From assembly GCF_024518835.1 (NCBI RefSeq), contig NZ_JANIGO010000001.1, forward strand, positions 868,001 through 932,000: a DNA stretch of 64,000 nt, read 5' to 3'. A program made the position numbers and the translations under genes. Shown piece after piece: positions 1-64,000 of the stretch. Under the pieces are notes generated by a model. The model was not told the origin of the DNA. It saw only the letters and a program-made list of their open reading frames with translations, and ran no database searches. The number at the start of each line of letters is the position of its first letter. The first letter of the stretch is position 1. This DNA comes from Limnobacter humi. Its GTDB lineage: Bacteria > Pseudomonadota > Gammaproteobacteria > Burkholderiales > Burkholderiaceae_B.

Positions 1-515
1 AAACCATTACTCGTACATCTGGGTTACAAACATACCGTTTGGGTACCCGCAACGCATCTACTGTATTGAGGGTGAAAGATGGTGAAACACAAATCCTCGC
101 TGGCCTCATTCAACAGGATGAGCGAAATTCTGCACAACGTGTACCCTTTTTGGGCGATTTTCCACTTTTGGGTCGACTCTTTTCCAGCACTTCTGAAAAT
201 GGTGTGAAGACTGAAATTGTACTGTTGATCACACCCCGGATTATTCGAAATATTCCGCTTCCGACCAGTGGTAAAAGCGAGATTTTGTCGGGTACTCAGA
301 ATTCACTGGGGGCGGCACCCATACAGCTAAGATCCCTGTCTGCATCGACTTCCAACAGTCCTGAGACATCCGCTATTTCTCAATTCGGCCTAAACCCTGA
401 GGTACAGCGAAGCGAAACTATTGACTCAATGTCGATGCCTAACTCAACGCAGCCTGGACCACCCGCTGTGGACCAAAGTATTTTTATTCCGCCAATGCCC
501 GGAGTTAAACCGTGA
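1..515 (+). CDS. Type II secretion-like secretin, C-terminal part
   Basis: The open frame is already running at the window edge (codons in phase from base 3), so only the last ~170 residues are seen. They match the end of the secretin domain of GspD/PilQ-type outer-membrane channels: a segment reading VKDGETQILAGLIQ, then PFLGDFPLLGRLF and a TEIVLLITPRI strand, followed by a Ser/Pro/Gln-rich tail of about 80 residues. Secretins form the multimeric outer-membrane gate for type II secretion or pilus assembly. The stop overlaps the next start by four bases (GTGA), so it is translationally coupled to the pseudopilin genes. Whether this is GspD proper or a related secretin cannot be told without the N-terminal domains. 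Confidence 0.85.
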   Translation, partial: TITRTSGLQTYRLGTRNASTVLRVKDGETQILAGLIQQDERNSAQRVPFLGDFPLLGRLFSSTSENGVKTEIVLLITPRIIRNIPLPTSGKSEILSGTQNSLGAAPIQLRSLSASTSNSPETSAISQFGLNPEVQRSETIDSMSMPNSTQPGPPAVDQSIFIPPMPGVKP

Positions 516-988
516 ATGTTGCGCATCAATCAGGTTTTACACTCATCGAATTGTTGGTTGTGGTCGTGATTATAGGTGTACTTGCATCTGTGGGTTTGCC
601 ATTGTCTGAGTTGGCTTCCAAACGCGCAAAAGAAGAGGAGCTTCGTGCCGCACTTCGCCAAATTCGTACAGCCTTGGATGCCTATAAAAAAGCTTCTGAC
701 GAAAACCGGATTGAACGTGCTGCAGATGCCACTGGATACCCAGGCGATTTAGCAAATCTTGTTGATGGTGTGGTATCCATCAATAACCCTGACAAACGTT
801 TAATTTACTTTTTACGTCGAATTCCACGTGATCCCTTTGCGGATACCAAAACTTCAGCCATTGATTCATGGGCTTTACGGAGTTATGAAAGCCCGCCTGA
901 TGCACCCAAACCAGGCAGAGATGTATTTGATGTGTATTCGAAGTCAACCGGTATTGGTCTGAATGGAATTCCTTACAAGGACTGGTGA
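512..988 (+). CDS. Type II secretion pseudopilin (GspG-like), first copy
   Basis: 158-residue protein starting at GTG 512 inside the secretin stop. The N-terminus has the prepilin peptidase site G|FTLIELLVVV with Glu at +5 and a hydrophobic helix over residues ~9-30, then a soluble domain with RQIRTALDAYK, a RRIPRDPFAD motif and the end GLNGIPYKDW. These are features of GspG-like major pseudopilins, which are cleaved and methylated by PilD/GspO and form the periplasmic pseudopilus. It sits in an overlapping run of secretin and three pseudopilins. Its substrate or partner is not visible; the group could serve a dedicated secretion or pilus-like system. Confidence 0.85.
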   Translation: MNVAHQSGFTLIELLVVVVIIGVLASVGLPLSELASKRAKEEELRAALRQIRTALDAYKKASDENRIERAADATGYPGDLANLVDGVVSINNPDKRLIYFLRRIPRDPFADTKTSAIDSWALRSYESPPDAPKPGRDVFDVYSKSTGIGLNGIPYKDW

Positions 989-1351
989 TGGGAACTCAAC
1001 GGTTGAATTGTGGATTCACATTGATTGAATTGTTGGTCGTGTTGGCGATTCTGGCAACACTGCTGACAATTGCTGTGCCGCGCTATTTCAACAGCATTGA
1101 TCAATCCAAGGAAGCGGCACTCAAGCAAAATCTCTTGGTTATGCGAGATGCCATAGACAAGTTTCATTCCGATCATGGTCAATACCCCAATAGCCTTCAG
1201 TCACTGGCAAAAGGCCGCTATATCCGCTTTGTTCCTGAAGATCCATTGACCAAATCGAAAGACACTTGGGTATTGATCAAGCCAGCTGATGAAGACTCTG
1301 ATGCGAATTCGATCTACGATGTTCGCAGCGGCGCACCCGGAAAATCGCGTG

Positions 1352-1377
<26 letters not shown>
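985..1377 (+). CDS. Type II secretion pseudopilin (GspG-like), second copy
   Basis: 130-residue pseudopilin. Translation may begin at GTG 985 or ATG 988; the latter shares its A with the upstream TGA stop. The N-terminus reads CGFTLIELLVVLAI, a class III prepilin signal with Glu at +5, followed by one hydrophobic helix. The globular part has DAIDKFHSDHGQYP, FVPEDPLT and a YDVRSGAPG stretch, all typical of GspG family proteins. It differs enough from the preceding gene to have its own role. The shared operon suggests the two build one pseudopilus together with the secretin. Confidence 0.85.
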
Positions 1378-5452
<4,075 letters not shown>

Positions 5453-5624
5453 TCAATATTTCCTTATAGGATTAGGTAATAGAGTGGATCACTTTTGGTG
5501 GATAACCCTATTTTCCCTTTTTATTTGAGTGTCTTAGGTTCTTTCAAAACGGGTGTAAAACTCAGCGGACTGGTTCTGCACACGGTGGATAACTTTTTGC
5601 GCTTCGTCGAGGTTCTTTTTTTTC

Positions 5625-5633
5625 TGTGGATAA
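5625..5633 (-). promoter_or_regulatory. DnaA box (exact consensus)
   Basis: TGTGGATAA on the plus strand, the reverse complement of TTATCCACA, in the dnaN-dnaA gap. It forms an inverted pair with the box at 5664-5672, about 30 bases apart. Confidence 0.75.
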
Positions 5634-5663
5634 GTCCGCTTGTTGTTCAAGGTTTTTACAGAC

Positions 5664-5672
5664 TTATCCACA
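5664..5672 (+). promoter_or_regulatory. DnaA box (exact consensus)
   Basis: TTATCCACA, a perfect high-affinity DnaA box, 30 bases downstream of the dnaA stop codon. Two weaker copies (TTATCCACC on the minus strand) lie at 5497-5505 and 5584-5592. Confidence 0.75.
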
Positions 5673-5701
5673 ATTCTAAATCAACCGGCCGGGCTTGTTG
5701 C

Positions 5702-7102
5702 TCAACCCTTCAAGGTTTGGTCCAATACATGCAGTGCGTGGTTCAACTCGGCCGACTGGTTGCGCAGTTCGGTGATTTTGTTCACGGCATGCAGCACAGT
5801 GGTATGGTCCCGCCCACCAAACAGTTCGCCAATTTCCATGTAGCTTTTCTCGGTCAATTCCTTGGCCAGGTACATGGCCACTTGTCTGGGCAACACAATA
5901 TTGGCTTGCCGGCGTTTGGAGAACATGTCGGCCACTTTGATCTTGTAGTAGTCGGCCACGGTTTTTTGAATGCTTTCTACCGACACTTGTCCATGGTGCA
6001 CGGAAATCATGTCTCTCAGGGCTTCTCGCACCAGGTCCATGGTGACCGGCTTGTTGTGAAACGATGCGAAAGCCATGATGCGGCGCAATGCACCTTCCAG
6101 TTCGCGGATGTTCGACCGCATGTGCTTGGCAACAAAAAAGGCCACATCTTCTGAGAACAGGATTTTTTGCTGCTCGGCTTTTTTCAGCAAAATCGCGACC
6201 CGCATTTCGAGTTCCGGCGGCTCAATGGCCACTGTTAAGCCGCTGTTAAACCGGGAAATCAAGCGGTCATCCATGCCCTGAATGTCTTTGGGGTAGGTGT
6301 CGCTGGTGATGATGATTTGTTTTTTGGCGGCAATCAGTTGCTCAAATGCATAAAAGAATTCTTCCTGGGTTCGACTTTTCCCGGCAAAAAACTGGATATC
6401 GTCAATCAGCAGCAGGTCCAATGAATAGTACGAGCGCTTGAATTCTTCGAATGCTTTCTTTTGATAGGCTTTCACCACGTCACTGACGTACTGCTCCGCA
6501 TGAATGTAGCGAATTTGCGCGTGCGGGTTGCTTTCCAGCAAACGATTGCCAATGGAGTGGATCAGGTGAGTTTTACCCAGGCCCACCCCGCCGTACAAAA
6601 ACAAGGGGTTGTAGCTGACGCCTGGGTTGGCAGCCACCTGTTCCGCAGCAGCGCGGGCCAACTGGTTGGCGCGGCCCGACACAAAGTTGGAGAAACACAG
6701 GTCCCTGTTCAGCCGGCTGCGTTCGTACACTGAACTGGCCACCTCATCGCGCCGAAGGGTGTCCACCGCTGCGGTCTTGGCCGGCGTTGGGTTGGATGGC
6801 GGGCCGCCGGAATCGCGATGGCTGCCAGCCGGATTGTTGGGTGCTGTTCGGGCGGCCACTTGCCATTGGATGTCAATGTCGCAGCCGAAATATTCGCTGG
6901 CCAGCTCGGTAAAACGACCACCGTAGTTGTTCAGCACCCAGTCCAGCTTGAAGCGGTTGGGTGCCGCCATGGCGAGGCTGCCCGTGTCTTCGTCGTAGTT
7001 GACAACCGTGAGTGGCTCAATCCACAGTTTGACTTGTTGGGCTGGAATTTCTTTTTTCAGCGCCTCAACACAGTGGGTCCAGAATTGATCAATCACAGTC
7101 AC
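5702..7102 (-). CDS. dnaA: Chromosomal replication initiator DnaA
   Basis: 466-residue AAA+ initiator that binds DnaA boxes and melts oriC. Start is GTG 7102 with AAGG about seven bases upstream. Domain I (residues ~1-90, WIEPLTVV) is for DnaB/DiaA contacts; domain II (~91-135) is a Pro/Ser/Thr linker; domain III has Walker A GGVGLGKT at 171-178 and Walker B LLIDDIQ at 231-237; domain IV is the DNA-binding helix-turn-helix with signature [11 protein letters not shown] at 429-439. All key residues are present. It heads the dnaA-dnaN-gyrB group. The boxes just downstream suggest DnaA itself acts on the dnaN promoter region or on oriC. Confidence 0.98.
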
Positions 7103-7289
7103 AGCAGCCTTGTCGTGCCCTCATGGGCATAAAAATTGGATTCTTGTTCAGCGCTCCATTGTATCCAAACCCCCACGGATGATGAGGCTGCGTCGGTAAG
7201 TTCTTGTGTTTCGACAGATTTCCCTATCAATTTCCATAAAACCCCTCTATAATTTCGGGTTCTCTACACGCTAACACTTTGGGTTTGCC
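7103..7289. other. Divergent promoter region dnaA / rpmH
   Basis: 187 bases between divergent genes. A clear -10 element TATAAT at 7248-7253 faces rpmH, with no good -35. On the minus strand TACAAT (7158-7163) could be the dnaA -10. No DnaA box with fewer than two mismatches was seen here, which is why the candidate origin is placed on the other side of dnaA. Confidence 0.5.
7248..7253 (+). promoter_or_regulatory. -10 element of the rpmH promoter
   Basis: Exact TATAAT, 37 bases before the rpmH ATG. The matching -35 position is poor, so this is only a partial promoter call. Confidence 0.45.
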
Positions 7290-7424
7290 ATGAAACGCAC
7301 ATACCAACCTTCGAAAGTACGCCGTCAACGCACTCACGGCTTCCTGGTTCGCCAACGCACCCGCGGTGGCCGCGCTGTTCTTCGCGCTCGTCGCGCCAAA
7401 GGCCGCGCCCGTCTGGCCGTATAA
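7290..7424 (+). CDS. rpmH: 50S ribosomal protein L34
   Basis: Short gene of 44 codons. The product starts [18 protein letters not shown] and continues with alternating Arg-rich blocks to the end RARLAV, the full L34 sequence pattern. L34 is a small basic protein of the large ribosomal subunit. Length and placement directly upstream of rnpA and divergent from dnaA are universal in proteobacteria. It probably shares a transcript with rnpA, 72 bases downstream. Confidence 0.97.
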
Positions 7425-7496
7425 ATGTGTTTGCTTGCGCAGCGGCTTGGTTTACTGAATGAGTAAGCCTGTTGTCCGCGCCAGCAATCCATCCGG

Positions 7497-7829
7497 ATGC
7501 GCCCAATTGACCTGTCGGAATCGTTTTCTGACCTGCTGAAAACCCGGCCGGTTAACAAAACTGCCCGGCTGATGCTGCACGCCATTCCGGATGACGCCGA
7601 CGCCCGCTTTGGTATTTTGGTTCCAAAGCGGCTTGCCAAGCGAGCCGTTGACCGGAACACACTCAAGCGCCTGGTTCGAGAAGCCTGTCGCGCTCATCTG
7701 GTGAACTACCGAGGGCAAGTCCTTGTCAGGCTCACCAAACCCGTTGGTCAAATCGGTCATTCTCAGAGGGCGGACTGGTGGAAGGAACTTCATCAACTCC
7801 TCGATTGTCTCTCGCAGCACGCGCCATAA
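7497..7829 (+). CDS. rnpA: Ribonuclease P protein component
   Basis: 110 residues; protein cofactor of RNase P, which removes the 5' leader of precursor tRNAs. The central basic signature RFGILVPKRLAKRAVDRNTLKRLVREA holds the RNR-type motif that contacts the RNA subunit (it is 27 residues long in the protein; the core is DRNTLKRLVREA). Start ATG 7497 is the first start after an in-frame stop at 7464. The C-terminus is overlapped by yidD. The catalytic RNA gene rnpB was not found in this window. Confidence 0.93.
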   Translation: MRPIDLSESFSDLLKTRPVNKTARLMLHAIPDDADARFGILVPKRLAKRAVDRNTLKRLVREACRAHLVNYRGQVLVRLTKPVGQIGHSQRADWWKELHQLLDCLSQHAP

Positions 7830-8077
7830 GTGGTTTGGTGCGCGGGTACCAGATCGGCATCAGCCCGATGTTTGCGCCATCCTGTCGTTTTTACCCCAGT
7901 TGTTCAGCCTACGCGCTCGAAGCAGTTAGAATGCATGGCGCATGGCGGGGTACGGCACTGGCTTTGGGTCGAGTTTGCCGTTGCAACCCCTGGAGTGCCG
8001 GGGGAATAGACCTGGTGCCCGGGTCTACGGAAACAGACACGCACCCAGCACCCACCACGCACCGTCACAATGCCTAG
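7778..8077 (+). CDS. yidD: Membrane protein insertion efficiency factor YidD
   Basis: Up to 99 residues. The family core is complete: a short amphipathic N-terminal helix with GYQIGISP, then SCRFYPSCSAYALEAV with conserved cysteines, and CRCNPWSAGGIDLVP. YidD works at the inner membrane with YidC. The start shown is GTG 7778, which overlaps rnpA by 52 bases; TTG codons further in could equally be used, since family members usually begin closer to the helix. The tail after residue ~85 (Thr/His-rich) is not conserved. It lies between rnpA and yidC as in most bacteria. Confidence 0.88.
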   Translation: MEGTSSTPRLSLAARAISGLVRGYQIGISPMFAPSCRFYPSCSAYALEAVRMHGAWRGTALALGRVCRCNPWSAGGIDLVPGSTETDTHPAPTTHRHNA

Positions 8078-8093
8078 TTGCTAAAGGATTTCA

Positions 8094-9800
8094 ATGGAAA
8101 CGCGCCGGCTCATCTTGCTGATGATTTTTACACTGTCTCTCATCATGTTGTGGGACAACTATCAGGCTTCTCAAGGCCACCCCACCTTGTTTGGCATGCC
8201 GACCGGCGCTGCGTCGGATTCCAAGCAGGCCAATGCCAAGCCGGCGGTGACTGTCCAAGCGGCCAATGATTTGCCCCAGGCTGCTGCCCCCGTGGGCGGT
8301 GTCGGTGACACGCCGTCAGCCGAACCGGTCAAGGTGGCAGCTGCTGAAACGCTGACTGTTCGCACCGATGTGTTGGAATTGCAGTTTTCAACCCAAGGCG
8401 GCCAGCTCATTTCTTCCAAGTTGCTTCAGCACCCGAAGGCTGGCGACCCCACCCTGCCTGTTCAATTGTTTGAACAATCGGACAAACGCACGTATGTGGC
8501 GCAAGCTGGCTTGGTGGGCGTTGCAGGTGCCCCCAATCACCGCACCCTGTTCGAGGTGGTTCAAAAGCCGGGTGAACCAACCGCTGAAAAACCCACACAG
8601 CAACTCAAGCTGCGTGCTGTGTCTGGCAATCTCGAAACCCTGTATGTGTACACCTTCACCAAGGGCAGCTATCAAATCGGTTTCGAGATGGACGTGAAAA
8701 ACCTGGGTGAGCAAGCGGTAACGCCGAGCGCTTATGTCCAGATCACCCGCGATGGTAACCCACTGTCCACCGACTCCAAGTTTTACTCCACCTTCACTGG
8801 TCCGGCTGTTTACAGTCCGGAGGGCAAATATCAAAAGGTGAAGTTCGAGTCCATCAACAAAAATGCGGCTGAATACACCAAGAATACCGATGCCGGTTGG
8901 GTGGCCATGGTGCAGCATTATTTTGTGTCGGCCATTGTGGCTCAAGCAGGTCCGCGTGAAAACTTCGTCCGCAAAGTGGAAGACAACCTGTATTCTTTTG
9001 GTGTGGTCAGTCCACTCGGCGCGGTTGCCCCTGGGCAAACGGCCAAATACACCAGTGTGGTGTACACCGGCCCGCAAGACCAGCGTGTGCTGGAGAAAGT
9101 TGCCCCTGGTCTGGAGCTGGTGGTGGACTACGGTTGGTTGACCGTGATTGCACAACCCATTTACTGGTTGCTGGAAAAAATCCACTCGGTGGTTGGCAAC
9201 TGGGGTTGGGCGATTGTACTGCTGACGCTCCTGATCAAATTGGCTTTCTTCCCCTTGTCGGCGGCCAGTTACAGGTCCATGGCGAAAATGCGAAAAATCG
9301 GTCCCCGCATGCAAGCCCTGAAAGAACAGTATGGCGATGACAAAATGGGTTTCCAACGCGCCATGATGGACATGTACAAGCGCGAGAAGATCAACCCGCT
9401 GGGTGGCTGTATGCCCATCGTGGTTCAAATTCCGGTGTTCATTTCACTGTACTGGGTGTTGTTGGCCAGCGTGGAAATGCGCAATGCGCCCTGGTACTGG
9501 GTGGCTGATCTGGCCTCGCCCGATGACCTCATTACACGCTTTCTACCCATTGCATTGGGCTTCAAGCTGGGCATCTTGCCGATCGTCATGGCCATTACCA
9601 TGTTCATCCAGACCAAGCTGAACCCCACACCACCCGATCCTGTTCAGGCCAAGGTGATGATGGTCATGCCGCTGGTGTTTTCGGTGATGTTTGTGTTTTT
9701 CCCGGCCGGCTTGGTGCTGTACTGGGTGGTGAACAACATTCTGTCGATTACACAGCAGTGGGTCATCACCCGCAAAATTGAATCAGGTGCTGAGCAGTAA
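8094..9800 (+). CDS. yidC: Membrane protein insertase YidC
   Basis: 568 residues, the usual size for the Gram-negative form. One N-terminal membrane helix (residues ~6-21) is followed by a large periplasmic domain (~25-340) and a C-terminal core of five helices starting near 355. The positively charged groove residue is seen as Arg394 in the SYRSMAKMR loop. YidC inserts and folds inner-membrane proteins alone or with SecYEG; F0 subunit c (atpE in this window) is a classic substrate. AAAGG precedes ATG 8094. The 3' end overlaps the start of mnmE. Confidence 0.97.
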   Translation: METRRLILLMIFTLSLIMLWDNYQASQGHPTLFGMPTGAASDSKQANAKPAVTVQAANDLPQAAAPVGGVGDTPSAEPVKVAAAETLTVRTDVLELQFSTQGGQLISSKLLQHPKAGDPTLPVQLFEQSDKRTYVAQAGLVGVAGAPNHRTLFEVVQKPGEPTAEKPTQQLKLRAVSGNLETLYVYTFTKGSYQIGFEMDVKNLGEQAVTPSAYVQITRDGNPLSTDSKFYSTFTGPAVYSPEGKYQKVKFESINKNAAEYTKNTDAGWVAMVQHYFVSAIVAQAGPRENFVRKVEDNLYSFGVVSPLGAVAPGQTAKYTSVVYTGPQDQRVLEKVAPGLELVVDYGWLTVIAQPIYWLLEKIHSVVGNWGWAIVLLTLLIKLAFFPLSAASYRSMAKMRKIGPRMQALKEQYGDDKMGFQRAMMDMYKREKINPLGGCMPIVVQIPVFISLYWVLLASVEMRNAPWYWVADLASPDDLITRFLPIALGFKLGILPIVMAITMFIQTKLNPTPPDPVQAKVMMVMPLVFSVMFVFFPAGLVLYWVVNNILSITQQWVITRKIESGAEQ

Positions 9801-11157
9801 CTCAGACCCGATCGTGGCCATTGCCACTCCACCCGGCAAGGGTGGGGTGGGGGTGCTGCGGTTCTCGTTCCCGCAGGCGGCGCACTGCGAATTGTTCTGC
9901 CAGGCGTTTCTTCAAAAAATTCCAACTGTTCGATTGGCCACGCTGGTGACCCTTCGGGATGCCAGTGGCCATGCCATTGACGAAGGCATCGCGTTGCGAT
10001 TCGCCGGCCCTGCGTCATTCACTGGCGAGCATGTGCTGGAGTTCCAGGGGCATGGTGGGCCTGCGGTATTGCAGGCCGTGTTGAACCACGCGCTTGAGCA
10101 GGCTCAGCGCTTGAGCCTGCCCCTGCGTCATGCCTTGCCAGGTGAGTTTACCCAGCGTGCCTTTTTGAATGACAAGCTGGATTTGGCGCAGGCCGAGGCG
10201 GTGGCGGACTTGATTGATGCCCAATCGGTGGGTGCAGCCAAGGCTGCAGCGGCATCATTAACTGGTGTATTTTCTCAGCAGGTTACCGATCTTGCTGACC
10301 GCATCACCCACCTCCGTTTGCTATTGGAAGCCACACTGGATTTTCCCGAAGAAGAAATTGAATTTCTGGAAAAAGCCGATGCCAAGGGCCAATTACAGTC
10401 CATTTTGACTCAGCAATCGGAATTGATGGCACTGGCTCAGGAAGGTGTCAAATTTCGCGAAGGGCTGCGCATTGTTCTGGTTGGACCACCCAACGTTGGC
10501 AAGTCCTCTTTGTTGAACGCACTGGCCGGTGAAGAGGTGGCGATTGTGTCGCCCGTGGCTGGCACCACCCGTGATCGCATTGTGCAGGAGCTGAATATCC
10601 GGGGGGTTCCCTTGGTATTGGTGGATACCGCCGGGTTGCGCGTCACAGATGACACGGTTGAAAAGATCGGTATTGACCGGACGTTCAAGTCAATTCAAGA
10701 AGCCGATTTGCTCATGCTGTTAATGGATGCGGCACATCCTGATCAACTGGACATGCCGCTTCCCGATGTTGCTTTGAGGATTCCGCGCATTCAGGTCTGG
10801 AACAAATCGGATTTGCTGGACAGCCTGCCGGACAACCTGGGGGAAGATCAATGCTGGGTGTCTGCAAAAACCGGTGCAGGCCTGGAGACTTTGAAGGATG
10901 CCATTCTTCACAAAGTGGGTTTTAATCATGCGCCGGAGCACGGCTTCATGGCCAGGCAGCGGCATGTGGATGCGCTGAAGGTTTGTCGTTCACACTTGGA
11001 ACTGGCGCATGCCTATGCCTTGCAGGATGACCGGATTCTGGATTTGTTTGCTGAAGAGTTGCGGCTTGCACACGACGCGCTGGGTGAAATCACGGGTCGA
11101 TTGCTGCCCGATGATTTGCTGGGTTTGATCTTTAGCCGGTTTTGTATCGGCAAATAG
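9778..11157 (+). CDS. mnmE: tRNA uridine-5-carboxymethylaminomethyl modification GTPase MnmE
   Basis: About 459 residues. With MnmG (also in this window) it makes the cmnm5 modification of wobble uridine. N-terminal tetrahydrofolate-binding domain, helical domain, and an inserted G domain with P-loop GPPNVGKSS (236-244), switch AGTTRDR, DTAGL and NKSDL. The C-terminus is CIGK, carrying the catalytic cysteine. TTG 9778 or GTG 9787 start inside the end of yidC (23- or 14-base overlap), so translation is probably coupled. The stop codon is part of a small perfect hairpin at 11157-11172 without a T-tract. Confidence 0.96.
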   Translation: MNQVLSSNSDPIVAIATPPGKGGVGVLRFSFPQAAHCELFCQAFLQKIPTVRLATLVTLRDASGHAIDEGIALRFAGPASFTGEHVLEFQGHGGPAVLQAVLNHALEQAQRLSLPLRHALPGEFTQRAFLNDKLDLAQAEAVADLIDAQSVGAAKAAAASLTGVFSQQVTDLADRITHLRLLLEATLDFPEEEIEFLEKADAKGQLQSILTQQSELMALAQEGVKFREGLRIVLVGPPNVGKSSLLNALAGEEVAIVSPVAGTTRDRIVQELNIRGVPLVLVDTAGLRVTDDTVEKIGIDRTFKSIQEADLLMLLMDAAHPDQLDMPLPDVALRIPRIQVWNKSDLLDSLPDNLGEDQCWVSAKTGAGLETLKDAILHKVGFNHAPEHGFMARQRHVDALKVCRSHLELAHAYALQDDRILDLFAEELRLAHDALGEITGRLLPDDLLGLIFSRFCIGK

Positions 11158-11172
11158 GCAGCCATTGCTGCC
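11157..11172. repeat. Perfect hairpin at the end of mnmE
   Basis: GGCAGC, loop CATT, GCTGCC. It lies between the converging mnmE and the next minus-strand gene. There is no T-run on either strand, so it is at best a weak terminator or an mRNA 3' end stabiliser. Confidence 0.4.
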
Positions 11173-11181
11173 CATTTGCGC

Positions 11182-11604
11182 TTAATGTTGGCTCATCAAT
11201 TGGCCTTGCAGCCAGGCGTCTGTCACCTGATGGGCCGCCAGGTGGGTTTCCGATTCAAACACCAAGGCCAGAAAGCCCAAATGTTCAACCAAGGCGTTTA
11301 GCCGCATTTGCATGTCTTGATGAATCCGTAAGCCCGGGCTGTTGGCAATGACTTGGGCAATGCTGTCCAAATGGCCGGCCAACAGGGTTTCCACCGTGGG
11401 TTTGTCCGTGGCCCATTGGCGCAGTTGGAACAACACATCCATGGCACGCCCCGCTTGTTGTGTGTGAGACAAGCGGTGTGCGAAGCGGCTCAGCGCAGCG
11501 GCCACATCGCCCAGTTCATGCACGATCGGCGGGTCCATGACCTCGACAGGCATGGGGATGATGTGGTCCAGGTTGAACAGGCTGGTGTTGAGGACTGCGC
11601 TCAT
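11182..11604 (-). CDS. Conserved-looking hypothetical protein
   Basis: 140 residues, not recognised. Predominantly alpha-helical by composition, acidic to neutral, no signal peptide, no membrane helix, no cysteines. The start at 11604 reads MSAVLNTSLFNLDHIIPMPV, with GTG/ATG choice unambiguous. It converges on mnmE and is divergent from the response regulator at 11776, so it marks the edge of the signalling cluster. Histidine and leucine heptad-like spacing (LAGHLDSIAQVI) could form a helical bundle. The function is unknown. Confidence 0.6.
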   Translation of the reverse strand: MSAVLNTSLFNLDHIIPMPVEVMDPPIVHELGDVAAALSRFAHRLSHTQQAGRAMDVLFQLRQWATDKPTVETLLAGHLDSIAQVIANSPGLRIHQDMQMRLNALVEHLGFLALVFESETHLAAHQVTDAWLQGQLMSQH

Positions 11605-11775
11605 GGTGGTGGCCCCGGTTAATGCAATGGTTCAATCCTATGAAAGAATGGGCTGGTGTGGACCTCACAGAACGGGGGATACCCTGTCCGTGGCACCCCT
11701 CTTTTAGGCTGTACAGACCCTTGTCAGAAGAATTACGATAGAGGCCATAATTCATACAAAGATTGAAACATCGCC

Positions 11776-12468
11776 ATGGCATCACACCAACATCTGGTTC
11801 TCATTCTGGAAGATCACCCAGTGGTCTCCATGGTGGTCGAAGACGCCTGCAAGGATCTGGTCACCGATGTGAACATACAGGTCGTCAATTCCGTCAAGGC
11901 GGCACGGGAATACACGCTGCAAAACCCATCGGTGTTGATTGCGGATTTAAATTTGCTGGATTCCAAGGGGCTGGATACCTTGACGTGGATTCAAAGCGCA
12001 TTTTCATCCACACCAACGATGATTTACACCGGTGACGCAGACCCGGCGTTGCGCCAGCGGGCTGAGCAAGGCAACGCCTTGTGGTTGTCCAAAAACGCGC
12101 GGCAAAGTGAGTTGTTTGAAGGCATTGAGCAGTTGCTGCAGCGTTCTGGTGTCTTGGGCAAGGCATCACAGGAAGGGTTCAGTGCGCACAATGAACACCA
12201 CTCGGACATTGTGGCCTACCCCGGTGCCAAGCCATTGACCTGGCGGCAAGTTGAAATCATGACGTTAACTGCCCAGGGCATGTCTGCCAAGCAGGTAGCC
12301 CAAAACATGGGGTTGAGCCCAGAGACGATTCGAGGCCACATCCGGGAAATATTCCGTCGCCTGGAGGCGGCCAACAAGGCGCAGGCTGTCAGTGTGTTTC
12401 TGAAGGCCCAGGCCCGTGTGCGGAAGAAATCTGGCGAGACCAGGTCTGCAACGGACATCACCGGCTGA
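11776..12468 (+). CDS. LuxR/NarL-type response regulator
   Basis: 230 residues. Receiver domain 1-125 with acidic pair Glu12/Asp13, phospho-acceptor Asp57 in LIADLNL, Thr85 and Lys106; C-terminal LuxR helix-turn-helix ~165-225 with LSPETIRGHIREIFRRL. The complete receiver residues predict phosphorylation control of DNA binding. It resembles the regulator at 16052-16711, including the PLTWRQVEIM block that opens both output domains, so the two are paralogues by duplication. The likely donor is the hybrid kinase at 13073-16012. Targets are unknown. Confidence 0.9.
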   Translation: MASHQHLVLILEDHPVVSMVVEDACKDLVTDVNIQVVNSVKAAREYTLQNPSVLIADLNLLDSKGLDTLTWIQSAFSSTPTMIYTGDADPALRQRAEQGNALWLSKNARQSELFEGIEQLLQRSGVLGKASQEGFSAHNEHHSDIVAYPGAKPLTWRQVEIMTLTAQGMSAKQVAQNMGLSPETIRGHIREIFRRLEAANKAQAVSVFLKAQARVRKKSGETRSATDITG

Positions 12469-12470
12469 GT

Positions 12471-12926
12471 TTATTCCGGGGTTATCCGGATTTCTTTGAT
12501 GCGCCACTGGCGTGACAGTTCGGCGAATTCTTTCTTGCTCACGTAGCCCAGCGCATTGGATGAGTTGGCCACCATCTCCAGCATTTGCAGGCGTGTTCGG
12601 GCCACCTTGGGTGGGTTGTCGGGTTTTCCGATGTATTCCACCACACGCTGCACGGTGTGGAATTCTTCAGGGCTGAAACCGAGTGTTTTTGAGATGAATT
12701 GGCCGCGGTCCGGGGAGTCGTCGTTTCGATCAATCACGGTGACGGGCAACGCACCCAATTGCCGGGTGCGGCCTGTGTACAAGTCGCGAAGATTGGTGAC
12801 GCTGATTTGCGAGATGGGCAACTGTGTGGACCCCACCACCACAACATCGGCGTGTCCCACCCTGGGAAACGCACTCAAGCTTGCGACGACCATGGCCACG
12901 CTGGCCAGATAGCGCATGTGCTTCAC
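12471..12926 (-). CDS. Small PstS-like periplasmic binding protein
   Basis: 151 residues. The N-terminus has a Sec signal (hydrophobic residues ~5-20, cleavage near GHADVVVV). The mature part resembles one lobe of phosphate-binding PBP-like proteins: ISVTNLRDLYTGRT, PVTVIDRNDDSPDRGQF, NALGYVS. At about half the size of PstS it may be a single-lobe binding protein; such genes often accompany sensor kinases and may present a ligand to the sensor. It converges on the response regulator at 11776 with a two-base gap and lies just downstream of the kinase gene on the same strand (147-base gap). The ligand is unknown. Confidence 0.75.
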   Translation of the reverse strand: MKHMRYLASVAMVVASLSAFPRVGHADVVVVGSTQLPISQISVTNLRDLYTGRTRQLGALPVTVIDRNDDSPDRGQFISKTLGFSPEEFHTVQRVVEYIGKPDNPPKVARTRLQMLEMVANSSNALGYVSKKEFAELSRQWRIKEIRITPE

Positions 12927-13072
12927 TACAAACCCTTGAAAAGACGACCATCAACGGCCCACGTTGGCTTGAAGCGGCCCCGTGCGCTCTATTGGTTGAA
13001 CACCATGGATGCAGTGTAATTCATGGTGTTTCTCAAAACAATGACAAGAGCCTTTCAAAATACAAGGATTTT

Positions 13073-16012
13073 TCAGGTTTGTCCGATTTTCTGCATGCGG
13101 TCCAATGTTTCCCTGGCTTCCGCCAGAATGGCCGGCCACTGTTCATGAACTTCCCGCATCACCCGTTGGGTTTGCGCGGGATCTTCCAGATCGCGATCCA
13201 TTTGTGAAAAAGCGGCCTTGATGTCGTCTTTGGCCAACATGCCCAGTACGCCACTGGTGGAATGAATTTCTCGACGAAACTCGGCATACGCCTGATCTTT
13301 GAGCAGTTGGTTCAGCCGCGGCACCAGGTCATGGCTGGTTTCTATGAACTTGCTCAAATACTTCGCCATCCGCTGGGGTTCGAACCGGTCTGTCTGGAAG
13401 ATTTGCCGGCCAGCCTGCGACTTGGTCGAGGGGTTACCCGGGGCCTCGGCTGCACATTGCTCAAAGCCGGTCAACACGCCATCTTGACGTGCCAGGGCAT
13501 TGCGCACGGCGTTGTATAGATCAGCCTCATGGAACGGCTTGGTGAGCACCATGTCGATGCCCAGTTGCGTGCAGCGCACCCGGGTTTGCTCAAATGCATG
13601 GGCAGTGAGTGCCATGATGGGGGTTTGGCCGTGGATGAGGTGGCTACGGATCCAAGCGGCCAACTGATATCCGTCAAGCAACGGCATTTCCAGATCCGTG
13701 ATGATCATGTCAAATGGACGGTTGCGCTGTTTGAGCAGATCCATCGCTTCCTGTCCGTCACGCGCACATTGGATGTTGTATTTCCGGGGGGCCAGAAAAT
13801 CAATCAACAGCTCCATGTTCAGCGGATGGTCTTCGACGAGCAACAAGTCGGCATGCCGGAATTGTCCGCCCGTTGGCAATTGCGTCAGCGCGGGGCTCAC
13901 CTCGTGCGCTTCACCTTCCACAGTTTTTGGATCCAAGTCCAGCATCTGGATCACGTGCCGGGGCAGCAGTGGGGTGGTCAAAATTTTCTGCTCGGTCAGC
14001 ATGGGGTGTGTTCTCAACACCTCGGCCGAGTCCTGCGTGGATAGCCACACCCATTGACTTGGGTGCGTTCTGGACAGGGATATCAGTTCGGCAAATGTTT
14101 CCATCCCGTGAGGTGTGACATCGCAGTCCACCACAATGAGGTCGTTGTCAGTGGTGTGAATGTCTTGCCAAATGATTTGCTGGGCGGTCACTGCGGTCAG
14201 TTGTACGCCAAATTCCACAAACAGGCTGCGCATGGATTTCAGCAACTTGCCGTCTTCTGAACACAGATATACGTGGGTATCGGTGTTGACCATGGGGCTT
14301 CGCAGGGTTAGCGGCACACCTTCCTGCAGGCGCAATTTCAGTGTGAAATTGAACACGGAGCCTTTGCCCAATGTGGATTGAACATGGATGTCACCACCCA
14401 TGAGGTGCACCAGTTCCTTGGCAATGCTCAAGCCCAGGCCGCTTCCACCGTACATGCGCGTGGTGCTGCTGTCGGCTTGCGTAAATTTGTCAAACACGTT
14501 TTGAAGTTTGTCCTTGCTCATGCCGATGCCTGTGTCACTGACACTGAACTGCAAGGTGACCTGGTCGTCCTGTCGCTCCAGAATTTTTGCACTAACGCTC
14601 ACGTAGCCGCGCTGCGTGAATTTGATGGCATTGCCCACCAAATTCTTGAAGATTTGCCCAATCCGCAGCGGGTCGCCCACCAAGTTGTTCAACATGCTCT
14701 GCATGTTGCGGCTTTTCAGGGTGTAATGCAGGCGAATGTTTTTGTGGCTTGCCGTATTGCCCAGAGTCCCAAACACTTCTTCCAGCACATCGTCAAAGCG
14801 AAACGGGCTTTGTTCCAGTTTGAACATGTCGGATTCGAGTTTGGACAGGTCAAGAATACTGTTGATCAAAGCCAGCAAATTGTTCCCGGACAATTGGATT
14901 TTCTTGAGATAGTCTCGCTGCTTTTCGCTCAGATTGGTTTTCAGTGTCAGTGCAGTCATCCCGAGAATTGCATTCATCGGTGTTCGAATTTCATGGCTCA
15001 TGTTGGCCAGGAATGAACTCTTGATCCGCGATTCGTTCTTGGCCCGTTCTTTTTCCAGATTGGCCAGATTCACTTCTTCAAGTGCCCGCTTGACCCGTTC
15101 GCTTTTCTCCAAGTCCCGTTGAAAAGATCGGATCATTCGGTTGAATGCACGGGTGAGCAGAATGATTTCCTGGGTGCCCTGATGGTTTGTGACACGGACG
15201 GTGTAGTCCCCTTTCATGATTTCTTCGCTGGCGGAATACAACGAGTTGATGGGGTCAATCACTCGGCGTTTGATGGCCAGTAAACCCGCACACAGTCCGA
15301 CGATAAACAGCAGTGTCAGGACTGCGTCGACTACCACACTGGTTTTGAGCTCACTGCGTGAGCTTTCAATTTGTGTCAGATACCTGCGCTTTTCTCGAGC
15401 GATGAGTGCCGAGATTTCAAAGGTAAGGGCATGTGTTAGTTCAATGTGTTTGCGGTCAAAAAGCACGCCGAAGGTGTCCTTGACATCTTCTCCGGTGAGG
15501 TCGTGTTTCCCGTCCTTGCCGACATATCGGTTCATGCCTTGTGCAAACGCATTCAACTCGCTTTTCTCAAGCTGGTGTTTCAGGTCCAGAATGCGCTCGA
15601 TGGCGGGTTCTTCCGGCTGAACAAACTTGAGGGAATACAGGCGTTCATTGAGGTTGTCGCCCACGCCCCAGGTGACTGCTGAGACCTTGCGTTGCCCGGT
15701 GATCACGTCAATCCAGTAGTCATTGCCCACGGGTTCGGAATACACCCGGCTGCCATTGTGAATGCCGACCAGGTCCAGGTAGTGGTTGATGTATTTTGGA
15801 TCTCGGGTTGCCGCGTACAGCGACACCAGTTTGCGCATGGCCTCAAACTCAGCCAGCGTTCGCGTCAGGATGGCTTCATCCGAAGCCCAGGCTTGATACT
15901 GGGCTTCCTGAACGGATTGCTGATGTATGGACGCAACTTTGGTGCCCAAGCTGATCAGGGAAAATAATGCAACGATCAGTGCAGTGATCCGGATCAGCAG
16001 GGCCAGCTTCAT
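13073..16012 (-). CDS. Hybrid sensor histidine kinase with two receivers and HPt
   Basis: 979 residues, inner membrane. Membrane helices ~5-25 and ~227-247 flank a periplasmic sensor region of ~200 residues; HAMP ~248-300; HisKA with H-box SHEIRTP, His340; ATPase domain with N-box NAIKF (Asn461), DTGIGM (493-498) and GSGLGL (523-528). A first receiver (~580-690) lacks the conserved lysine (LTTPLLP instead of KP) and looks degenerate. The second (~722-835) has Glu727/Asp728, Asp773, Thr803 and Lys825. A C-terminal HPt has IHSTSG with His917. This gives a His-Asp-His relay that would hand phosphate to a separate regulator. Both neighbouring LuxR-type regulators and the receiver-only protein are candidate recipients. 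Confidence 0.93.
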   Translation of the reverse strand: MKLALLIRITALIVALFSLISLGTKVASIHQQSVQEAQYQAWASDEAILTRTLAEFEAMRKLVSLYAATRDPKYINHYLDLVGIHNGSRVYSEPVGNDYWIDVITGQRKVSAVTWGVGDNLNERLYSLKFVQPEEPAIERILDLKHQLEKSELNAFAQGMNRYVGKDGKHDLTGEDVKDTFGVLFDRKHIELTHALTFEISALIAREKRRYLTQIESSRSELKTSVVVDAVLTLLFIVGLCAGLLAIKRRVIDPINSLYSASEEIMKGDYTVRVTNHQGTQEIILLTRAFNRMIRSFQRDLEKSERVKRALEEVNLANLEKERAKNESRIKSSFLANMSHEIRTPMNAILGMTALTLKTNLSEKQRDYLKKIQLSGNNLLALINSILDLSKLESDMFKLEQSPFRFDDVLEEVFGTLGNTASHKNIRLHYTLKSRNMQSMLNNLVGDPLRIGQIFKNLVGNAIKFTQRGYVSVSAKILERQDDQVTLQFSVSDTGIGMSKDKLQNVFDKFTQADSSTTRMYGGSGLGLSIAKELVHLMGGDIHVQSTLGKGSVFNFTLKLRLQEGVPLTLRSPMVNTDTHVYLCSEDGKLLKSMRSLFVEFGVQLTAVTAQQIIWQDIHTTDNDLIVVDCDVTPHGMETFAELISLSRTHPSQWVWLSTQDSAEVLRTHPMLTEQKILTTPLLPRHVIQMLDLDPKTVEGEAHEVSPALTQLPTGGQFRHADLLLVEDHPLNMELLIDFLAPRKYNIQCARDGQEAMDLLKQRNRPFDMIITDLEMPLLDGYQLAAWIRSHLIHGQTPIMALTAHAFEQTRVRCTQLGIDMVLTKPFHEADLYNAVRNALARQDGVLTGFEQCAAEAPGNPSTKSQAGRQIFQTDRFEPQRMAKYLSKFIETSHDLVPRLNQLLKDQAYAEFRREIHSTSGVLGMLAKDDIKAAFSQMDRDLEDPAQTQRVMREVHEQWPAILAEARETLDRMQKIGQT

Positions 16013-16051
16013 GTGAAGTGTCGGTGAATGTGTGTGGGCAAGGTGGGCAGT

Positions 16052-16711
16052 TTAACTGGCCGATGTCTCTTCCAGCAGGCGCGATTGCCGTTCCGCTTTC
16101 GTGAAAATTGACACCGCATGGGCACGGTTTTGAGCACCCAGCCGCACCAACACTTCACGCATGTGGGCCCGAACCGTCTCGGGGCTGAGGTTCAAATCCC
16201 TGGCTGCTTCTTTGGCGGTCATGCCCACGGCAATGCGCTGCATGATTTCGACCTGCCGCCAGGTCAGTGGTTTTCGGGAACCTGGGGCGATGATGTTGGA
16301 CTGATACTCGTTTTTGCTTTTGGTTGAATTGGCAGCAGCCATGCCCACCGCTTGCAATGCCCGCATCACTGCATTGAGCAGTTCATGGTAGTCGGCAGAC
16401 TTGTTCACCACGGGGATGTCGAGATCTTCCAGGTGTGCCTCAATGTCCGGGCTGGACAGGCCAGTGAATGCCAACAACTGGGCATGCGGAAACAGGGCTC
16501 GCACTTTGGTGGCTGTTGAAACACCCTGGGTGTCTGGCAGGTTCAGATCAAAAATCACCAAGCGGTGTGCTTCGTGCACCATGGCTTCACAGGCCGACAG
16601 CTGGCTGGCCTTGGTGACTGACACGTCTGGAACATGTTCCTCCAGCATGTCGGCCAACATCATGGCGACCACTGGGTGATCCTCTACCAACAGCACTTTG
16701 TTCAAACTCAT
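16052..16711 (-). CDS. LuxR/NarL-type response regulator
   Basis: 219 residues starting at ATG 16711 after an AGGAG site; the open frame continues upstream to 16867 but runs through G-tracts and lacks family similarity. Receiver residues Glu10/Asp11, Asp55 in IFDLNLPD, Thr83 and Lys104 are present. The LuxR output domain has LSPETVRAHMREVLVRL. It is 39 bases from the hybrid kinase gene and on the same strand, so it is probably co-transcribed as regulator then kinase and is the first-choice partner. It is a paralogue of the regulator at 11776-12468. The divergent neighbour is the receiver-only gene at 16959. Confidence 0.9.
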   Translation of the reverse strand: MSLNKVLLVEDHPVVAMMLADMLEEHVPDVSVTKASQLSACEAMVHEAHRLVIFDLNLPDTQGVSTATKVRALFPHAQLLAFTGLSSPDIEAHLEDLDIPVVNKSADYHELLNAVMRALQAVGMAAANSTKSKNEYQSNIIAPGSRKPLTWRQVEIMQRIAVGMTAKEAARDLNLSPETVRAHMREVLVRLGAQNRAHAVSIFTKAERQSRLLEETSAS

Positions 16712-16958
16712 TGCATTCTCCTGTGGAAACGGGCTTTTGCCTGCAACAGTGCAAAAACCGACACGGTGAACAAATGTTAAGTGCGCATCCCCCGTGCGGT
16801 CTCCCTTCAATTGGAGGGGGGGTGCATTTGCGCCCTTGGGTTTTTCCTGCCTCGAATCCCCCTGCAATCAGGGGGGGGTCTGTTTGGGAGGCCGTGTTGG
16901 GGCATCAATTGGTTTAAGGTACGCGTAGAGGGGTTGCTTGTGTTGAAAAAGGTGCGCT
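16712..16958. other. Divergent intergenic region with poly-G tracts
   Basis: Between the regulator and the receiver-only gene. It contains seven consecutive G at 16815-16821 and eight at 16870-16877. The second tract is part of a perfect hairpin at 16857-16874 (CCCCCTG, loop CAAT, CAGGGGG). Homopolymers of this length are otherwise rare in the window. No clear sigma-70 promoter was picked out here. Confidence 0.6.
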
Positions 16959-17441
16959 ATGCGAGTGAATTGCGGGGACAAGCTGGAAGTGTGGGTCGCC
17001 GAGGATTCGCCCTTCTATCGGCTGGTGGTTGAAGAAGCCTTGGAAGAAATTGCCCGAGTGACTGATCTTCAACTGGAGCTTCGGATTTTCGAACGTCTGT
17101 CCGATATTCAGCTGGCGTTGAAGCTGGCCCAACGCGGTGAATGTGAATGCCCGGCAGCGGTGCTGTCCGATTTGCATTTCCCGGACAGTGCACCCAGCGA
17201 GCTACCCGCTTTGTTTGAATTTTTCTCGCGGTATTGTGCCGACATTCCACTGTCTTACATGTCTTGCAACAGCGATAGTCTCCTGCAAGCGCAGCGTTGG
17301 TTTGATCAATCGCACGCGGAACATCGGCCTATCCGGTTTTTGCGGAAAGACACGGATCAAACCACCCATTTGCTGGTGAAAGCGTTGCATGCCATGGTCT
17401 TTGAACCACGCTGTGCGGCGCTCCACACCGCGCACCACTAA
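16959..17441 (+). CDS. Receiver-domain-only protein (CheY-like)
   Basis: 160 residues made of one receiver-like domain. VWVAEDSPFYR supplies the acidic pair (Glu15/Asp16), LSDLHFPD the candidate acceptor Asp71, LSYMSC the Ser/Thr strand and RFLRKD the lysine near 130. The spacing is longer than in CheY and the sequence diverges, so I call it from motif order rather than close similarity. No output domain follows. Lying next to a hybrid kinase with HPt, it may act as a phosphate sink, shuttle or allosteric partner. ATG 16959 is used; GTG 16965 is possible. Confidence 0.75.
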   Translation: MRVNCGDKLEVWVAEDSPFYRLVVEEALEEIARVTDLQLELRIFERLSDIQLALKLAQRGECECPAAVLSDLHFPDSAPSELPALFEFFSRYCADIPLSYMSCNSDSLLQAQRWFDQSHAEHRPIRFLRKDTDQTTHLLVKALHAMVFEPRCAALHTAHH

Positions 17442-17448
17442 ACGGTGA

Positions 17449-18708
17449 TCAATTCAGGCTCAGCCGGCTGTCGGTGAGCCGGAAGATCACCAGAAAGCGC
17501 GCTTCCTGACGAATTGAATCCATGTATGGCGACACCATGATTTCCGTTGGAATCCAGTCGCCGGCGCGTGTGAGGTAGCTGGTTTTCAAGGTGAGCTTTT
17601 GCCGACTCAGGAAGGCCACCAGCAGTTTTCGTACATCCGCAGTCGGCAGTCGGTGGTCAATCAAGCTGTAAGGGTTGCGCCCCACCCATCGGTCCCGTGT
17701 GGAGTCCATGTTCTGCTCGAATGCACGGTTCACAAACAACACCTTGAACCCTTCTTTGGCGGTTCTCAGGTCGTTTGTAACCACCACGAGATCTCGAATC
17801 TGCTCGATGGCTTCGCTGAGCATGCCGAGTTCGGCGCTCTCGTTTTTTTGTTGGGTGACGTCTCGCAAGGTGAGGGTGTATTCTTCGGCGCATCGGAACA
17901 GCTGAAGCATGACCCACTTGTTTGTGCTGTTAACCCGTTGCTCAACCGGGTGCGACAGTCCGCTGCTTCGCGCCGATTCCATCAGGCCTGCAAACAGCAC
18001 CAGGTCCATGTCGGGCAGCCAGTCTGCAATGCTTTTCGGGCTTGCGCAGGGATCAAACTTGCCGTTGAGTAAGCACTCGGCCTTTCGATTGGCATGGGTA
18101 ATCCGGAATTGATCATCCATCTCGATCAGCCCGTCGGTGAGCTGATCGACCATGGTGGCGTATTCCGGAATAATCTGGGATACATTGTCATGAAGCCGTC
18201 GGTGGGTGTGTGGTGCATCTTCCTTGATCAAACATTCGAAGTGCACCACTGCCTGGCCCGGGTTAAAAAACCCTTTGTGGACCGGGGCCTGCATGAACAA
18301 CTCAAAAAACCGTGTTTTGTTGCGCCGAAGATTGATCTTGATGACCAAGCGTTGCTCGGTGCCTGTTTTGAAGCAGCGCCGCAGTGCCGATTCCAGCGCG
18401 TGGCGATAGTCCTCATCGCACAAATCAACCAAGTTGAGTCGTCGGTTTTGAGGGGTGAACTGGTCTTCGTTTCCCAAGGCAACTGCCCGGATGCCGCCCT
18501 TGTTGTCCAATTGCAGGCGGCCCGACTGTACATCCCTCAGGAATAGTGCAGGGTAGGTTTTGATGGTGGACCACGGTGAGCGGTCTTGGCTTGGCTCGTG
18601 GCCGGGCGCTGCAGGAACACGCCTGCTCAGCGCTGCTTTGCTTAATGTTCTCTCGTGTGCATCAACCAGAATCTGGTCAATTGTTTCATCCAGTATTTGG
18701 GACTTCAT
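17449..18708 (-). CDS. PAS-domain sensor protein without output domain
   Basis: 419 residues, cytoplasmic (no signal or membrane helix). A central PAS fold at ~185-285 includes LTDGLIEMDDQFRITHANRK and ends TLTLRDVTQQ. A second PAS at ~300-415 has VLFVNRAFEQN, YSLIDHRL and WIPTEIMVSPY. The first 150 residues may hold a degenerate third copy. No kinase, cyclase, phosphodiesterase or DNA-binding domain follows, so it probably works through protein contacts within the signalling cluster. It converges on the receiver-only gene with a seven-base gap. Ligand or cofactor is unknown. Confidence 0.8.
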   Translation of the reverse strand: MKSQILDETIDQILVDAHERTLSKAALSRRVPAAPGHEPSQDRSPWSTIKTYPALFLRDVQSGRLQLDNKGGIRAVALGNEDQFTPQNRRLNLVDLCDEDYRHALESALRRCFKTGTEQRLVIKINLRRNKTRFFELFMQAPVHKGFFNPGQAVVHFECLIKEDAPHTHRRLHDNVSQIIPEYATMVDQLTDGLIEMDDQFRITHANRKAECLLNGKFDPCASPKSIADWLPDMDLVLFAGLMESARSSGLSHPVEQRVNSTNKWVMLQLFRCAEEYTLTLRDVTQQKNESAELGMLSEAIEQIRDLVVVTNDLRTAKEGFKVLFVNRAFEQNMDSTRDRWVGRNPYSLIDHRLPTADVRKLLVAFLSRQKLTLKTSYLTRAGDWIPTEIMVSPYMDSIRQEARFLVIFRLTDSRLSLN

Positions 18709-18773
18709 ATGCCATCGCGTCTCTAACTGCCACGCCCTCCCTTCAGAACAGGCTACAGGGATGTGTGAGCGTC

Positions 18774-18799
18774 GGGGTTACCCATTTTAAGGGTACCCC
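18774..18799 (-). terminator. Hairpin after the DUF1499 gene
   Basis: GGGG-T-TACCC and GGGTACCCC form an eight- to nine-pair stem with one bulged T and a seven-base loop. It lies nine bases past the minus-strand stop at 18808. No T-run follows, so termination is uncertain. Confidence 0.35.
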
Positions 18800-18807
18800 C
18801 TTCCTGA

Positions 18808-19287
18808 TCACGACGCTTTGGACAGCGCGGTGCGAATCGCTTCCACCCGATTGCGGTTGGTGCCGAAGTCCGCATAGCCAACGCGGGAGGAGGAACGAAT
18901 TTGCAGGACTTTGTTGGCTGTGTCCAGGCGGATTTCAACATCGTCAACAAACCCGAAAACTGCACTGGTGAAGGTGACTGCCAGGTAATTGTCTTCCGTG
19001 GCCACCACGTCAGCACCCATGTCAGCCAAGACCTCTTGTACAAACAGCAATGGCTCTTCGCCCATCTTGTCATGAATCTGGATCGGGACCACGGCATGGG
19101 CAGAGTCGGCACCCTGTTCGCTGACCACGCAGTGTGGTGCGCTTGGGCATGGTTTGAGTTGCCCATTGACCAATCCGGGCGGAGATCCAGACTGCGAATA
19201 CACGCCAAAACCGAACATTGCCAGTACCACGGCGACTGCAATCATGACCACTCCTGCTGCGACTCGTTTCACGCGCTGTATTCCCAT
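18808..19287 (-). CDS. DUF1499 family protein
   Basis: 159 residues from ATG 19287. A hydrophobic N-terminal segment (residues ~10-30) suggests a membrane anchor or signal. The rest matches DUF1499: KPCPSAPHCVVSE near the start, EDNYLAVTFTSAVFGFVDDVEIRL split by family-typical spacing, and the end VGYADFGTNRNRVEAIR. The biochemical role of the family is unknown. The open frame extends further upstream, but that part overlaps the divergent gene and is not conserved. The two divergent starts are only 38 bases apart. Confidence 0.85.
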   Translation of the reverse strand: MGIQRVKRVAAGVVMIAVAVVLAMFGFGVYSQSGSPPGLVNGQLKPCPSAPHCVVSEQGADSAHAVVPIQIHDKMGEEPLLFVQEVLADMGADVVATEDNYLAVTFTSAVFGFVDDVEIRLDTANKVLQIRSSSRVGYADFGTNRNRVEAIRTALSKAS

Positions 19288-19325
19288 CGAATATACTTTG
19301 ACCTCCAATGTAACCCAAAGCAGCA

Positions 19326-20351
19326 GTGAACCTCTACCCCTCCCTGTCCAAACGCGATGGCAGCCAATGGCTGGTGTGGTTGGCCAGTGCCTCTCGCCAC
19401 CTGCCTGAACTGGGTCGTGCCTTGCAGTTTTTGCAGTCGGCTTCCGAATCCATGGATGCAGCGCACACAGTGGATGCCCGGCAGTTGGCTCAGCGGCTTC
19501 GACAGGCCGGCGGCAAATACATCGGCCAGGCCCGGTGTCCGTCTGCCGCTTCTTGCGACAAAATCGCCTGCCGCTTGGACACGCTCGGCGCCTGGCTGGG
19601 GCAGGAGTTACAGCATGGTCGGTGGTCGGTCGAGGCGGGAGAGGCCTTGCTGGGGCTTGGCTCACACGTGTTGCTGCGGGTGTTTGGCCAATGCGAGGGC
19701 GCCGATGATCGTGCTGGTGTGTTGGTGCGGTCTGTTCGGCAGTTTGCACGTGACTGGCTGCAGTGGTTGGACCGGTTGCCACAGTCGTCATCAGAACGTG
19801 CGCTCACGGTGTACCCGGTTGCGATGCAGGACCAGTTGGGTATTGTAGAGCCGGTGGTGTGGTGGAAAGCATTGGCCACCACAGACCGGGTGGTGTTAAC
19901 GGGGCTGGTTGAGGAAGACATTCGTGGCATGGCGGAAACCCAGCCGTCGGCCGCGGTCAACTGGCGTTCTTTTGACAAGCGCTGGCGGCGACTGCGCCTG
20001 AAGGGTTTGTTGGAATATCTGGACGAGCCAGTCCTGTTGGCCGAGTTGTTGCGCAAGTCGGCGGTGGATGATTTTGAGGCTGCGCAAGCGATTGCCCACC
20101 TGCGACGTGCCGGTCGGGCCCGCGAGGCGATTGTTCAGGCAGAACAGTGGATGCGCGCCTTGCCAAAAAGCCCGGTGTTGGCCGCAGCGCTGTTTGACCT
20201 CTACATGGCTGACGGGTGGGACGATGAGGCCCTGGCCTTGGCCGTTCAGCAGTACGCGTATGACCCGCATCCCGACTGGATTGATCGTTTGGCCTGTTTG
20301 AACACCCCGGCAGCCCGTGCCCAGACTGCCATTTGGCGGCAGCAGGTCTAG
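19326..20351 (+). CDS. Hypothetical protein with TPR-like C-terminus
   Basis: 341 residues, not firmly recognised. GTG 19326 start. It is rich in Ala, Leu, Arg and Trp and has a helical look throughout. The last ~100 residues (AIAHLRRAGRAREAIVQAEQ, then ALFDLYMADGWDDEALALA) have the spacing of tetratricopeptide-type helix pairs. It may belong to the group of helical proteins found beside SWIM zinc-finger proteins (DUF6880-like), but this is a guess. No signal peptide. It ends with a four-base tail-to-tail overlap with the MOSC gene. Confidence 0.65.
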   Translation: MNLYPSLSKRDGSQWLVWLASASRHLPELGRALQFLQSASESMDAAHTVDARQLAQRLRQAGGKYIGQARCPSAASCDKIACRLDTLGAWLGQELQHGRWSVEAGEALLGLGSHVLLRVFGQCEGADDRAGVLVRSVRQFARDWLQWLDRLPQSSSERALTVYPVAMQDQLGIVEPVVWWKALATTDRVVLTGLVEEDIRGMAETQPSAAVNWRSFDKRWRRLRLKGLLEYLDEPVLLAELLRKSAVDDFEAAQAIAHLRRAGRAREAIVQAEQWMRALPKSPVLAAALFDLYMADGWDDEALALAVQQYAYDPHPDWIDRLACLNTPAARAQTAIWRQQV

Positions 20352-20959
20352 TCTTCCAGCAAGTCCATCTGCCCCTTTCGCGTCAGGAATCTGAACTGCT
20401 CTAGGATGGTTTTTCCGCGGGGGTTGGCATGGTGAATCATCGAATCCCCAGCTTTCAGTGTGCCGGTTTGCACGACCCGCAAGTACCAGCCGCAGTTGCC
20501 TTGTTGCACCATGTCTTTGGGCGCGTTGCTGTAGCCCATGCGAATGGCAAATTTGAAGCAAGGTTCCCGAGGGTCTGTCACTCGCAGTCGGACACCGCTG
20601 ATTTCCAGTTCGTCGCCCATGCGGACTTCGTTTTCCAGTAAACCCTCCACCACCAGATTTTCGCCTAGCATGCCCCACGGCAAATTGGAATCCAGGTTGT
20701 GTGTTTGCCGACGCAATTGCCAAAAGGAATAGTGCTCTGCTGGCATCATGTACACCGCTTTGTCCAAGCCGCCATGCACACTCAGGTTGCATTGCTCATC
20801 GCCCTGAAGGCCCAGCTTTTTGAGCTCCACCAGGTTGGGTTCATGCAGGGTGCTTACAGCTTTCTTGTTGATGCCGGAGGCCACGGTTTTGACATCGCCA
20901 GCAGCGGTTCGATACAAGAGGGGGGCAACGTTGCCAGTGCAGATGGCCAATAGTTTCAT
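20348..20959 (-). CDS. MOSC domain protein
   Basis: 203 residues. MOSC proteins carry sulfur on a conserved cysteine and are related to molybdenum cofactor sulfurases and to YiiM, which helps detoxify N-hydroxylated compounds. The fold shows as LLYRTAAGDVKTVASGI, GDEQCNLSVHGGLDKAVYMM, FGENL-type strand WGMLGENLVVEG, and RVTDPREPCFKF with the candidate sulfur-carrier Cys. GNCGWYLRVVQTG follows. No ferredoxin domain is fused. The start at 20959 is followed upstream by the long pckG leader. Confidence 0.85.
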   Translation of the reverse strand: MKLLAICTGNVAPLLYRTAAGDVKTVASGINKKAVSTLHEPNLVELKKLGLQGDEQCNLSVHGGLDKAVYMMPAEHYSFWQLRRQTHNLDSNLPWGMLGENLVVEGLLENEVRMGDELEISGVRLRVTDPREPCFKFAIRMGYSNAPKDMVQQGNCGWYLRVVQTGTLKAGDSMIHHANPRGKTILEQFRFLTRKGQMDLLED

Positions 20960-21270
20960 CGTGGTGGGTTTGCAACAAAATACCCCACTTTAACCGGCCT
21001 TTTGCAGAAAGCAAACACCCACGTCCACGACTTCATCAACGCCATAGAAAAATATTATTTCCGTTTGGCGACAACATGTTAAACTCAAAGGCTATGCTGA
21101 TGGCGGGCAAAACTTGCCCTCTTGGTGTAATCCCGATTCCAGATGGATGAGTGTTCGCGAACGGGGGGTTGTATCCCGGTTTGCTCGAGCGCTCCACTGT
21201 TGAGTCGCTGCCTTGCGCCGGCAATTCCGCCTCACACACAGAATTACATTTGTCGATCTGGAGGTTTTAC
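20960..21270. other. Leader region upstream of pckG
   Basis: 311 bases without a convincing gene. It includes an AT-rich patch (21046-21060), a possible -35/-10 pair TTGGCG (21065-21070) and TATGCT (21093-21098) with an over-long spacer, and a small perfect hairpin GGGCAA-AAC-TTGCCC at 21105-21119. A long untranslated leader is possible. No known riboswitch was recognised. Confidence 0.4.
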
Positions 21271-23112
21271 ATGAGTGCAGTACTGTCTATGGTCAACTCG
21301 ACCGTGCCAGCATACGTGAAGCACAAAAAACTGGTGGCGTGGGTGCAGGAAATTGCTGCGCTAACCGAGCCAGCCCACATCGTGTGGTGTGACGGCTCAG
21401 AGGCCGAATACAACCGCCTGTGCGATGACATGGTCAACGCGGGCACCCTCAAGCGCCTGAACCCCGAACTGCGTCCCAATTCCTACCTGGCCTGGTCAGA
21501 CCCTTCCGACGTGGCCCGTGTTGAAGATCGAACATTCATTTGTTCCGAGCGCAAGGAAGACGCTGGCCCCACCAACAACTGGGAAGAACCAGCCAAAATG
21601 CGCGCCACCTTGAACGGACTGTTCAAAGGCTCCATGCGTGGACGTACCCTGTACGTCATCCCGTTCTCCATGGGCCCGCTGGGTAGCCCAATCGCCCAGA
21701 TCGGTGTTGAGCTGTCCGATTCCGCTTACGTGGTGGTCAACATGCGCATGATGACGCGCATGGGCAAAGCCGTGTATGACGTACTGGGCGAGAATGGCGA
21801 GTTTGTGCCTTGCGTACACACCGTGGGCGCACCGTTGCAAGCGGGCCAGAAAGATGTGGCCTGGCCTTGCAACCCTGACACCAAGTACATTGTTCACTAT
21901 CCAGAAACCCGCGAGATCTGGTCTTACGGTTCAGGTTACGGTGGCAACGCACTGCTGGGCAAGAAGTGCCTGGCCCTGCGCATTGCATCGACCATGGGCC
22001 GCGATCAGGGCTGGTTGGCCGAGCACATGCTGATCCTGGGTGTTACTTCACCCGAAGGCAAGAAGTACCACGTGGCCGCCGCTTTCCCATCGGCTTGCGG
22101 TAAAACCAACTTTGCCATGTTGATTCCACCCGCATCCATGAATGGATGGAAAGTGACCACCATTGGCGACGACATTGCCTGGATCAAGCCAGATGCGAAC
22201 GGCAAGCTGCGGGCCATTAACCCGGAGGCTGGTTATTTTGGTGTTGCCCCCGGTACCAACACCAAGACCAACTCCAACTGCATGGCCTCGTTGAATGAAA
22301 ATGTGATTTTCACCAACGTGGCGCTGACGGATGAAGGCGATGTGTGGTGGGAAGGTTTGACCAAAGAGGCACCTGCGCATTTGGTGGACTGGACGGGCCA
22401 GGACTGGACGCCCGACTGTGGCCGCAAGGCTTCTCACCCCAACGCCCGTTTCACCGTGGCCGCGCAACAAAACCCCGTGATCGACAACAACTGGGACAAT
22501 CCAGCGGGTGTTGAAATCGACGCTTTCATCTTCGGTGGTCGCCGTTCCACAACCGTGCCCTTGGTGACCGAAGCCCGCAATTGGGTCGAGGGTGTTTACA
22601 TGGCCGCGACCATGGGTTCTGAAACCACCGCCGCGGCTTTCGGCCAGCAGGGTGTGGTTCGTCGTGACCCGTTTGCCATGTTGCCGTTTTGCGGCTACAA
22701 CATGTCCGACTATTTCCAGCATTGGCTGAACCTCGGTGCGAAGCTGCAGAGCACCGGTGCGAAGTTGCCCAGCATCTTCTGCGTGAACTGGTTCCGCACG
22801 GACGAACATGGCAAGTTCATTTGGCCAGGCTTTGGCGACAACATGCGCGTGTTGAAGTGGATGCTGGAGCGGGTGGAAGGCAAAGGCCAAGGCGTTGAGC
22901 ATGTGTTTGGTACTTCGCCCCGCTACGAAGACCTGACCTGGGATGGCTTGGATTTCACTGAAGCGCAGTTTAACGCCATCACGTCAATTGACAAGGCTGC
23001 ATGGACGAAAGAGCTGGAACTGCATGCCGAGTTGTTCGACAAGTTGAAGCACAACTTGCCCAAGCAGCTGGAAGACACCAAAGCAGTCATTGCCGGTCGT
23101 TTGGCAGCTTGA
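21271..23112 (+). CDS. pckG: Phosphoenolpyruvate carboxykinase (GTP)
   Basis: 613 residues from ATG 21271, preceded by TGGAGG; an in-frame ATG at 21151 is not supported by family length. It converts oxaloacetate and GTP to phosphoenolpyruvate, the first committed step of gluconeogenesis. The hyper-reactive active-site Cys276 lies in [12 protein letters not shown], which also contains the kinase P-loop. Metal and substrate motifs include [32 protein letters not shown] and the C-terminal [10 protein letters not shown]. It is the GTP-dependent class and not the ATP class. A strong terminator follows. Confidence 0.97.
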
Positions 23113-23160
23113 TTGTTCTGATTTGTTTTTGATGCGGCTCACACCAGAGCCGTGACGTAG

Positions 23161-23186
23161 CGGGCGCCCACAAGGCGCCCGTTTTT
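23161..23186 (+). terminator. Rho-independent terminator of pckG
   Basis: Perfect eight-pair stem CGGGCGCC / GGCGCCCG with loop CACAA, followed by TTTTT. It lies 48 bases past the pckG stop. Confidence 0.85.
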
Positions 23187-23322
23187 ATTGGATCATCGGT
23201 TTGTCAGTCTGCGGGTTTGATCCGATGGACGACAACATGGCCTTCGGGTCTAATCAACACTCTCGGCGACGCTGCGGATTAAATTCAGCCGTGTTTCGCA
23301 CCACACACCTCACATCGCGCAC

Positions 23323-24123
23323 ATGTTTCCCGAACACCTTGATCTATTAACTTTGATTGCATTGTGTATGGCATCTTTCGGTGCAGGCTTGATCGACGCC
23401 ATGGTGGGTGGGGGCGGGCTCATTCAAGTGCCTGCATTGTTTGGTTTGTTGCCAGGGCAGGGGCACGCCACGTTGTTGGGTACCAATAAAATTTCCAGTG
23501 TGGTGGGTACATCCTTTGCAGCCTACCGTTATTCGAAAGCCATTCAAGTGCCCTGGAATGCGGTGTTGCCTGCCACGGTGATGGCGCTTTTCGGTGCTTA
23601 CGCCGGGGCCTATGTGGTGACACAAATATCCACCGAGGTTTTGCGTTTGCTGTTGCCCGTCCTGCTGGTTGCGGTCGCGCTGTACACCTTTGTACGAAAG
23701 GACTTGGGCTCGGTTCATGCACCCAAATACACCCGTGAGCACGAGCGGTTGTTTGGTGCGCTGTTGGGTTTGGCGATCGGTTTTTATGATGGGTTTTTCG
23801 GACCTGGCACCGGGTCATTCTTGATGGTGGCATTTGTGGTGTTTTTTGGGTTCGACTTTTTGGCGGCCACCGCCGGCGCCAAAATGGTGAATGTGGCCTG
23901 TAACTTGGCGTCCTTGGCTTGGTTTGCGCCGTCCGGGCATGTGCTGGTGGGTTTGGGGTTGGTGATGGCGGTGTTCAACTTGGCCGGTGCCAGGGTTGGG
24001 GCTGGTTTGGCTATTCGCAAGGGCGCAGGATTTGTTCGCAAGGCGCTGTTATTGGTGGTTTGTTTGTTGATCATCAAAACTGGTCATGACAGTTATGGCC
24101 CTTATTTGCTAAAACTCTTTTAA
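23323..24123 (+). CDS. TSUP (TauE/SafE) family membrane permease
   Basis: 266 residues, almost wholly hydrophobic with about eight membrane helices. The N-terminal half has GAGLIDAMVGGGGLIQVPAL, the typical first half of the internal repeat; the second repeat begins near GLAIGFYDGFFGPGTGSFL. The TSUP family exports or imports sulfur-containing anions such as sulfite or sulfoacetate. The substrate is not evident here. The stop is immediately followed by the first parS site, and mnmG lies downstream, so this permease gene is unlinked in function to its neighbours. Confidence 0.9.
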   Translation: MFPEHLDLLTLIALCMASFGAGLIDAMVGGGGLIQVPALFGLLPGQGHATLLGTNKISSVVGTSFAAYRYSKAIQVPWNAVLPATVMALFGAYAGAYVVTQISTEVLRLLLPVLLVAVALYTFVRKDLGSVHAPKYTREHERLFGALLGLAIGFYDGFFGPGTGSFLMVAFVVFFGFDFLAATAGAKMVNVACNLASLAWFAPSGHVLVGLGLVMAVFNLAGARVGAGLAIRKGAGFVRKALLLVVCLLIIKTGHDSYGPYLLKLF

Positions 24124-24139
24124 TGTTCCACGTGAAACA
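24124..24139 (+). promoter_or_regulatory. parS: parS centromere site 1
   Basis: TGTTCCACGTGAAACA matches the bacterial parS consensus (TGTTNCACGTGAAACA) at every fixed position. It is the binding site for ParB, encoded 3.6 kb downstream. Confidence 0.92.
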
Positions 24140-24158
24140 AACCGCTCGCAGGCTGAAT

Positions 24159-24174
24159 TGTTTCTCGTGAAACA
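24159..24174 (+). promoter_or_regulatory. parS: parS centromere site 2
   Basis: TGTTTCTCGTGAAACA differs from the consensus at one position (T for A in the centre). It is 19 bases from site 1 and in the same orientation, about 110 bases before the mnmG start. Confidence 0.8.
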
Positions 24175-24283
24175 CATCGAACCCTTGCTCCAGATTGAGC
24201 GCTTGGGTATTCCAAGGTCGACAACGTATAATCCCAACTCCATCGGGGTTCGCCCCTTGGGTCGAACATGGTGAGGTTGACGA

Positions 24284-26245
24284 ATGATTTATCCCGACGA
24301 ATTTGATGTGATTGTGGTGGGTGGCGGCCATGCCGGCACGGAGGCTGCGTTGGCCTCGGCGCGCACGGGATGTAAAACCCTGCTGCTCACACACAGCATT
24401 GAAACACTCGGGCAAATGTCCTGTAACCCGTCTATTGGGGGCATTGGGAAAGGTCATTTGGTTAAAGAAGTGGATGCTTTGGGTGGCGCCATGGCCATTG
24501 CTACCGACGAAGCAGGTATCCAGTTTCGAATTCTCAATAGTTCTAAAGGCCCGGCAGTGCGTGCTACGCGCGCTCAGGCAGACCGTGTGTTGTACCGCCA
24601 GGCCATTCGAACACGCCTGGAGAATCAGTCCAATCTCAAAATTTTCCAGCAGGCGGTCGAAGACCTGATGCTGGAGGGTGACCGGGTTTGTGGCGCGGTT
24701 ACCCAGGTCGGCATCAAGTTCCGATCACGGGCTGTGGTACTGACTGCCGGGACTTTCCTGAACGGCAAAATCCACGTGGGTTTGCAAAATTACTCGGGTG
24801 GCAGGGCTGGCGATCCACCAGCCATTACCTTGGGGGAGCGTCTGAAAGAGATGAAGTTGCCCCAGGGGAGATTAAAAACCGGAACGCCCCCACGCATTGA
24901 CGGCCGAAGCATCGACTTTTCTGTCATGCAAGAACAGCCGGGTGACTTGAACCCGGTCCCCGTGTTTTCCTACCTGGGACATGCCGGTTTGCATCCGCGT
25001 CAGTTGCCGTGCTGGATCACGCACACCAACCAACAAACGCACGACATTATTCGAGGTGGCTTGGACAGAAGCCCGATGTACACCGGCGTGATTGAAGGTG
25101 TTGGCCCTCGGTATTGCCCGTCGATTGAAGACAAAATCCACCGTTTTGCCGACAAAGAATCCCATCAGGTGTTTTTGGAGCCGGAGGGCCTGACCACACA
25201 TGAGTACTATCCCAACGGTGTTTCCACCTCGTTGCCGTTTGATGTTCAGCTCAACCTGCTGCACTCCATTCGAGGCTTGGAAAACTGTTACGTGACCCGG
25301 CCTGGTTATGCGATTGAGTACGATTACTTCGATCCCCGGGGTTTGAAAACCACCCTGGAGACGCGCACCATCCAGGGCTTGTTTTTCGCCGGGCAAATCA
25401 ATGGCACCACCGGCTACGAAGAGGCTGCGGCACAGGGTTTGTTGGCGGGCGCCAATGCGGCCTTGTACACCCAAGGCAAAGATCAGTGGACACCCCGCCG
25501 TGATGAGGCCTATCTGGGTGTGTTGGTGGATGACTTGACCAGCAAGGGTGTGGCTGAGCCTTACCGCATGTTCACCAGTCGTGCTGAGTACCGCTTGAGT
25601 CTTCGGGAGGACAATGCCGATCAGCGATTGACTGCCATCGGTCGCAACTTGGGTTTGGTGGACGATGTGCGTTGGGCCGCTTTCAATCAAAAGCGTGACG
25701 CCGTGGAGCTTGAGAAACAGCGGTTGCGCAGCACATGGGTGAACCCCAAGGTGGTTGCACAAGCTGAAGCAGAGCGGGTTCTGGGCAAAGGCATGGACCG
25801 TGAGTACAACCTGTATGACCTGTTGAAGCGCCCTGATGTGGACTATCGAGCCTTGTCAACCTTCACAAAACTGGATGGTGCGCCAGCGATCGCCGAACCA
25901 TTGCAAAGCGCCGAATTGATTCAGCAAATTGAAATCGAGGTGAAGTATGCCGGCTATGTGGCTCGCCAACAGGCCGAGGTTGAGCGGGGGGCCGGCAATG
26001 AGTCCATTCGCCTACCCATGGACCTGGATTACACCCAGGTCTTGGGTTTGAGCAAAGAAGTGCAGCAGAAGCTGAATGCCGCCAAACCAGATACCGTGGG
26101 CCAGGCCGGGCGTATCCAGGGTATTACCCCAGCGGCCATTTCATTGTTGCTGGTGCATTTAAAAAAACGCAGTTTATTGACCAAGGCGCAGAATAAAGTG
26201 CCGGATGAGGTGTCAGTGACTGCTGACAAGGCAGCCTCAGCGTGA
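24284..26245 (+). CDS. mnmG: tRNA uridine-5-carboxymethylaminomethyl modification enzyme MnmG
   Basis: 653 residues, formerly GidA. An FAD-dependent partner of MnmE in wobble-uridine modification. The FAD-binding Rossmann motif [14 protein letters not shown] is at residues ~11-25, the family signature [18 protein letters not shown] follows, and [11 protein letters not shown] and [17 protein letters not shown] are present. The C-terminal MnmE/tRNA-binding helices end with LLLVHLKKR. The first codon ATG 24284 follows GAGG. The leader carries both parS sites. The stop overlaps the rsmG start by four bases (GTGA). Confidence 0.98.
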
Positions 26246-26919
26246 GATCAAGGTCGAGCGTGCGGCGCCCGCCATCCGTCCTCGGGTCGGTTGAGCAGGG
26301 GGTGTTGGAGCAGGGCATTGCCGCGCTGGGGGTTGATGTCTCTTTGGCCCAAACCCAGCAATTGTTTGACTATGCAAAACTGCTGCAGAAGTGGAATCAG
26401 GTCATCAACTTGACAGCGATTCGCCAGCCGCAAGACATTGTGACCCACCATTTGCTGGACTCGCTGGCTGTCTTGCCTGCGTTGTCTGATACGCTTCAAT
26501 GTCAATCAGCCCCTGCCATTCTGGATGTCGGTGCTGGCGCAGGTTTGCCTGGTTTGGTTTTGGCAATTGCACAGCCAAGCTGGCAAATTACCTTGGTAGA
26601 CACTGTACAAAAAAAAGTGGCCTTCATGCAGCAAGCCATCGGAGTGTTGGGTTTGACCAATGCCAGGGCCGTCCACGCGCGGGTTGAAGAACTGCAGCTC
26701 CCGCCTTTTGACATGATTTGCTCTCGCGCATTTTCAAGCATGGCGCTGTTCATTTCCTTAAGCCGACACCTGTTGGCGCCCAATGGCGTGTTTGCAGCCC
26801 TCAAAGGCCGTGTAGAAGTGGACCATGAGGTGCCTGAGGGCTGGCAGCTTAGCGCTTTGCATGCCATCCATGTGCCGTTCCTCGACGAGGACAGGCACTT
26901 GTTCATGATTAAACGATAA
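26242..26919 (+). CDS. rsmG: 16S rRNA (guanine-N7) methyltransferase RsmG
   Basis: 225 residues, formerly GidB. It uses SAM to methylate G527 of 16S rRNA; loss gives low-level streptomycin resistance. Signatures are [19 protein letters not shown], and the SAM-binding [15 protein letters not shown] (motif I), then SRAFSSM. GTG 26242 overlaps the mnmG stop. The first ~20 residues (Arg-rich) are not conserved, so translation could also start further in. It is part of the conserved mnmG-rsmG-parA-parB set. Confidence 0.96.
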
Positions 26920-26949
26920 AATCAAACCATTCAACGACAGGGTCTCGAC

Positions 26950-27729
26950 ATGGCGAAAGTCTTTTGCATTGCCAACCAGAAGGGTGGGGTGGGCAAAACC
27001 ACCACAGCAGTCAACCTGGCTGCAGGCTTGGCCATGGCCAAGCAACGGGTGTTGCTGGTTGACCTTGATCCTCAAGGCAATGCCACCATGGGCTGCGGTG
27101 TTGACAAGCGGGCCTTGAAGTCGTCGGTGTATCAGGTGCTGGTGGGCATGGCCTCCGTGCAAGAGGCCACTGTTCATGCGGAAGGTTTTGATGTGTTGCC
27201 AGCCAACCGAGAGTTGGCCGGTGCCGAAGTAGAAATGGTGGAGTTTGAGTCCCGTGAAGTTCGCCTGCGTGAAGCCCTGGCGGACGTGGATGGGCAATAC
27301 GATTTTATTTTGATTGACTGTCCGCCGGCGTTGTCGCTGCTAACCTTGAACGCACTGTGCTGCGCGCATGGCGTGGTCATTCCCATGCAGTGTGAATACT
27401 ACGCACTGGAAGGCCTGAGTGACTTGGTGAACACCATCAAGCAGGTCTGTAAAAACCTCAACCCCAATTTGACCATCATCGGTTTGCTGCGGGTGATGTT
27501 TGACCCTCGGATGACACTGGCCCAGCAGGTGTCGGATCAACTCGAAAAGCACTTTGGCAACAAAGTGTTCAAGACCATCATTCCGCGAAATGTTCGTTTG
27601 GCCGAAGCACCCAGTTATGGCATCCCAGGTGTCATGTTCGACAAAACCAGCAAGGGTGCAAGGGCCTATCTCAGCTTTGCCAATGAAATGGTTGCCCGGG
27701 TCAATGCCACTGCAGCCGTTGCCGCTTAA
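26950..27729 (+). CDS. parA: Chromosome partitioning ATPase ParA (Soj)
   Basis: 259 residues. The deviant Walker A motif KGGVGKTT near residue 12, Walker A' VDLDPQGNATMG and Walker B LIDCPPALSLL identify a ParA/Soj ATPase. It forms ATP-dependent dimers on the nucleoid and, driven by ParB, moves parS-bearing origins apart. It has no N-terminal DNA-binding domain, as expected for chromosomal ParA. Twenty bases separate it from parB. The two parS sites upstream of mnmG complete the system. Confidence 0.97.
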   Translation: MAKVFCIANQKGGVGKTTTAVNLAAGLAMAKQRVLLVDLDPQGNATMGCGVDKRALKSSVYQVLVGMASVQEATVHAEGFDVLPANRELAGAEVEMVEFESREVRLREALADVDGQYDFILIDCPPALSLLTLNALCCAHGVVIPMQCEYYALEGLSDLVNTIKQVCKNLNPNLTIIGLLRVMFDPRMTLAQQVSDQLEKHFGNKVFKTIIPRNVRLAEAPSYGIPGVMFDKTSKGARAYLSFANEMVARVNATAAVAA

Positions 27730-27749
27730 ATCCAATCATCCAATACGCC

Positions 27750-28634
27750 ATGAACGCATTAAAAAGATCCAAAGGTTTGGGCAGAGGCCTGGAAGCACTG
27801 CTGGGCCCATCCTCCGACGCACCCGAGGGCAGTGAGGCCGGCGAGCAGGTCATGTCTGTCTCCGTGGAAAAGTTGCAGGCCGGTAAATACCAGCCGCGCT
27901 CACGCATGGACGAAAGCTCGCTGATGGAATTGTCGGAATCCATCAAGAGTCAGGGGGTGATGCAGCCCATACTGGTACGACCAGTTGGGGCGGGCAAATA
28001 CGAAATCATCGCCGGTGAGCGCCGTTTCCGCGCCTCCAAATTGGCGGGTCTTAAAGAAGTGCCGGTGCTGGTCAAGTCCGTGCCCGACGAATCGGCGCTG
28101 GCCATGGCCTTGATCGAGAACATCCAGCGAGAAGACCTCAACCCACTTGAAGAGGCCATCGGTGTTCAGCGGTTGATCAACGAATTCAAGCTCACGCATG
28201 AGGATGCTGCACAGGCCATCGGGCGTTCCCGCAGTGCAACAAGTAACATGTTGCGCCTGTTAAACTTGGCCGAGCCGGTGCAGACCATGTTGCTGGCTGG
28301 TGACATAGAAATGGGCCATGCGCGAGCCCTCTTGAGTTTGCCTGCCGGCGAGCAAATTGCCTGCGCCACGGAAGTGTTGAACAAACGCTTGTCGGTCCGA
28401 GAAACTGAAAAGCTGGTTGCGACTTGGGCCGAGGAGCCCCTCAAGAAACCAGATTCGCCCAATTCGTCGGCCGATGTTCGCCGTCTGGAAGAGGGTTTGG
28501 CCGACTGGATGGCTTGCGCTGTTCAGTTGAAAACCAATGCGCGTGGTAAGGGTAGTGTAACCATTCGGTTCAATAATCTCGACGAGCTCGATGGATTGTT
28601 GGAACGCATTGGATTTCCAAAAAACGACCTGTAA
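27750..28634 (+). CDS. parB: Chromosome partitioning protein ParB (Spo0J)
   Basis: 294 residues. The N-terminal CTPase/clamp domain has GAGKYEIIAGERRFRA (Arg-rich box) and ALIENIQREDLNPLEEA; the central helix-turn-helix follows (TQEDAA-like HEDAAQAIGRSRSATSN); the C-terminal dimerisation domain has KGSVTIRFNNLDELD. ParB loads at parS, slides as a CTP-dependent clamp and recruits SMC. Length and order are standard for the chromosomal type. No terminator with a T-tract was seen before the atp promoter. Confidence 0.97.
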   Translation: MNALKRSKGLGRGLEALLGPSSDAPEGSEAGEQVMSVSVEKLQAGKYQPRSRMDESSLMELSESIKSQGVMQPILVRPVGAGKYEIIAGERRFRASKLAGLKEVPVLVKSVPDESALAMALIENIQREDLNPLEEAIGVQRLINEFKLTHEDAAQAIGRSRSATSNMLRLLNLAEPVQTMLLAGDIEMGHARALLSLPAGEQIACATEVLNKRLSVRETEKLVATWAEEPLKKPDSPNSSADVRRLEEGLADWMACAVQLKTNARGKGSVTIRFNNLDELDGLLERIGFPKNDL

Positions 28635-28685
28635 CAATGGTTGTCAAAAACGGCCGAAACTATTTATAAAACAAGCTGTTTTTGT

Positions 28686-28715
28686 TTGACGAAGTCTGGG
28701 GCAAACCCCTATAAT
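28686..28715 (+). promoter_or_regulatory. Sigma-70 promoter of the atp operon
   Basis: -35 TTGACG (28686-28691) and -10 TATAAT (28710-28715) separated by 18 bases, about 80 bases before atpI. It is the best promoter match in the window and fits a highly expressed operon. Confidence 0.75.
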
Positions 28716-28794
28716 CTGCGGGTTTGTCAAAAACACATGCACCGAACGGGGGAGACATCATCCCGCAGGTTCAGTGTGGCGGTGCAGCAAAGTC

Positions 28795-30316
<1,522 letters not shown>

Positions 30317-30343
30317 TTTACAGCCACTTCCTTCGAACAACAC

Positions 30344-30372
30344 CGCACGGACGTTTTAAGTTTGTCCGTGCG
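30344..30372 (+). repeat. Intercistronic hairpin atpE-atpF
   Basis: Perfect nine-pair stem CGCACGGAC / GTCCGTGCG with an 11-base loop, followed by TTTT. It could end some transcripts or protect atpE mRNA, helping to raise subunit c above the rest. Confidence 0.7.
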
Positions 30373-30390
30373 TTTTAGAGGAAACATGCC

Positions 30391-30861
30391 GTGAACTTAA
30401 ACGCAACGCTGTTTGCACAGCTCGTCGTTTTCTTCATTTTGGCGGTGTTCACGATGAAATTCGTGTGGCCCCCCTTGATCAAGAGCATTGACGAGCGTGC
30501 GAAAAAAATCGCAGACGGCCTGGCCGCTGCTGAACGGGGCAAGCAAGCTCTGGCCGATGCCGGTCGCAAGGTTGAACAGGAGCTCGCGCAAGTGCGTTCT
30601 GAAAACCAGCAGCGCCTGGCGGATGCCGAAAAGCGTGCCCAGCAGATCATTGATGAGGCGAAACAACAAGCCGAAGTTGAGCGCAAGCGAATTCTTGCGC
30701 AAGCTGAAGCCGAAGCGGCCAACGAAGCACAACGTGCGCGTGACCAGCTGCGTGCTGAGCTGGCAACACTGGTGGTGAAAGGTGCTGAACAAATCCTGAA
30801 AAAGGAAATCAACGCCCAGGCCCACGCGGACTTGCTGAATCAACTCAAAGCTGAGCTGTAA
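30391..30861 (+). CDS. atpF: ATP synthase F0 subunit b
   Basis: 156 residues. An N-terminal membrane helix (residues ~5-25, [20 protein letters not shown]) leads into a long charged coiled coil ([20 protein letters not shown]) that forms the peripheral stalk. Start is GTG 30391 after GAGG; an ATG six bases earlier is out of frame and hits a stop at once. Length is the normal 156 of E. coli b. Confidence 0.97.
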
Positions 30862-30885
30862 GCCCTACGCTGAAGGATATTAAAC

Positions 30886-31419
30886 ATGGTCGAACTATCC
30901 ACCATCGCCCGTCCCTACGCTGAAGCGGCATTCGAAGTTGCCAAAACTTCCAATGTGGCCCAGTGGAATGATTGGCTTGAGTCATGGTCGGCGGTTGCGA
31001 GCAATTCAGACATTTCTCTGTTGGCCAACAATCCAAAGTTGTCGGCCCAGCAGGTGCTGGACCTGTTCGTTGAACTGACCAAGACACCGGCGGAAGCGCA
31101 AGCCCGTAACTTTTTGGCTGCGCTTGTGGAAAATGGCCGTTTGCTGGCCCTGCCAGAAATCGCTCGACAGTTCGCTGAACTGAAAAATGCGCACGAAGGT
31201 GTGGCCGATGCGGTCATTGCATCAGCCTTCCCGATGTCGGACGCAGACATTCAGAACATTCGTGGCGCATTGGAAAAGAAATTTGGTTCCAAGTTGAACG
31301 TCGCCGTTCAGGTGGACGCGTCTCTCATCGGTGGCGTTAGCATCACCGTGGGCGACCAGATTTTGGATAGTTCGGTGCGCGGCAAACTCAACGCGATGAA
31401 GGCGGCTTTGACAGCCTGA
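30886..31419 (+). CDS. atpH: ATP synthase F1 subunit delta
   Basis: 177 residues. It links the peripheral stalk to the top of the alpha3beta3 head. The family pattern is an N-terminal helical bundle ([13 protein letters not shown]), [13 protein letters not shown] in the middle and a C-terminal strand region ([22 protein letters not shown]). The start ATG 30886 follows GAAGGA. It lies 24 bases after atpF. Confidence 0.97.
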
Positions 31420-31450
31420 CTTGGCCTCAAACGAAATTGGAGCAATCAAT

Positions 31451-32992
31451 ATGCAGATCAATCCCTCTGAGATCAGTGAACTGATCAAGAGCCGGATCGA
31501 AGGCCTCGGATCATCGGCCGACATCCGGACACAAGGTACTGTGGTGTCCGTGAGCGACGGTATTTGCCGCGTTCATGGTTTGTCGGATGTAATGCAGGGT
31601 GAAATGTTGGAATTCCCCGGCAACACATTCGGCCTGGCGCTTAACCTGGAACGCGATTCCGTGGGTGCCGTTATTTTGGGTGAATATGAGCACATTTCTG
31701 AAGGCGACCTGGTGAAGTGTACCGGTCGTATTCTGGAAGTGCCTGTTGGCCGTGAACTGCTGGGCCGTGTAGTGAACGCACTGGGGCAGCCCATCGATGG
31801 CAAAGGCCCGATCAACGCGAAAATGACTGACGTGATCGAAAAGGTTGCGCCGGGCGTGATCGACCGTAAATCGGTTTCCCAGCCTGTGCAAACCGGTATT
31901 AAGGCGATTGACTCCATGGTGCCGATTGGCCGTGGTCAGCGTGAGCTGATCATTGGCGACCGTCAGACAGGTAAAACCGCTGTGGCCATCGACGCCATCA
32001 TCAACCAGAAGGGCAAAGGCGTTTACTGCGTATACGTGGCTGTGGGTCAAAAGGCCTCTTCCATTCAGAACGTGGTTCGCAAGCTGGAAGAGTGCGGTGC
32101 CATGGACTACACCATTGTGGTGGCCGCTTCTGCGTCCGAATCCGCCGCGATGCAATACCTGGCGCCTTACGCCGGTTGCACCATGGGCGAATACTTCCGT
32201 GACCGCGGCGAAGACGCCCTGATCGTGTATGACGACCTGTCCAAGCAGGCCGTGGCCTACCGTCAGATTTCCCTGTTGCTGCGTCGCCCACCTGGCCGTG
32301 AAGCCTATCCCGGTGACGTGTTCTACCTGCACAGCCGCTTGCTGGAACGCGCAGCCCGCGTGAACGAAGAGTACGTTGAAAAATTCACCAAGGGTGAAGT
32401 GAAAGGCAAGACCGGTTCTTTGACCGCGTTGCCCATCATTGAAACCCAGGCTGGTGACGTAACCGCGTTCGTTCCAACCAACGTGATTTCGATTACCGAC
32501 GGTCAAATCTTCCTGGAAACCGACTTGTTCAACGCCGGTGTTCGTCCAGCGATCAACGCGGGTATTTCCGTGTCTCGCGTGGGCGGTGCCGCACAGACCA
32601 AGGTGGTGAAGAAGCTGTCCGGTGGTATTCGTACCGACTTGGCCCAGTATCGTGAATTGGCCGCGTTTGCCCAGTTCGCTTCCGACCTTGACGACGCAAC
32701 ACGCCGTCAGTTGGAGCGCGGCAAGCGCGTGGTCGAACTGTTGAAGCAGCCTCAGTTTGCACCGTTGCAAACCTGGGAAATGGCTTTGGCCCTGTTCGCC
32801 ATCAACAACGGTTACCTGGATGATGTGGATGTGAAGAATGTACTGCCTTTCGAAAACGGATTGCGCCAGTTCATGCAGACCAGCCACAAGGACCTGATTG
32901 ACCGCATCGAGCAGACTCAGGAGTTGTCGAAAGACGACGAGCCCAAGCTGCACGAGGCTGTCAAGTCATTCAAGAAAACTGGCGCGTATTAA
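31451..32992 (+). CDS. atpA: ATP synthase F1 subunit alpha
   Basis: 513 residues from ATG 31451 (GGAG 10 bases upstream); an earlier in-frame start at 31421 would add ten unconserved residues. N-terminal beta-barrel, then nucleotide-binding domain with P-loop GDRQTGKTA and the arginine finger region ([12 protein letters not shown]), then the C-terminal helical domain. Alpha sites bind ATP without hydrolysing it and complete the catalytic sites on beta. A 480-codon open frame on the opposite strand is a shadow. Confidence 0.98.
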
Positions 32993-33024
32993 TCAGAGCA
33001 ATCTGGTTGTACCACCGCATAACT

Positions 33025-33049
33025 GAGAGGGGCTCACGAAGCCTCTCTC
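33025..33049 (+). repeat. Intercistronic hairpin atpA-atpG
   Basis: Ten-pair stem with one G-T pair (GAGAGGGGCT / AGCCTCTCTC) and loop CACGA. It ends eight bases before the GGAGG of atpG, so it could influence atpG translation. Confidence 0.6.
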
Positions 33050-33068
33050 GGGGACTGGAGGAAATACG

Positions 33069-33938
33069 ATGTCAGGAATGAAGGAAATCCGAAGCAAGAT
33101 CAAGAGCGTTCAAAACACGCGCAAGATCACCAAGGCGATGGAAATGGTGGCCGCATCCAAGATGCGCAAGGCCCAGGACCGGATGCGTGCGGCTCGTCCG
33201 TATGCAGACAAGGTGCGCAACATTTGCGCCAACCTGGCCAAAGCCAACCCTGAATATCGCCACGAGTACATGGTTGCCCGCGACACCATCAAGAATGTGG
33301 CAGCAATCGTTGTCACGACTGATAAAGGTCTGTGCGGCGGTTTGAACACCAACGTTCTGCGTTTGGTCACCAACAAGTTTCAAGAGTTTGAAGCGGCAGG
33401 TGCCAAGGTGCGTGCAACGGCAATCGGATCCAAAGGTGCAGGTTTCTTCGGCCGCGTTGGCGTGGAACTGAGTTCAAAAGTTGTGGCGATGGGCGACACC
33501 CCTCACCTCGACACGTTGATCGGCGCCATCAAGGTCCAGCTCGACGCCTATGTGGCTGGTGAAGTGGATGCGGTGTATTTGGCTTACACGCGTTTCGTGA
33601 ACACCATGAAGCAGGAGGCTGTGTTTGAACAGCTACTGCCACTGGGTGGCGACCGCTTGCAGGCTGACGAAGGCTCCATGTCTTGGGACTACATCTACGA
33701 GCCCGATGCCAAGGCAGTGATCGATGATCTGCTGCTGCGTTATGTCGAGGCGCTGGTGTACCAAGCTGTGGCCGAGAACATGGCGTCTGAGCAATCGGCT
33801 CGTATGGTTGCGATGAAAGCCGCGTCCGACAATGCCAAGAATGTGATCAGCGAACTGCAATTGACCTACAACAAAGCCCGTCAGGCTGCCATCACGAAAG
33901 AGTTGGCAGAAATCGTGGGCGGCGCTGCTGCGGTTTGA
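33069..33938 (+). CDS. atpG: ATP synthase F1 subunit gamma
   Basis: 289 residues. The rotating central stalk. Paired N- and C-terminal helices form the coiled coil inside the head: the start has [22 protein letters not shown] and the end [11 protein letters not shown]-type helix ([17 protein letters not shown]). The central Rossmann-like domain has [17 protein letters not shown] precedes ATG 33069. Length is normal. Confidence 0.98.
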
Positions 33939-33961
33939 GTGTGAGTTCAGAACGATTTTGA

Positions 33962-35368
<1,407 letters not shown>

Positions 35369-35389
35369 TCCGATGCCGTGAACAAGTTG

Positions 35390-35409
35390 GCCGGGCCACA
35401 AGGCCCGGC
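35390..35409 (+). repeat. Intercistronic hairpin atpD-atpC
   Basis: Perfect eight-pair stem GCCGGGCC / GGCCCGGC with loop ACAA and no T-run. It probably protects the upstream message end or slows ribosomes, not a full terminator. Confidence 0.65.
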
Positions 35410-35435
35410 TCAACCGGATCACAAAGGAAACGAGT

Positions 35436-35855
35436 ATGTCGACCATTCACGTGGACGTTGTCAGTGCGGAAGAATCCATCTTCGAAGGTGAAGTGGAATT
35501 CGTTGCCCTGCCCGGTGAACAAGGTGAGTTGGGGATTTATCCTCGCCACACCCCGCTGATCACCCGGATCAAGGCTGGCACTGTGCGCATGAAAGTGCCC
35601 GGTCAGGCTGAAGATGAAGTGGTGTTCGTCAACGGTGGTATTTTGGAAGTGCAGCCCAACGGTGTCACCGTTTTGGCTGACACTGCCGTCCGCGGAAAAG
35701 ACTTGGACGAGGCCAAAGCGGCCGAGGCCAAGCGCTTGGCCGAGGAAGCCATGGCCAACAAGGCGGGTGATGTGGATTACGCTCAGGCGCAGGCCGAACT
35801 GGCGTCCGCCATTGCCCAGCTGGCAGCCATCAAGCGGTTGCGCAAAACACGCTGA
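35436..35855 (+). CDS. atpC: ATP synthase F1 subunit epsilon
   Basis: 139 residues. N-terminal beta-sandwich ([34 protein letters not shown]) and a C-terminal two-helix part ([15 protein letters not shown]) that can extend and inhibit ATP hydrolysis. AAAGGA precedes ATG 35436. Last gene of the operon; a strong terminator follows 29 bases later. Confidence 0.97.
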
Positions 35856-35883
35856 TTTTTTCAGTCAGTCCAAAGCAGTGCCG

Positions 35884-35913
35884 AAAAGCCGCAGCGCAAT
35901 CTGCGGCTTTTTT
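35884..35913 (+). terminator. Rho-independent terminator of the atp operon
   Basis: Perfect stem AAAAGCCGCAG / CTGCGGCTTTT with loop CGCAAT, then further T. It lies directly after atpC. Confidence 0.92.
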
Positions 35914-36001
35914 ATTGCGCTTGAAAAAGCTGAGCGGATCCTTCGGGAACTGAATGTCAGCCCGGCTCACTCAACAGTATTCCTGTTGAAGTGGGTGACG
36001 C

Positions 36002-36391
36002 ATGTACGAACAATTTGACCAACTCCTGAATGATTTTGGTGCCAAACGCCCCAGTGAAAAAACACCGGTTGGGCCGGTGTTCTACATCAATGACCATCCA
36101 GTGCGTTTGATACCCGGCGAGATGGAGGGCATTCACTGGATGGACATTCAGATTGGCATGCCAAGGTTTCGGCTGGAGAACTTTGAAAGTGCGAAAAAAG
36201 TGCTGCATGCCAATCGTGAAATGGGCGCCGCAACACCCATTCCGACCTGGTTTGGTCTAAGTGATCAGCAGGACCATTTGGTGTTCATCAACCGACTGGA
36301 CTGGCGCCATGTTGACGCCCGGGTGCTGGAGGACCACATTTTGCGTTGTATTGAACAGATGAGCCAGGCGTTGATGACTGAAGGCGTGTGA
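36002..36391 (+). CDS. CesT/Tir-chaperone-like small protein
   Basis: 129 residues, acidic, no signal or membrane helix. Length and layout resemble CesT-fold chaperones of type III secretion: an N-terminal helix (YEQFDQLLNDFGA), strands around WMDIQIGMPRF, a helix plus strand VLHANREMG...PTWFGLSDQQDHLVFINRL, and a C-terminal helix HILRCIEQMSQAL. No type III secretion genes are near, so if the fold is right it serves some other client. The call is by pattern only. Confidence 0.5.
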   Translation: MYEQFDQLLNDFGAKRPSEKTPVGPVFYINDHPVRLIPGEMEGIHWMDIQIGMPRFRLENFESAKKVLHANREMGAATPIPTWFGLSDQQDHLVFINRLDWRHVDARVLEDHILRCIEQMSQALMTEGV

Positions 36392-36443
36392 TTCATCCAA
36401 TGTGGCCGCAAATGCGTCCACAAAGGCAGGTTAGAATACAGTC

Positions 36444-37268
36444 ATGGACATCGCGCTGTACTCTGACCTGCACCTTGAAACGCTCAGAAATTTTCCGGCG
36501 TTCTCAAACATTCCCCGCCCCAAGAAACCGGCTGACCGGATTGTGTTGGCCGGCGATATTCACCAGGGCGTGGCCGGGCTTCAGGCTTTGGCCAACCTCG
36601 GTGAAAAAGGCCATGTGTATGTGGCCGGCAATCATGAGTATTACCACCACGACATAGAAATTCTGGATGATCAACTGGCCGAATTGGCCGACAAGACCGG
36701 ACTGCATTATTTGCAGCGACGAAGTGTCGTGCTGGATGGCGTCCGGTTTCTGGGTTGCACCTTGTGGACCGATTTCAACATTCAGCCCGGGTGGCGCTTG
36801 GGTGCGCAATTGGTCGCCAAAGCCTTTTTGCCGGACTACAAACTGATTCGCTACAAAGGCAAGCAGTTTACGCCCGCCATGGGCATGGACTTGCATGCGC
36901 AGAATGTGGATTGGTTGCGGGGCGAACTGGACAAGCCTTTCGACGGCACCACCGTCGTGATCACTCACCACGCACCCCACGCCCAAAGCATTCACCCCCG
37001 TTTTCACCTCAGTCCGATCAACGCCGCCTTCGTATCCGATTTGAGCGCATTGATGGGCAAGGCGCAAGTCTGGCTGCATGGGCACATGCATGACTCATTC
37101 GACTACACCGTTCATCAAAATGGCGGAGCAACCCGCGTATTGGTGAACCCCCGGGGCTATGTCCGTAAAAAGGGCAAGGCCAAACGCCTGGACAAAGAAG
37201 GCGTGGTAACCCCCCGTGTATTCGAGAATCCGTTTTTTGACCCCAACTTGGTGTTTAGCATCGAATGA
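36444..37268 (+). CDS. Calcineurin-type metallophosphoesterase
   Basis: 274 residues. The dinuclear metal motifs are in order: SDLHLE (Asp8, His10), VLAGDIH, AGNHEYY, VITHHAPH and WLHGHMHDSFDY. Such enzymes hydrolyse phosphate mono- or diesters, and the substrate here is not shown. There is no signal peptide. The stop overlaps the next start (ATGA), so it is coupled to the hydroxypyruvate isomerase-like gene. Confidence 0.9.
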   Translation: MDIALYSDLHLETLRNFPAFSNIPRPKKPADRIVLAGDIHQGVAGLQALANLGEKGHVYVAGNHEYYHHDIEILDDQLAELADKTGLHYLQRRSVVLDGVRFLGCTLWTDFNIQPGWRLGAQLVAKAFLPDYKLIRYKGKQFTPAMGMDLHAQNVDWLRGELDKPFDGTTVVITHHAPHAQSIHPRFHLSPINAAFVSDLSALMGKAQVWLHGHMHDSFDYTVHQNGGATRVLVNPRGYVRKKGKAKRLDKEGVVTPRVFENPFFDPNLVFSIE

Positions 37269-38125
37269 AGCTGGCTGCAAACCTCAGCCTGATGTACTCC
37301 GAATGGGCATTTGAAGACCGAATTCAGGCCGCAGCAGAAGACGGTTTTGAATGGGTGGAGTGCATGTTTCCATACGAGGTGTCGGCTGACCGCCTGGCCC
37401 GTCGGGCACGGCAGCACCAAGTGCGCTGGGCCCTGATCAATGCGCCGGCAGGCAACTGGGCCGCCGGGGATCGTGGATTGGCTGTTTTTGCGAACCGAAG
37501 GGTTGAGTTCCGGCAGGCAATTCAGCAGGCCGTCGACTACGCGGAGTGTCTCGATGTTGGTCTGGTGCATGTGCTGGCCGGTGCCCTGCCTGCGCAGGCT
37601 TCCGATGCACAGTGGGCTGAGGCCCGGGCTTGTTACCGCGAGAACCTGGATTGGCTGCTGAAAAACACGGAGCACTGTCCCGACATCACCTGGCTGGTGG
37701 AGCCGATTAACACCCGTGACGTACCGGGTTACTTGCTGACCACACAGGAAGAAGCCCATGCACTGGTGCAGACATTCAACAGCCCGCGATTAAAGGTTCA
37801 AATGGATTTGTACCATTGCCAGATCATGCAGGGTGATGTCATTAAACGCCTGCAAGCGCACTTACCTTCGGGTCGGGTTGGCCACATCCAGATTGCGGGT
37901 GTGCCGGAACGCCACGAACCCAGTTTGAGTGAACTGGATTACACCCGCGTATTTGAAGTGCTGCATGCATTGGGTTACAGCGGCCGAATTGGATGCGAAT
38001 ATCGACCCATGGCTGGAACGCGGGCAGGGCTGGCCTGGATACAGCGCATGCCGTTTTCAGGCACAATGGGTGCCTTCCAGACACCACACGCCGAAGCACC
38101 AACACCGAGAGGTCCGCATGGATGA
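37265..38125 (+). CDS. Hydroxypyruvate isomerase family TIM-barrel protein
   Basis: 286 residues. Matches the Hyi/OtnI group of xylose-isomerase-like barrels: start NLSLMYSEWAFEDRI, metal ligands in WLVEPINTRDVPGY and QMDLYHCQIMQGD, HIQIAGVPERHEP, and GCEYRPMAGT near the end. Members interconvert hydroxypyruvate and tartronate semialdehyde, or act on 2-oxo-tetronates. The last 30 residues are unconserved and overlap the next gene's start by eight bases. The reaction is inferred from family only. Confidence 0.88.
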   Translation: MKLAANLSLMYSEWAFEDRIQAAAEDGFEWVECMFPYEVSADRLARRARQHQVRWALINAPAGNWAAGDRGLAVFANRRVEFRQAIQQAVDYAECLDVGLVHVLAGALPAQASDAQWAEARACYRENLDWLLKNTEHCPDITWLVEPINTRDVPGYLLTTQEEAHALVQTFNSPRLKVQMDLYHCQIMQGDVIKRLQAHLPSGRVGHIQIAGVPERHEPSLSELDYTRVFEVLHALGYSGRIGCEYRPMAGTRAGLAWIQRMPFSGTMGAFQTPHAEAPTPRGPHG

Positions 38126-38549
38126 TGCAACCCTGAAAAAACTGCTGGAGCAGACCAAAACCATTGCTGTTGTCGGGTTTTCATCCCAGGCACACAAGCC
38201 CAGTTTTTTTGTGGCGAAGTATCTTCAATCGGTGGGATATCGCATTTTGCCGATTAACCCATCACTGGATGGTCGCCCCAGCGGATTGATGAATGAAACC
38301 TGTTACCCGGACCTCAAGACGGCGGTTGAAAAAACCGGACTGAAAATTGACTTGGTGGATGTGTTTCGACGAGCAGAACACACGCCAGAGGTTTTAACTC
38401 AAGCGATGAATGTGGGTGCAGGGGCCGTTTGGCTGCAGCAGGGCATCCGGAACGACCTCGTGGAGGCAAAGGCGCACGCTGCCGGATTGCCTTTTGTCAT
38501 GGACCGCTGCCTGAAGACAGAGCATCAACGCCTGTTTTTGGGCGTTTGA
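38118..38549 (+). CDS. CoA-binding domain protein (YccU-like)
   Basis: 143 residues from ATG 38118 with GAGAGG upstream. A Rossmann-like CoA-binding fold: [16 protein letters not shown] at the N-terminus, [30 protein letters not shown], and [21 protein letters not shown]. This is the succinyl-CoA synthetase-like nucleotide/CoA-binding unit alone. No enzymatic role is established for the family. It is coupled to the preceding gene by overlap. Confidence 0.9.
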
Positions 38550-38601
38550 ATACACCGAGGGCCAACCCATCGGCCCACACCACACAAGCCAGAGAAAAGA
38601 A

Positions 38602-39699
38602 ATGACCCGTTTCGTTCCTGTACAGAATGACACTTTCCTGCGTGCGTTGCGTCGGGAAACGACCGATTACACGCCGGTGTGGCTGATGCGCCAAGCTGGC
38701 CGCTATTTGCCTGAATACCGCGCCACGCGCGCCCGTGCCGGCAATTTCATGGGCTTGTGCACCAACCCGGAGATGGCTTGTGAAGTGACACTTCAGCCCT
38801 TGGATCGGTATCCGCTGGATGCGGCCATTTTGTTTTCGGACATTCTCACCGTACCGGATGCAATGGGTTTGGGCTTGTACTTCGAAGAGGGTGAAGGCCC
38901 GAAGTTCGAACGTCCCATCCAGAACGAGGCTGACGTGGCCCAGTTGGCCGTGCCTGACATTGAAGAGAAGCTGGGCTACGTTACCGCCGCTGTGCGCACC
39001 ATCCGCAGCGCCTTGAATGGCCGCGTGCCCTTGATCGGTTTTTCCGGCAGTCCTTGGACCTTGGCCTGTTACATGGTGGAAGGGGGGGGCAGCAGCGACT
39101 TCCGCAAAGTCAAAACCCTGATGTACAAACGCCCTGACCTGATGCACCGCATCTTGACGGTCACCACCGAAGCGGTGACCCAGTACCTGAAAGCCCAAGT
39201 GGAAGCGGGCGCGCAGGCTGTGATGATTTTTGACAGCTGGGGTGGTGCGCTGGCCGATGGCGCATTTCAGAAATTTAGTTTGCAGTACATGAAACAGATC
39301 GTTCAAGCCTTGCCGCTGGAGGCCAACCGGGGCGGGTTTGTTGAGTCTATTCCGTCGATCGTGTTTACCAAAGGCGGCGGTTTGTGGCTGGAGGATTTGG
39401 CCTCTACTGGCGCCTCGGCCCTGGGTGTGGACTGGACGGTCAACCTGGGCAATGCCCGCGCTCGGGTGGGAGACCGTTGTGCACTGCAGGGCAATATCGA
39501 TCCCCACGTGTTGTTTGCAGATCCGCCACAGATTCAAGCCGAGGTGGCCAAGGCCCTGGAGAGCTTTGGCACGCCGCAGCCCGGCGTTGGCCATGTGTTC
39601 AATTTGGGGCACGGTATTTCACAATTTACCAATCCAGATGCGGTTTCTGTAATGATTGAGGCGGTCCATACCTACAGTCGGCGCCAAAGAAGTGCTTGA
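38602..39699 (+). CDS. hemE: Uroporphyrinogen decarboxylase
   Basis: 365 residues. Cofactor-free enzyme that removes four carboxyl groups from uroporphyrinogen III in haem synthesis. The N-terminal signature [18 protein letters not shown] binds substrate; [16 protein letters not shown] holds the key aspartate; [19 protein letters not shown] and FDSWGGAL follow. AGAAAAGA precedes the ATG. hemE next to priA is common in betaproteobacteria. Confidence 0.98.
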
Positions 39700-39970
39700 C
39701 AGGCGGAGTTATGCACATTTTTACAGCCACCGATGTGAAGAACCGTTTTGCATCGCATCAGGGCTGCAAAGTGTATGTTGTGTAGTAAGTCATTGATTAG
39801 TAAATGTTAATCAGCATTGGAAAATAAACCCCTTTACAAGGTTCGGTGCATGGGGTATGCCCAATTCGGTGCTTTTCCGCGGATGTTCACAAAGTTATCC
39901 ACAATGGGGCAATCGCTTTTGGGGATTTCATAGCGTTCAGAACGACTTGAGAAGAAACTTAAAGTAAGCT
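39700..39970. other. hemE-priA intergenic region with a DnaA box
   Basis: 271 bases without a gene. An AT-rich stretch runs from 39781 to 39838 and includes the inverted repeat TGATTA/TAATCA (39794-39799 and 39808-39813). An exact DnaA box lies at 39895-39903. The priA leader is AT-richer than the flanking genes. Confidence 0.6.
39895..39903 (+). promoter_or_regulatory. DnaA box (exact consensus) upstream of priA
   Basis: TTATCCACA, 68 bases before the priA start. A lone perfect box in a replication-restart promoter suggests DnaA control of priA or a DnaA-titrating site. Confidence 0.55.
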
Positions 39971-42112
39971 GTGAAGAAACCAACCCAAAAGGACGAATCA
40001 GACCAACCCAACCGGCTACCCCTCGACTTGGGGGAAAAAGCCGTGGAAGTGTTGATTGCAGTGCCCTTGCCACAAACATTCACCTACCACTGGCCCTTTG
40101 AACATGCGCCCCGATTTGGTCAGCGCGTGGTGGTCCCGTGGGGGCGACAAAAGCGCATTGGTTTGGTGCACGGCACTTGCGCAGCAGTTGTGACATCCGC
40201 CGGTGTGGATGCGTACAGTCTGAAGCCGGTGGAGCAGGTGCTGGATGATGGCAGTTTGCTCGACGGTGCCTGGCGCCAACTCATTGAATTTGCCGCCCGC
40301 TATTACCACCACCCGCTGGGCTTGATTGCGCTGGAAGCCTTGCCCAAGGCCCTGCGGGTGTTGAACGCCCGCGGCGAAGAACCGGTGATGGTCACCAAGG
40401 CACAGGCCCATGCAGACAAGCGATTGCAGGCGCGGCAAACGCCGGCCCGTGGGGCACGTACTTCCGCCGACCATGACCCCACCCAGGCAGACCCCGCGCC
40501 ACCGCCCGTTTTAACGCTGGAGCAGCAAGCCGCTGTTCAAGCATGTTCAGTTGCAGCGGGGTTTACCCCCCTGCTGCTGTATGGGGTGACGGGTAGCGGC
40601 AAAACCGAAGTGTACCTGCACGCGGTGGAGGAACGCTTGACGCGCGGCGAGCAGGTGTTGGTACTGCTGCCAGAAATTAACCTCACACCCGCTGCACAAG
40701 CCTTGTACGAGACGCGCCTTGCCCCGTATCGGGTGGTGGTTCTGCACAGCAACCTGCCAGAACTGCAGCGCACCAAGCACTGGTTTGAAGCGGCCACTGG
40801 GGCGGCCGATGTGTTGATTGCCACGCGCCTGGGGGTGTTAACCCCCATGCCACGCCTGGGCTTGGTGATTGTGGACGAGGAGCACGACCCGTCGTACAAA
40901 CAACAGGATGGCATGCGCTACCAGGCCCGGGATTTGGCCCTGATGCTGGGCAAGCAGCGTGGCGTGCCGGTGGTGCTGGGTTCAGCCACCCCGTCGCTGG
41001 AAACCTGGCAAAAAGCCGAGGGAGGCCAGTACAAGCGTTTAACCCTCACCCAACGCGCCGTGACCGGAGCCAGCCTGCCCAGGGTCGAATTGATCAACAC
41101 CGCCAATTTTCCCGCCAAAGAAGGTTTGAGCGAGCCCGCCATGCAAGCGCTGGTCAGCACCTTTGAGGCGGGCAAACAGAGCATTGTGTTTTTGAACCGG
41201 CGTGGCTACTCGCCGCAGCTGGTGTGCGGGGGTTGTGGCTGGGTGTCCAACTGTGAACACTGCACTGCCCACATGGTGTGGCACAAAAGCGAGCGAAACC
41301 TGCGCTGCCACCATTGTGGGGCTGCCCAGCGCGTGCCGGTGCAGTGCCCCTGTTGCGGCAACCAGGACTTGACCGGTTTTGGCCGTGGCACCCAGCGCAT
41401 TGAAGAAACCTTGGCGGGCCTGTTGCCCAAGGCCACCGTGCTGCGCATTGACGCCGACAGCACCCGCAACAAGGGGCAGATGGAGGCTTTGCTGGACGAG
41501 GCGCATTCCGGACGGGCCGATGTGCTGGTTGGCACCCAAATGATCGCCAAGGGGCATGACTTTGCCAATGTGAACCTGGTGTTGGCCCTGAATGTGGATG
41601 CATCCCTGTTTTCGCATGCGTACCGTGCGCCTGAGCGCCTGTTTGCCCAACTGATGCAGGTGGCTGGCCGGGCAGGCCGCCGCGGTGGCGAAGCAACCAT
41701 GCTGGTGCAGACCCGCTACCCGCAACACCCCTTGTTTGAAGCATTGAAGGCCCACGACTATGAGCGCTTTGCCAGCCATGAAATGCAGGCAAGGCGTGAA
41801 GCGCGGATGCCGCCGTTCTCCTACCAGGCCACCATCCGTGCAGACCATCGCACCCTGGGCAATTGCCTGGCTTTTTTGAAAACAGCCCGTGAGCTGGGTG
41901 ACCCGCTCATCCAGCCGGATGAACCTGTGTACCTGTGCGACCCGGTGCCATTGACGGTGGTCCGGGTCGGCGGCATTGAGCGTGCACAAATGCTGATTGA
42001 GAGTGAGTCCCGACCTGCATTGCACCGTTTCCTGTCCGCGTGGTTGCCCCTTCTGTACGAGCACGCAGGCAGCGTACGGTGGTTTTTGGAGGTGGATCCG
42101 GTCGAACTCTAA
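39971..42112 (+). CDS. priA: Primosomal protein N' (replication restart helicase PriA)
   Basis: 713 residues from GTG 39971. N-terminal DNA-binding domain (VEVLIAVPLPQTFTYH), a Pro-rich linker at ~150-170, then the helicase with Walker A GVTGSGKTEVY, DEEH box and QVAGRAGRRG. A zinc-binding insertion has CGGCGWVSNCEHC and CHHCGAAQRVPVQCPCCGN, eight cysteines. PriA recognises stalled forks and reloads DnaB. The preceding gap has a DnaA box. Confidence 0.97.
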   Translation: MKKPTQKDESDQPNRLPLDLGEKAVEVLIAVPLPQTFTYHWPFEHAPRFGQRVVVPWGRQKRIGLVHGTCAAVVTSAGVDAYSLKPVEQVLDDGSLLDGAWRQLIEFAARYYHHPLGLIALEALPKALRVLNARGEEPVMVTKAQAHADKRLQARQTPARGARTSADHDPTQADPAPPPVLTLEQQAAVQACSVAAGFTPLLLYGVTGSGKTEVYLHAVEERLTRGEQVLVLLPEINLTPAAQALYETRLAPYRVVVLHSNLPELQRTKHWFEAATGAADVLIATRLGVLTPMPRLGLVIVDEEHDPSYKQQDGMRYQARDLALMLGKQRGVPVVLGSATPSLETWQKAEGGQYKRLTLTQRAVTGASLPRVELINTANFPAKEGLSEPAMQALVSTFEAGKQSIVFLNRRGYSPQLVCGGCGWVSNCEHCTAHMVWHKSERNLRCHHCGAAQRVPVQCPCCGNQDLTGFGRGTQRIEETLAGLLPKATVLRIDADSTRNKGQMEALLDEAHSGRADVLVGTQMIAKGHDFANVNLVLALNVDASLFSHAYRAPERLFAQLMQVAGRAGRRGGEATMLVQTRYPQHPLFEALKAHDYERFASHEMQARREARMPPFSYQATIRADHRTLGNCLAFLKTARELGDPLIQPDEPVYLCDPVPLTVVRVGGIERAQMLIESESRPALHRFLSAWLPLLYEHAGSVRWFLEVDPVEL

Positions 42113-42146
42113 GTGCCCCCGAAGCGGCTCTGTTAAAATTCTGACC

Positions 42147-44144
42147 ATGACCATCGGCCTGAACAAAGCCCAAAGTGAGGCAGTGAATTACGTGGACGGC
42201 CCCTGCTTGGTGCTGGCCGGTGCCGGCTCGGGCAAAACCCGTGTGATTACCCAAAAAATTGCCCACCTGATTCAAAACCAGGGTGTGCAGGCCCGCAATA
42301 TCGCGGCAGTCACCTTCACCAACAAAGCCGCCAAGGAAATGGAAGAGCGTGCGGCCAAGCTGTTGAAAGACGGTGAGGGCAAGGGCCTTCTGGTGTGTAC
42401 ATTCCACAGCTTGGGCATGCGCATACTGCGTGAAGAACATGCCCACGCCGGGCTGAAAAACCGCTTCTCCATTCTCGATTCCACCGACACCTTTGGCTTG
42501 GTGCAGCAGCTCTACAGCACCACCGACAAGCAACTCATCCGCAAGGCTCAAAGCACCATTTCCCTTTGGAAAAACGGACTGAAGGACCCGGACACCGCAC
42601 TGGTTGAGGCCACCGACGATGATGAAGCCCAATTGGCCCGCCTGTACAAAAGCTATGAGGCCACGCTGGCCGCTTACCAGGCGGTGGATTTTGATGACCT
42701 GATTTTGAAACCCACCCGGCTGCTGGCCAGCAATGAGGAGGTGCGCAACAAATGGCAAAACCGTTTGCGCTACCTGTTGGTGGATGAGGTGCAGGACACC
42801 AATGCTTGCCAATACGATCTGCTGCGTTTGATTGCCGGGCCGCGCGCCATGTTCACCGCGGTGGGTGATGATGACCAGGCGATTTACGCTTGGCGGGGCG
42901 CCACGCTGGAAAACCTGCGCCAGCTCACGGAAGACTATCCGCAGTTGAAAGTCATCAAGCTGGAACAGAACTACCGGTCCACCTTGCGCATTTTGCAGGC
43001 GGCCAACCGCTTGATTGAGCACAACCCCAAGTTGTTCAAGAAAACCCTGTGGAGCGACCACGGCCCGGGTGAGCCGATTGTGATCACGGCCATGAACGAT
43101 GACGAGCATGAGGCTGAACAAGTGGCCATGATGCTCAGTGGGCACCGCTTCGAGCGCCGCTCGAAATACGGCGATTATGCGGTGCTGTACCGCAGTAACT
43201 TCCAGGCACGTATTCTGGAGCAGGCGCTGCGGCGGCAAAAAATCCCGTATATCCTGAGCGGCGGGCAAAGCTTTTTTGAGCGGGCCGAAATCAAGGATGT
43301 GCTGGCCTATTTGCGTTTGCTGGTGAATTCCGATGATGACCCGGCATTCATCCGCGCCATCACCACACCGAAGCGCGGCATTGGCCAGAAAACCCTGGAA
43401 ACCTTGGGCACCTATGCTGGCAACCGGGGCGTGTCGCTGTTTGAAGCCCTGTTTGAAACCGGGCTGGAAAGCCAGTTGAATGAGGGCATGGTGCAGGCCT
43501 TGCGCACCTTTGGCACTTTCATCAACAACCTGGAATATCGCGCTCAGCGTGAGCCGGCTGGTGAGTTGCTCAATGAACTCATCAAGGCCATCAACTATGA
43601 AGAATGGCTGTATGAACAGCACGATGAACGGGGTGCGCAAGCCAAATGGCAGAACGTGCTCGACTTTGTGAAGTGGATGGGCGAGAAAGGCGAGGAGGAC
43701 GGGCAGAACCTGCTCGACCTGACCCAGAAAGTGGCGCTGATCACCATGCTGGACCGACAGGAAGATGGCACCCGCCCGGATGCAGTCCAGCTGTCCACGC
43801 TGCATGCAGCCAAGGGGCTGGAGTTTCCCCATGTGTTTTTGATTGGCTGTGAAGAGGCAATTTTGCCCAGCTTTGGTGAGGGGGAAGGCCGCGAACTGAC
43901 CGATGACCGTCTGGAAGAAGAACGCCGCCTGATGTATGTGGGGGTGACGCGGGCCCAGCGCAGCCTCAACATCACCTGGTGCCGCAAGCGCAAAAAGGCC
44001 CGCGAGTTGGTGACGTGTTTTCCGTCACGCTTTATTAAAGAACTTCAATTGGATGAAGACAAAGACTTGCCCGATGACACGCCCAAGATGAGCCCCAAAG
44101 ACCGTTTAAGCGCGCTGAAGGGTTTGTTGACCAAGATGGGTTGA
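42147..44144 (+). CDS. rep: ATP-dependent DNA helicase Rep
   Basis: 665 residues from ATG 42147; the open frame starts earlier inside priA but that part is unconserved. Superfamily 1A helicase: motif I AGAGSGKTRV, motif Ia AVTFTNKAA, motif II DEVQDTN, motif III GDDDQAIYAWRGA, motif IV QNYRST, motif V LHAAKGLEF, motif VI YVGVTRAQ. The sequence follows E. coli Rep more closely than UvrD. Rep removes proteins ahead of replication forks and aids restart, which fits its place 34 bases after priA. Confidence 0.95.
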   Translation: MTIGLNKAQSEAVNYVDGPCLVLAGAGSGKTRVITQKIAHLIQNQGVQARNIAAVTFTNKAAKEMEERAAKLLKDGEGKGLLVCTFHSLGMRILREEHAHAGLKNRFSILDSTDTFGLVQQLYSTTDKQLIRKAQSTISLWKNGLKDPDTALVEATDDDEAQLARLYKSYEATLAAYQAVDFDDLILKPTRLLASNEEVRNKWQNRLRYLLVDEVQDTNACQYDLLRLIAGPRAMFTAVGDDDQAIYAWRGATLENLRQLTEDYPQLKVIKLEQNYRSTLRILQAANRLIEHNPKLFKKTLWSDHGPGEPIVITAMNDDEHEAEQVAMMLSGHRFERRSKYGDYAVLYRSNFQARILEQALRRQKIPYILSGGQSFFERAEIKDVLAYLRLLVNSDDDPAFIRAITTPKRGIGQKTLETLGTYAGNRGVSLFEALFETGLESQLNEGMVQALRTFGTFINNLEYRAQREPAGELLNELIKAINYEEWLYEQHDERGAQAKWQNVLDFVKWMGEKGEEDGQNLLDLTQKVALITMLDRQEDGTRPDAVQLSTLHAAKGLEFPHVFLIGCEEAILPSFGEGEGRELTDDRLEEERRLMYVGVTRAQRSLNITWCRKRKKARELVTCFPSRFIKELQLDEDKDLPDDTPKMSPKDRLSALKGLLTKMG

Positions 44145-44180
44145 AAGCCTAAAAACCCCGAGCCATGCATTGGTGGGGCA

Positions 44181-44834
44181 TTAGTCTGCCTGAAATTTTT
44201 CCGATTCCAGAATGGTGTGGTTGGGATTGTTGCGCAGGGCTTCAGCCAACATCACCGCCGCCAAACGCTCCACTTTCACACTGCGCAGCCGCTTGGGCAG
44301 CAGAGGGTTCAACAGTCGGGAGGCTTTTACCCCAATTTCTTCACCCAGACGGAATTCCTCGCGATCCCCGTCCAGCAAACCAGGGCGGGCAATCACCACG
44401 CGCTGAAAGCCGGCCTTCAGCACCGCCTGCTCCGCTTCGCCTTTGGTGCGCAGGTAAAGTCCACGGGCTTTGGGGTTGGCCATGCTGGATGAATTGAGCA
44501 CAGCCGTGTGGGTGCCATGGCGCGCAGCCAGTGTGGCCACATTGTTCACCAAATGCAGGTCCACTTCCCGAAACTTTTCGGGGGTGCCTGCTTGTTTGAT
44601 GGTGGTGCCCAGCGTGCATATGATTGCATCAGCCTTCCACCACGGGGCGTCGCTGGGCAAGTTCGCCATGTCGACCACCGGGTTGCAGAGCTTGGGGTGT
44701 TGGGCCAGCAGGCTCGCCGCCAAGGGGCGGCGAGTGACAGCGGTCACCTGGTGCACATCGGGGTGTTTGAGCGCAAGGTTCAGTACCGCGCGCCCCACCA
44801 CCCCAGTGGCACCGAATAACAACAGCGACGCCAA
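44181..44834 (-). CDS. NAD(P)-binding atypical SDR protein
   Basis: 217 residues. Nucleotide-binding start LLLFGATGVVGRAVL, then AVTRRPL, DAIICTLGTTIKQAG, and SSSMANPKARGLYLRTKGEAEQAV with a Tyr/Lys pair (LYLRTK) like the short-chain fold of HTATIP2/NmrA-type proteins, and VIARPGLLDGDR. Probably an oxidoreductase or a redox-sensing protein. It lies one base from the next minus-strand SDR gene and likely shares its transcript. Confidence 0.8.
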   Translation of the reverse strand: MASLLLFGATGVVGRAVLNLALKHPDVHQVTAVTRRPLAASLLAQHPKLCNPVVDMANLPSDAPWWKADAIICTLGTTIKQAGTPEKFREVDLHLVNNVATLAARHGTHTAVLNSSSMANPKARGLYLRTKGEAEQAVLKAGFQRVVIARPGLLDGDREEFRLGEEIGVKASRLLNPLLPKRLRSVKVERLAAVMLAEALRNNPNHTILESEKFQAD

Positions 44835-44835
44835 A

Positions 44836-45747
44836 TCAGGCCTTCTGGGTTTCTTTGGCTGCAGCGGTGTTTTTCTTTTTGCGCGCCAGTTGCTTGTCGC
44901 GCATTTTCTTCATCTGCCCCACGATGATGGCCTGATAGCTTTCGGGCAGTGCACGCACCATGGCGTCCATGGCCACGGCGTCTGGTCCGACCAGTACGCG
45001 ACGCTTGTTGCCCTTCACAGCTTTCAGAATGATGTCAGCGGCTTTTTCAGCGCTGGTGATGAAGAATTTTTCGAAAAACGCTTTGCCAGATTCAGCATCC
45101 GTTCCCGTGAACTTTTCAATGGCGGGAGAAGCCACGCTCTTGCGGGCAATCGCTGTCTTGATGCCACCGGGGTGAACGCTGGTGGCGGACACGCCACAGT
45201 TCATGAAATCCAGTTCCTGACGCAGGCTTTCGGTGAAGCCGCGCACCGCAAACTTGGTGGCGTTGTAAGTGGACTGGGTGGGCTGTGCGCACAGGCCAAA
45301 CAGGCTGGAGGTGTTGATGATGTGACCTTCGCCGGATGCCTTCAGGTAGGGCAGGAACGCCTTGGTGCCGTACACCACGCCCCAAAAATTGATGCCCATG
45401 ATCCAGTCGAACTTGTCATAGTCAATGTCTTCAATCGGGGTGGCATAGGCCACACCGGCGTTGTTGAAAATCAGATTGACTTTGCCATGGTCCTTGGCGG
45501 TTTTGTCGGCCCAGGCGTACATGTCTGCACGGCTAGAGACATCCAGCTCCTGGCTGGTGATCTTGATGTCATGGCCAGCTTCGTCTGCAGCCGATTTGGC
45601 CAGTTTGACGGTCTCGGTCAGGCCTTTGGTGTCCACGTCGGAGATGGACAGGGAAGCGCCTTCACGCGCCAATTGAACCGCCAGTGTGCGGCCCATGCCG
45701 GATGCTGCGCCGGTGATGGCGGCCACTTTGCCTTTGAATGATTTCAT
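44836..45747 (-). CDS. Short-chain dehydrogenase/reductase
   Basis: 303 residues. Classical SDR: cofactor motif TGAASGMGR, NNAGVA, catalytic Ser in INTSSLFG, Tyr/Lys in STYNATKFAVRG, and HPGGIKT. The C-terminal ~60 residues (Lys/Ala-rich) are longer than in compact SDRs. The substrate is unknown; the divergent TetR gene suggests control by a hydrophobic or aldehyde-like effector. Transcribed away from the TetR gene across ~115 bases with inverted repeats. Confidence 0.88.
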   Translation of the reverse strand: MKSFKGKVAAITGAASGMGRTLAVQLAREGASLSISDVDTKGLTETVKLAKSAADEAGHDIKITSQELDVSSRADMYAWADKTAKDHGKVNLIFNNAGVAYATPIEDIDYDKFDWIMGINFWGVVYGTKAFLPYLKASGEGHIINTSSLFGLCAQPTQSTYNATKFAVRGFTESLRQELDFMNCGVSATSVHPGGIKTAIARKSVASPAIEKFTGTDAESGKAFFEKFFITSAEKAADIILKAVKGNKRRVLVGPDAVAMDAMVRALPESYQAIIVGQMKKMRDKQLARKKKNTAAAKETQKA

Positions 45748-45798
45748 GTTGTGTCTCCGCAGATGTGGTTATTGCTTGGGTATTGGATGATCGACAAT

Positions 45799-45818
45799 TT
45801 GACAATCGTGGTTGTCAA
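45799..45818. promoter_or_regulatory. Candidate TetR operator
   Basis: Inverted repeat TTGACAA, spacer TCGTGG, TTGTCAA: a perfect seven-base palindrome arm pair in the SDR/TetR divergent gap. A second one, ATGAGG-GTG-CCTCAT, lies at 45823-45837. TetR proteins commonly bind such sites between divergent genes. Confidence 0.55.
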
Positions 45819-45861
45819 TTTAATGAGGGTGCCTCATACTGTCAATGGCTATTTTTTGAGT

Positions 45862-46560
45862 ATGTCTTCCAATATGAGTTTGACCAAGACGGAAACAGCG
45901 GTGAAAGCAGAAGGGCGACGTTACCGGGGGGTGTCCAATGAAGTACGGACCGCCGAGCGGCGAATGAAGCTGATTGAAGCGGGCATCAAGATTTTTGGTT
46001 CTAGCGGTTATCACGCAGCCACGGTCAAGGGCTTGTGCCAGGAAGCCGGGCTGACGGAACGGTATTTCTACGAAAGCTTCCCCAATGCCGAGGCCTTGTT
46101 TACCGCCTGCTATTTGCACATCACCGACACCTTGCGGGGCCGCTTGCAGCAGGTGCTGCTGGGCATGGGTGATGAAGGGTTGGAAGAGGCCACCACCACA
46201 GGTCTGACCGTGTTTTTTACGCAGTTCAAGGAACAACCCGAAGCGGCGCGCATTCTGCTGGTGGAGGTGTTGACCGTGAACCGGCACCTGGAAGAACTGT
46301 CATTGAGAACCCTTTACAGCTTTGTGGAAATGCTGGAGGCGCTGGCCAAACCGCTGATTGAACAGCGCGCCAAGGGCGACCCAGATGTACACCTGGATTC
46401 CACACTGTTGGCATCGGGCCTGGTGGGCTCGGTGTTGTACATGGCTGCCCGCTGGGCGCTGGAAGGGTGCCGTCAGCCAGTGGAGCATGTGGTTGAAAAC
46501 GCCATGCTGATTTTCCGGGGAGTGGGTTTCAGTTTGGTGGGTGGGATGCCACGGGGTTAG
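45862..46560 (+). CDS. TetR family transcriptional regulator
   Basis: 232 residues from ATG 45862 (ATG 45874 possible; the open frame begins at 45751 but that would cross the operator). N-terminal helix-turn-helix: AGIKIFGSSGYHAATVKGLCQEAGLTERYFYESF (longer than 20, so key parts are GYHAATVKGLC and ERYFYESF). The C-terminal helical ligand domain is unlike well-known members. It is divergent from the SDR pair and the palindromes between them suggest it represses the pair and itself. Confidence 0.88.
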   Translation: MSSNMSLTKTETAVKAEGRRYRGVSNEVRTAERRMKLIEAGIKIFGSSGYHAATVKGLCQEAGLTERYFYESFPNAEALFTACYLHITDTLRGRLQQVLLGMGDEGLEEATTTGLTVFFTQFKEQPEAARILLVEVLTVNRHLEELSLRTLYSFVEMLEALAKPLIEQRAKGDPDVHLDSTLLASGLVGSVLYMAARWALEGCRQPVEHVVENAMLIFRGVGFSLVGGMPRG

Positions 46561-46688
46561 TGGTGCTACTACACAGATGGTATGCCCTGCGCGGTCACAC
46601 CCCTTGGCGACGGCCAATCTGTAGTTCAAAACCTGAGCCTCGCGATCGCTGAGGTCGCCCCTCCAAAAAGCGAGTCGGGATCGACCTC

Positions 46689-46711
46689 TGAACTGACCGT
46701 TGGTCAGTTCA
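46689..46711. repeat. Perfect hairpin, 10 pairs
   Basis: TGAACTGACC, loop GTT, GGTCAGTTCA. It has no adjacent T-run. Located in the gene-free region after the TetR gene. Confidence 0.7.
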
Positions 46712-46894
46712 CCGCGCTTGCTTGGCACGGTTTTGCAGATTGTCCTGAATGTCGCTGCAGGGGAGATGAACCGCGCAGGCCAACAAACCGGTGCAGCCTA
46801 CATGCTCGGTGCCATAAGCCCCGGCAATACCGGTATGCCCGGCGCCGAACAGTCAGCCACCCGATCGGCTTGACCCGCACAGCATTCGAACAGA

Positions 46895-46938
46895 CGGACC
46901 GAGATGTTTGAGCCACGTAGTGGCGAGTTCTCGGTCCG
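46895..46938. repeat. Nested perfect hairpin, 10 plus 5 pairs
   Basis: Outer arms CGGACCGAGA and TCTCGGTCCG; inner arms GCCAC and GTGGC around GTA. Such a long compound stem is the strongest sign of RNA structure in the window. Confidence 0.7.
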
Positions 46939-47046
46939 GTTTGAAGGCGCGGGGCAACCTTTACATTGGGGGGCGTTCGGCACGGGCGGCCGGTGTTGCT
47001 GGGAGCAATAAACTGGCACAAGTTGCCGGTGTTGCAAACAGGAAAT

Positions 47047-47076
47047 AAAAAAACCCCGGCATCAAACCGGGGTTTT
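47047..47076 (-). terminator. Rho-independent terminator of the cytochrome c gene
   Basis: Stem AAAACCCCGG / CCGGGGTTTT with a seven-base loop. On the minus strand the stem is followed by seven T, so it ends the minus-strand gene at 47114. It is weaker in the plus direction. Confidence 0.85.
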
Positions 47077-47113
47077 CAACATCACCAGGCTCAGTGACTG
47101 AGCCCGATCGACA

Positions 47114-47674
47114 TTACTTTGCAGCGGGGACAGCCGGTGCAGCAGCACCATCCGCGGCGGGCGCAGCAGCGGGTGCTGCAGGCTCAGGCGCTTTGAAGTT
47201 GGCACCGGCTTCGTTGGCCATATAGGCCACCGCGCGGCCTACTTCAACATCGTCCAGGTCGGGGTTGCCACCCTTGGCTGGCATGGCGCGAATGCCTTCT
47301 ACCGCATGTTTCCACAGGGTGTCGAAACCTTGCGACAGGCGGGGCCCCCACTGGCCTTTGTCACCAAACTTGGGTGCACCGGCAGCACCGGCACCGTGAC
47401 AGGCTGCGCAAGCGCCTGTGTACACTTCCTGGCCAGTCTTCAGCACCTTGGGTGCGTTGGCATCCAGAAACTCCACGGAGCCTACCGGCTTCAAGCGTTC
47501 GGCAATGGCCTCGTCAGTCATGGCGTTGCTGCCAGCGGCGGGCTTGTTGCCAGTGCTGACATAGTTGGCCAGCAGGATAATGATGAAAACCGGCACCACA
47601 AAGGAAGCCACAATGGCCACAATCAGCTGCTTGGGTGTTTTAAACGGCAGTTCGTGTTCGTTGGAGTCGCTCAT
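47114..47674 (-). CDS. Membrane-anchored cytochrome c5-like protein
   Basis: 186 residues. One N-terminal membrane helix (~18-40) anchors a periplasmic c-type haem domain with CAACH and a distal Met near GIRAMPAKGG. The sequence DKGQWGPRL and VAYMANEAG are typical of the cytochrome c5 family. An Ala/Pro-rich C-terminal tail of ~30 residues is low complexity. It is a small electron carrier. It is divergent from the cytochrome b561 gene and ends at a good terminator. Confidence 0.92.
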   Translation of the reverse strand: MSDSNEHELPFKTPKQLIVAIVASFVVPVFIIILLANYVSTGNKPAAGSNAMTDEAIAERLKPVGSVEFLDANAPKVLKTGQEVYTGACAACHGAGAAGAPKFGDKGQWGPRLSQGFDTLWKHAVEGIRAMPAKGGNPDLDDVEVGRAVAYMANEAGANFKAPEPAAPAAAPAADGAAAPAVPAAK

Positions 47675-47874
47675 ACCACATCCTGTTTAATTGTTAGCGC
47701 GAGGGGTAAACCGGTGTGCACTGCCAGCATCCATGCCCTTGGGGACTCATCCACCAGCCCGGTAAACTGTACGCAGCGCCAAAACAACTGTAAATTGTAT
47801 CTTGAAAAAACCCAAAGCCCCAAACAGAATTTGCGGGAAAAATGTTGTCAATCAAGCACAAGGACTTCACGGAC

Positions 47875-48438
47875 ATGCCGTCGACCCCCACTCCATCCCG
47901 CTATAACCCGCTCATGATGCTGCTGCACTGGGCCATGGCCTTGGGTTTGGCTGTTGCTTTTGGCATGGGTTTGTACATGGTGGACATTCCGGGCATCACG
48001 CCGTTTAAGCTGAAACTGTTCAATTGGCACAAGTGGCTGGGCGTTAGCCTGTTTGCCCTGTTGATGATTCGGATTTTGGTGCGAGCCGGGTCGACCTTGC
48101 CCAGTTACCCGGCCAGTTGGGCGGGGCGACTCATGGTTTTGGTCAAATCGGGCCACTGGGCACTGTATGCCATGATGTTGATCACGCCCGTGTTGGGTTA
48201 TCTGTATAGCCTGGCAGCCGGTTACCCGGTGGTGTGGTTTGGTGTCATCGAGTTGCCGGTGATCATTCACAAAGACCCGGCCCTCAAGGAAGTATTTGAA
48301 GAACTGCATGAACTTTCAGCCTGGGGGCTGGTCATTCTGGTGGCGGGGCACGTGCTCATGGCGGTCAAGCATGAGTGGATGGACAATACCCGAATTCTGG
48401 GCAAGATGATTCCTGGCCTGAGGGTCGACAAGCAGTGA
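47875..48438 (+). CDS. Cytochrome b561
   Basis: 187 residues from ATG 47875 (ATG 47842 possible). Four membrane helices with paired histidine ligands: LMMLLHWAMAL in helix 1, NWHKWLGVS in helix 2, KSGHWALYAM in helix 3 and GHVLMAVKHEWMD near the end. YceJ-type cytochromes b561 pass electrons in the inner membrane and are often followed by YceI, as here. The next gene begins ~8 bases on. Confidence 0.92.
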   Translation: MPSTPTPSRYNPLMMLLHWAMALGLAVAFGMGLYMVDIPGITPFKLKLFNWHKWLGVSLFALLMIRILVRAGSTLPSYPASWAGRLMVLVKSGHWALYAMMLITPVLGYLYSLAAGYPVVWFGVIELPVIIHKDPALKEVFEELHELSAWGLVILVAGHVLMAVKHEWMDNTRILGKMIPGLRVDKQ

Positions 48439-48446
48439 GGCAAGCG

Positions 48447-49013
48447 ATGCGGTTGAAGTTTGGAAATGGAATGGCTGCGGTGTTGACCGTGGCGGGTATG
48501 TTGGTGTCCGGTGTTGCACAGGCCGACCCGGTCGACCCGGCACAAAGCCTGGTTCGGGCCACCTTCAAACAGTTCAATGTGCCGGTGAGTGGTGATTTCA
48601 AGAAGTTTTCTGGCCAGGTGGATTTCAATGCGGCCAAACCGGAAGCCACCAAAGCCACCGTCACGGTTCAAACCGCCAGCTTTGACCTGGGCGACCCGCT
48701 GTACAACAAAGAGGTGGCCAAACCCGACTGGTTTGATTCGGCCAAATTTCCAGATGCCACTTTTTCGGTGACCAGCGTGAAGCCCGCTGGCAAGGGCTAT
48801 CAAGCCACTGGCGACCTGACCATTCGCGGCATCAAGAAGCCGCTGACATTTCCGGTGAGTATTCAATCCCAGGGTGGCAAATCCGTGTTCTCTGGTCAAA
48901 CGAAAATCAAGCGGCTGGATTTCAAAGTGGGCGCCTCGGGCGAATGGGCTGATACCAGCTTGGTGGCTGACGAGGTGGTGATTGGTTTCAAGCTGGTGAC
49001 CACCGGAAAATAA
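48447..49013 (+). CDS. YceI family periplasmic protein, first copy
   Basis: 188 residues from ATG 48447 (GAGG six bases before; GTG 48435 is also possible). Signal peptide ending VSGVAQA|DP. The lipocalin-like YceI fold is seen in ATFKQFNVPVSGDFKKFSG, PDATFSVTSV and LTIRGIKKPLTFPV. YceI proteins bind polyisoprenoids or related lipids. It follows cytochrome b561 in one transcript, the usual yceJ-yceI order. Confidence 0.92.
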   Translation: MRLKFGNGMAAVLTVAGMLVSGVAQADPVDPAQSLVRATFKQFNVPVSGDFKKFSGQVDFNAAKPEATKATVTVQTASFDLGDPLYNKEVAKPDWFDSAKFPDATFSVTSVKPAGKGYQATGDLTIRGIKKPLTFPVSIQSQGGKSVFSGQTKIKRLDFKVGASGEWADTSLVADEVVIGFKLVTTGK

Positions 49014-49066
49014 AAAACCGGGCTCATGGTGTGAGCTCGGACAGATTCCATGCAGGAGCAGAGACA

Positions 49067-49663
49067 ATGACAACACGAAAGCGGCCGCTGGCCGCCTTGA
49101 TCGTCGGCGCGGTGTGTGTGGCCGCTGCCAGTGTGGCCCACGCGGCGGTGGACAAATACCTGGTGGACCCCGGCCACACCTACCCGGCCTTTGAGGCCGA
49201 CCACTTGGGGGGGTTGTCGATTTGGCGCGGCAAAATCAACAAGACCAAAGGCACCGTGACGCTGGACCGGGTCAACAAAACCGGAACCGTGAACATCGAG
49301 ATGGACGCCAGCACCATTGACTTTGGCCACAGCAAAATGAATGAAGAGGCCAAGGGCGTGGACATGTTCGACGTGGAGGCCTACCCGACCATCGAGTACG
49401 TTGGAAAGTCCATGCGTTTTGAGGGCGACAAACCCGTGGAGGTGCTGGGCGAACTCACGTTGAAAGGCGTGACCAAACCGGTCAACCTCACCATCAAGCA
49501 GTTCAAGTGCATCAACCACCCGTTCAAGAAAGTGGAAGTGTGCGGTGCCGACGCCGAAGCCAACTTCAAGCGCACCGACTTCAACCTCGGTTATGCCGTG
49601 GACCGTGGCTTTTTACCCGAGGTGAAGGTGCGCATTTCCATCGAAGCGGTCAAGCAGCCTTAA
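49067..49663 (+). CDS. YceI family periplasmic protein, second copy
   Basis: 198 residues from ATG 49067 after an AGGAG site. Signal peptide ending VAHA|AV. The barrel signatures are VDPGHTYPAFEADHLGG, ASTIDFGHSKMNEE, YPTIEYVGKSMRFEG and LTLKGVTKPVNLTIKQF. It differs from the first copy, which may be specific for another lipid. A nine-pair hairpin (49018-49040) lies between the two YceI genes. Tandem YceI genes with b561 suggest a redox-lipid module. Confidence 0.92.
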   Translation: MTTRKRPLAALIVGAVCVAAASVAHAAVDKYLVDPGHTYPAFEADHLGGLSIWRGKINKTKGTVTLDRVNKTGTVNIEMDASTIDFGHSKMNEEAKGVDMFDVEAYPTIEYVGKSMRFEGDKPVEVLGELTLKGVTKPVNLTIKQFKCINHPFKKVEVCGADAEANFKRTDFNLGYAVDRGFLPEVKVRISIEAVKQP

Positions 49664-50256
49664 GCAGACGCCACTGCAGCTTCAATTTCGGCAAAGGTAT
49701 TGGCCTTGACCGGGTCGAACACGGGGATGCCCATTTGGCGGGCAATTTGCGTGGCCGAGAACAAACCCACCACACGCAGGTTGCCTTGGCGGTTGTCCAC
49801 CACCAGGGCGTGTTGCCGGTTGTGGGCTTTCAGTGTGGCAATGATGTGGCCCACCTCCGCGCGGGACACTGCACCAAATTCCAGAAATTCCAGATCGGGC
49901 AGTTTCACCATGACGTCGTTCACGGTGAGCTCGGGCACACTGCGGCCACTGTTGGCGGCTTGAACAATCGCGAGTTCACCGGCCAGGTCATTGGCGGTGA
50001 TCAGGCCCAGCAGGTTGCCCTGTGCGTTGCGCACAAACAGCAGCTTCACGCCGCACACAATCATGGTGGTGCGGGCCTGCTCGAGGTTTTCGGCGGGGTC
50101 GATGCTCACTGGCTGAATGCGGCGCAAGTCGGTCATGGCGTCAAAGGCGGGTGAGTCGGCAGTCAGCTTGATTGGCCGACTGGGGTCGCTGACGGTGATC
50201 ACGTCAGTGGCGCCTGCGGTGATGTGTTCAAGTGGCTGATAGTGTTGTCGAATCAT
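49660..50256 (-). CDS. CBS-domain protein
   Basis: 198 residues with a pair of CBS repeats: roughly residues 45-100 (VSIDPAENLEQARTTM, LLGLITANDLAGE) and 110-190 (VNDVMVKLP, HALVVDNRQGNLRVVGLFSATQI). CBS pairs bind adenine nucleotides such as AMP or ATP and act as regulatory modules. No enzyme or channel domain is attached. It converges on the YceI gene with a four-base overlap. Confidence 0.88.
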   Translation of the reverse strand: MIRQHYQPLEHITAGATDVITVSDPSRPIKLTADSPAFDAMTDLRRIQPVSIDPAENLEQARTTMIVCGVKLLFVRNAQGNLLGLITANDLAGELAIVQAANSGRSVPELTVNDVMVKLPDLEFLEFGAVSRAEVGHIIATLKAHNRQHALVVDNRQGNLRVVGLFSATQIARQMGIPVFDPVKANTFAEIEAAVASA

Positions 50257-50340
50257 TGCCCTAACCCCCTTCTATTATTTGAAAGTCCAGTCTACGCCGC
50301 TGGCTTGAAGTTACAAGTGCGGGCAAACACGGAATACAGG

Positions 50341-50375
50341 AACAAAGGCCCCTCAATTGTTTGAGGCCTTGTTTC
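50341..50375 (-). terminator. Probable terminator of the alpha/beta hydrolase gene
   Basis: Imperfect stem AACAAAGGCCCCTCAA / TTGAGGCCTTGTT 44 bases beyond the stop on the minus strand. Bulges and a short T-run lower confidence. Confidence 0.45.
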
Positions 50376-50418
50376 TGTGAGGTTGCTGGGCGGGTAAGGT
50401 TCGCTGCTTTACAAAGCT

Positions 50419-51144
50419 TTACTTGAGCGGCGTGCCCAGTGCGTAGGGCAGCAGGTCCATCACTTCGGTGCTGATGCCCATGGACAGGTGGGGTGTCTGG
50501 ATTTCAATGTGCTCTACATTGGGCGAGAAGCGGTCGATACAGGCTTGCCAGCTGACGATGCTGTCTTTCTTGCAATACAGGGCCACGATGGGGCACACAA
50601 TGGGCTGCTCAAAGCGCTTCAAGGTGCTGTTCTCGATGGACTCCACGTCGGTGCCCTTCAGGTCGTACAGGCCGCGCACGGCCGTGTACTTGGGGCCACC
50701 GACCACTGGGCTGCCGATGGTCACAATGCGGCTCACGTTTTGCTGAACCTCGCGTGCGGCTTCGCGCGCCAGGTAGCCGCCCAAGCTCCAGCCCAACAAT
50801 TTGATGGGGCTTTGGGCTTCCTCAGACAGGCGCTTGATGTCGTCTATCACTTGCGGCAGCAGCTTGCCCACCTCGCCGTGGTTAAAACCTGCGCTCCAGT
50901 GCACGGCGTTGTAACCCAGCGACTCCATGTACCGCTTGATCAAGCTCATGGCTGCAGGGCCCGAGCCAAAACCGGGCAACAGCAGAATGGTTTGCCCCTG
51001 GCCCACATTTTTGCGGGGCAGAAAGCGCCATTGAACAGCCAGTTTGGCCGCTTCCAGCGGCGCCCGGGCTTCGCCCAGCAGCAGGCTCAGTTTGGGCTTC
51101 CGGATGGTGTTTCCGTAACGTTTCTGGAATTCGGCTTTGTTCAT
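50419..51144 (-). CDS. Alpha/beta hydrolase
   Basis: 241 residues from ATG 51144; the open frame continues upstream but is unconserved. Catalytic serine in the nucleophile elbow GWSLGGYLA, oxyanion region LLLPGFGSGPAAM, and a plausible His in TPHLSMG near the C-terminus with Asp in CKKDSIVSW. Substrate unknown; lipase or esterase-like. No signal peptide. The next minus-strand gene is the SulP transporter. Confidence 0.82.
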   Translation of the reverse strand: MNKAEFQKRYGNTIRKPKLSLLLGEARAPLEAAKLAVQWRFLPRKNVGQGQTILLLPGFGSGPAAMSLIKRYMESLGYNAVHWSAGFNHGEVGKLLPQVIDDIKRLSEEAQSPIKLLGWSLGGYLAREAAREVQQNVSRIVTIGSPVVGGPKYTAVRGLYDLKGTDVESIENSTLKRFEQPIVCPIVALYCKKDSIVSWQACIDRFSPNVEHIEIQTPHLSMGISTEVMDLLPYALGTPLK

Positions 51145-51215
51145 GACATGGGTGGTTTTTTGTATACACCCGTGAACATACGGCATGCTGGGCGCTTGGA
51201 CAAAGAGTAAACCTT

Positions 51216-53408
51216 CTAGCCCGGCTGTGTGAGCGCAAGGCCCTGATTGGACAGACGAACCCGCAAAGTGAGCTCCTTGGCCAGGTTTCGCAGCAGGGGT
51301 GTGGCCAATTCCGGGTCGAGTAGGTGGTAGGTCTGCAGCGGCAGGTGCAGCACGGTGCAGGCTGTGTCGGCCACCAGCGTGGCTGAGCGGGGGCGTTGGT
51401 CCAGCAGCGCCATTTCGCCAATCAGGCTGCCGGGGCAAAAGCGCATCAGGCGATCGGAGTGGTTGCCACTGTGGTGCCAGGCGCTCATTTGGCCTGAGGC
51501 CAGCACAAACAGGCCCGAAGCGGCGTCGCCTTCGCGGAACAGGGTTTCTCCGGCAGTCAGTTGCAGGGGCAACCAGGCTTCGGTCAATTGGGTTTGCAGG
51601 TGCGGGGGCAGGCCATCGCACACATGGCTGTCCAGCAAGGCTTGGTGCACGGGGTTGGCGGGGCTTTCCCCAGAGGCCCTGTCAGACAGGCCGAGCAGGT
51701 GGTTTTCCAGCCAGTAAAAAGCATCGTCCAGGTGGCTGGTGCAGTGCAGGCCGCAGCCCTGGCACAGTTGCTCAAGAGCGCGCAGTGTTTCCGCAGGCAC
51801 ATGTTGGGCGGCCGGCAGCACGGCCACACTGTGGCCTTTCAGGTGGGGCAGGTTGCTGCCCAAAGCGCGCACCAAGGCTTGCACGGCGGTGTCGTCCACA
51901 TAGCGCACCCGGGAAAAGTCGGCCACCCAATGGGCGCACGGTTTGAGCTCGTCGTGCAGGCGAATGGCCAGCGAGGCGGCGTTGCCGAAAAACAGACTGC
52001 CGTCCAAGGTCACCCGGCACACGCGGCGGAAGGCAAGGTCCAGCGCCTGCCGGTCACCGCGGGGACGCAAGGTGCGGGACCGGCCAACCGGTTGGTGCTC
52101 GAGGGCCAGTAGCCCGCCCACGGACTGCTGCCGCAAAAAGTAGGCGGCCACAAACAACACCCCAACCAAGGTGCCAACCAGCAGGTTGCTCAGTGCGGTG
52201 GCCCCCACCATGCCGAGCAGCACCCACACCGTGAACCGAGCGTTGCTGTCCATGCGGCCGTGTTTGCGTGGGCTGAAAAAATCCCGCACCCAGTGCAGGG
52301 TTTTGCCTTGAATCAGAAAGAGCGAGCTGATGGCCACCACAGTGGCCAGAATATGGATGGGCAGCCGGTCGAGCACCGGCCACAGCAGGGCGCTCAAGGC
52401 CAGCAACACGGCACAGTAGGCGGCTTCGCTTCGCCGGGTTTTGCCACCCACGGCCAGGCCGTTGTTGCTGCGGGACACATAGTTGGAACTGGGCAGCGCC
52501 AGCAGCAGGCCATTGACCACCGTGGCCAGCGCCAGGGTGTTCAGTTCGCGCGCGGTGTCGTGCCGGGTGTTCAGGGTTTGGTCCACCGTCAACAGGGACT
52601 GCATGCTTTCCAGCACCACCAGCAAGGCAATGACCCCTGCACCAATGCCCACCTGCAGCACAAGGCCCGGGTGTTGCCACAGGGCGGTGAGCCCCTGCTC
52701 GGCTGCAGAAGCCCAATTTACGGTGTGAGGCCAGTGGGCAGTGGTCAGGCCCAGCAGCGGGGTGGTGGCTGTCAGCCCATATTGGCAAGCCTGTTGCACG
52801 GTCAGCCCTGCCAGCAGTGCAATCACCATGCCCCAAGGGTTGGGCCGAACCACCCGGAAGTAAACCACCAGCAGGGTGGTGAGCCCCGAGATGGCGGCCA
52901 CCAGCCAAGAGGCTTCGGGCAGGTGCGCGGCTGCATGGGGTACACCCACAAACACGGCAAAACCCACCATGGCGGGCAATAACTTGTAGGCGGAAAACAG
53001 GCCCAGCGTGGTGTTCATGCCGATGAGTACCGGTGCGGGCAGGCATTGCATGAGCCGACCAACCCCTTGCCGTTGGGCGATGAAAACCAGCAGCCCCGCC
53101 AGAAGGACTTCCATGGCGGAGAGGCCAACCAACGCTGTCAGGCTCAAGGTTTGAGCCTGCGACTGGAAACCGAAGATGGAGCCCGCCACGATAAGAGCGG
53201 TTGAGGAACGGGGCCCGCCGAACTGAACAGGGGCCCTGCCCAACAAGGCACCCAATGCGCTGCCCACCAGGGCACTCACCAGGCCGGCGTACAAACCGAT
53301 GGCCAGCCCGTCTTGCCCCAGTGGGGCAAAGGCCAGCATGCCGTAGACCAGGGCTTGTGCAAAGCCCGCCAGTGCAACCAGGGCACCGGCCTTGATGTCA
53401 GCGTTCAA
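51216..53408 (-). CDS. SulP family transporter with STAS and cNMP-binding domains
   Basis: 730 residues. A SulP/SLC26-type membrane domain (~1-430, about 10-12 helices) is followed by a STAS domain (~455-550; DFSRVRYVDDTAVQAL) and a cyclic-nucleotide-binding-like domain (~600-715; GEMALLDQRPRSATLVA, the phosphate-binding cassette). SulP proteins transport anions such as sulfate or bicarbonate. Fusion to a cNMP sensor suggests transport gated by a cyclic nucleotide or other ligand. No signal of truncation. Confidence 0.9.
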   Translation of the reverse strand: MNADIKAGALVALAGFAQALVYGMLAFAPLGQDGLAIGLYAGLVSALVGSALGALLGRAPVQFGGPRSSTALIVAGSIFGFQSQAQTLSLTALVGLSAMEVLLAGLLVFIAQRQGVGRLMQCLPAPVLIGMNTTLGLFSAYKLLPAMVGFAVFVGVPHAAAHLPEASWLVAAISGLTTLLVVYFRVVRPNPWGMVIALLAGLTVQQACQYGLTATTPLLGLTTAHWPHTVNWASAAEQGLTALWQHPGLVLQVGIGAGVIALLVVLESMQSLLTVDQTLNTRHDTARELNTLALATVVNGLLLALPSSNYVSRSNNGLAVGGKTRRSEAAYCAVLLALSALLWPVLDRLPIHILATVVAISSLFLIQGKTLHWVRDFFSPRKHGRMDSNARFTVWVLLGMVGATALSNLLVGTLVGVLFVAAYFLRQQSVGGLLALEHQPVGRSRTLRPRGDRQALDLAFRRVCRVTLDGSLFFGNAASLAIRLHDELKPCAHWVADFSRVRYVDDTAVQALVRALGSNLPHLKGHSVAVLPAAQHVPAETLRALEQLCQGCGLHCTSHLDDAFYWLENHLLGLSDRASGESPANPVHQALLDSHVCDGLPPHLQTQLTEAWLPLQLTAGETLFREGDAASGLFVLASGQMSAWHHSGNHSDRLMRFCPGSLIGEMALLDQRPRSATLVADTACTVLHLPLQTYHLLDPELATPLLRNLAKELTLRVRLSNQGLALTQPG

Positions 53409-53485
53409 GCAATCCTCTCGCAGAGTCGATGTTGGGCGTACTTGTTGGACGTACTGCTGCTCAACACCGAGTCTACGCGAAAGGC

Positions 53486-54997
53486 TTACTTGGAGGTGGG
53501 CATGGCAAACTCAGCGCCTTTCTGGGTGCTGTCTGGCCAGCGTTGCATGATGGACTTCTGGCGGGTGTAAAAGCGCACGCCTTCTTCACCATAGGCATGC
53601 ATGTCGCCAAACAGGCTGGACTTCCAACCCCCAAAGCCATGCCAGGCCATGGGCACAGGAATGGGCACATTGATGCCCACCATGCCCACTTGCACCTGGC
53701 GACCAAACTCGCGAGCGGTGTTGCCGTCGCGGGTGTAACAGGCCACGCCGTTGCCGTACTGGTGGCTGTTGATCAGCGCCAAGCCTTCTGCGAAATCTTT
53801 GACGCGAATACAGGCCAGCACCGGGCCAAAAATTTCTTCCTTGTAAATGCGCATGTGGGGTTTTACATGGTCAAACAAGGTACCGCCGGTGTAAAAGCCT
53901 TTCTCGAAACCGGCGGGCTTGTGCCCACGGCCATCCACCACCAGTGTTGCGCCTTCGTCCACACCAATCTGGATGTAATTCTCAATGCGTGCCAGTGCCT
54001 CCGCGGTCACGATGGGCCCCATTTCCGCCTTCAGGTCCATGCCGTCGGTGATGCGCAGGGTGCGCACGCGCTCGGCCAGCTTGGGCATGATGCGGTCGGC
54101 CACATCCCCCACCAGTACGGCCACGGAAATGGCCATGCAGCGTTCGCCTGCGCTGCCATAGGCTGCGCCCACCAGAGCGTCCACCACCTGGTCCAAGTCG
54201 GCATCGGGCATGGCCAGCAGGTGGTTTTTGGCGCCACCCAGTGCTTGAACCCGTTTGCCGTTGCGGGCACCGGTTTCGTAAATGTATTGGGCAATGGGTG
54301 TGGAGCCCACAAAGCTCAGGGCCGACACATCGGGGTGGTTCAGCAGGGTGTCCACCGCCGACTTGTCGCCGTGGACCACGTTGAACACGCCATCGGGCAG
54401 GCCAGCCTCTTTCAACAAACCCGCCATGTAATTGGCGGCAGAGGGGTCCCGCTCGCTGGGCTTGAGGATGAAGGTGTTGCCGCAGGCAATCGCCACCGGA
54501 AACATCCAGCACGGCACCATGCACGGGAAGTTGAACGGGGTGATGCCAGCCACCACACCCACCGGCTGGCGGGTGGTCCAGTTGTCGATGTTGGTGGACA
54601 CCTGCTCGGTGTAATCGCCTTTCAATAGTTGCGGAATGCCGCAGGCAAATTCAACAATCTCGATGCCGCGCGTGACTTCGCCCTGCGCATCGGTAAACAC
54701 CTTGCCGTGTTCGGCCGTGATGATGGCGGCCAGTTCATCCCGGTGCTGGTTCATCAGTGCCAGAAAGCGGTTCAGGATGCGCGCCCGCTGCAGTGGGGGT
54801 TTGTTGGCCCAGGCGGGCAGTGCCGCTTTTGCAGCGGCCACGGCCTCGTTCACGGTGGCGGGCTCGGCCAGCGCCACCTGTTTTTGAACAACGCCATGCG
54901 ATGGGTTGAAAACCGGCGCGGTGCGGCTGCCGGCTGGCAACACCGATTGGCCGTTGATGACATGGGGAAGCGGGTTTTCACGTGCTGCGGCGTTCAT
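53486..54997 (-). CDS. mmsA: Methylmalonate-semialdehyde dehydrogenase (acylating)
   Basis: 503 residues. CoA-dependent aldehyde dehydrogenase that converts methylmalonate or malonate semialdehyde to propionyl- or acetyl-CoA in valine, inositol and beta-alanine breakdown. NAD-binding TPFNFP (Asn156) and catalytic Cys287 in [10 protein letters not shown] match MmsA, and the ending [11 protein letters not shown] is typical. It stands alone without the other valine-degradation genes. It is divergent from the acylase gene. Confidence 0.93.
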
Positions 54998-55222
54998 GGC
55001 GGTGGGTTCTTATGGTGAAACAGGAAGCTGACATTTTTGCCTGCTGCCGAGTCAGCAGCCATCGGGACTAACACCATCGGGGCAAACCCGGGGGATTGTT
55101 GGCCGATTTCAGCTTGATGACAGCGCATCCACTTTCTGTTTTCCGGAGTAACAGTTCAGTACCGGCCCAAAGAATCCGCCGGGCAGCCGCAAGCGGCTGG
55201 CAACAACACTGAGGAGACAGTT
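54998..55222. other. Divergent intergenic region mmsA / acylase
   Basis: 225 bases without a gene. Small inverted repeats: CTGCTG/CAGCAG (55041-55058) and a perfect seven-pair stem CAGCCGC-AA-GCGGCTG (55184-55199). GAGGAG at 55211-55216 is the acylase ribosome site. Confidence 0.45.
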
Positions 55223-57862
55223 GTGAACAAAGCGCGTCAAGGCCGTTACGGCCTGTTGACCGTCAGCGCCCTGGTACTGGGCTTGGCGGGTTGTTTGGGT
55301 GGCAACGGGGGCGGCGTGGCCGGCACCGACGGGCGGACCACGCCCAGTGAAGTGGACTACAAGTACAACGCCACCATCACCCGCACCACCTATGGTGTTC
55401 CCCACATTGACGCCAGAGACTACGGCAGCCTGGGTTATGGCGAAGGGTATGCCTTCGCGGAGGACAACCTCTGTGTATTCCTGGAAGACCTGCTGACCAT
55501 TCGCGGTGAGCGGTCCAAGTACTTCGGCCCCACCGGCACCTACACGATTGAACCCAATGGGTCCAACGCCAACAATGTGGACAGCGACTTCTTCTGGAAA
55601 AGCCTGTTTGCCTACAAGGAAAAGGGTGCGGATGGCACCGAGCGCAATGCCTGGGAGCGCACCCGCGACAAAACCGTGCCCGACTTCCAAACGGTGGTGA
55701 CCGGCTATGTGGCCGGTGTGAACCGTTACATTGCCGAACTGAAAGCCGGCAAGCACCAATACACCAAAGCCGACGGCAGCAAGGTGAGCGCCCATGCCAG
55801 TTGCGCCACGGCAGACTGGCTGCAGCCAATTGCCACCGATGACATGTACCGCCGCTTTGTGCGCCTGGCCGTGCTGGCCAGCAGTTCGGTGTTTGTGACC
55901 GAGATTGGCAGTGCCCAGCCACCCAGTGGCGGCGCGCCCGGTGTGCCCGTGGCCAAGGCAGGAAAGCAGTCGACGAACCAACAGGTCGCCTTGCTGAAAA
56001 AATCGCCCAACCCCCTGGTGGCGATGCAGGACCGCGACAAGTTCGGCAGCAATATGTATGCATTCGGCAAGGACGGCACCCAAAACGGCCAGTCCATTGT
56101 GTACGGCAACCCGCACTTCCCGTGGCGCGGCACCGAGCGTTTGTACCCCAGCCACAATACGCTGACCATCAATGGCCAGAAGAAAATGGACATCATGGGC
56201 GTGGGACTGTATGGCGTGCCAGCGGTGCTGATTGGCTTTAACGAGAAGCTGGCCTGGAGCCACACGGTGTCCACGGCGTATCGCTTCACCTTCTACCAAT
56301 TGCAGGTCAATCCGCAAAAGCCCACGCAGTATATGTACGATGGCGAGTACCGCGACATGATTGCCCTGCCCACCGAAATTGAAGTCAAGCAAACCGATGG
56401 CACGCTGACCAAAATGCAACGCACCATGTACCGCTCGCATTTCGGCCCCATGCTGGTGTTGAAAGCCAGTGGGGTGCCGGTGCTGGGCTGGAACCAGTTC
56501 ATGGCCTTCACCCTGCGGGACGCCAACCTGGAAAACGACCGCCTGATCAACCAGTTTGCCAAGTGGAACATGGCCAACTCGCTGGATGAGTTTATTGACC
56601 TGCACAAGAGCGAACTGGGCGTGCCCTGGGTGAACACAGTGGCCAGTGGCCCTGGCCAACCAGCCTACTATGGCGACGTGACCGTGGTGCCCAACGTGAG
56701 CGACGCCAAAACATCGGCGTGCAAGAGCGAACCGTTCCATACCGTGGTCAACCAGTTGTCGCCCGGCCTGCCGGTGCTGGATGGATCGAAGTCCGGCTGT
56801 GAATGGGACACCGATTCCGATGCGCCAGCCCCTGGCATTTTCGGCCCGGGCAACCTGCCCACCCTGAAGCGCGATGACTATGTGACCAACTGCAACGACA
56901 GCTACTGGCTGACCAACCCGGCTGAGCCTGTGACCGGGTTCAACCGCATCATTGGTGACGAAAACACCGAGCGCACCCTGCGCACCCGCTTGTGTATTCT
57001 CCAGGCGGAACGCCGGTTGGCGGGAGCTGACGGCCGCCCGGGCAACAAGATGACGCAAGACCTGTTGAAGGACATTGCCCTGTCGAGTGAAATTTACTCG
57101 GCCACACTGGCCAAGCAGGCTGTGACCGACCAACTGTGCCAGTTGCCCGGCTTGCCCACCTCCAGCGGACCCCCCGTGCAAACAGCCGCAGCTTGTGCTG
57201 CACTGAAGGCTTGGGATGGCAAGTCCAACCTGGACAGCAAGGGTGCCCACCTGTGGCGTGAATTCTGGACCCGCGCCATTGCCAACCCAGGTGGTTTGCC
57301 CGTCGGGTTGCCAGGCTTGTATCCACCCCCCTTGTTCCCCAACCCGCTGCCAGCCTCGCTGCCCACCAACTTGTGGGCCACCGGCTTCAATCCGGCCGAC
57401 CCCGTGCGCACGCCCAACACATTGAACCTGCTCAACCCGTTTACCGCGGCTGCGCTGGGTGATGCCATTGCGGCTGTTCAAGCCTCGGGTTTTGCATTTG
57501 ATGCGCCCATGGGCATGGTGCAACAGTCGGGCGTACACAAAAATACCCGAATCCCGATTTTTGGCGGCACCAGCCCGGAAGGGGCTTTCACCGTGGTGAG
57601 TGTGGACAGCCGGTTGAGCAAAGCGGGTTACAACGTGGTGTATGGCAACAGCTACATCCAGGCCGTGACCTGGCGGGATGATGGCACGCCCAAGGCCGAT
57701 GCCATGTTGACCTACTCGATTTCCACCGACCCGGCCAACCCGCACTACGACGATTACACCAAAGCCTATTCACAAAAACAGTGGCTGACTCTGCCGTTTA
57801 CGCCTGCGGAAATTCAGGCCCAAAAAATCGCCGAACCGCTGGTGCTGCAAGAGCCCAAATAA
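55223..57862 (+). CDS. Penicillin acylase family lipoprotein
   Basis: 879 residues from GTG 55223. Lipoprotein signal with lipobox LAGC (Cys24). This family of N-terminal nucleophile hydrolases is made as one chain and cut before the catalytic Ser; the likely one is Ser276 in KFGSNMYAFGK. Other family blocks are YGVPHIDARD, GNPHFPW and VYGNSYIQAVTWRDDG. Substrates of relatives include beta-lactams, acyl-homoserine lactones and aculeacin. The chain is long (~880), as in AHL acylases, but specificity cannot be read. A strong terminator follows. Confidence 0.88.
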   Translation: MNKARQGRYGLLTVSALVLGLAGCLGGNGGGVAGTDGRTTPSEVDYKYNATITRTTYGVPHIDARDYGSLGYGEGYAFAEDNLCVFLEDLLTIRGERSKYFGPTGTYTIEPNGSNANNVDSDFFWKSLFAYKEKGADGTERNAWERTRDKTVPDFQTVVTGYVAGVNRYIAELKAGKHQYTKADGSKVSAHASCATADWLQPIATDDMYRRFVRLAVLASSSVFVTEIGSAQPPSGGAPGVPVAKAGKQSTNQQVALLKKSPNPLVAMQDRDKFGSNMYAFGKDGTQNGQSIVYGNPHFPWRGTERLYPSHNTLTINGQKKMDIMGVGLYGVPAVLIGFNEKLAWSHTVSTAYRFTFYQLQVNPQKPTQYMYDGEYRDMIALPTEIEVKQTDGTLTKMQRTMYRSHFGPMLVLKASGVPVLGWNQFMAFTLRDANLENDRLINQFAKWNMANSLDEFIDLHKSELGVPWVNTVASGPGQPAYYGDVTVVPNVSDAKTSACKSEPFHTVVNQLSPGLPVLDGSKSGCEWDTDSDAPAPGIFGPGNLPTLKRDDYVTNCNDSYWLTNPAEPVTGFNRIIGDENTERTLRTRLCILQAERRLAGADGRPGNKMTQDLLKDIALSSEIYSATLAKQAVTDQLCQLPGLPTSSGPPVQTAAACAALKAWDGKSNLDSKGAHLWREFWTRAIANPGGLPVGLPGLYPPPLFPNPLPASLPTNLWATGFNPADPVRTPNTLNLLNPFTAAALGDAIAAVQASGFAFDAPMGMVQQSGVHKNTRIPIFGGTSPEGAFTVVSVDSRLSKAGYNVVYGNSYIQAVTWRDDGTPKADAMLTYSISTDPANPHYDDYTKAYSQKQWLTLPFTPAEIQAQKIAEPLVLQEPK

Positions 57863-57886
57863 GCCCATCGGCTTTGGTGTCAATTT

Positions 57887-57916
57887 AAAAAGCCCTCCGT
57901 TTGGAGGGCTTTTTTT
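57887..57916. terminator. Bidirectional terminator, acylase / thioesterase
   Basis: Stem AAAAAGCCCTCC / GGAGGGCTTTTT with loop GTTT and a T-run on both strands. It overlaps the stop of the converging thioesterase gene. Confidence 0.92.
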
Positions 57917-58454
57917 ACAGGGCCATGTCTACTTTGGCCGCCGCGTACCGCTCGTCGAGTTCCTTGCGCAGTTGTTTGCGAAGCAGGGCGGCTGCATGGC
58001 GTTTTTTTTCCTCGGCAGTCCCGGGCACGAACTGTGGCACGGGTGCAGGTTTGCCGTCTTCACTCATGGCCACCATGGTAAAAAAGCAACTGTTGGTGTG
58101 CGTGGCAATGCCTTGGTGAAAGTCTTCGGCCACCACCTTGATGCCCACTTCCAGCGAGGTGTTGCCCGTGTAATTCACACTGGCCAAAAACGTGACCAGC
58201 TCGCCCACGCGTATGGGCTGCAGAAACTGAACCCGGTCCACCGAGAGTGTGACCACATACATGCCGGCATAGCGGCTGGCACAGGCGTAAGCCACCTGGT
58301 CCAGCAGTTTCAAAATATGCCCGCCATGCACCTTGCCGCTGAAGTTGGCCATGTCGGGGGTCATGAGCACGGTCATGCTCAACTGGTGGTTGGGAAAGGG
58401 CATGGAAAAGGGCAAGGTTGGTTGTTGAAGTTCCAGAGTGTACCCAAGGCTCAC
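57915..58454 (-). CDS. Acyl-CoA thioesterase, hotdog fold (YciA-like)
   Basis: Up to 179 residues; start GTG 58454 or ATG 58403. The YciA-type hotdog core has MTPDMANFSGKVHGGHILKLLD with the catalytic-side Asp, YVVTLSVDRVQFLQPIRVGE and VYTGNTSLEV-like strand NYTGNTSLEVG. It hydrolyses acyl-CoA of medium length. The C-terminus is a Lys/Arg/Ala-rich helix. It converges on the acylase with a shared terminator. Confidence 0.88.
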   Translation of the reverse strand: MSLGYTLELQQPTLPFSMPFPNHQLSMTVLMTPDMANFSGKVHGGHILKLLDQVAYACASRYAGMYVVTLSVDRVQFLQPIRVGELVTFLASVNYTGNTSLEVGIKVVAEDFHQGIATHTNSCFFTMVAMSEDGKPAPVPQFVPGTAEEKKRHAAALLRKQLRKELDERYAAAKVDMAL

Positions 58455-58505
58455 CCGAGCGCAAGCCCACTACAATGCAGGGGTTTGATCTGACGAGGAC
58501 GCGGC

Positions 58506-59282
58506 ATGCTGGCCGAACTGACGAAATATGCCATTTGGGGCGCAAGCCCACTCGGCCTGTGGGTGATCCTGACCCTGGTTGCCTTCACGTTGTGTGTTCG
58601 CCGCCCCAACACACGCATGGTGTTGTGTGTGTGGGCCCAACTCCAACTGCTGGCGTTTTCAACACCCCGGGTGGCCGACCACCTGTTTTCTCAATTGGAA
58701 CAGGAAGCGGCGCAACTGCAGGCAGGCAAACCCCTGCACGGGCCTGTGAAAGCCATTGTGGTATTGGGTGGCGGCGTGGACGGCGCTTATGCCGGTTTGC
58801 GCGAGCAGGGCGACCTGAACAACAGTGGCGACCGTGTGCTGGAAGGCGCCAGGCTGTATCGGAATGGTGTGTCAGCCCGGGTGGTGGTGAGCGGTGGCAA
58901 GTTTGGCGGCGACCCCAACAAAGGCACGGAAGCCGCTGCCATGCAGTCGATTTTGCAGGACCTGGGTGTGCCACCACACAATGTGTTGATGGACGAACAA
59001 TCCCGCACCACGCTGGAGAATGCCCGCTACACTCGGGATTTGTTGGGCCCTGGCCAACACAGCATTGCCTTGGTGACCTCTGCCTACCACTTGCCTCGCG
59101 CAGTCCGCCTGTTTGAACAGGCCGGTTTTGATGTGTACCCTGTGCGGTGCGACATCCGGGTGGTGCCTGAACAAACACAGTTCTGGGAAGAACTGCCCCG
59201 GTATGAGTCGCTGGAGCGCAGCACGCTGGCGATCAAAGAATGGCTGGGGCGTTTGCAATTGCATGTGTCAAGCTGGTACTAG
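58506..59282 (+). CDS. YdcF/SanA-like DUF218 protein
   Basis: 258 residues. A hydrophobic N-terminal segment (helices at ~14-30 and ~38-52) anchors the DUF218 domain: AIVVLGGGVDG, RVVVSGGK, the acidic GTEAAAM, MDEQSRTTLENA and VTSAYHLPRAVRLFE. The family (SanA, ElyC, YdcF) affects envelope integrity; the exact reaction is unknown. Divergent from the thioesterase with a 51-base gap. Confidence 0.88.
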   Translation: MLAELTKYAIWGASPLGLWVILTLVAFTLCVRRPNTRMVLCVWAQLQLLAFSTPRVADHLFSQLEQEAAQLQAGKPLHGPVKAIVVLGGGVDGAYAGLREQGDLNNSGDRVLEGARLYRNGVSARVVVSGGKFGGDPNKGTEAAAMQSILQDLGVPPHNVLMDEQSRTTLENARYTRDLLGPGQHSIALVTSAYHLPRAVRLFEQAGFDVYPVRCDIRVVPEQTQFWEELPRYESLERSTLAIKEWLGRLQLHVSSWY

Positions 59283-59300
59283 AAACCGAATGGATTACCC

Positions 59301-60338
59301 ATGAGCATCGTGAAACGCGCAACCTGGTTATGGATGATCGGCCTGGTGGTGTTGGTGCCCGCACTCGTCAACCCCGCTTGCGCTGGCGACACCCTGACCG
59401 CCGTGAAAGCGCGGGGTGTGGTTCGCTGTGGCGTGAGCAGTGGGGTGGCGGGCTTTTCAGCGATCGGTTCGGACGGGCAGTGGGTGGGCCTGGATGTGAG
59501 TGTGTGCCGAGCCATCGCCGCCGCGGTGTTGGGCGACGCCCGCAAGGTGGAGTTCACGCCGCTCAGTTCACAGCAGCGCTTTGCCGCACTGCAGGCCGGG
59601 CAAATTGATGTGTTGTCACGCAACACCACGTGGACGCTCAGCCGCGATGCGGGGCTGGGTGTGCAGTTCACCGGCATCAGTTATTTCGACGGGCAGGGCA
59701 TTTTGGTTCACAAGCGCTTCAAGGTGAAGCATGCACGCGAATTGAACGGCGCCGAAATTTGCGTGCAGTCGGGCACCACCAATGAAAAGAACCTGGCCAC
59801 TTACCTGGCCACCCAAGGTATTCGCGCCAAAATCATTGTCTATGACCAGTTTGAGCCTGCTTACAAAGCCTTCTTCTCGGGCCGCTGCCAGGCGTTTTCA
59901 ACCGATGTGTCGGCATTGGTCAGTTTGAAGAGCAGCAAAAGCGCGCGCCCTGATGACTTTGAAGTGCTGCCCGAGGTGTTTTCCAAAGAGCCTTTGGGCC
60001 CGGCGGTGCGCAGTGGTGACAGCGACTGGTTTGCCATTGTGAAATGGGTGCTGTACGCCCTGCTGGAGGCCGAGGAACTGGGCGTTGGGCAAGCCAACCT
60101 GGCGCAGGCTGCCCGCAGTGGCAACCCCGCTGTGCTGCGGCTGTTGGGCCAAGCCGAAGACATTGGCAAACCCTTGGGCCTGCCGCGTGATTGGGTGGCC
60201 ACCGTGCTGGCCCAGGTGGGCAATTATGGTGAGGTGTACGAGCGCACTTTGGGGCAACAATCCCCACTACAACTGCCCCGCGGCTTGAATGCATTGTGGA
60301 CAAAAGGCGGGTTGATGTATGCGCCCCCACTGCGCTGA
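59301..60338 (+). CDS. aapJ: Amino-acid ABC transporter substrate-binding protein (AapJ-like)
   Basis: 345 residues. Signal peptide ending ACAG|DT. The binding domain follows the AapJ/BztA pattern for general L-amino acids: VKARGVVRCGVSS, SAIGSDGQWVGLDVSVCRAIAAAVLG, IDVLSRNTTWTLSRD, and GSGDSDW-type hinge (RSGDSDWFAIV). First gene of a three-gene set with two permeases. The ATPase that should follow is missing. Confidence 0.9.
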   Translation: MSIVKRATWLWMIGLVVLVPALVNPACAGDTLTAVKARGVVRCGVSSGVAGFSAIGSDGQWVGLDVSVCRAIAAAVLGDARKVEFTPLSSQQRFAALQAGQIDVLSRNTTWTLSRDAGLGVQFTGISYFDGQGILVHKRFKVKHARELNGAEICVQSGTTNEKNLATYLATQGIRAKIIVYDQFEPAYKAFFSGRCQAFSTDVSALVSLKSSKSARPDDFEVLPEVFSKEPLGPAVRSGDSDWFAIVKWVLYALLEAEELGVGQANLAQAARSGNPAVLRLLGQAEDIGKPLGLPRDWVATVLAQVGNYGEVYERTLGQQSPLQLPRGLNALWTKGGLMYAPPLR

Positions 60339-60350
60339 AGGGCTCACGCC

Positions 60351-61202
60351 GTGAGCCTGAACTTTTTGCTCGACCCGGCCGGCTTTTCACTCAGTGAAGG
60401 CTGGTTGGCGCTGGGCTACACCGCACCCTATTGGCAAGTGTTTCTCAATGGCCTGTTGAACACCCTGAAAGTGGCTTTGCCAGCGCTGGCTTTGGCGGTG
60501 GTGCTGGGTTTTTCCCTCGGTTTTGGTTTGCTGTCGCAAAACCCGGTGTGGCGGCGCACCGCCCGGGTGTATGTGGATGGTGTGCGCAATGTGCCGCTGT
60601 TGTTGCAGGTGTTGGCCCTGTACTTTGGGGCCAGCCAATGGCTGCCAGTGGCCAGCGAAGCCTGGGCCTTGCCCGGCGGTGTGCTGTTGAGTAAAAGCGG
60701 GCTGGCCTTGCCGACCTTGGTGAGCACTGCGCAGGGTTGGGGTGTGCAGTGGCCCCACATTGGCCGCTTTGCGGTGGAAGGGGGGTGGGTGCTCAGCCCC
60801 GAGTACCTGGCCCTGCTGTTGGCTTTGGGCCTGTACACCGCCGCTTTTGTGGCCGAGCTGGTGAAGGCCGGTGTGTTGTCGGTGCGGCCCGGCATGGCCC
60901 AGGCGGCCTTGGCCTTGGGCTTAACCCCGGCGCAGGCGCGGCGGTGGGTGGTTCGCCCCTTGGCCTTGCGGGCCATGCTGCCACCACTGGCCAACCAGGT
61001 GCTCAACCTCTTGAAAAACGCGTCCTTGGGTGTGGCCATTGGTTATCCGGAATTGGTGTCGGTGGCCAACACATCCATGAACCAAAGCGGCAAAGCCACC
61101 GAATGCATGGTGCTGGTGTTGGTGATGTATGCCTTGCTGAGTGCAGTGGCGGCCGGGTGCATGGCCGTGCTGAACCAGCGGGCCATGCGGGGCAGTGCTT
61201 GA
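60351..61202 (+). CDS. aapQ: Amino-acid ABC transporter permease (AapQ-like)
   Basis: 283 residues from GTG 60351. Five to six membrane helices with a C-terminal coupling loop (VRPGMAQAALALGLTPAQ), the EAA-type site where the ATPase docks. It is much shorter than AapQ of Rhizobium (about 400 residues); the missing part is in the periplasmic loop region. The stop overlaps the next ATG (TGATG). Confidence 0.85.
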   Translation: MSLNFLLDPAGFSLSEGWLALGYTAPYWQVFLNGLLNTLKVALPALALAVVLGFSLGFGLLSQNPVWRRTARVYVDGVRNVPLLLQVLALYFGASQWLPVASEAWALPGGVLLSKSGLALPTLVSTAQGWGVQWPHIGRFAVEGGWVLSPEYLALLLALGLYTAAFVAELVKAGVLSVRPGMAQAALALGLTPAQARRWVVRPLALRAMLPPLANQVLNLLKNASLGVAIGYPELVSVANTSMNQSGKATECMVLVLVMYALLSAVAAGCMAVLNQRAMRGSA

Positions 61203-62206
61203 TGGTCCGCGCCTTGAACAAAACCCTTGCCCTGTTGTGGTTGGCCTTGCTGGCCTGGGTGGCGTATGGCCTGTTGCGCTGGGGGCTGTGGCATGCGGTG
61301 TGGGCACCCAATTTGGCCGAGTGCACCGCATGGCAAGGGCAGGGCGCTTGTTGGGGTGTTGTGGCCGAAAAAGGCCGCGTGATGTTGTTGGGTCGGTATC
61401 CGCCTGCTGAGCAATGGCGCGCCATCGCGGTTGTTGTGCTCTGGACCGGCTGGGTGTTTGCCGCATTGCTGGGTTGGCTTCATGGCCGGTGGTTGTGGTG
61501 CAGTGGTGCCGCGTTGCCCGCTGTGCTGCTGTGGTTCATGCATGGGGGCGCTGGTTTGCCTGTGGTGAGCAGTACCCTGTGGGGTGGTTTGCCGCTTACT
61601 TTGCTGATTAGTGGTGTGGGGTTCGCTGGTGCGTTTCCACTGGCCGTGGGGTTGGCGCTGGGGCGCCGGTCCCGGTTTCGGGCCATTCGCTGGGCCTGCA
61701 CAGTGTACATTGAGGTGCTGCGGGCCTTGCCTTTGGTCAGCGTGCTGTTTTTGGCAGCATTTGTATTGCCAAAGCTTGTGTCGGGCTCATCCGTTGAGCC
61801 CGACTTGTTTGCCCGGGTTACCTTCACCATTGCGCTCTTCAGCGCTGCTTACCTGGCCGAGGTGGTGCGGGGTGGTTTGCAGGCGGTGCCCCGTCACCAG
61901 GCCGAGTCTGCCCAGGCCTTGGGCCTGAGCGCCTGGCAGGTGCAATGGCTGGTGGTGTTGCCACAGGCCCTGCGCGTGGCCATGCCTGGCGTGGTCAACA
62001 GCTTTGTCACCCTGTTCAAGGAATGCTCGCTGGTGTCCATTGTGGCCTTGTTCGAGCTGACCGGTGCGCTGGGGCTGGCGCTGTCCGGCGACCTTCACTG
62101 GCGGGCCTTTTATCTGGAAGGTTATGTCTTTATTGCATTCATCTACTGGGCCTATTGCTTTGGTTTGTCCAAAGCGGTTGAATACAGACAGCAGCAAGGG
62201 CGCTGA
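61202..62206 (+). CDS. aapM: Amino-acid ABC transporter permease (AapM-like)
   Basis: 334 residues from ATG 61202, overlapping the aapQ stop. The coupling loop AVPRHQAESAQALGLSAWQ is intact. It is somewhat shorter than the usual ~380 residues. It should pair with the preceding permease to form the channel. No aapP-type ATPase gene follows; the next gene is a lipase-like hydrolase after a 110-base gap. Confidence 0.85.
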   Translation: MVRALNKTLALLWLALLAWVAYGLLRWGLWHAVWAPNLAECTAWQGQGACWGVVAEKGRVMLLGRYPPAEQWRAIAVVVLWTGWVFAALLGWLHGRWLWCSGAALPAVLLWFMHGGAGLPVVSSTLWGGLPLTLLISGVGFAGAFPLAVGLALGRRSRFRAIRWACTVYIEVLRALPLVSVLFLAAFVLPKLVSGSSVEPDLFARVTFTIALFSAAYLAEVVRGGLQAVPRHQAESAQALGLSAWQVQWLVVLPQALRVAMPGVVNSFVTLFKECSLVSIVALFELTGALGLALSGDLHWRAFYLEGYVFIAFIYWAYCFGLSKAVEYRQQQGR

Positions 62207-62318
62207 GGCGGCGCCTGACTGAAGGGCCGTTAGAACAGAATTTCTAGACCCTGATGCGCTGTTTGTGTACAGTTGTACACCAATAGAACAACACCACCGC
62301 TCAGGGAGTGAGCCCAGC

Positions 62319-63647
62319 ATGAACACCGACAAGCCTGAACAAGCCGCAGACCAGGGTGCCACCGAACGTGGCCGTGGCGACCCCACCGCCGCCGAAACGC
62401 TGGAAGGCACATTGATGCTGGTGGGCGACACCATTGCACAAGCCGCCAGCCGCGTGCATGAGTTTCACCGGGCCATTGCCGACATTCCCTTCAAGGCGGT
62501 GGGCACCGCCACCATATCGGCCAGCAAGCCAGTGGAAATGGTGCACAACGAAATCACCGACCTGGTGTACGGCGCCGTGCGCGAAACGGGCAAAGGCCTG
62601 TTTTCCGGTGCCGCCTGGGTGGTTCGCCAAGCCAATCAAAGCTTGTCTTCGCCCCAAATTATTGATGAAGCCCTGGGCGGTGAGTTGATGGAGCAGGTGG
62701 CTCGCGTGCCGGTGCCCGGCATTCCAGGCGACACCACCGGCAAGCGGGTGGCTGCCATTTCTAGTGCCATCAACGGTGTGTTTGGCGACCACCTGGCCGC
62801 CACGCGCAACCCCATGGAAGTGAAAATGGGCCTGTATGCCCATGGCCAGTTGGTGGGCACCACGCAAGAAGAATTGATGCAGCAGTTTCCGCAGGCCACA
62901 CGCCACTTGGTGGTATTTGTGCACGGCCTGTGTTGCAACGAAGACAGCTGGAACCTGTACATGGACCCGGCACGGCCGGAAACCCGCCCCTATGCTGTGC
63001 GGCTGGAAGAAGACTTTGCCTTGACGGCACTCCACCTGCGTTACAACACTGGCCGAACCATTGAAGCCAATGCCCGCCAGTTCAAGCGCCTGCTGAACAA
63101 GTTGGTACGCAACTGGCCGGTGGCGGTGGACGGTGTAACCTTGGTGGGCCACAGCATGGGCGGGCTGGTGAGCCGTGCCTTGGTCGAAATGATTGACCAT
63201 GACGACCTGATTTTGCGCCGGGCCATACGCGATGTGGTGTGCCTGGGCTCCCCACACGATGGCGCGCCACTGGCCCGTTTGGCTGCGGCTGGCGAGCAGT
63301 TGTTCAACCGCTTTGAATTGTCCAAACCCTTGGGCCGGGTGCTGGGTGTGCGTTCACGCGGCATTCGGGATTTGAAAGACGGCCTGGGCCCCCTGAAAAC
63401 CCACGACGGTCATGATGTGATGTTCCACCTGATTGGCTCATCCATTGGCGACAGCACTGGCAGTTGGTTGCCCAACACGGTGGGCGATGGTTTGGTGACG
63501 GTGAAGTCGGCCCTGGCCGACGACACGGGCCGTGCGCAGCGCCTGGCATTTTCGCACAAGCACCACATGAACCTGCTGAACGACCCCGAGGTGTACCTGG
63601 AACTGCAAATGGTGATGCGCCAGCACTTGCGCCAGCGCGTGGAATAA
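62319..63647 (+). CDS. Lipase-like alpha/beta hydrolase
   Basis: 442 residues from ATG 62319 (GGGAG at 62304). The C-terminal domain has the triad: Ser279 in GHSMGG, Asp390 in NTVGDGLVTV and His415 in FSHKHHMN. Oxyanion segment VVFVHGLCCNEDSW. The first ~190 residues (helical, with KPVEMVHNEITDLVYG) are unrelated to the hydrolase core and may be a membrane-associating or binding region. No Sec signal was seen. Similar proteins are annotated as PGAP1-like or triacylglycerol lipases. Confidence 0.82.
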   Translation: MNTDKPEQAADQGATERGRGDPTAAETLEGTLMLVGDTIAQAASRVHEFHRAIADIPFKAVGTATISASKPVEMVHNEITDLVYGAVRETGKGLFSGAAWVVRQANQSLSSPQIIDEALGGELMEQVARVPVPGIPGDTTGKRVAAISSAINGVFGDHLAATRNPMEVKMGLYAHGQLVGTTQEELMQQFPQATRHLVVFVHGLCCNEDSWNLYMDPARPETRPYAVRLEEDFALTALHLRYNTGRTIEANARQFKRLLNKLVRNWPVAVDGVTLVGHSMGGLVSRALVEMIDHDDLILRRAIRDVVCLGSPHDGAPLARLAAAGEQLFNRFELSKPLGRVLGVRSRGIRDLKDGLGPLKTHDGHDVMFHLIGSSIGDSTGSWLPNTVGDGLVTVKSALADDTGRAQRLAFSHKHHMNLLNDPEVYLELQMVMRQHLRQRVE

Positions 63648-63673
63648 GCCGGTTAAATCAGCCGGCCAGCCTG

Positions 63674-64000
63674 TTACCAGAACATGGGTGACAGGCGGTG
63701 CTCCAACAAAAAGACCGCTTGGGTGGTTTGCAGGTAATTGGCGAGCAGTTCGGCATAGTGGCGCTTGGCGGCCTGGCTTTCCATGCGGCTTTCAATCAGG
63801 TTCATGCCGTAGTATTTCAGTGCCATGTTGACGCGCATGCATTCGGGTGTCCAACTGGGCAGGTGCTGCAAAATCTGGCCCACTGCATCTTGAAATGCGG
63901 TTGAAAAATTCAGGAAGTCTGACTCGGTCATGCCATCCAGCATTTGCAGGGCGTTGTGCACCACTTGGTGACGGCATTCCGCATTCAGGCGCAAATTGCG
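63674..64000 (-). CDS. Hypothetical protein, partial (start beyond the window)
   Basis: Minus-strand open frame entering from the right edge; at least 109 residues are visible and the true start is outside. The helical sequence has MTESDFLNFSTAFQDAVGQI and HRLSPMFW at the C-terminus. Not recognised. It converges on the lipase-like gene with a 26-base gap. Confidence 0.55.
   Translation of the reverse strand, partial: RNLRLNAECRHQVVHNALQMLDGMTESDFLNFSTAFQDAVGQILQHLPSWTPECMRVNMALKYYGMNLIESRMESQAAKRHYAELLANYLQTTQAVFLLEHRLSPMFW

Follow-up and report, generated by a model that had tools for sequence, protein, structure and literature searches.

A hairpin-rich intergenic region of Limnobacter humi is one copy of a folded dispersed repeat, probably a mobile DNA element confined to the genus as far as sampled

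The window analysed here is a stretch of 64,000 nucleotides from Limnobacter humi (positions 868,001 to 932,000 of contig NZ_JANIGO010000001.1, forward strand). A TetR gene (Pfam TetR_N) ends at position 46560 of this stretch, and the gap that begins there holds a hairpin-rich sequence at 46561-47045; the other neighbour of the gap is a cytochrome c gene on the minus strand (47114-47674), so that the region is placed between convergent genes. An initial annotation had described the gap as gene-free and rich in hairpins, with two perfect stems, and as possibly encoding a new structured RNA. Both stems lie where it had put them: 46689-46698 pairs with 46702-46711 and 46895-46904 with 46929-46938, each in 10 perfect pairs, and the second stem encloses a nested GCCAC/GTGGC stem. 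The 485 bases are indeed rich in hairpins and fold far better than shuffled sequences, with an MFE of -244 kcal/mol and a z-score of -9.22 on the plus strand and a z-score of -7.24 on the minus strand, none of 100 shuffles being as good in either case. The annotation had also proposed a search with Rfam models. When Rfam was screened at gathering and at permissive thresholds, no family reached its gathering score within the window, and the best of the weak matches near the region, anti-hemB (27.4 bits versus a cut-off of 49.5), fell on the neighbouring terminator.

The element proper spans approximately 46585-47036 (about 450 bp), with the terminator-like hairpin outside it (Table 1). It is a compound element, as the annotation had offered as one option, and consists of two large hairpins, inverted with respect to each other, together with tandem copies of their outer arms. 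In hairpin A, which has a forked tip, 7 of the 10 pairs of the first fork have changed on both sides among the aligned copies, and the letters of the second fork vary widely among copies while its pairing is kept. Close to the base, the second hairpin shows the same asymmetric internal loop as hairpin A. Since in its own-genome form it carries a CTGACT loop on the minus strand, we infer that it is an inverted hairpin A (A'). The nested pairs within its perfect stem are changed from C-G and A-U to G-C and C-G in 2 of 15 copies. The tandem units contain a direct repeat, D2, whose two members (46979-46999 and 47015-47035) are 81% alike, and the number of such outer-arm units varies among other copies.

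Table 1. Positions of the hairpins, arms and tandem units in and next to the element, numbered from the first letter of the window.
Feature	Position	Strand	Basis or detail
Hairpin A, long and imperfect, with forked tip	46585-46779	+	Sequence reading; copies aligned
Outer arms of hairpin A, CCTGCGCGGT and ACCGCGCAGG	46586-46595 and 46770-46779	+	
Core of hairpin A	46607-46755	+	Match of model R1, 159 bits
First fork of hairpin A, stem GAGGTCG/CGACCTC, conserved loop CCCTCCAAAAA...GTCGGG	46651-46688	+	Helix 4 of alignment A1
Second fork of hairpin A (first perfect stem of the initial annotation)	46689-46711	+	Helix 5 of alignment A1
Second hairpin (A' or module B)	46818-46999	-	Alignment and folding of 15 copies
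Perfect stem with nested 5-pair stem, within the second hairpin	46895-46938		
Two tandem units, 36 bases apart	46979-47035		Derived from the second hairpin's outer arm
Terminator-like hairpin AAAACCCCGG/CCGGGGTTTT where the cytochrome c gene ends	47050-47076		Outside the element

The same repeat is dispersed over the chromosome. BLAST returned 40 matches in the window's own genome, which manual merging reduced to about 30 places. The best match is 84% identical over most of the length. Complete copies are made of hairpin A, a spacer, the second hairpin and 36-base tandem units taken from the outer arm of the latter; many of the copies in this genome are internally deleted or reduced to one hairpin. 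A covariance model of hairpin A built from 19 sequences (R1) matched 13 of the 16 Limnobacter genomes, with 4-35 matches each. A model of another subfamily built from 29 sequences (R2) also matched 13 of the 16, with 1-89 matches each and 521 in total, the highest numbers being found in G009 (89) and G010 (87). The genomes of the genus without matches were G002 (85% complete), G011 (65%) and G015 (93%). Outside Limnobacter, the repeat was found with R1 and R2 in none of the genomes of the family and order samples: R1 matched 13 of 250 genomes in the family sample and 2 of 300 in the order sample, and R2 matched 1 of 399 in the order sample, all of these belonging to the genus itself (searches of more than 40 genomes were run with stricter filters, by which weak matches may be lost). 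The possibility of a plasmid or phage origin was rejected, as distant blastn gave no match to the repeat in plasmid and phage collections. Listings of open-access papers on repeats, transposable elements or noncoding RNA of Limnobacter, and on similar hairpin repeats, gave no account of the element.

In two relatives, G008 and G010, the layout runs from tandem 5'-arm copies through hairpin A and a spacer to an inverted A-type hairpin (A') followed by tandem 3'-arm copies, and pairs of A with an inverted A' occur at many of their loci. Most of the hairpins examined there have, near the base, one base of the 5' side opposite a TGA-containing stretch of the 3' side. A sub-group (L147 and L116 in G010, L103 and L104 in G008) has a 5' unit of its own, like TTGCTCAGGCG.ATGCCCTCTTCG, with several repeats of it in L147, and a long run of GGGCT units separates the hairpin from the adjoining gene at L154 (G010:C1:2968400-2972700).

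In a few copies, genes replace the short spacer between the paired hairpins, and three such intervals are 1.0-1.5 kb long. The interval of G010 at L157 (L157:2348-3299) contains, next to a lipoprotein-like gene, one for an NlpC/P60 protein (PF00877, E 4e-16), and that of G010 at L150 (L150:526-1688) encodes a permuted papain-like amidase of the C92 YaeF/YiiX type (PF05708, E 1e-7) next to a signal-peptide-like gene. The interval of G004 at L079/L064 (L079:1961-2553) holds a 132-amino-acid protein of no family and a short signal-peptide-like open reading frame. A likeness of the 132-residue protein to metallopeptidases, noticed by eye, was set aside, as it matched no Pfam or NCBIfam family. Judging from their sequences, with the secreted or lipoprotein character of the partners read by eye from the N-termini, these gene pairs may be effector and immunity pairs. 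The three long intervals noticed (two of G010, one of G004) contain no transposase.

The pairing of the hairpins was assessed in two alignments, A1 (19 chosen sequences) and A3 (29 sequences), each representing a subset of the copies; the recombinant copy L024 and some near-identical copies of the own genome were left out of A1. In A1, 24 of 38 pairs had both partners changed and still paired, and pairing held in 96.1% of the cells, values that none of 500 shuffles reached; for the number of additional pair types, 17 of 500 shuffles did so. The corresponding figures for A3 were 28 of 51 pairs and 95.6%, and no shuffle of 500 reached the alignment on any of the five measures. Sliding the partners by 1-3 columns lowered pairing to 31-44% in A1, and slid partners gave 30-47% in A3, a control that is biased toward the structures because these were drawn from the same alignments. 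In the own genome, the second hairpin showed both-side changes at 3 of its 52 pairs, a low number explained by the likeness of the 15 copies.

Single copies pointed in the same direction, with z-scores of -4.4 to -8.2 for A hairpins of G008 (n = 4), -4.2 to -9.9 for those of G010 (n = 7) and -6.2 to -7.3 for second hairpins of the own genome (n = 3), versus -0.7 to 1.0 for control stretches from the flanks (n = 8), one at -3.1 excepted. The A hairpins of the own genome were uneven (-0.8 to -8.2, n = 6), two of them being weak (-0.8 and -1.1). The hairpins are thus kept folded by compensatory change. The strand that folds is less clear, as the counts of G-U versus A-C pairs lean toward the complement of A, without deciding. 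What the annotation had called selection on RNA structure therefore holds as far as a selected folded structure is concerned, and not for an RNA gene belonging to this gap.

We considered the possibility that the region is a decayed protein-coding gene, which the annotation had raised for a Gly/Ala-rich peptide at 46723-46885. A 109-amino-acid open frame does extend over 46582-46911. Yet other copies match this frame piecewise, in differing frames and in some cases with stops, Pfam is blank on it, and the paired bases covary; a decayed gene can be dismissed with near certainty.

At the TetR-cytochrome c junction, the element was missing from 13 of 13 readable other Limnobacter genomes, in which the TetR gene is followed by a terminator or by the cytochrome gene; 12 of these 13 empty junctions have a similar terminator. 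The loci of G002 and G011, which have other neighbours or weak matches, were left out of this count. Among 16 loci, 15 of them from other genomes, R1 and R2 matched only the window's own. Therefore, the window copy is a lineage-specific insertion, loss in every relative being the less likely alternative, and what had been proposed as a structured RNA gene of the gap belongs to a dispersed repeat, of which it is a single copy. Of the two properties for which the annotation had looked to relatives, conservation of the locus is absent and compensation is strong, the latter being seen among copies. The junctions of the element are too diverged for a target site duplication to be read.

A search for a possible mobiliser was largely negative. 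The Y1 transposase (PF01797) was undetected in 15 of the 16 genomes of the genus, including that of the window, the sole Y1 genes being two in G009 (G009:C97:6405-6767, L080; G009:C102:879-1244, L081). G009 is thus both the Y1 carrier and the genome with the highest R2 count; G010, with its 87 matches, is without Y1. Membership of the REP/RAYT system was rejected on this distribution of PF01797 (1 of 16 genomes, G009 only). Reverse transcriptase (PF00078) was undetected in 11 of the 16 genomes, including G000, G008, G009 and G010, and a retro-element dependent on it was likewise rejected, as the family was detected in just 5 of the 16.

Copies of the own genome lie mostly at the 3' ends of genes: 16 are convergent, 9 and 4 are in line and 1 is divergent (n = 30), according to a simple longest-ORF rule that mislabelled the gene to the right of the window copy. 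In G008 it is the right-hand gene that points toward the element (23 of 26), and in G000 the left-hand gene, indicating that the orientation of the element to its neighbours differs between genomes. With respect to replication, G008 and G010 both start at dnaA, and the GC skew flips sign at about 1.6-1.85 Mb, although among ten samples of G008 the one at 3.0 Mb is weakly positive. The elements follow the replichore in 24 of 26 cases in G008 (p 1e-5; 23 of 25 without L106, whose orientation was inferred from A' alone). L107 is counted among the exceptions, as an A-type hairpin there lies on the strand that does not conform. In G010 they do so in 39 of 57 (p 0.0075), and in 34 of the 45 with an A hairpin above 120 bits (p 0.0008). 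As G008 and G010 have loci in common, these two results cannot be treated as independent. In the own genome, the origin of which is unmapped, the skew of the flanks in element orientation was +0.017 (20 of 29 positive) versus -0.022 in G008. Replichore polarity, seen in G008 and G010 and not in the own genome, may thus not be general.

Places were shared between genomes more readily than sequence. Junctions were compared with 600 bases each side of hairpins masked, using 31 loci of G010 (versus the 57 clusters into which its matches were grouped for polarity). Of the 26 G008 junctions, 16 hold the element in G010 too, with genes matching on both sides, and orientation is kept at 12 of 14 readable pairs, one of the 14 being inferred from A'. 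Seven of 30 loci of the own genome (L017, L021, L022, L026, L032, L034 and L036) have a junction in common with G008 or G010. The likeness of A hairpins was 0.685 at shared versus 0.681 at unshared junctions (15 pairs, p 0.31), and 0.687 versus 0.673 in a second comparison (16 pairs, p 0.051), where p became 0.24 without L101/L144, one clearly inherited pair; L106/L156 was left out of the likeness test. Copies within a genome were more alike (0.83 in G008, 0.76 in G010) than orthologous pairs (0.69). Gene conversion or repeated re-insertion could be the source of such shared places with unshared sequence. At the junction L026/L107/L159, the same two genes flank the hairpin in at least 8 Limnobacter genomes, including G001, G003, G007, G009 and G012, and this locus could be the oldest of all or the one from which the others came.

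These findings suggest that the region is probably one copy of a non-autonomous, MITE- or REPIN-like mobile DNA element, confined to Limnobacter as far as sampled. In line with what defines a MITE, the element is multi-copy and non-coding and the site of the window copy is empty in relatives. In the mechanism that we propose, each end would, as single-stranded DNA, form a large hairpin that is forked and has an asymmetric internal loop close to the base. An enzyme encoded at some other place would recognise this fold, cut the element and insert it, and the surviving copies would be found mostly at gene 3' ends, where they would cause little damage. If the enzyme reads shape, the free drift of the stems with pairing intact would be explained, and the replichore-following orientation in G008 and G010 fits elements that target single strands, such as IS608, for which PMC6006769 describes single-strand targeting and a lagging-strand preference. 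Counting against mobility are the scarcity of Y1 and reverse transcriptase genes, the shared junctions, the polarity of the own genome and the weak folding of some of its A copies. More tentatively, the repeat might represent a new class of mobile element, with large forked-hairpin ends recognised by shape, a mover outside the Y1/RAYT and reverse transcriptase families, homogenisation within each genome, partly inherited junctions and orientation, and the ability to hold gene pairs of an enzyme and a secreted partner.

Two other explanations do not require movement to be the main property of the repeat. The hairpins could act as RNA, at transcript ends or by binding proteins, as an expressed structured RNA family or as 3' UTR elements whose spread is secondary. 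The RNA-type covariation across many copies, the placement at gene ends and the positions that are conserved in part are all compatible with this. Yet covariation and the absence of an Rfam match are by themselves no proof of an RNA gene, and the copy in the window is missing in all 13 readable relatives, the orientation to neighbouring genes is left-hand in G000 and right-hand in G008, the hairpins come in inverted pairs, no Rfam family is matched, and the pair counts lean to the complement of A; we regard an RNA family as unlikely. Slightly less likely again is that the repeats are resident elements of the chromosome, for instance sites for nucleoid or replication proteins, which keep their place and orientation and are made alike by gene conversion. 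The junctions common to G008 and G010, with their kept orientation, fit resident elements better than free movement, and the replichore polarity of two genomes and the greater likeness of copies within a genome than between orthologues also argue for them. In contrast, few loci of the own genome have their junction occupied in G008 or G010 as well, relatives lack the element at the window junction, polarity in the own genome is opposite or absent, and G015, although 93% complete, has no element that could be found. A mobile element thus remains the reading that we favour.

The genus contains hundreds of related hairpins that evolve by compensatory change. This system makes it testable whether an enzyme recognises DNA by its fold, how a dispersed repeat keeps its places and yet loses sequence identity between species, and whether the ends of an element offer small gene pairs a place to insert.

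Integron attC sites are recognised as folded single strands of DNA. The same is proposed for the Limnobacter element, which in this respect resembles attC and the ends of IS200/IS605 elements; it differs from both in that the examined intervals contain no transposase or integrase and in that its fold is much larger. Pneumococcal BOX elements are modular dispersed repeats with stable folds and a variable number of tandem units, and the Limnobacter element, which is modular, dispersed and stably folded and has variable tandem units, can be set beside them by description, but the organism and the layout are unrelated. With MITEs, whose size is about 100-400 bp according to the part of PMC3116915 that deals with them, the element, at about 450 bp, is comparable in size, and it shares inverted terminal parts and copies that are mostly gene-free. 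Unlike MITEs, it has a conserved internal fold rather than plain terminal repeats, as well as tandem arm units, and no parent transposon was found for it in the three long intervals of G010 and G004. The closest comparison is with REPIN and REP-BIME elements, which, in the sections of PMC3116915 and PMC6006769 that describe them, are moved by RAYT (TnpA-REP), occur in many intergenic copies as inverted pairs of hairpins, and are non-autonomous and fold-based. The Limnobacter element is likewise intergenic, multi-copy and non-autonomous, with hairpins in inverted pairs and a dependence on fold. Its hairpins, in contrast, are about 140-200 nt long with a forked tip, versus 21-65 nt with a GTAG-type foot in REP (lengths from the same sections of PMC6006769; the difference was judged on length), a RAYT/Y1 gene is undetected in 15 of 16 Limnobacter genomes, and stems are swapped wholesale between copies. 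As the RAYT/Y1 and size features do not agree, we do not file the element under REPIN, although it would work like one.
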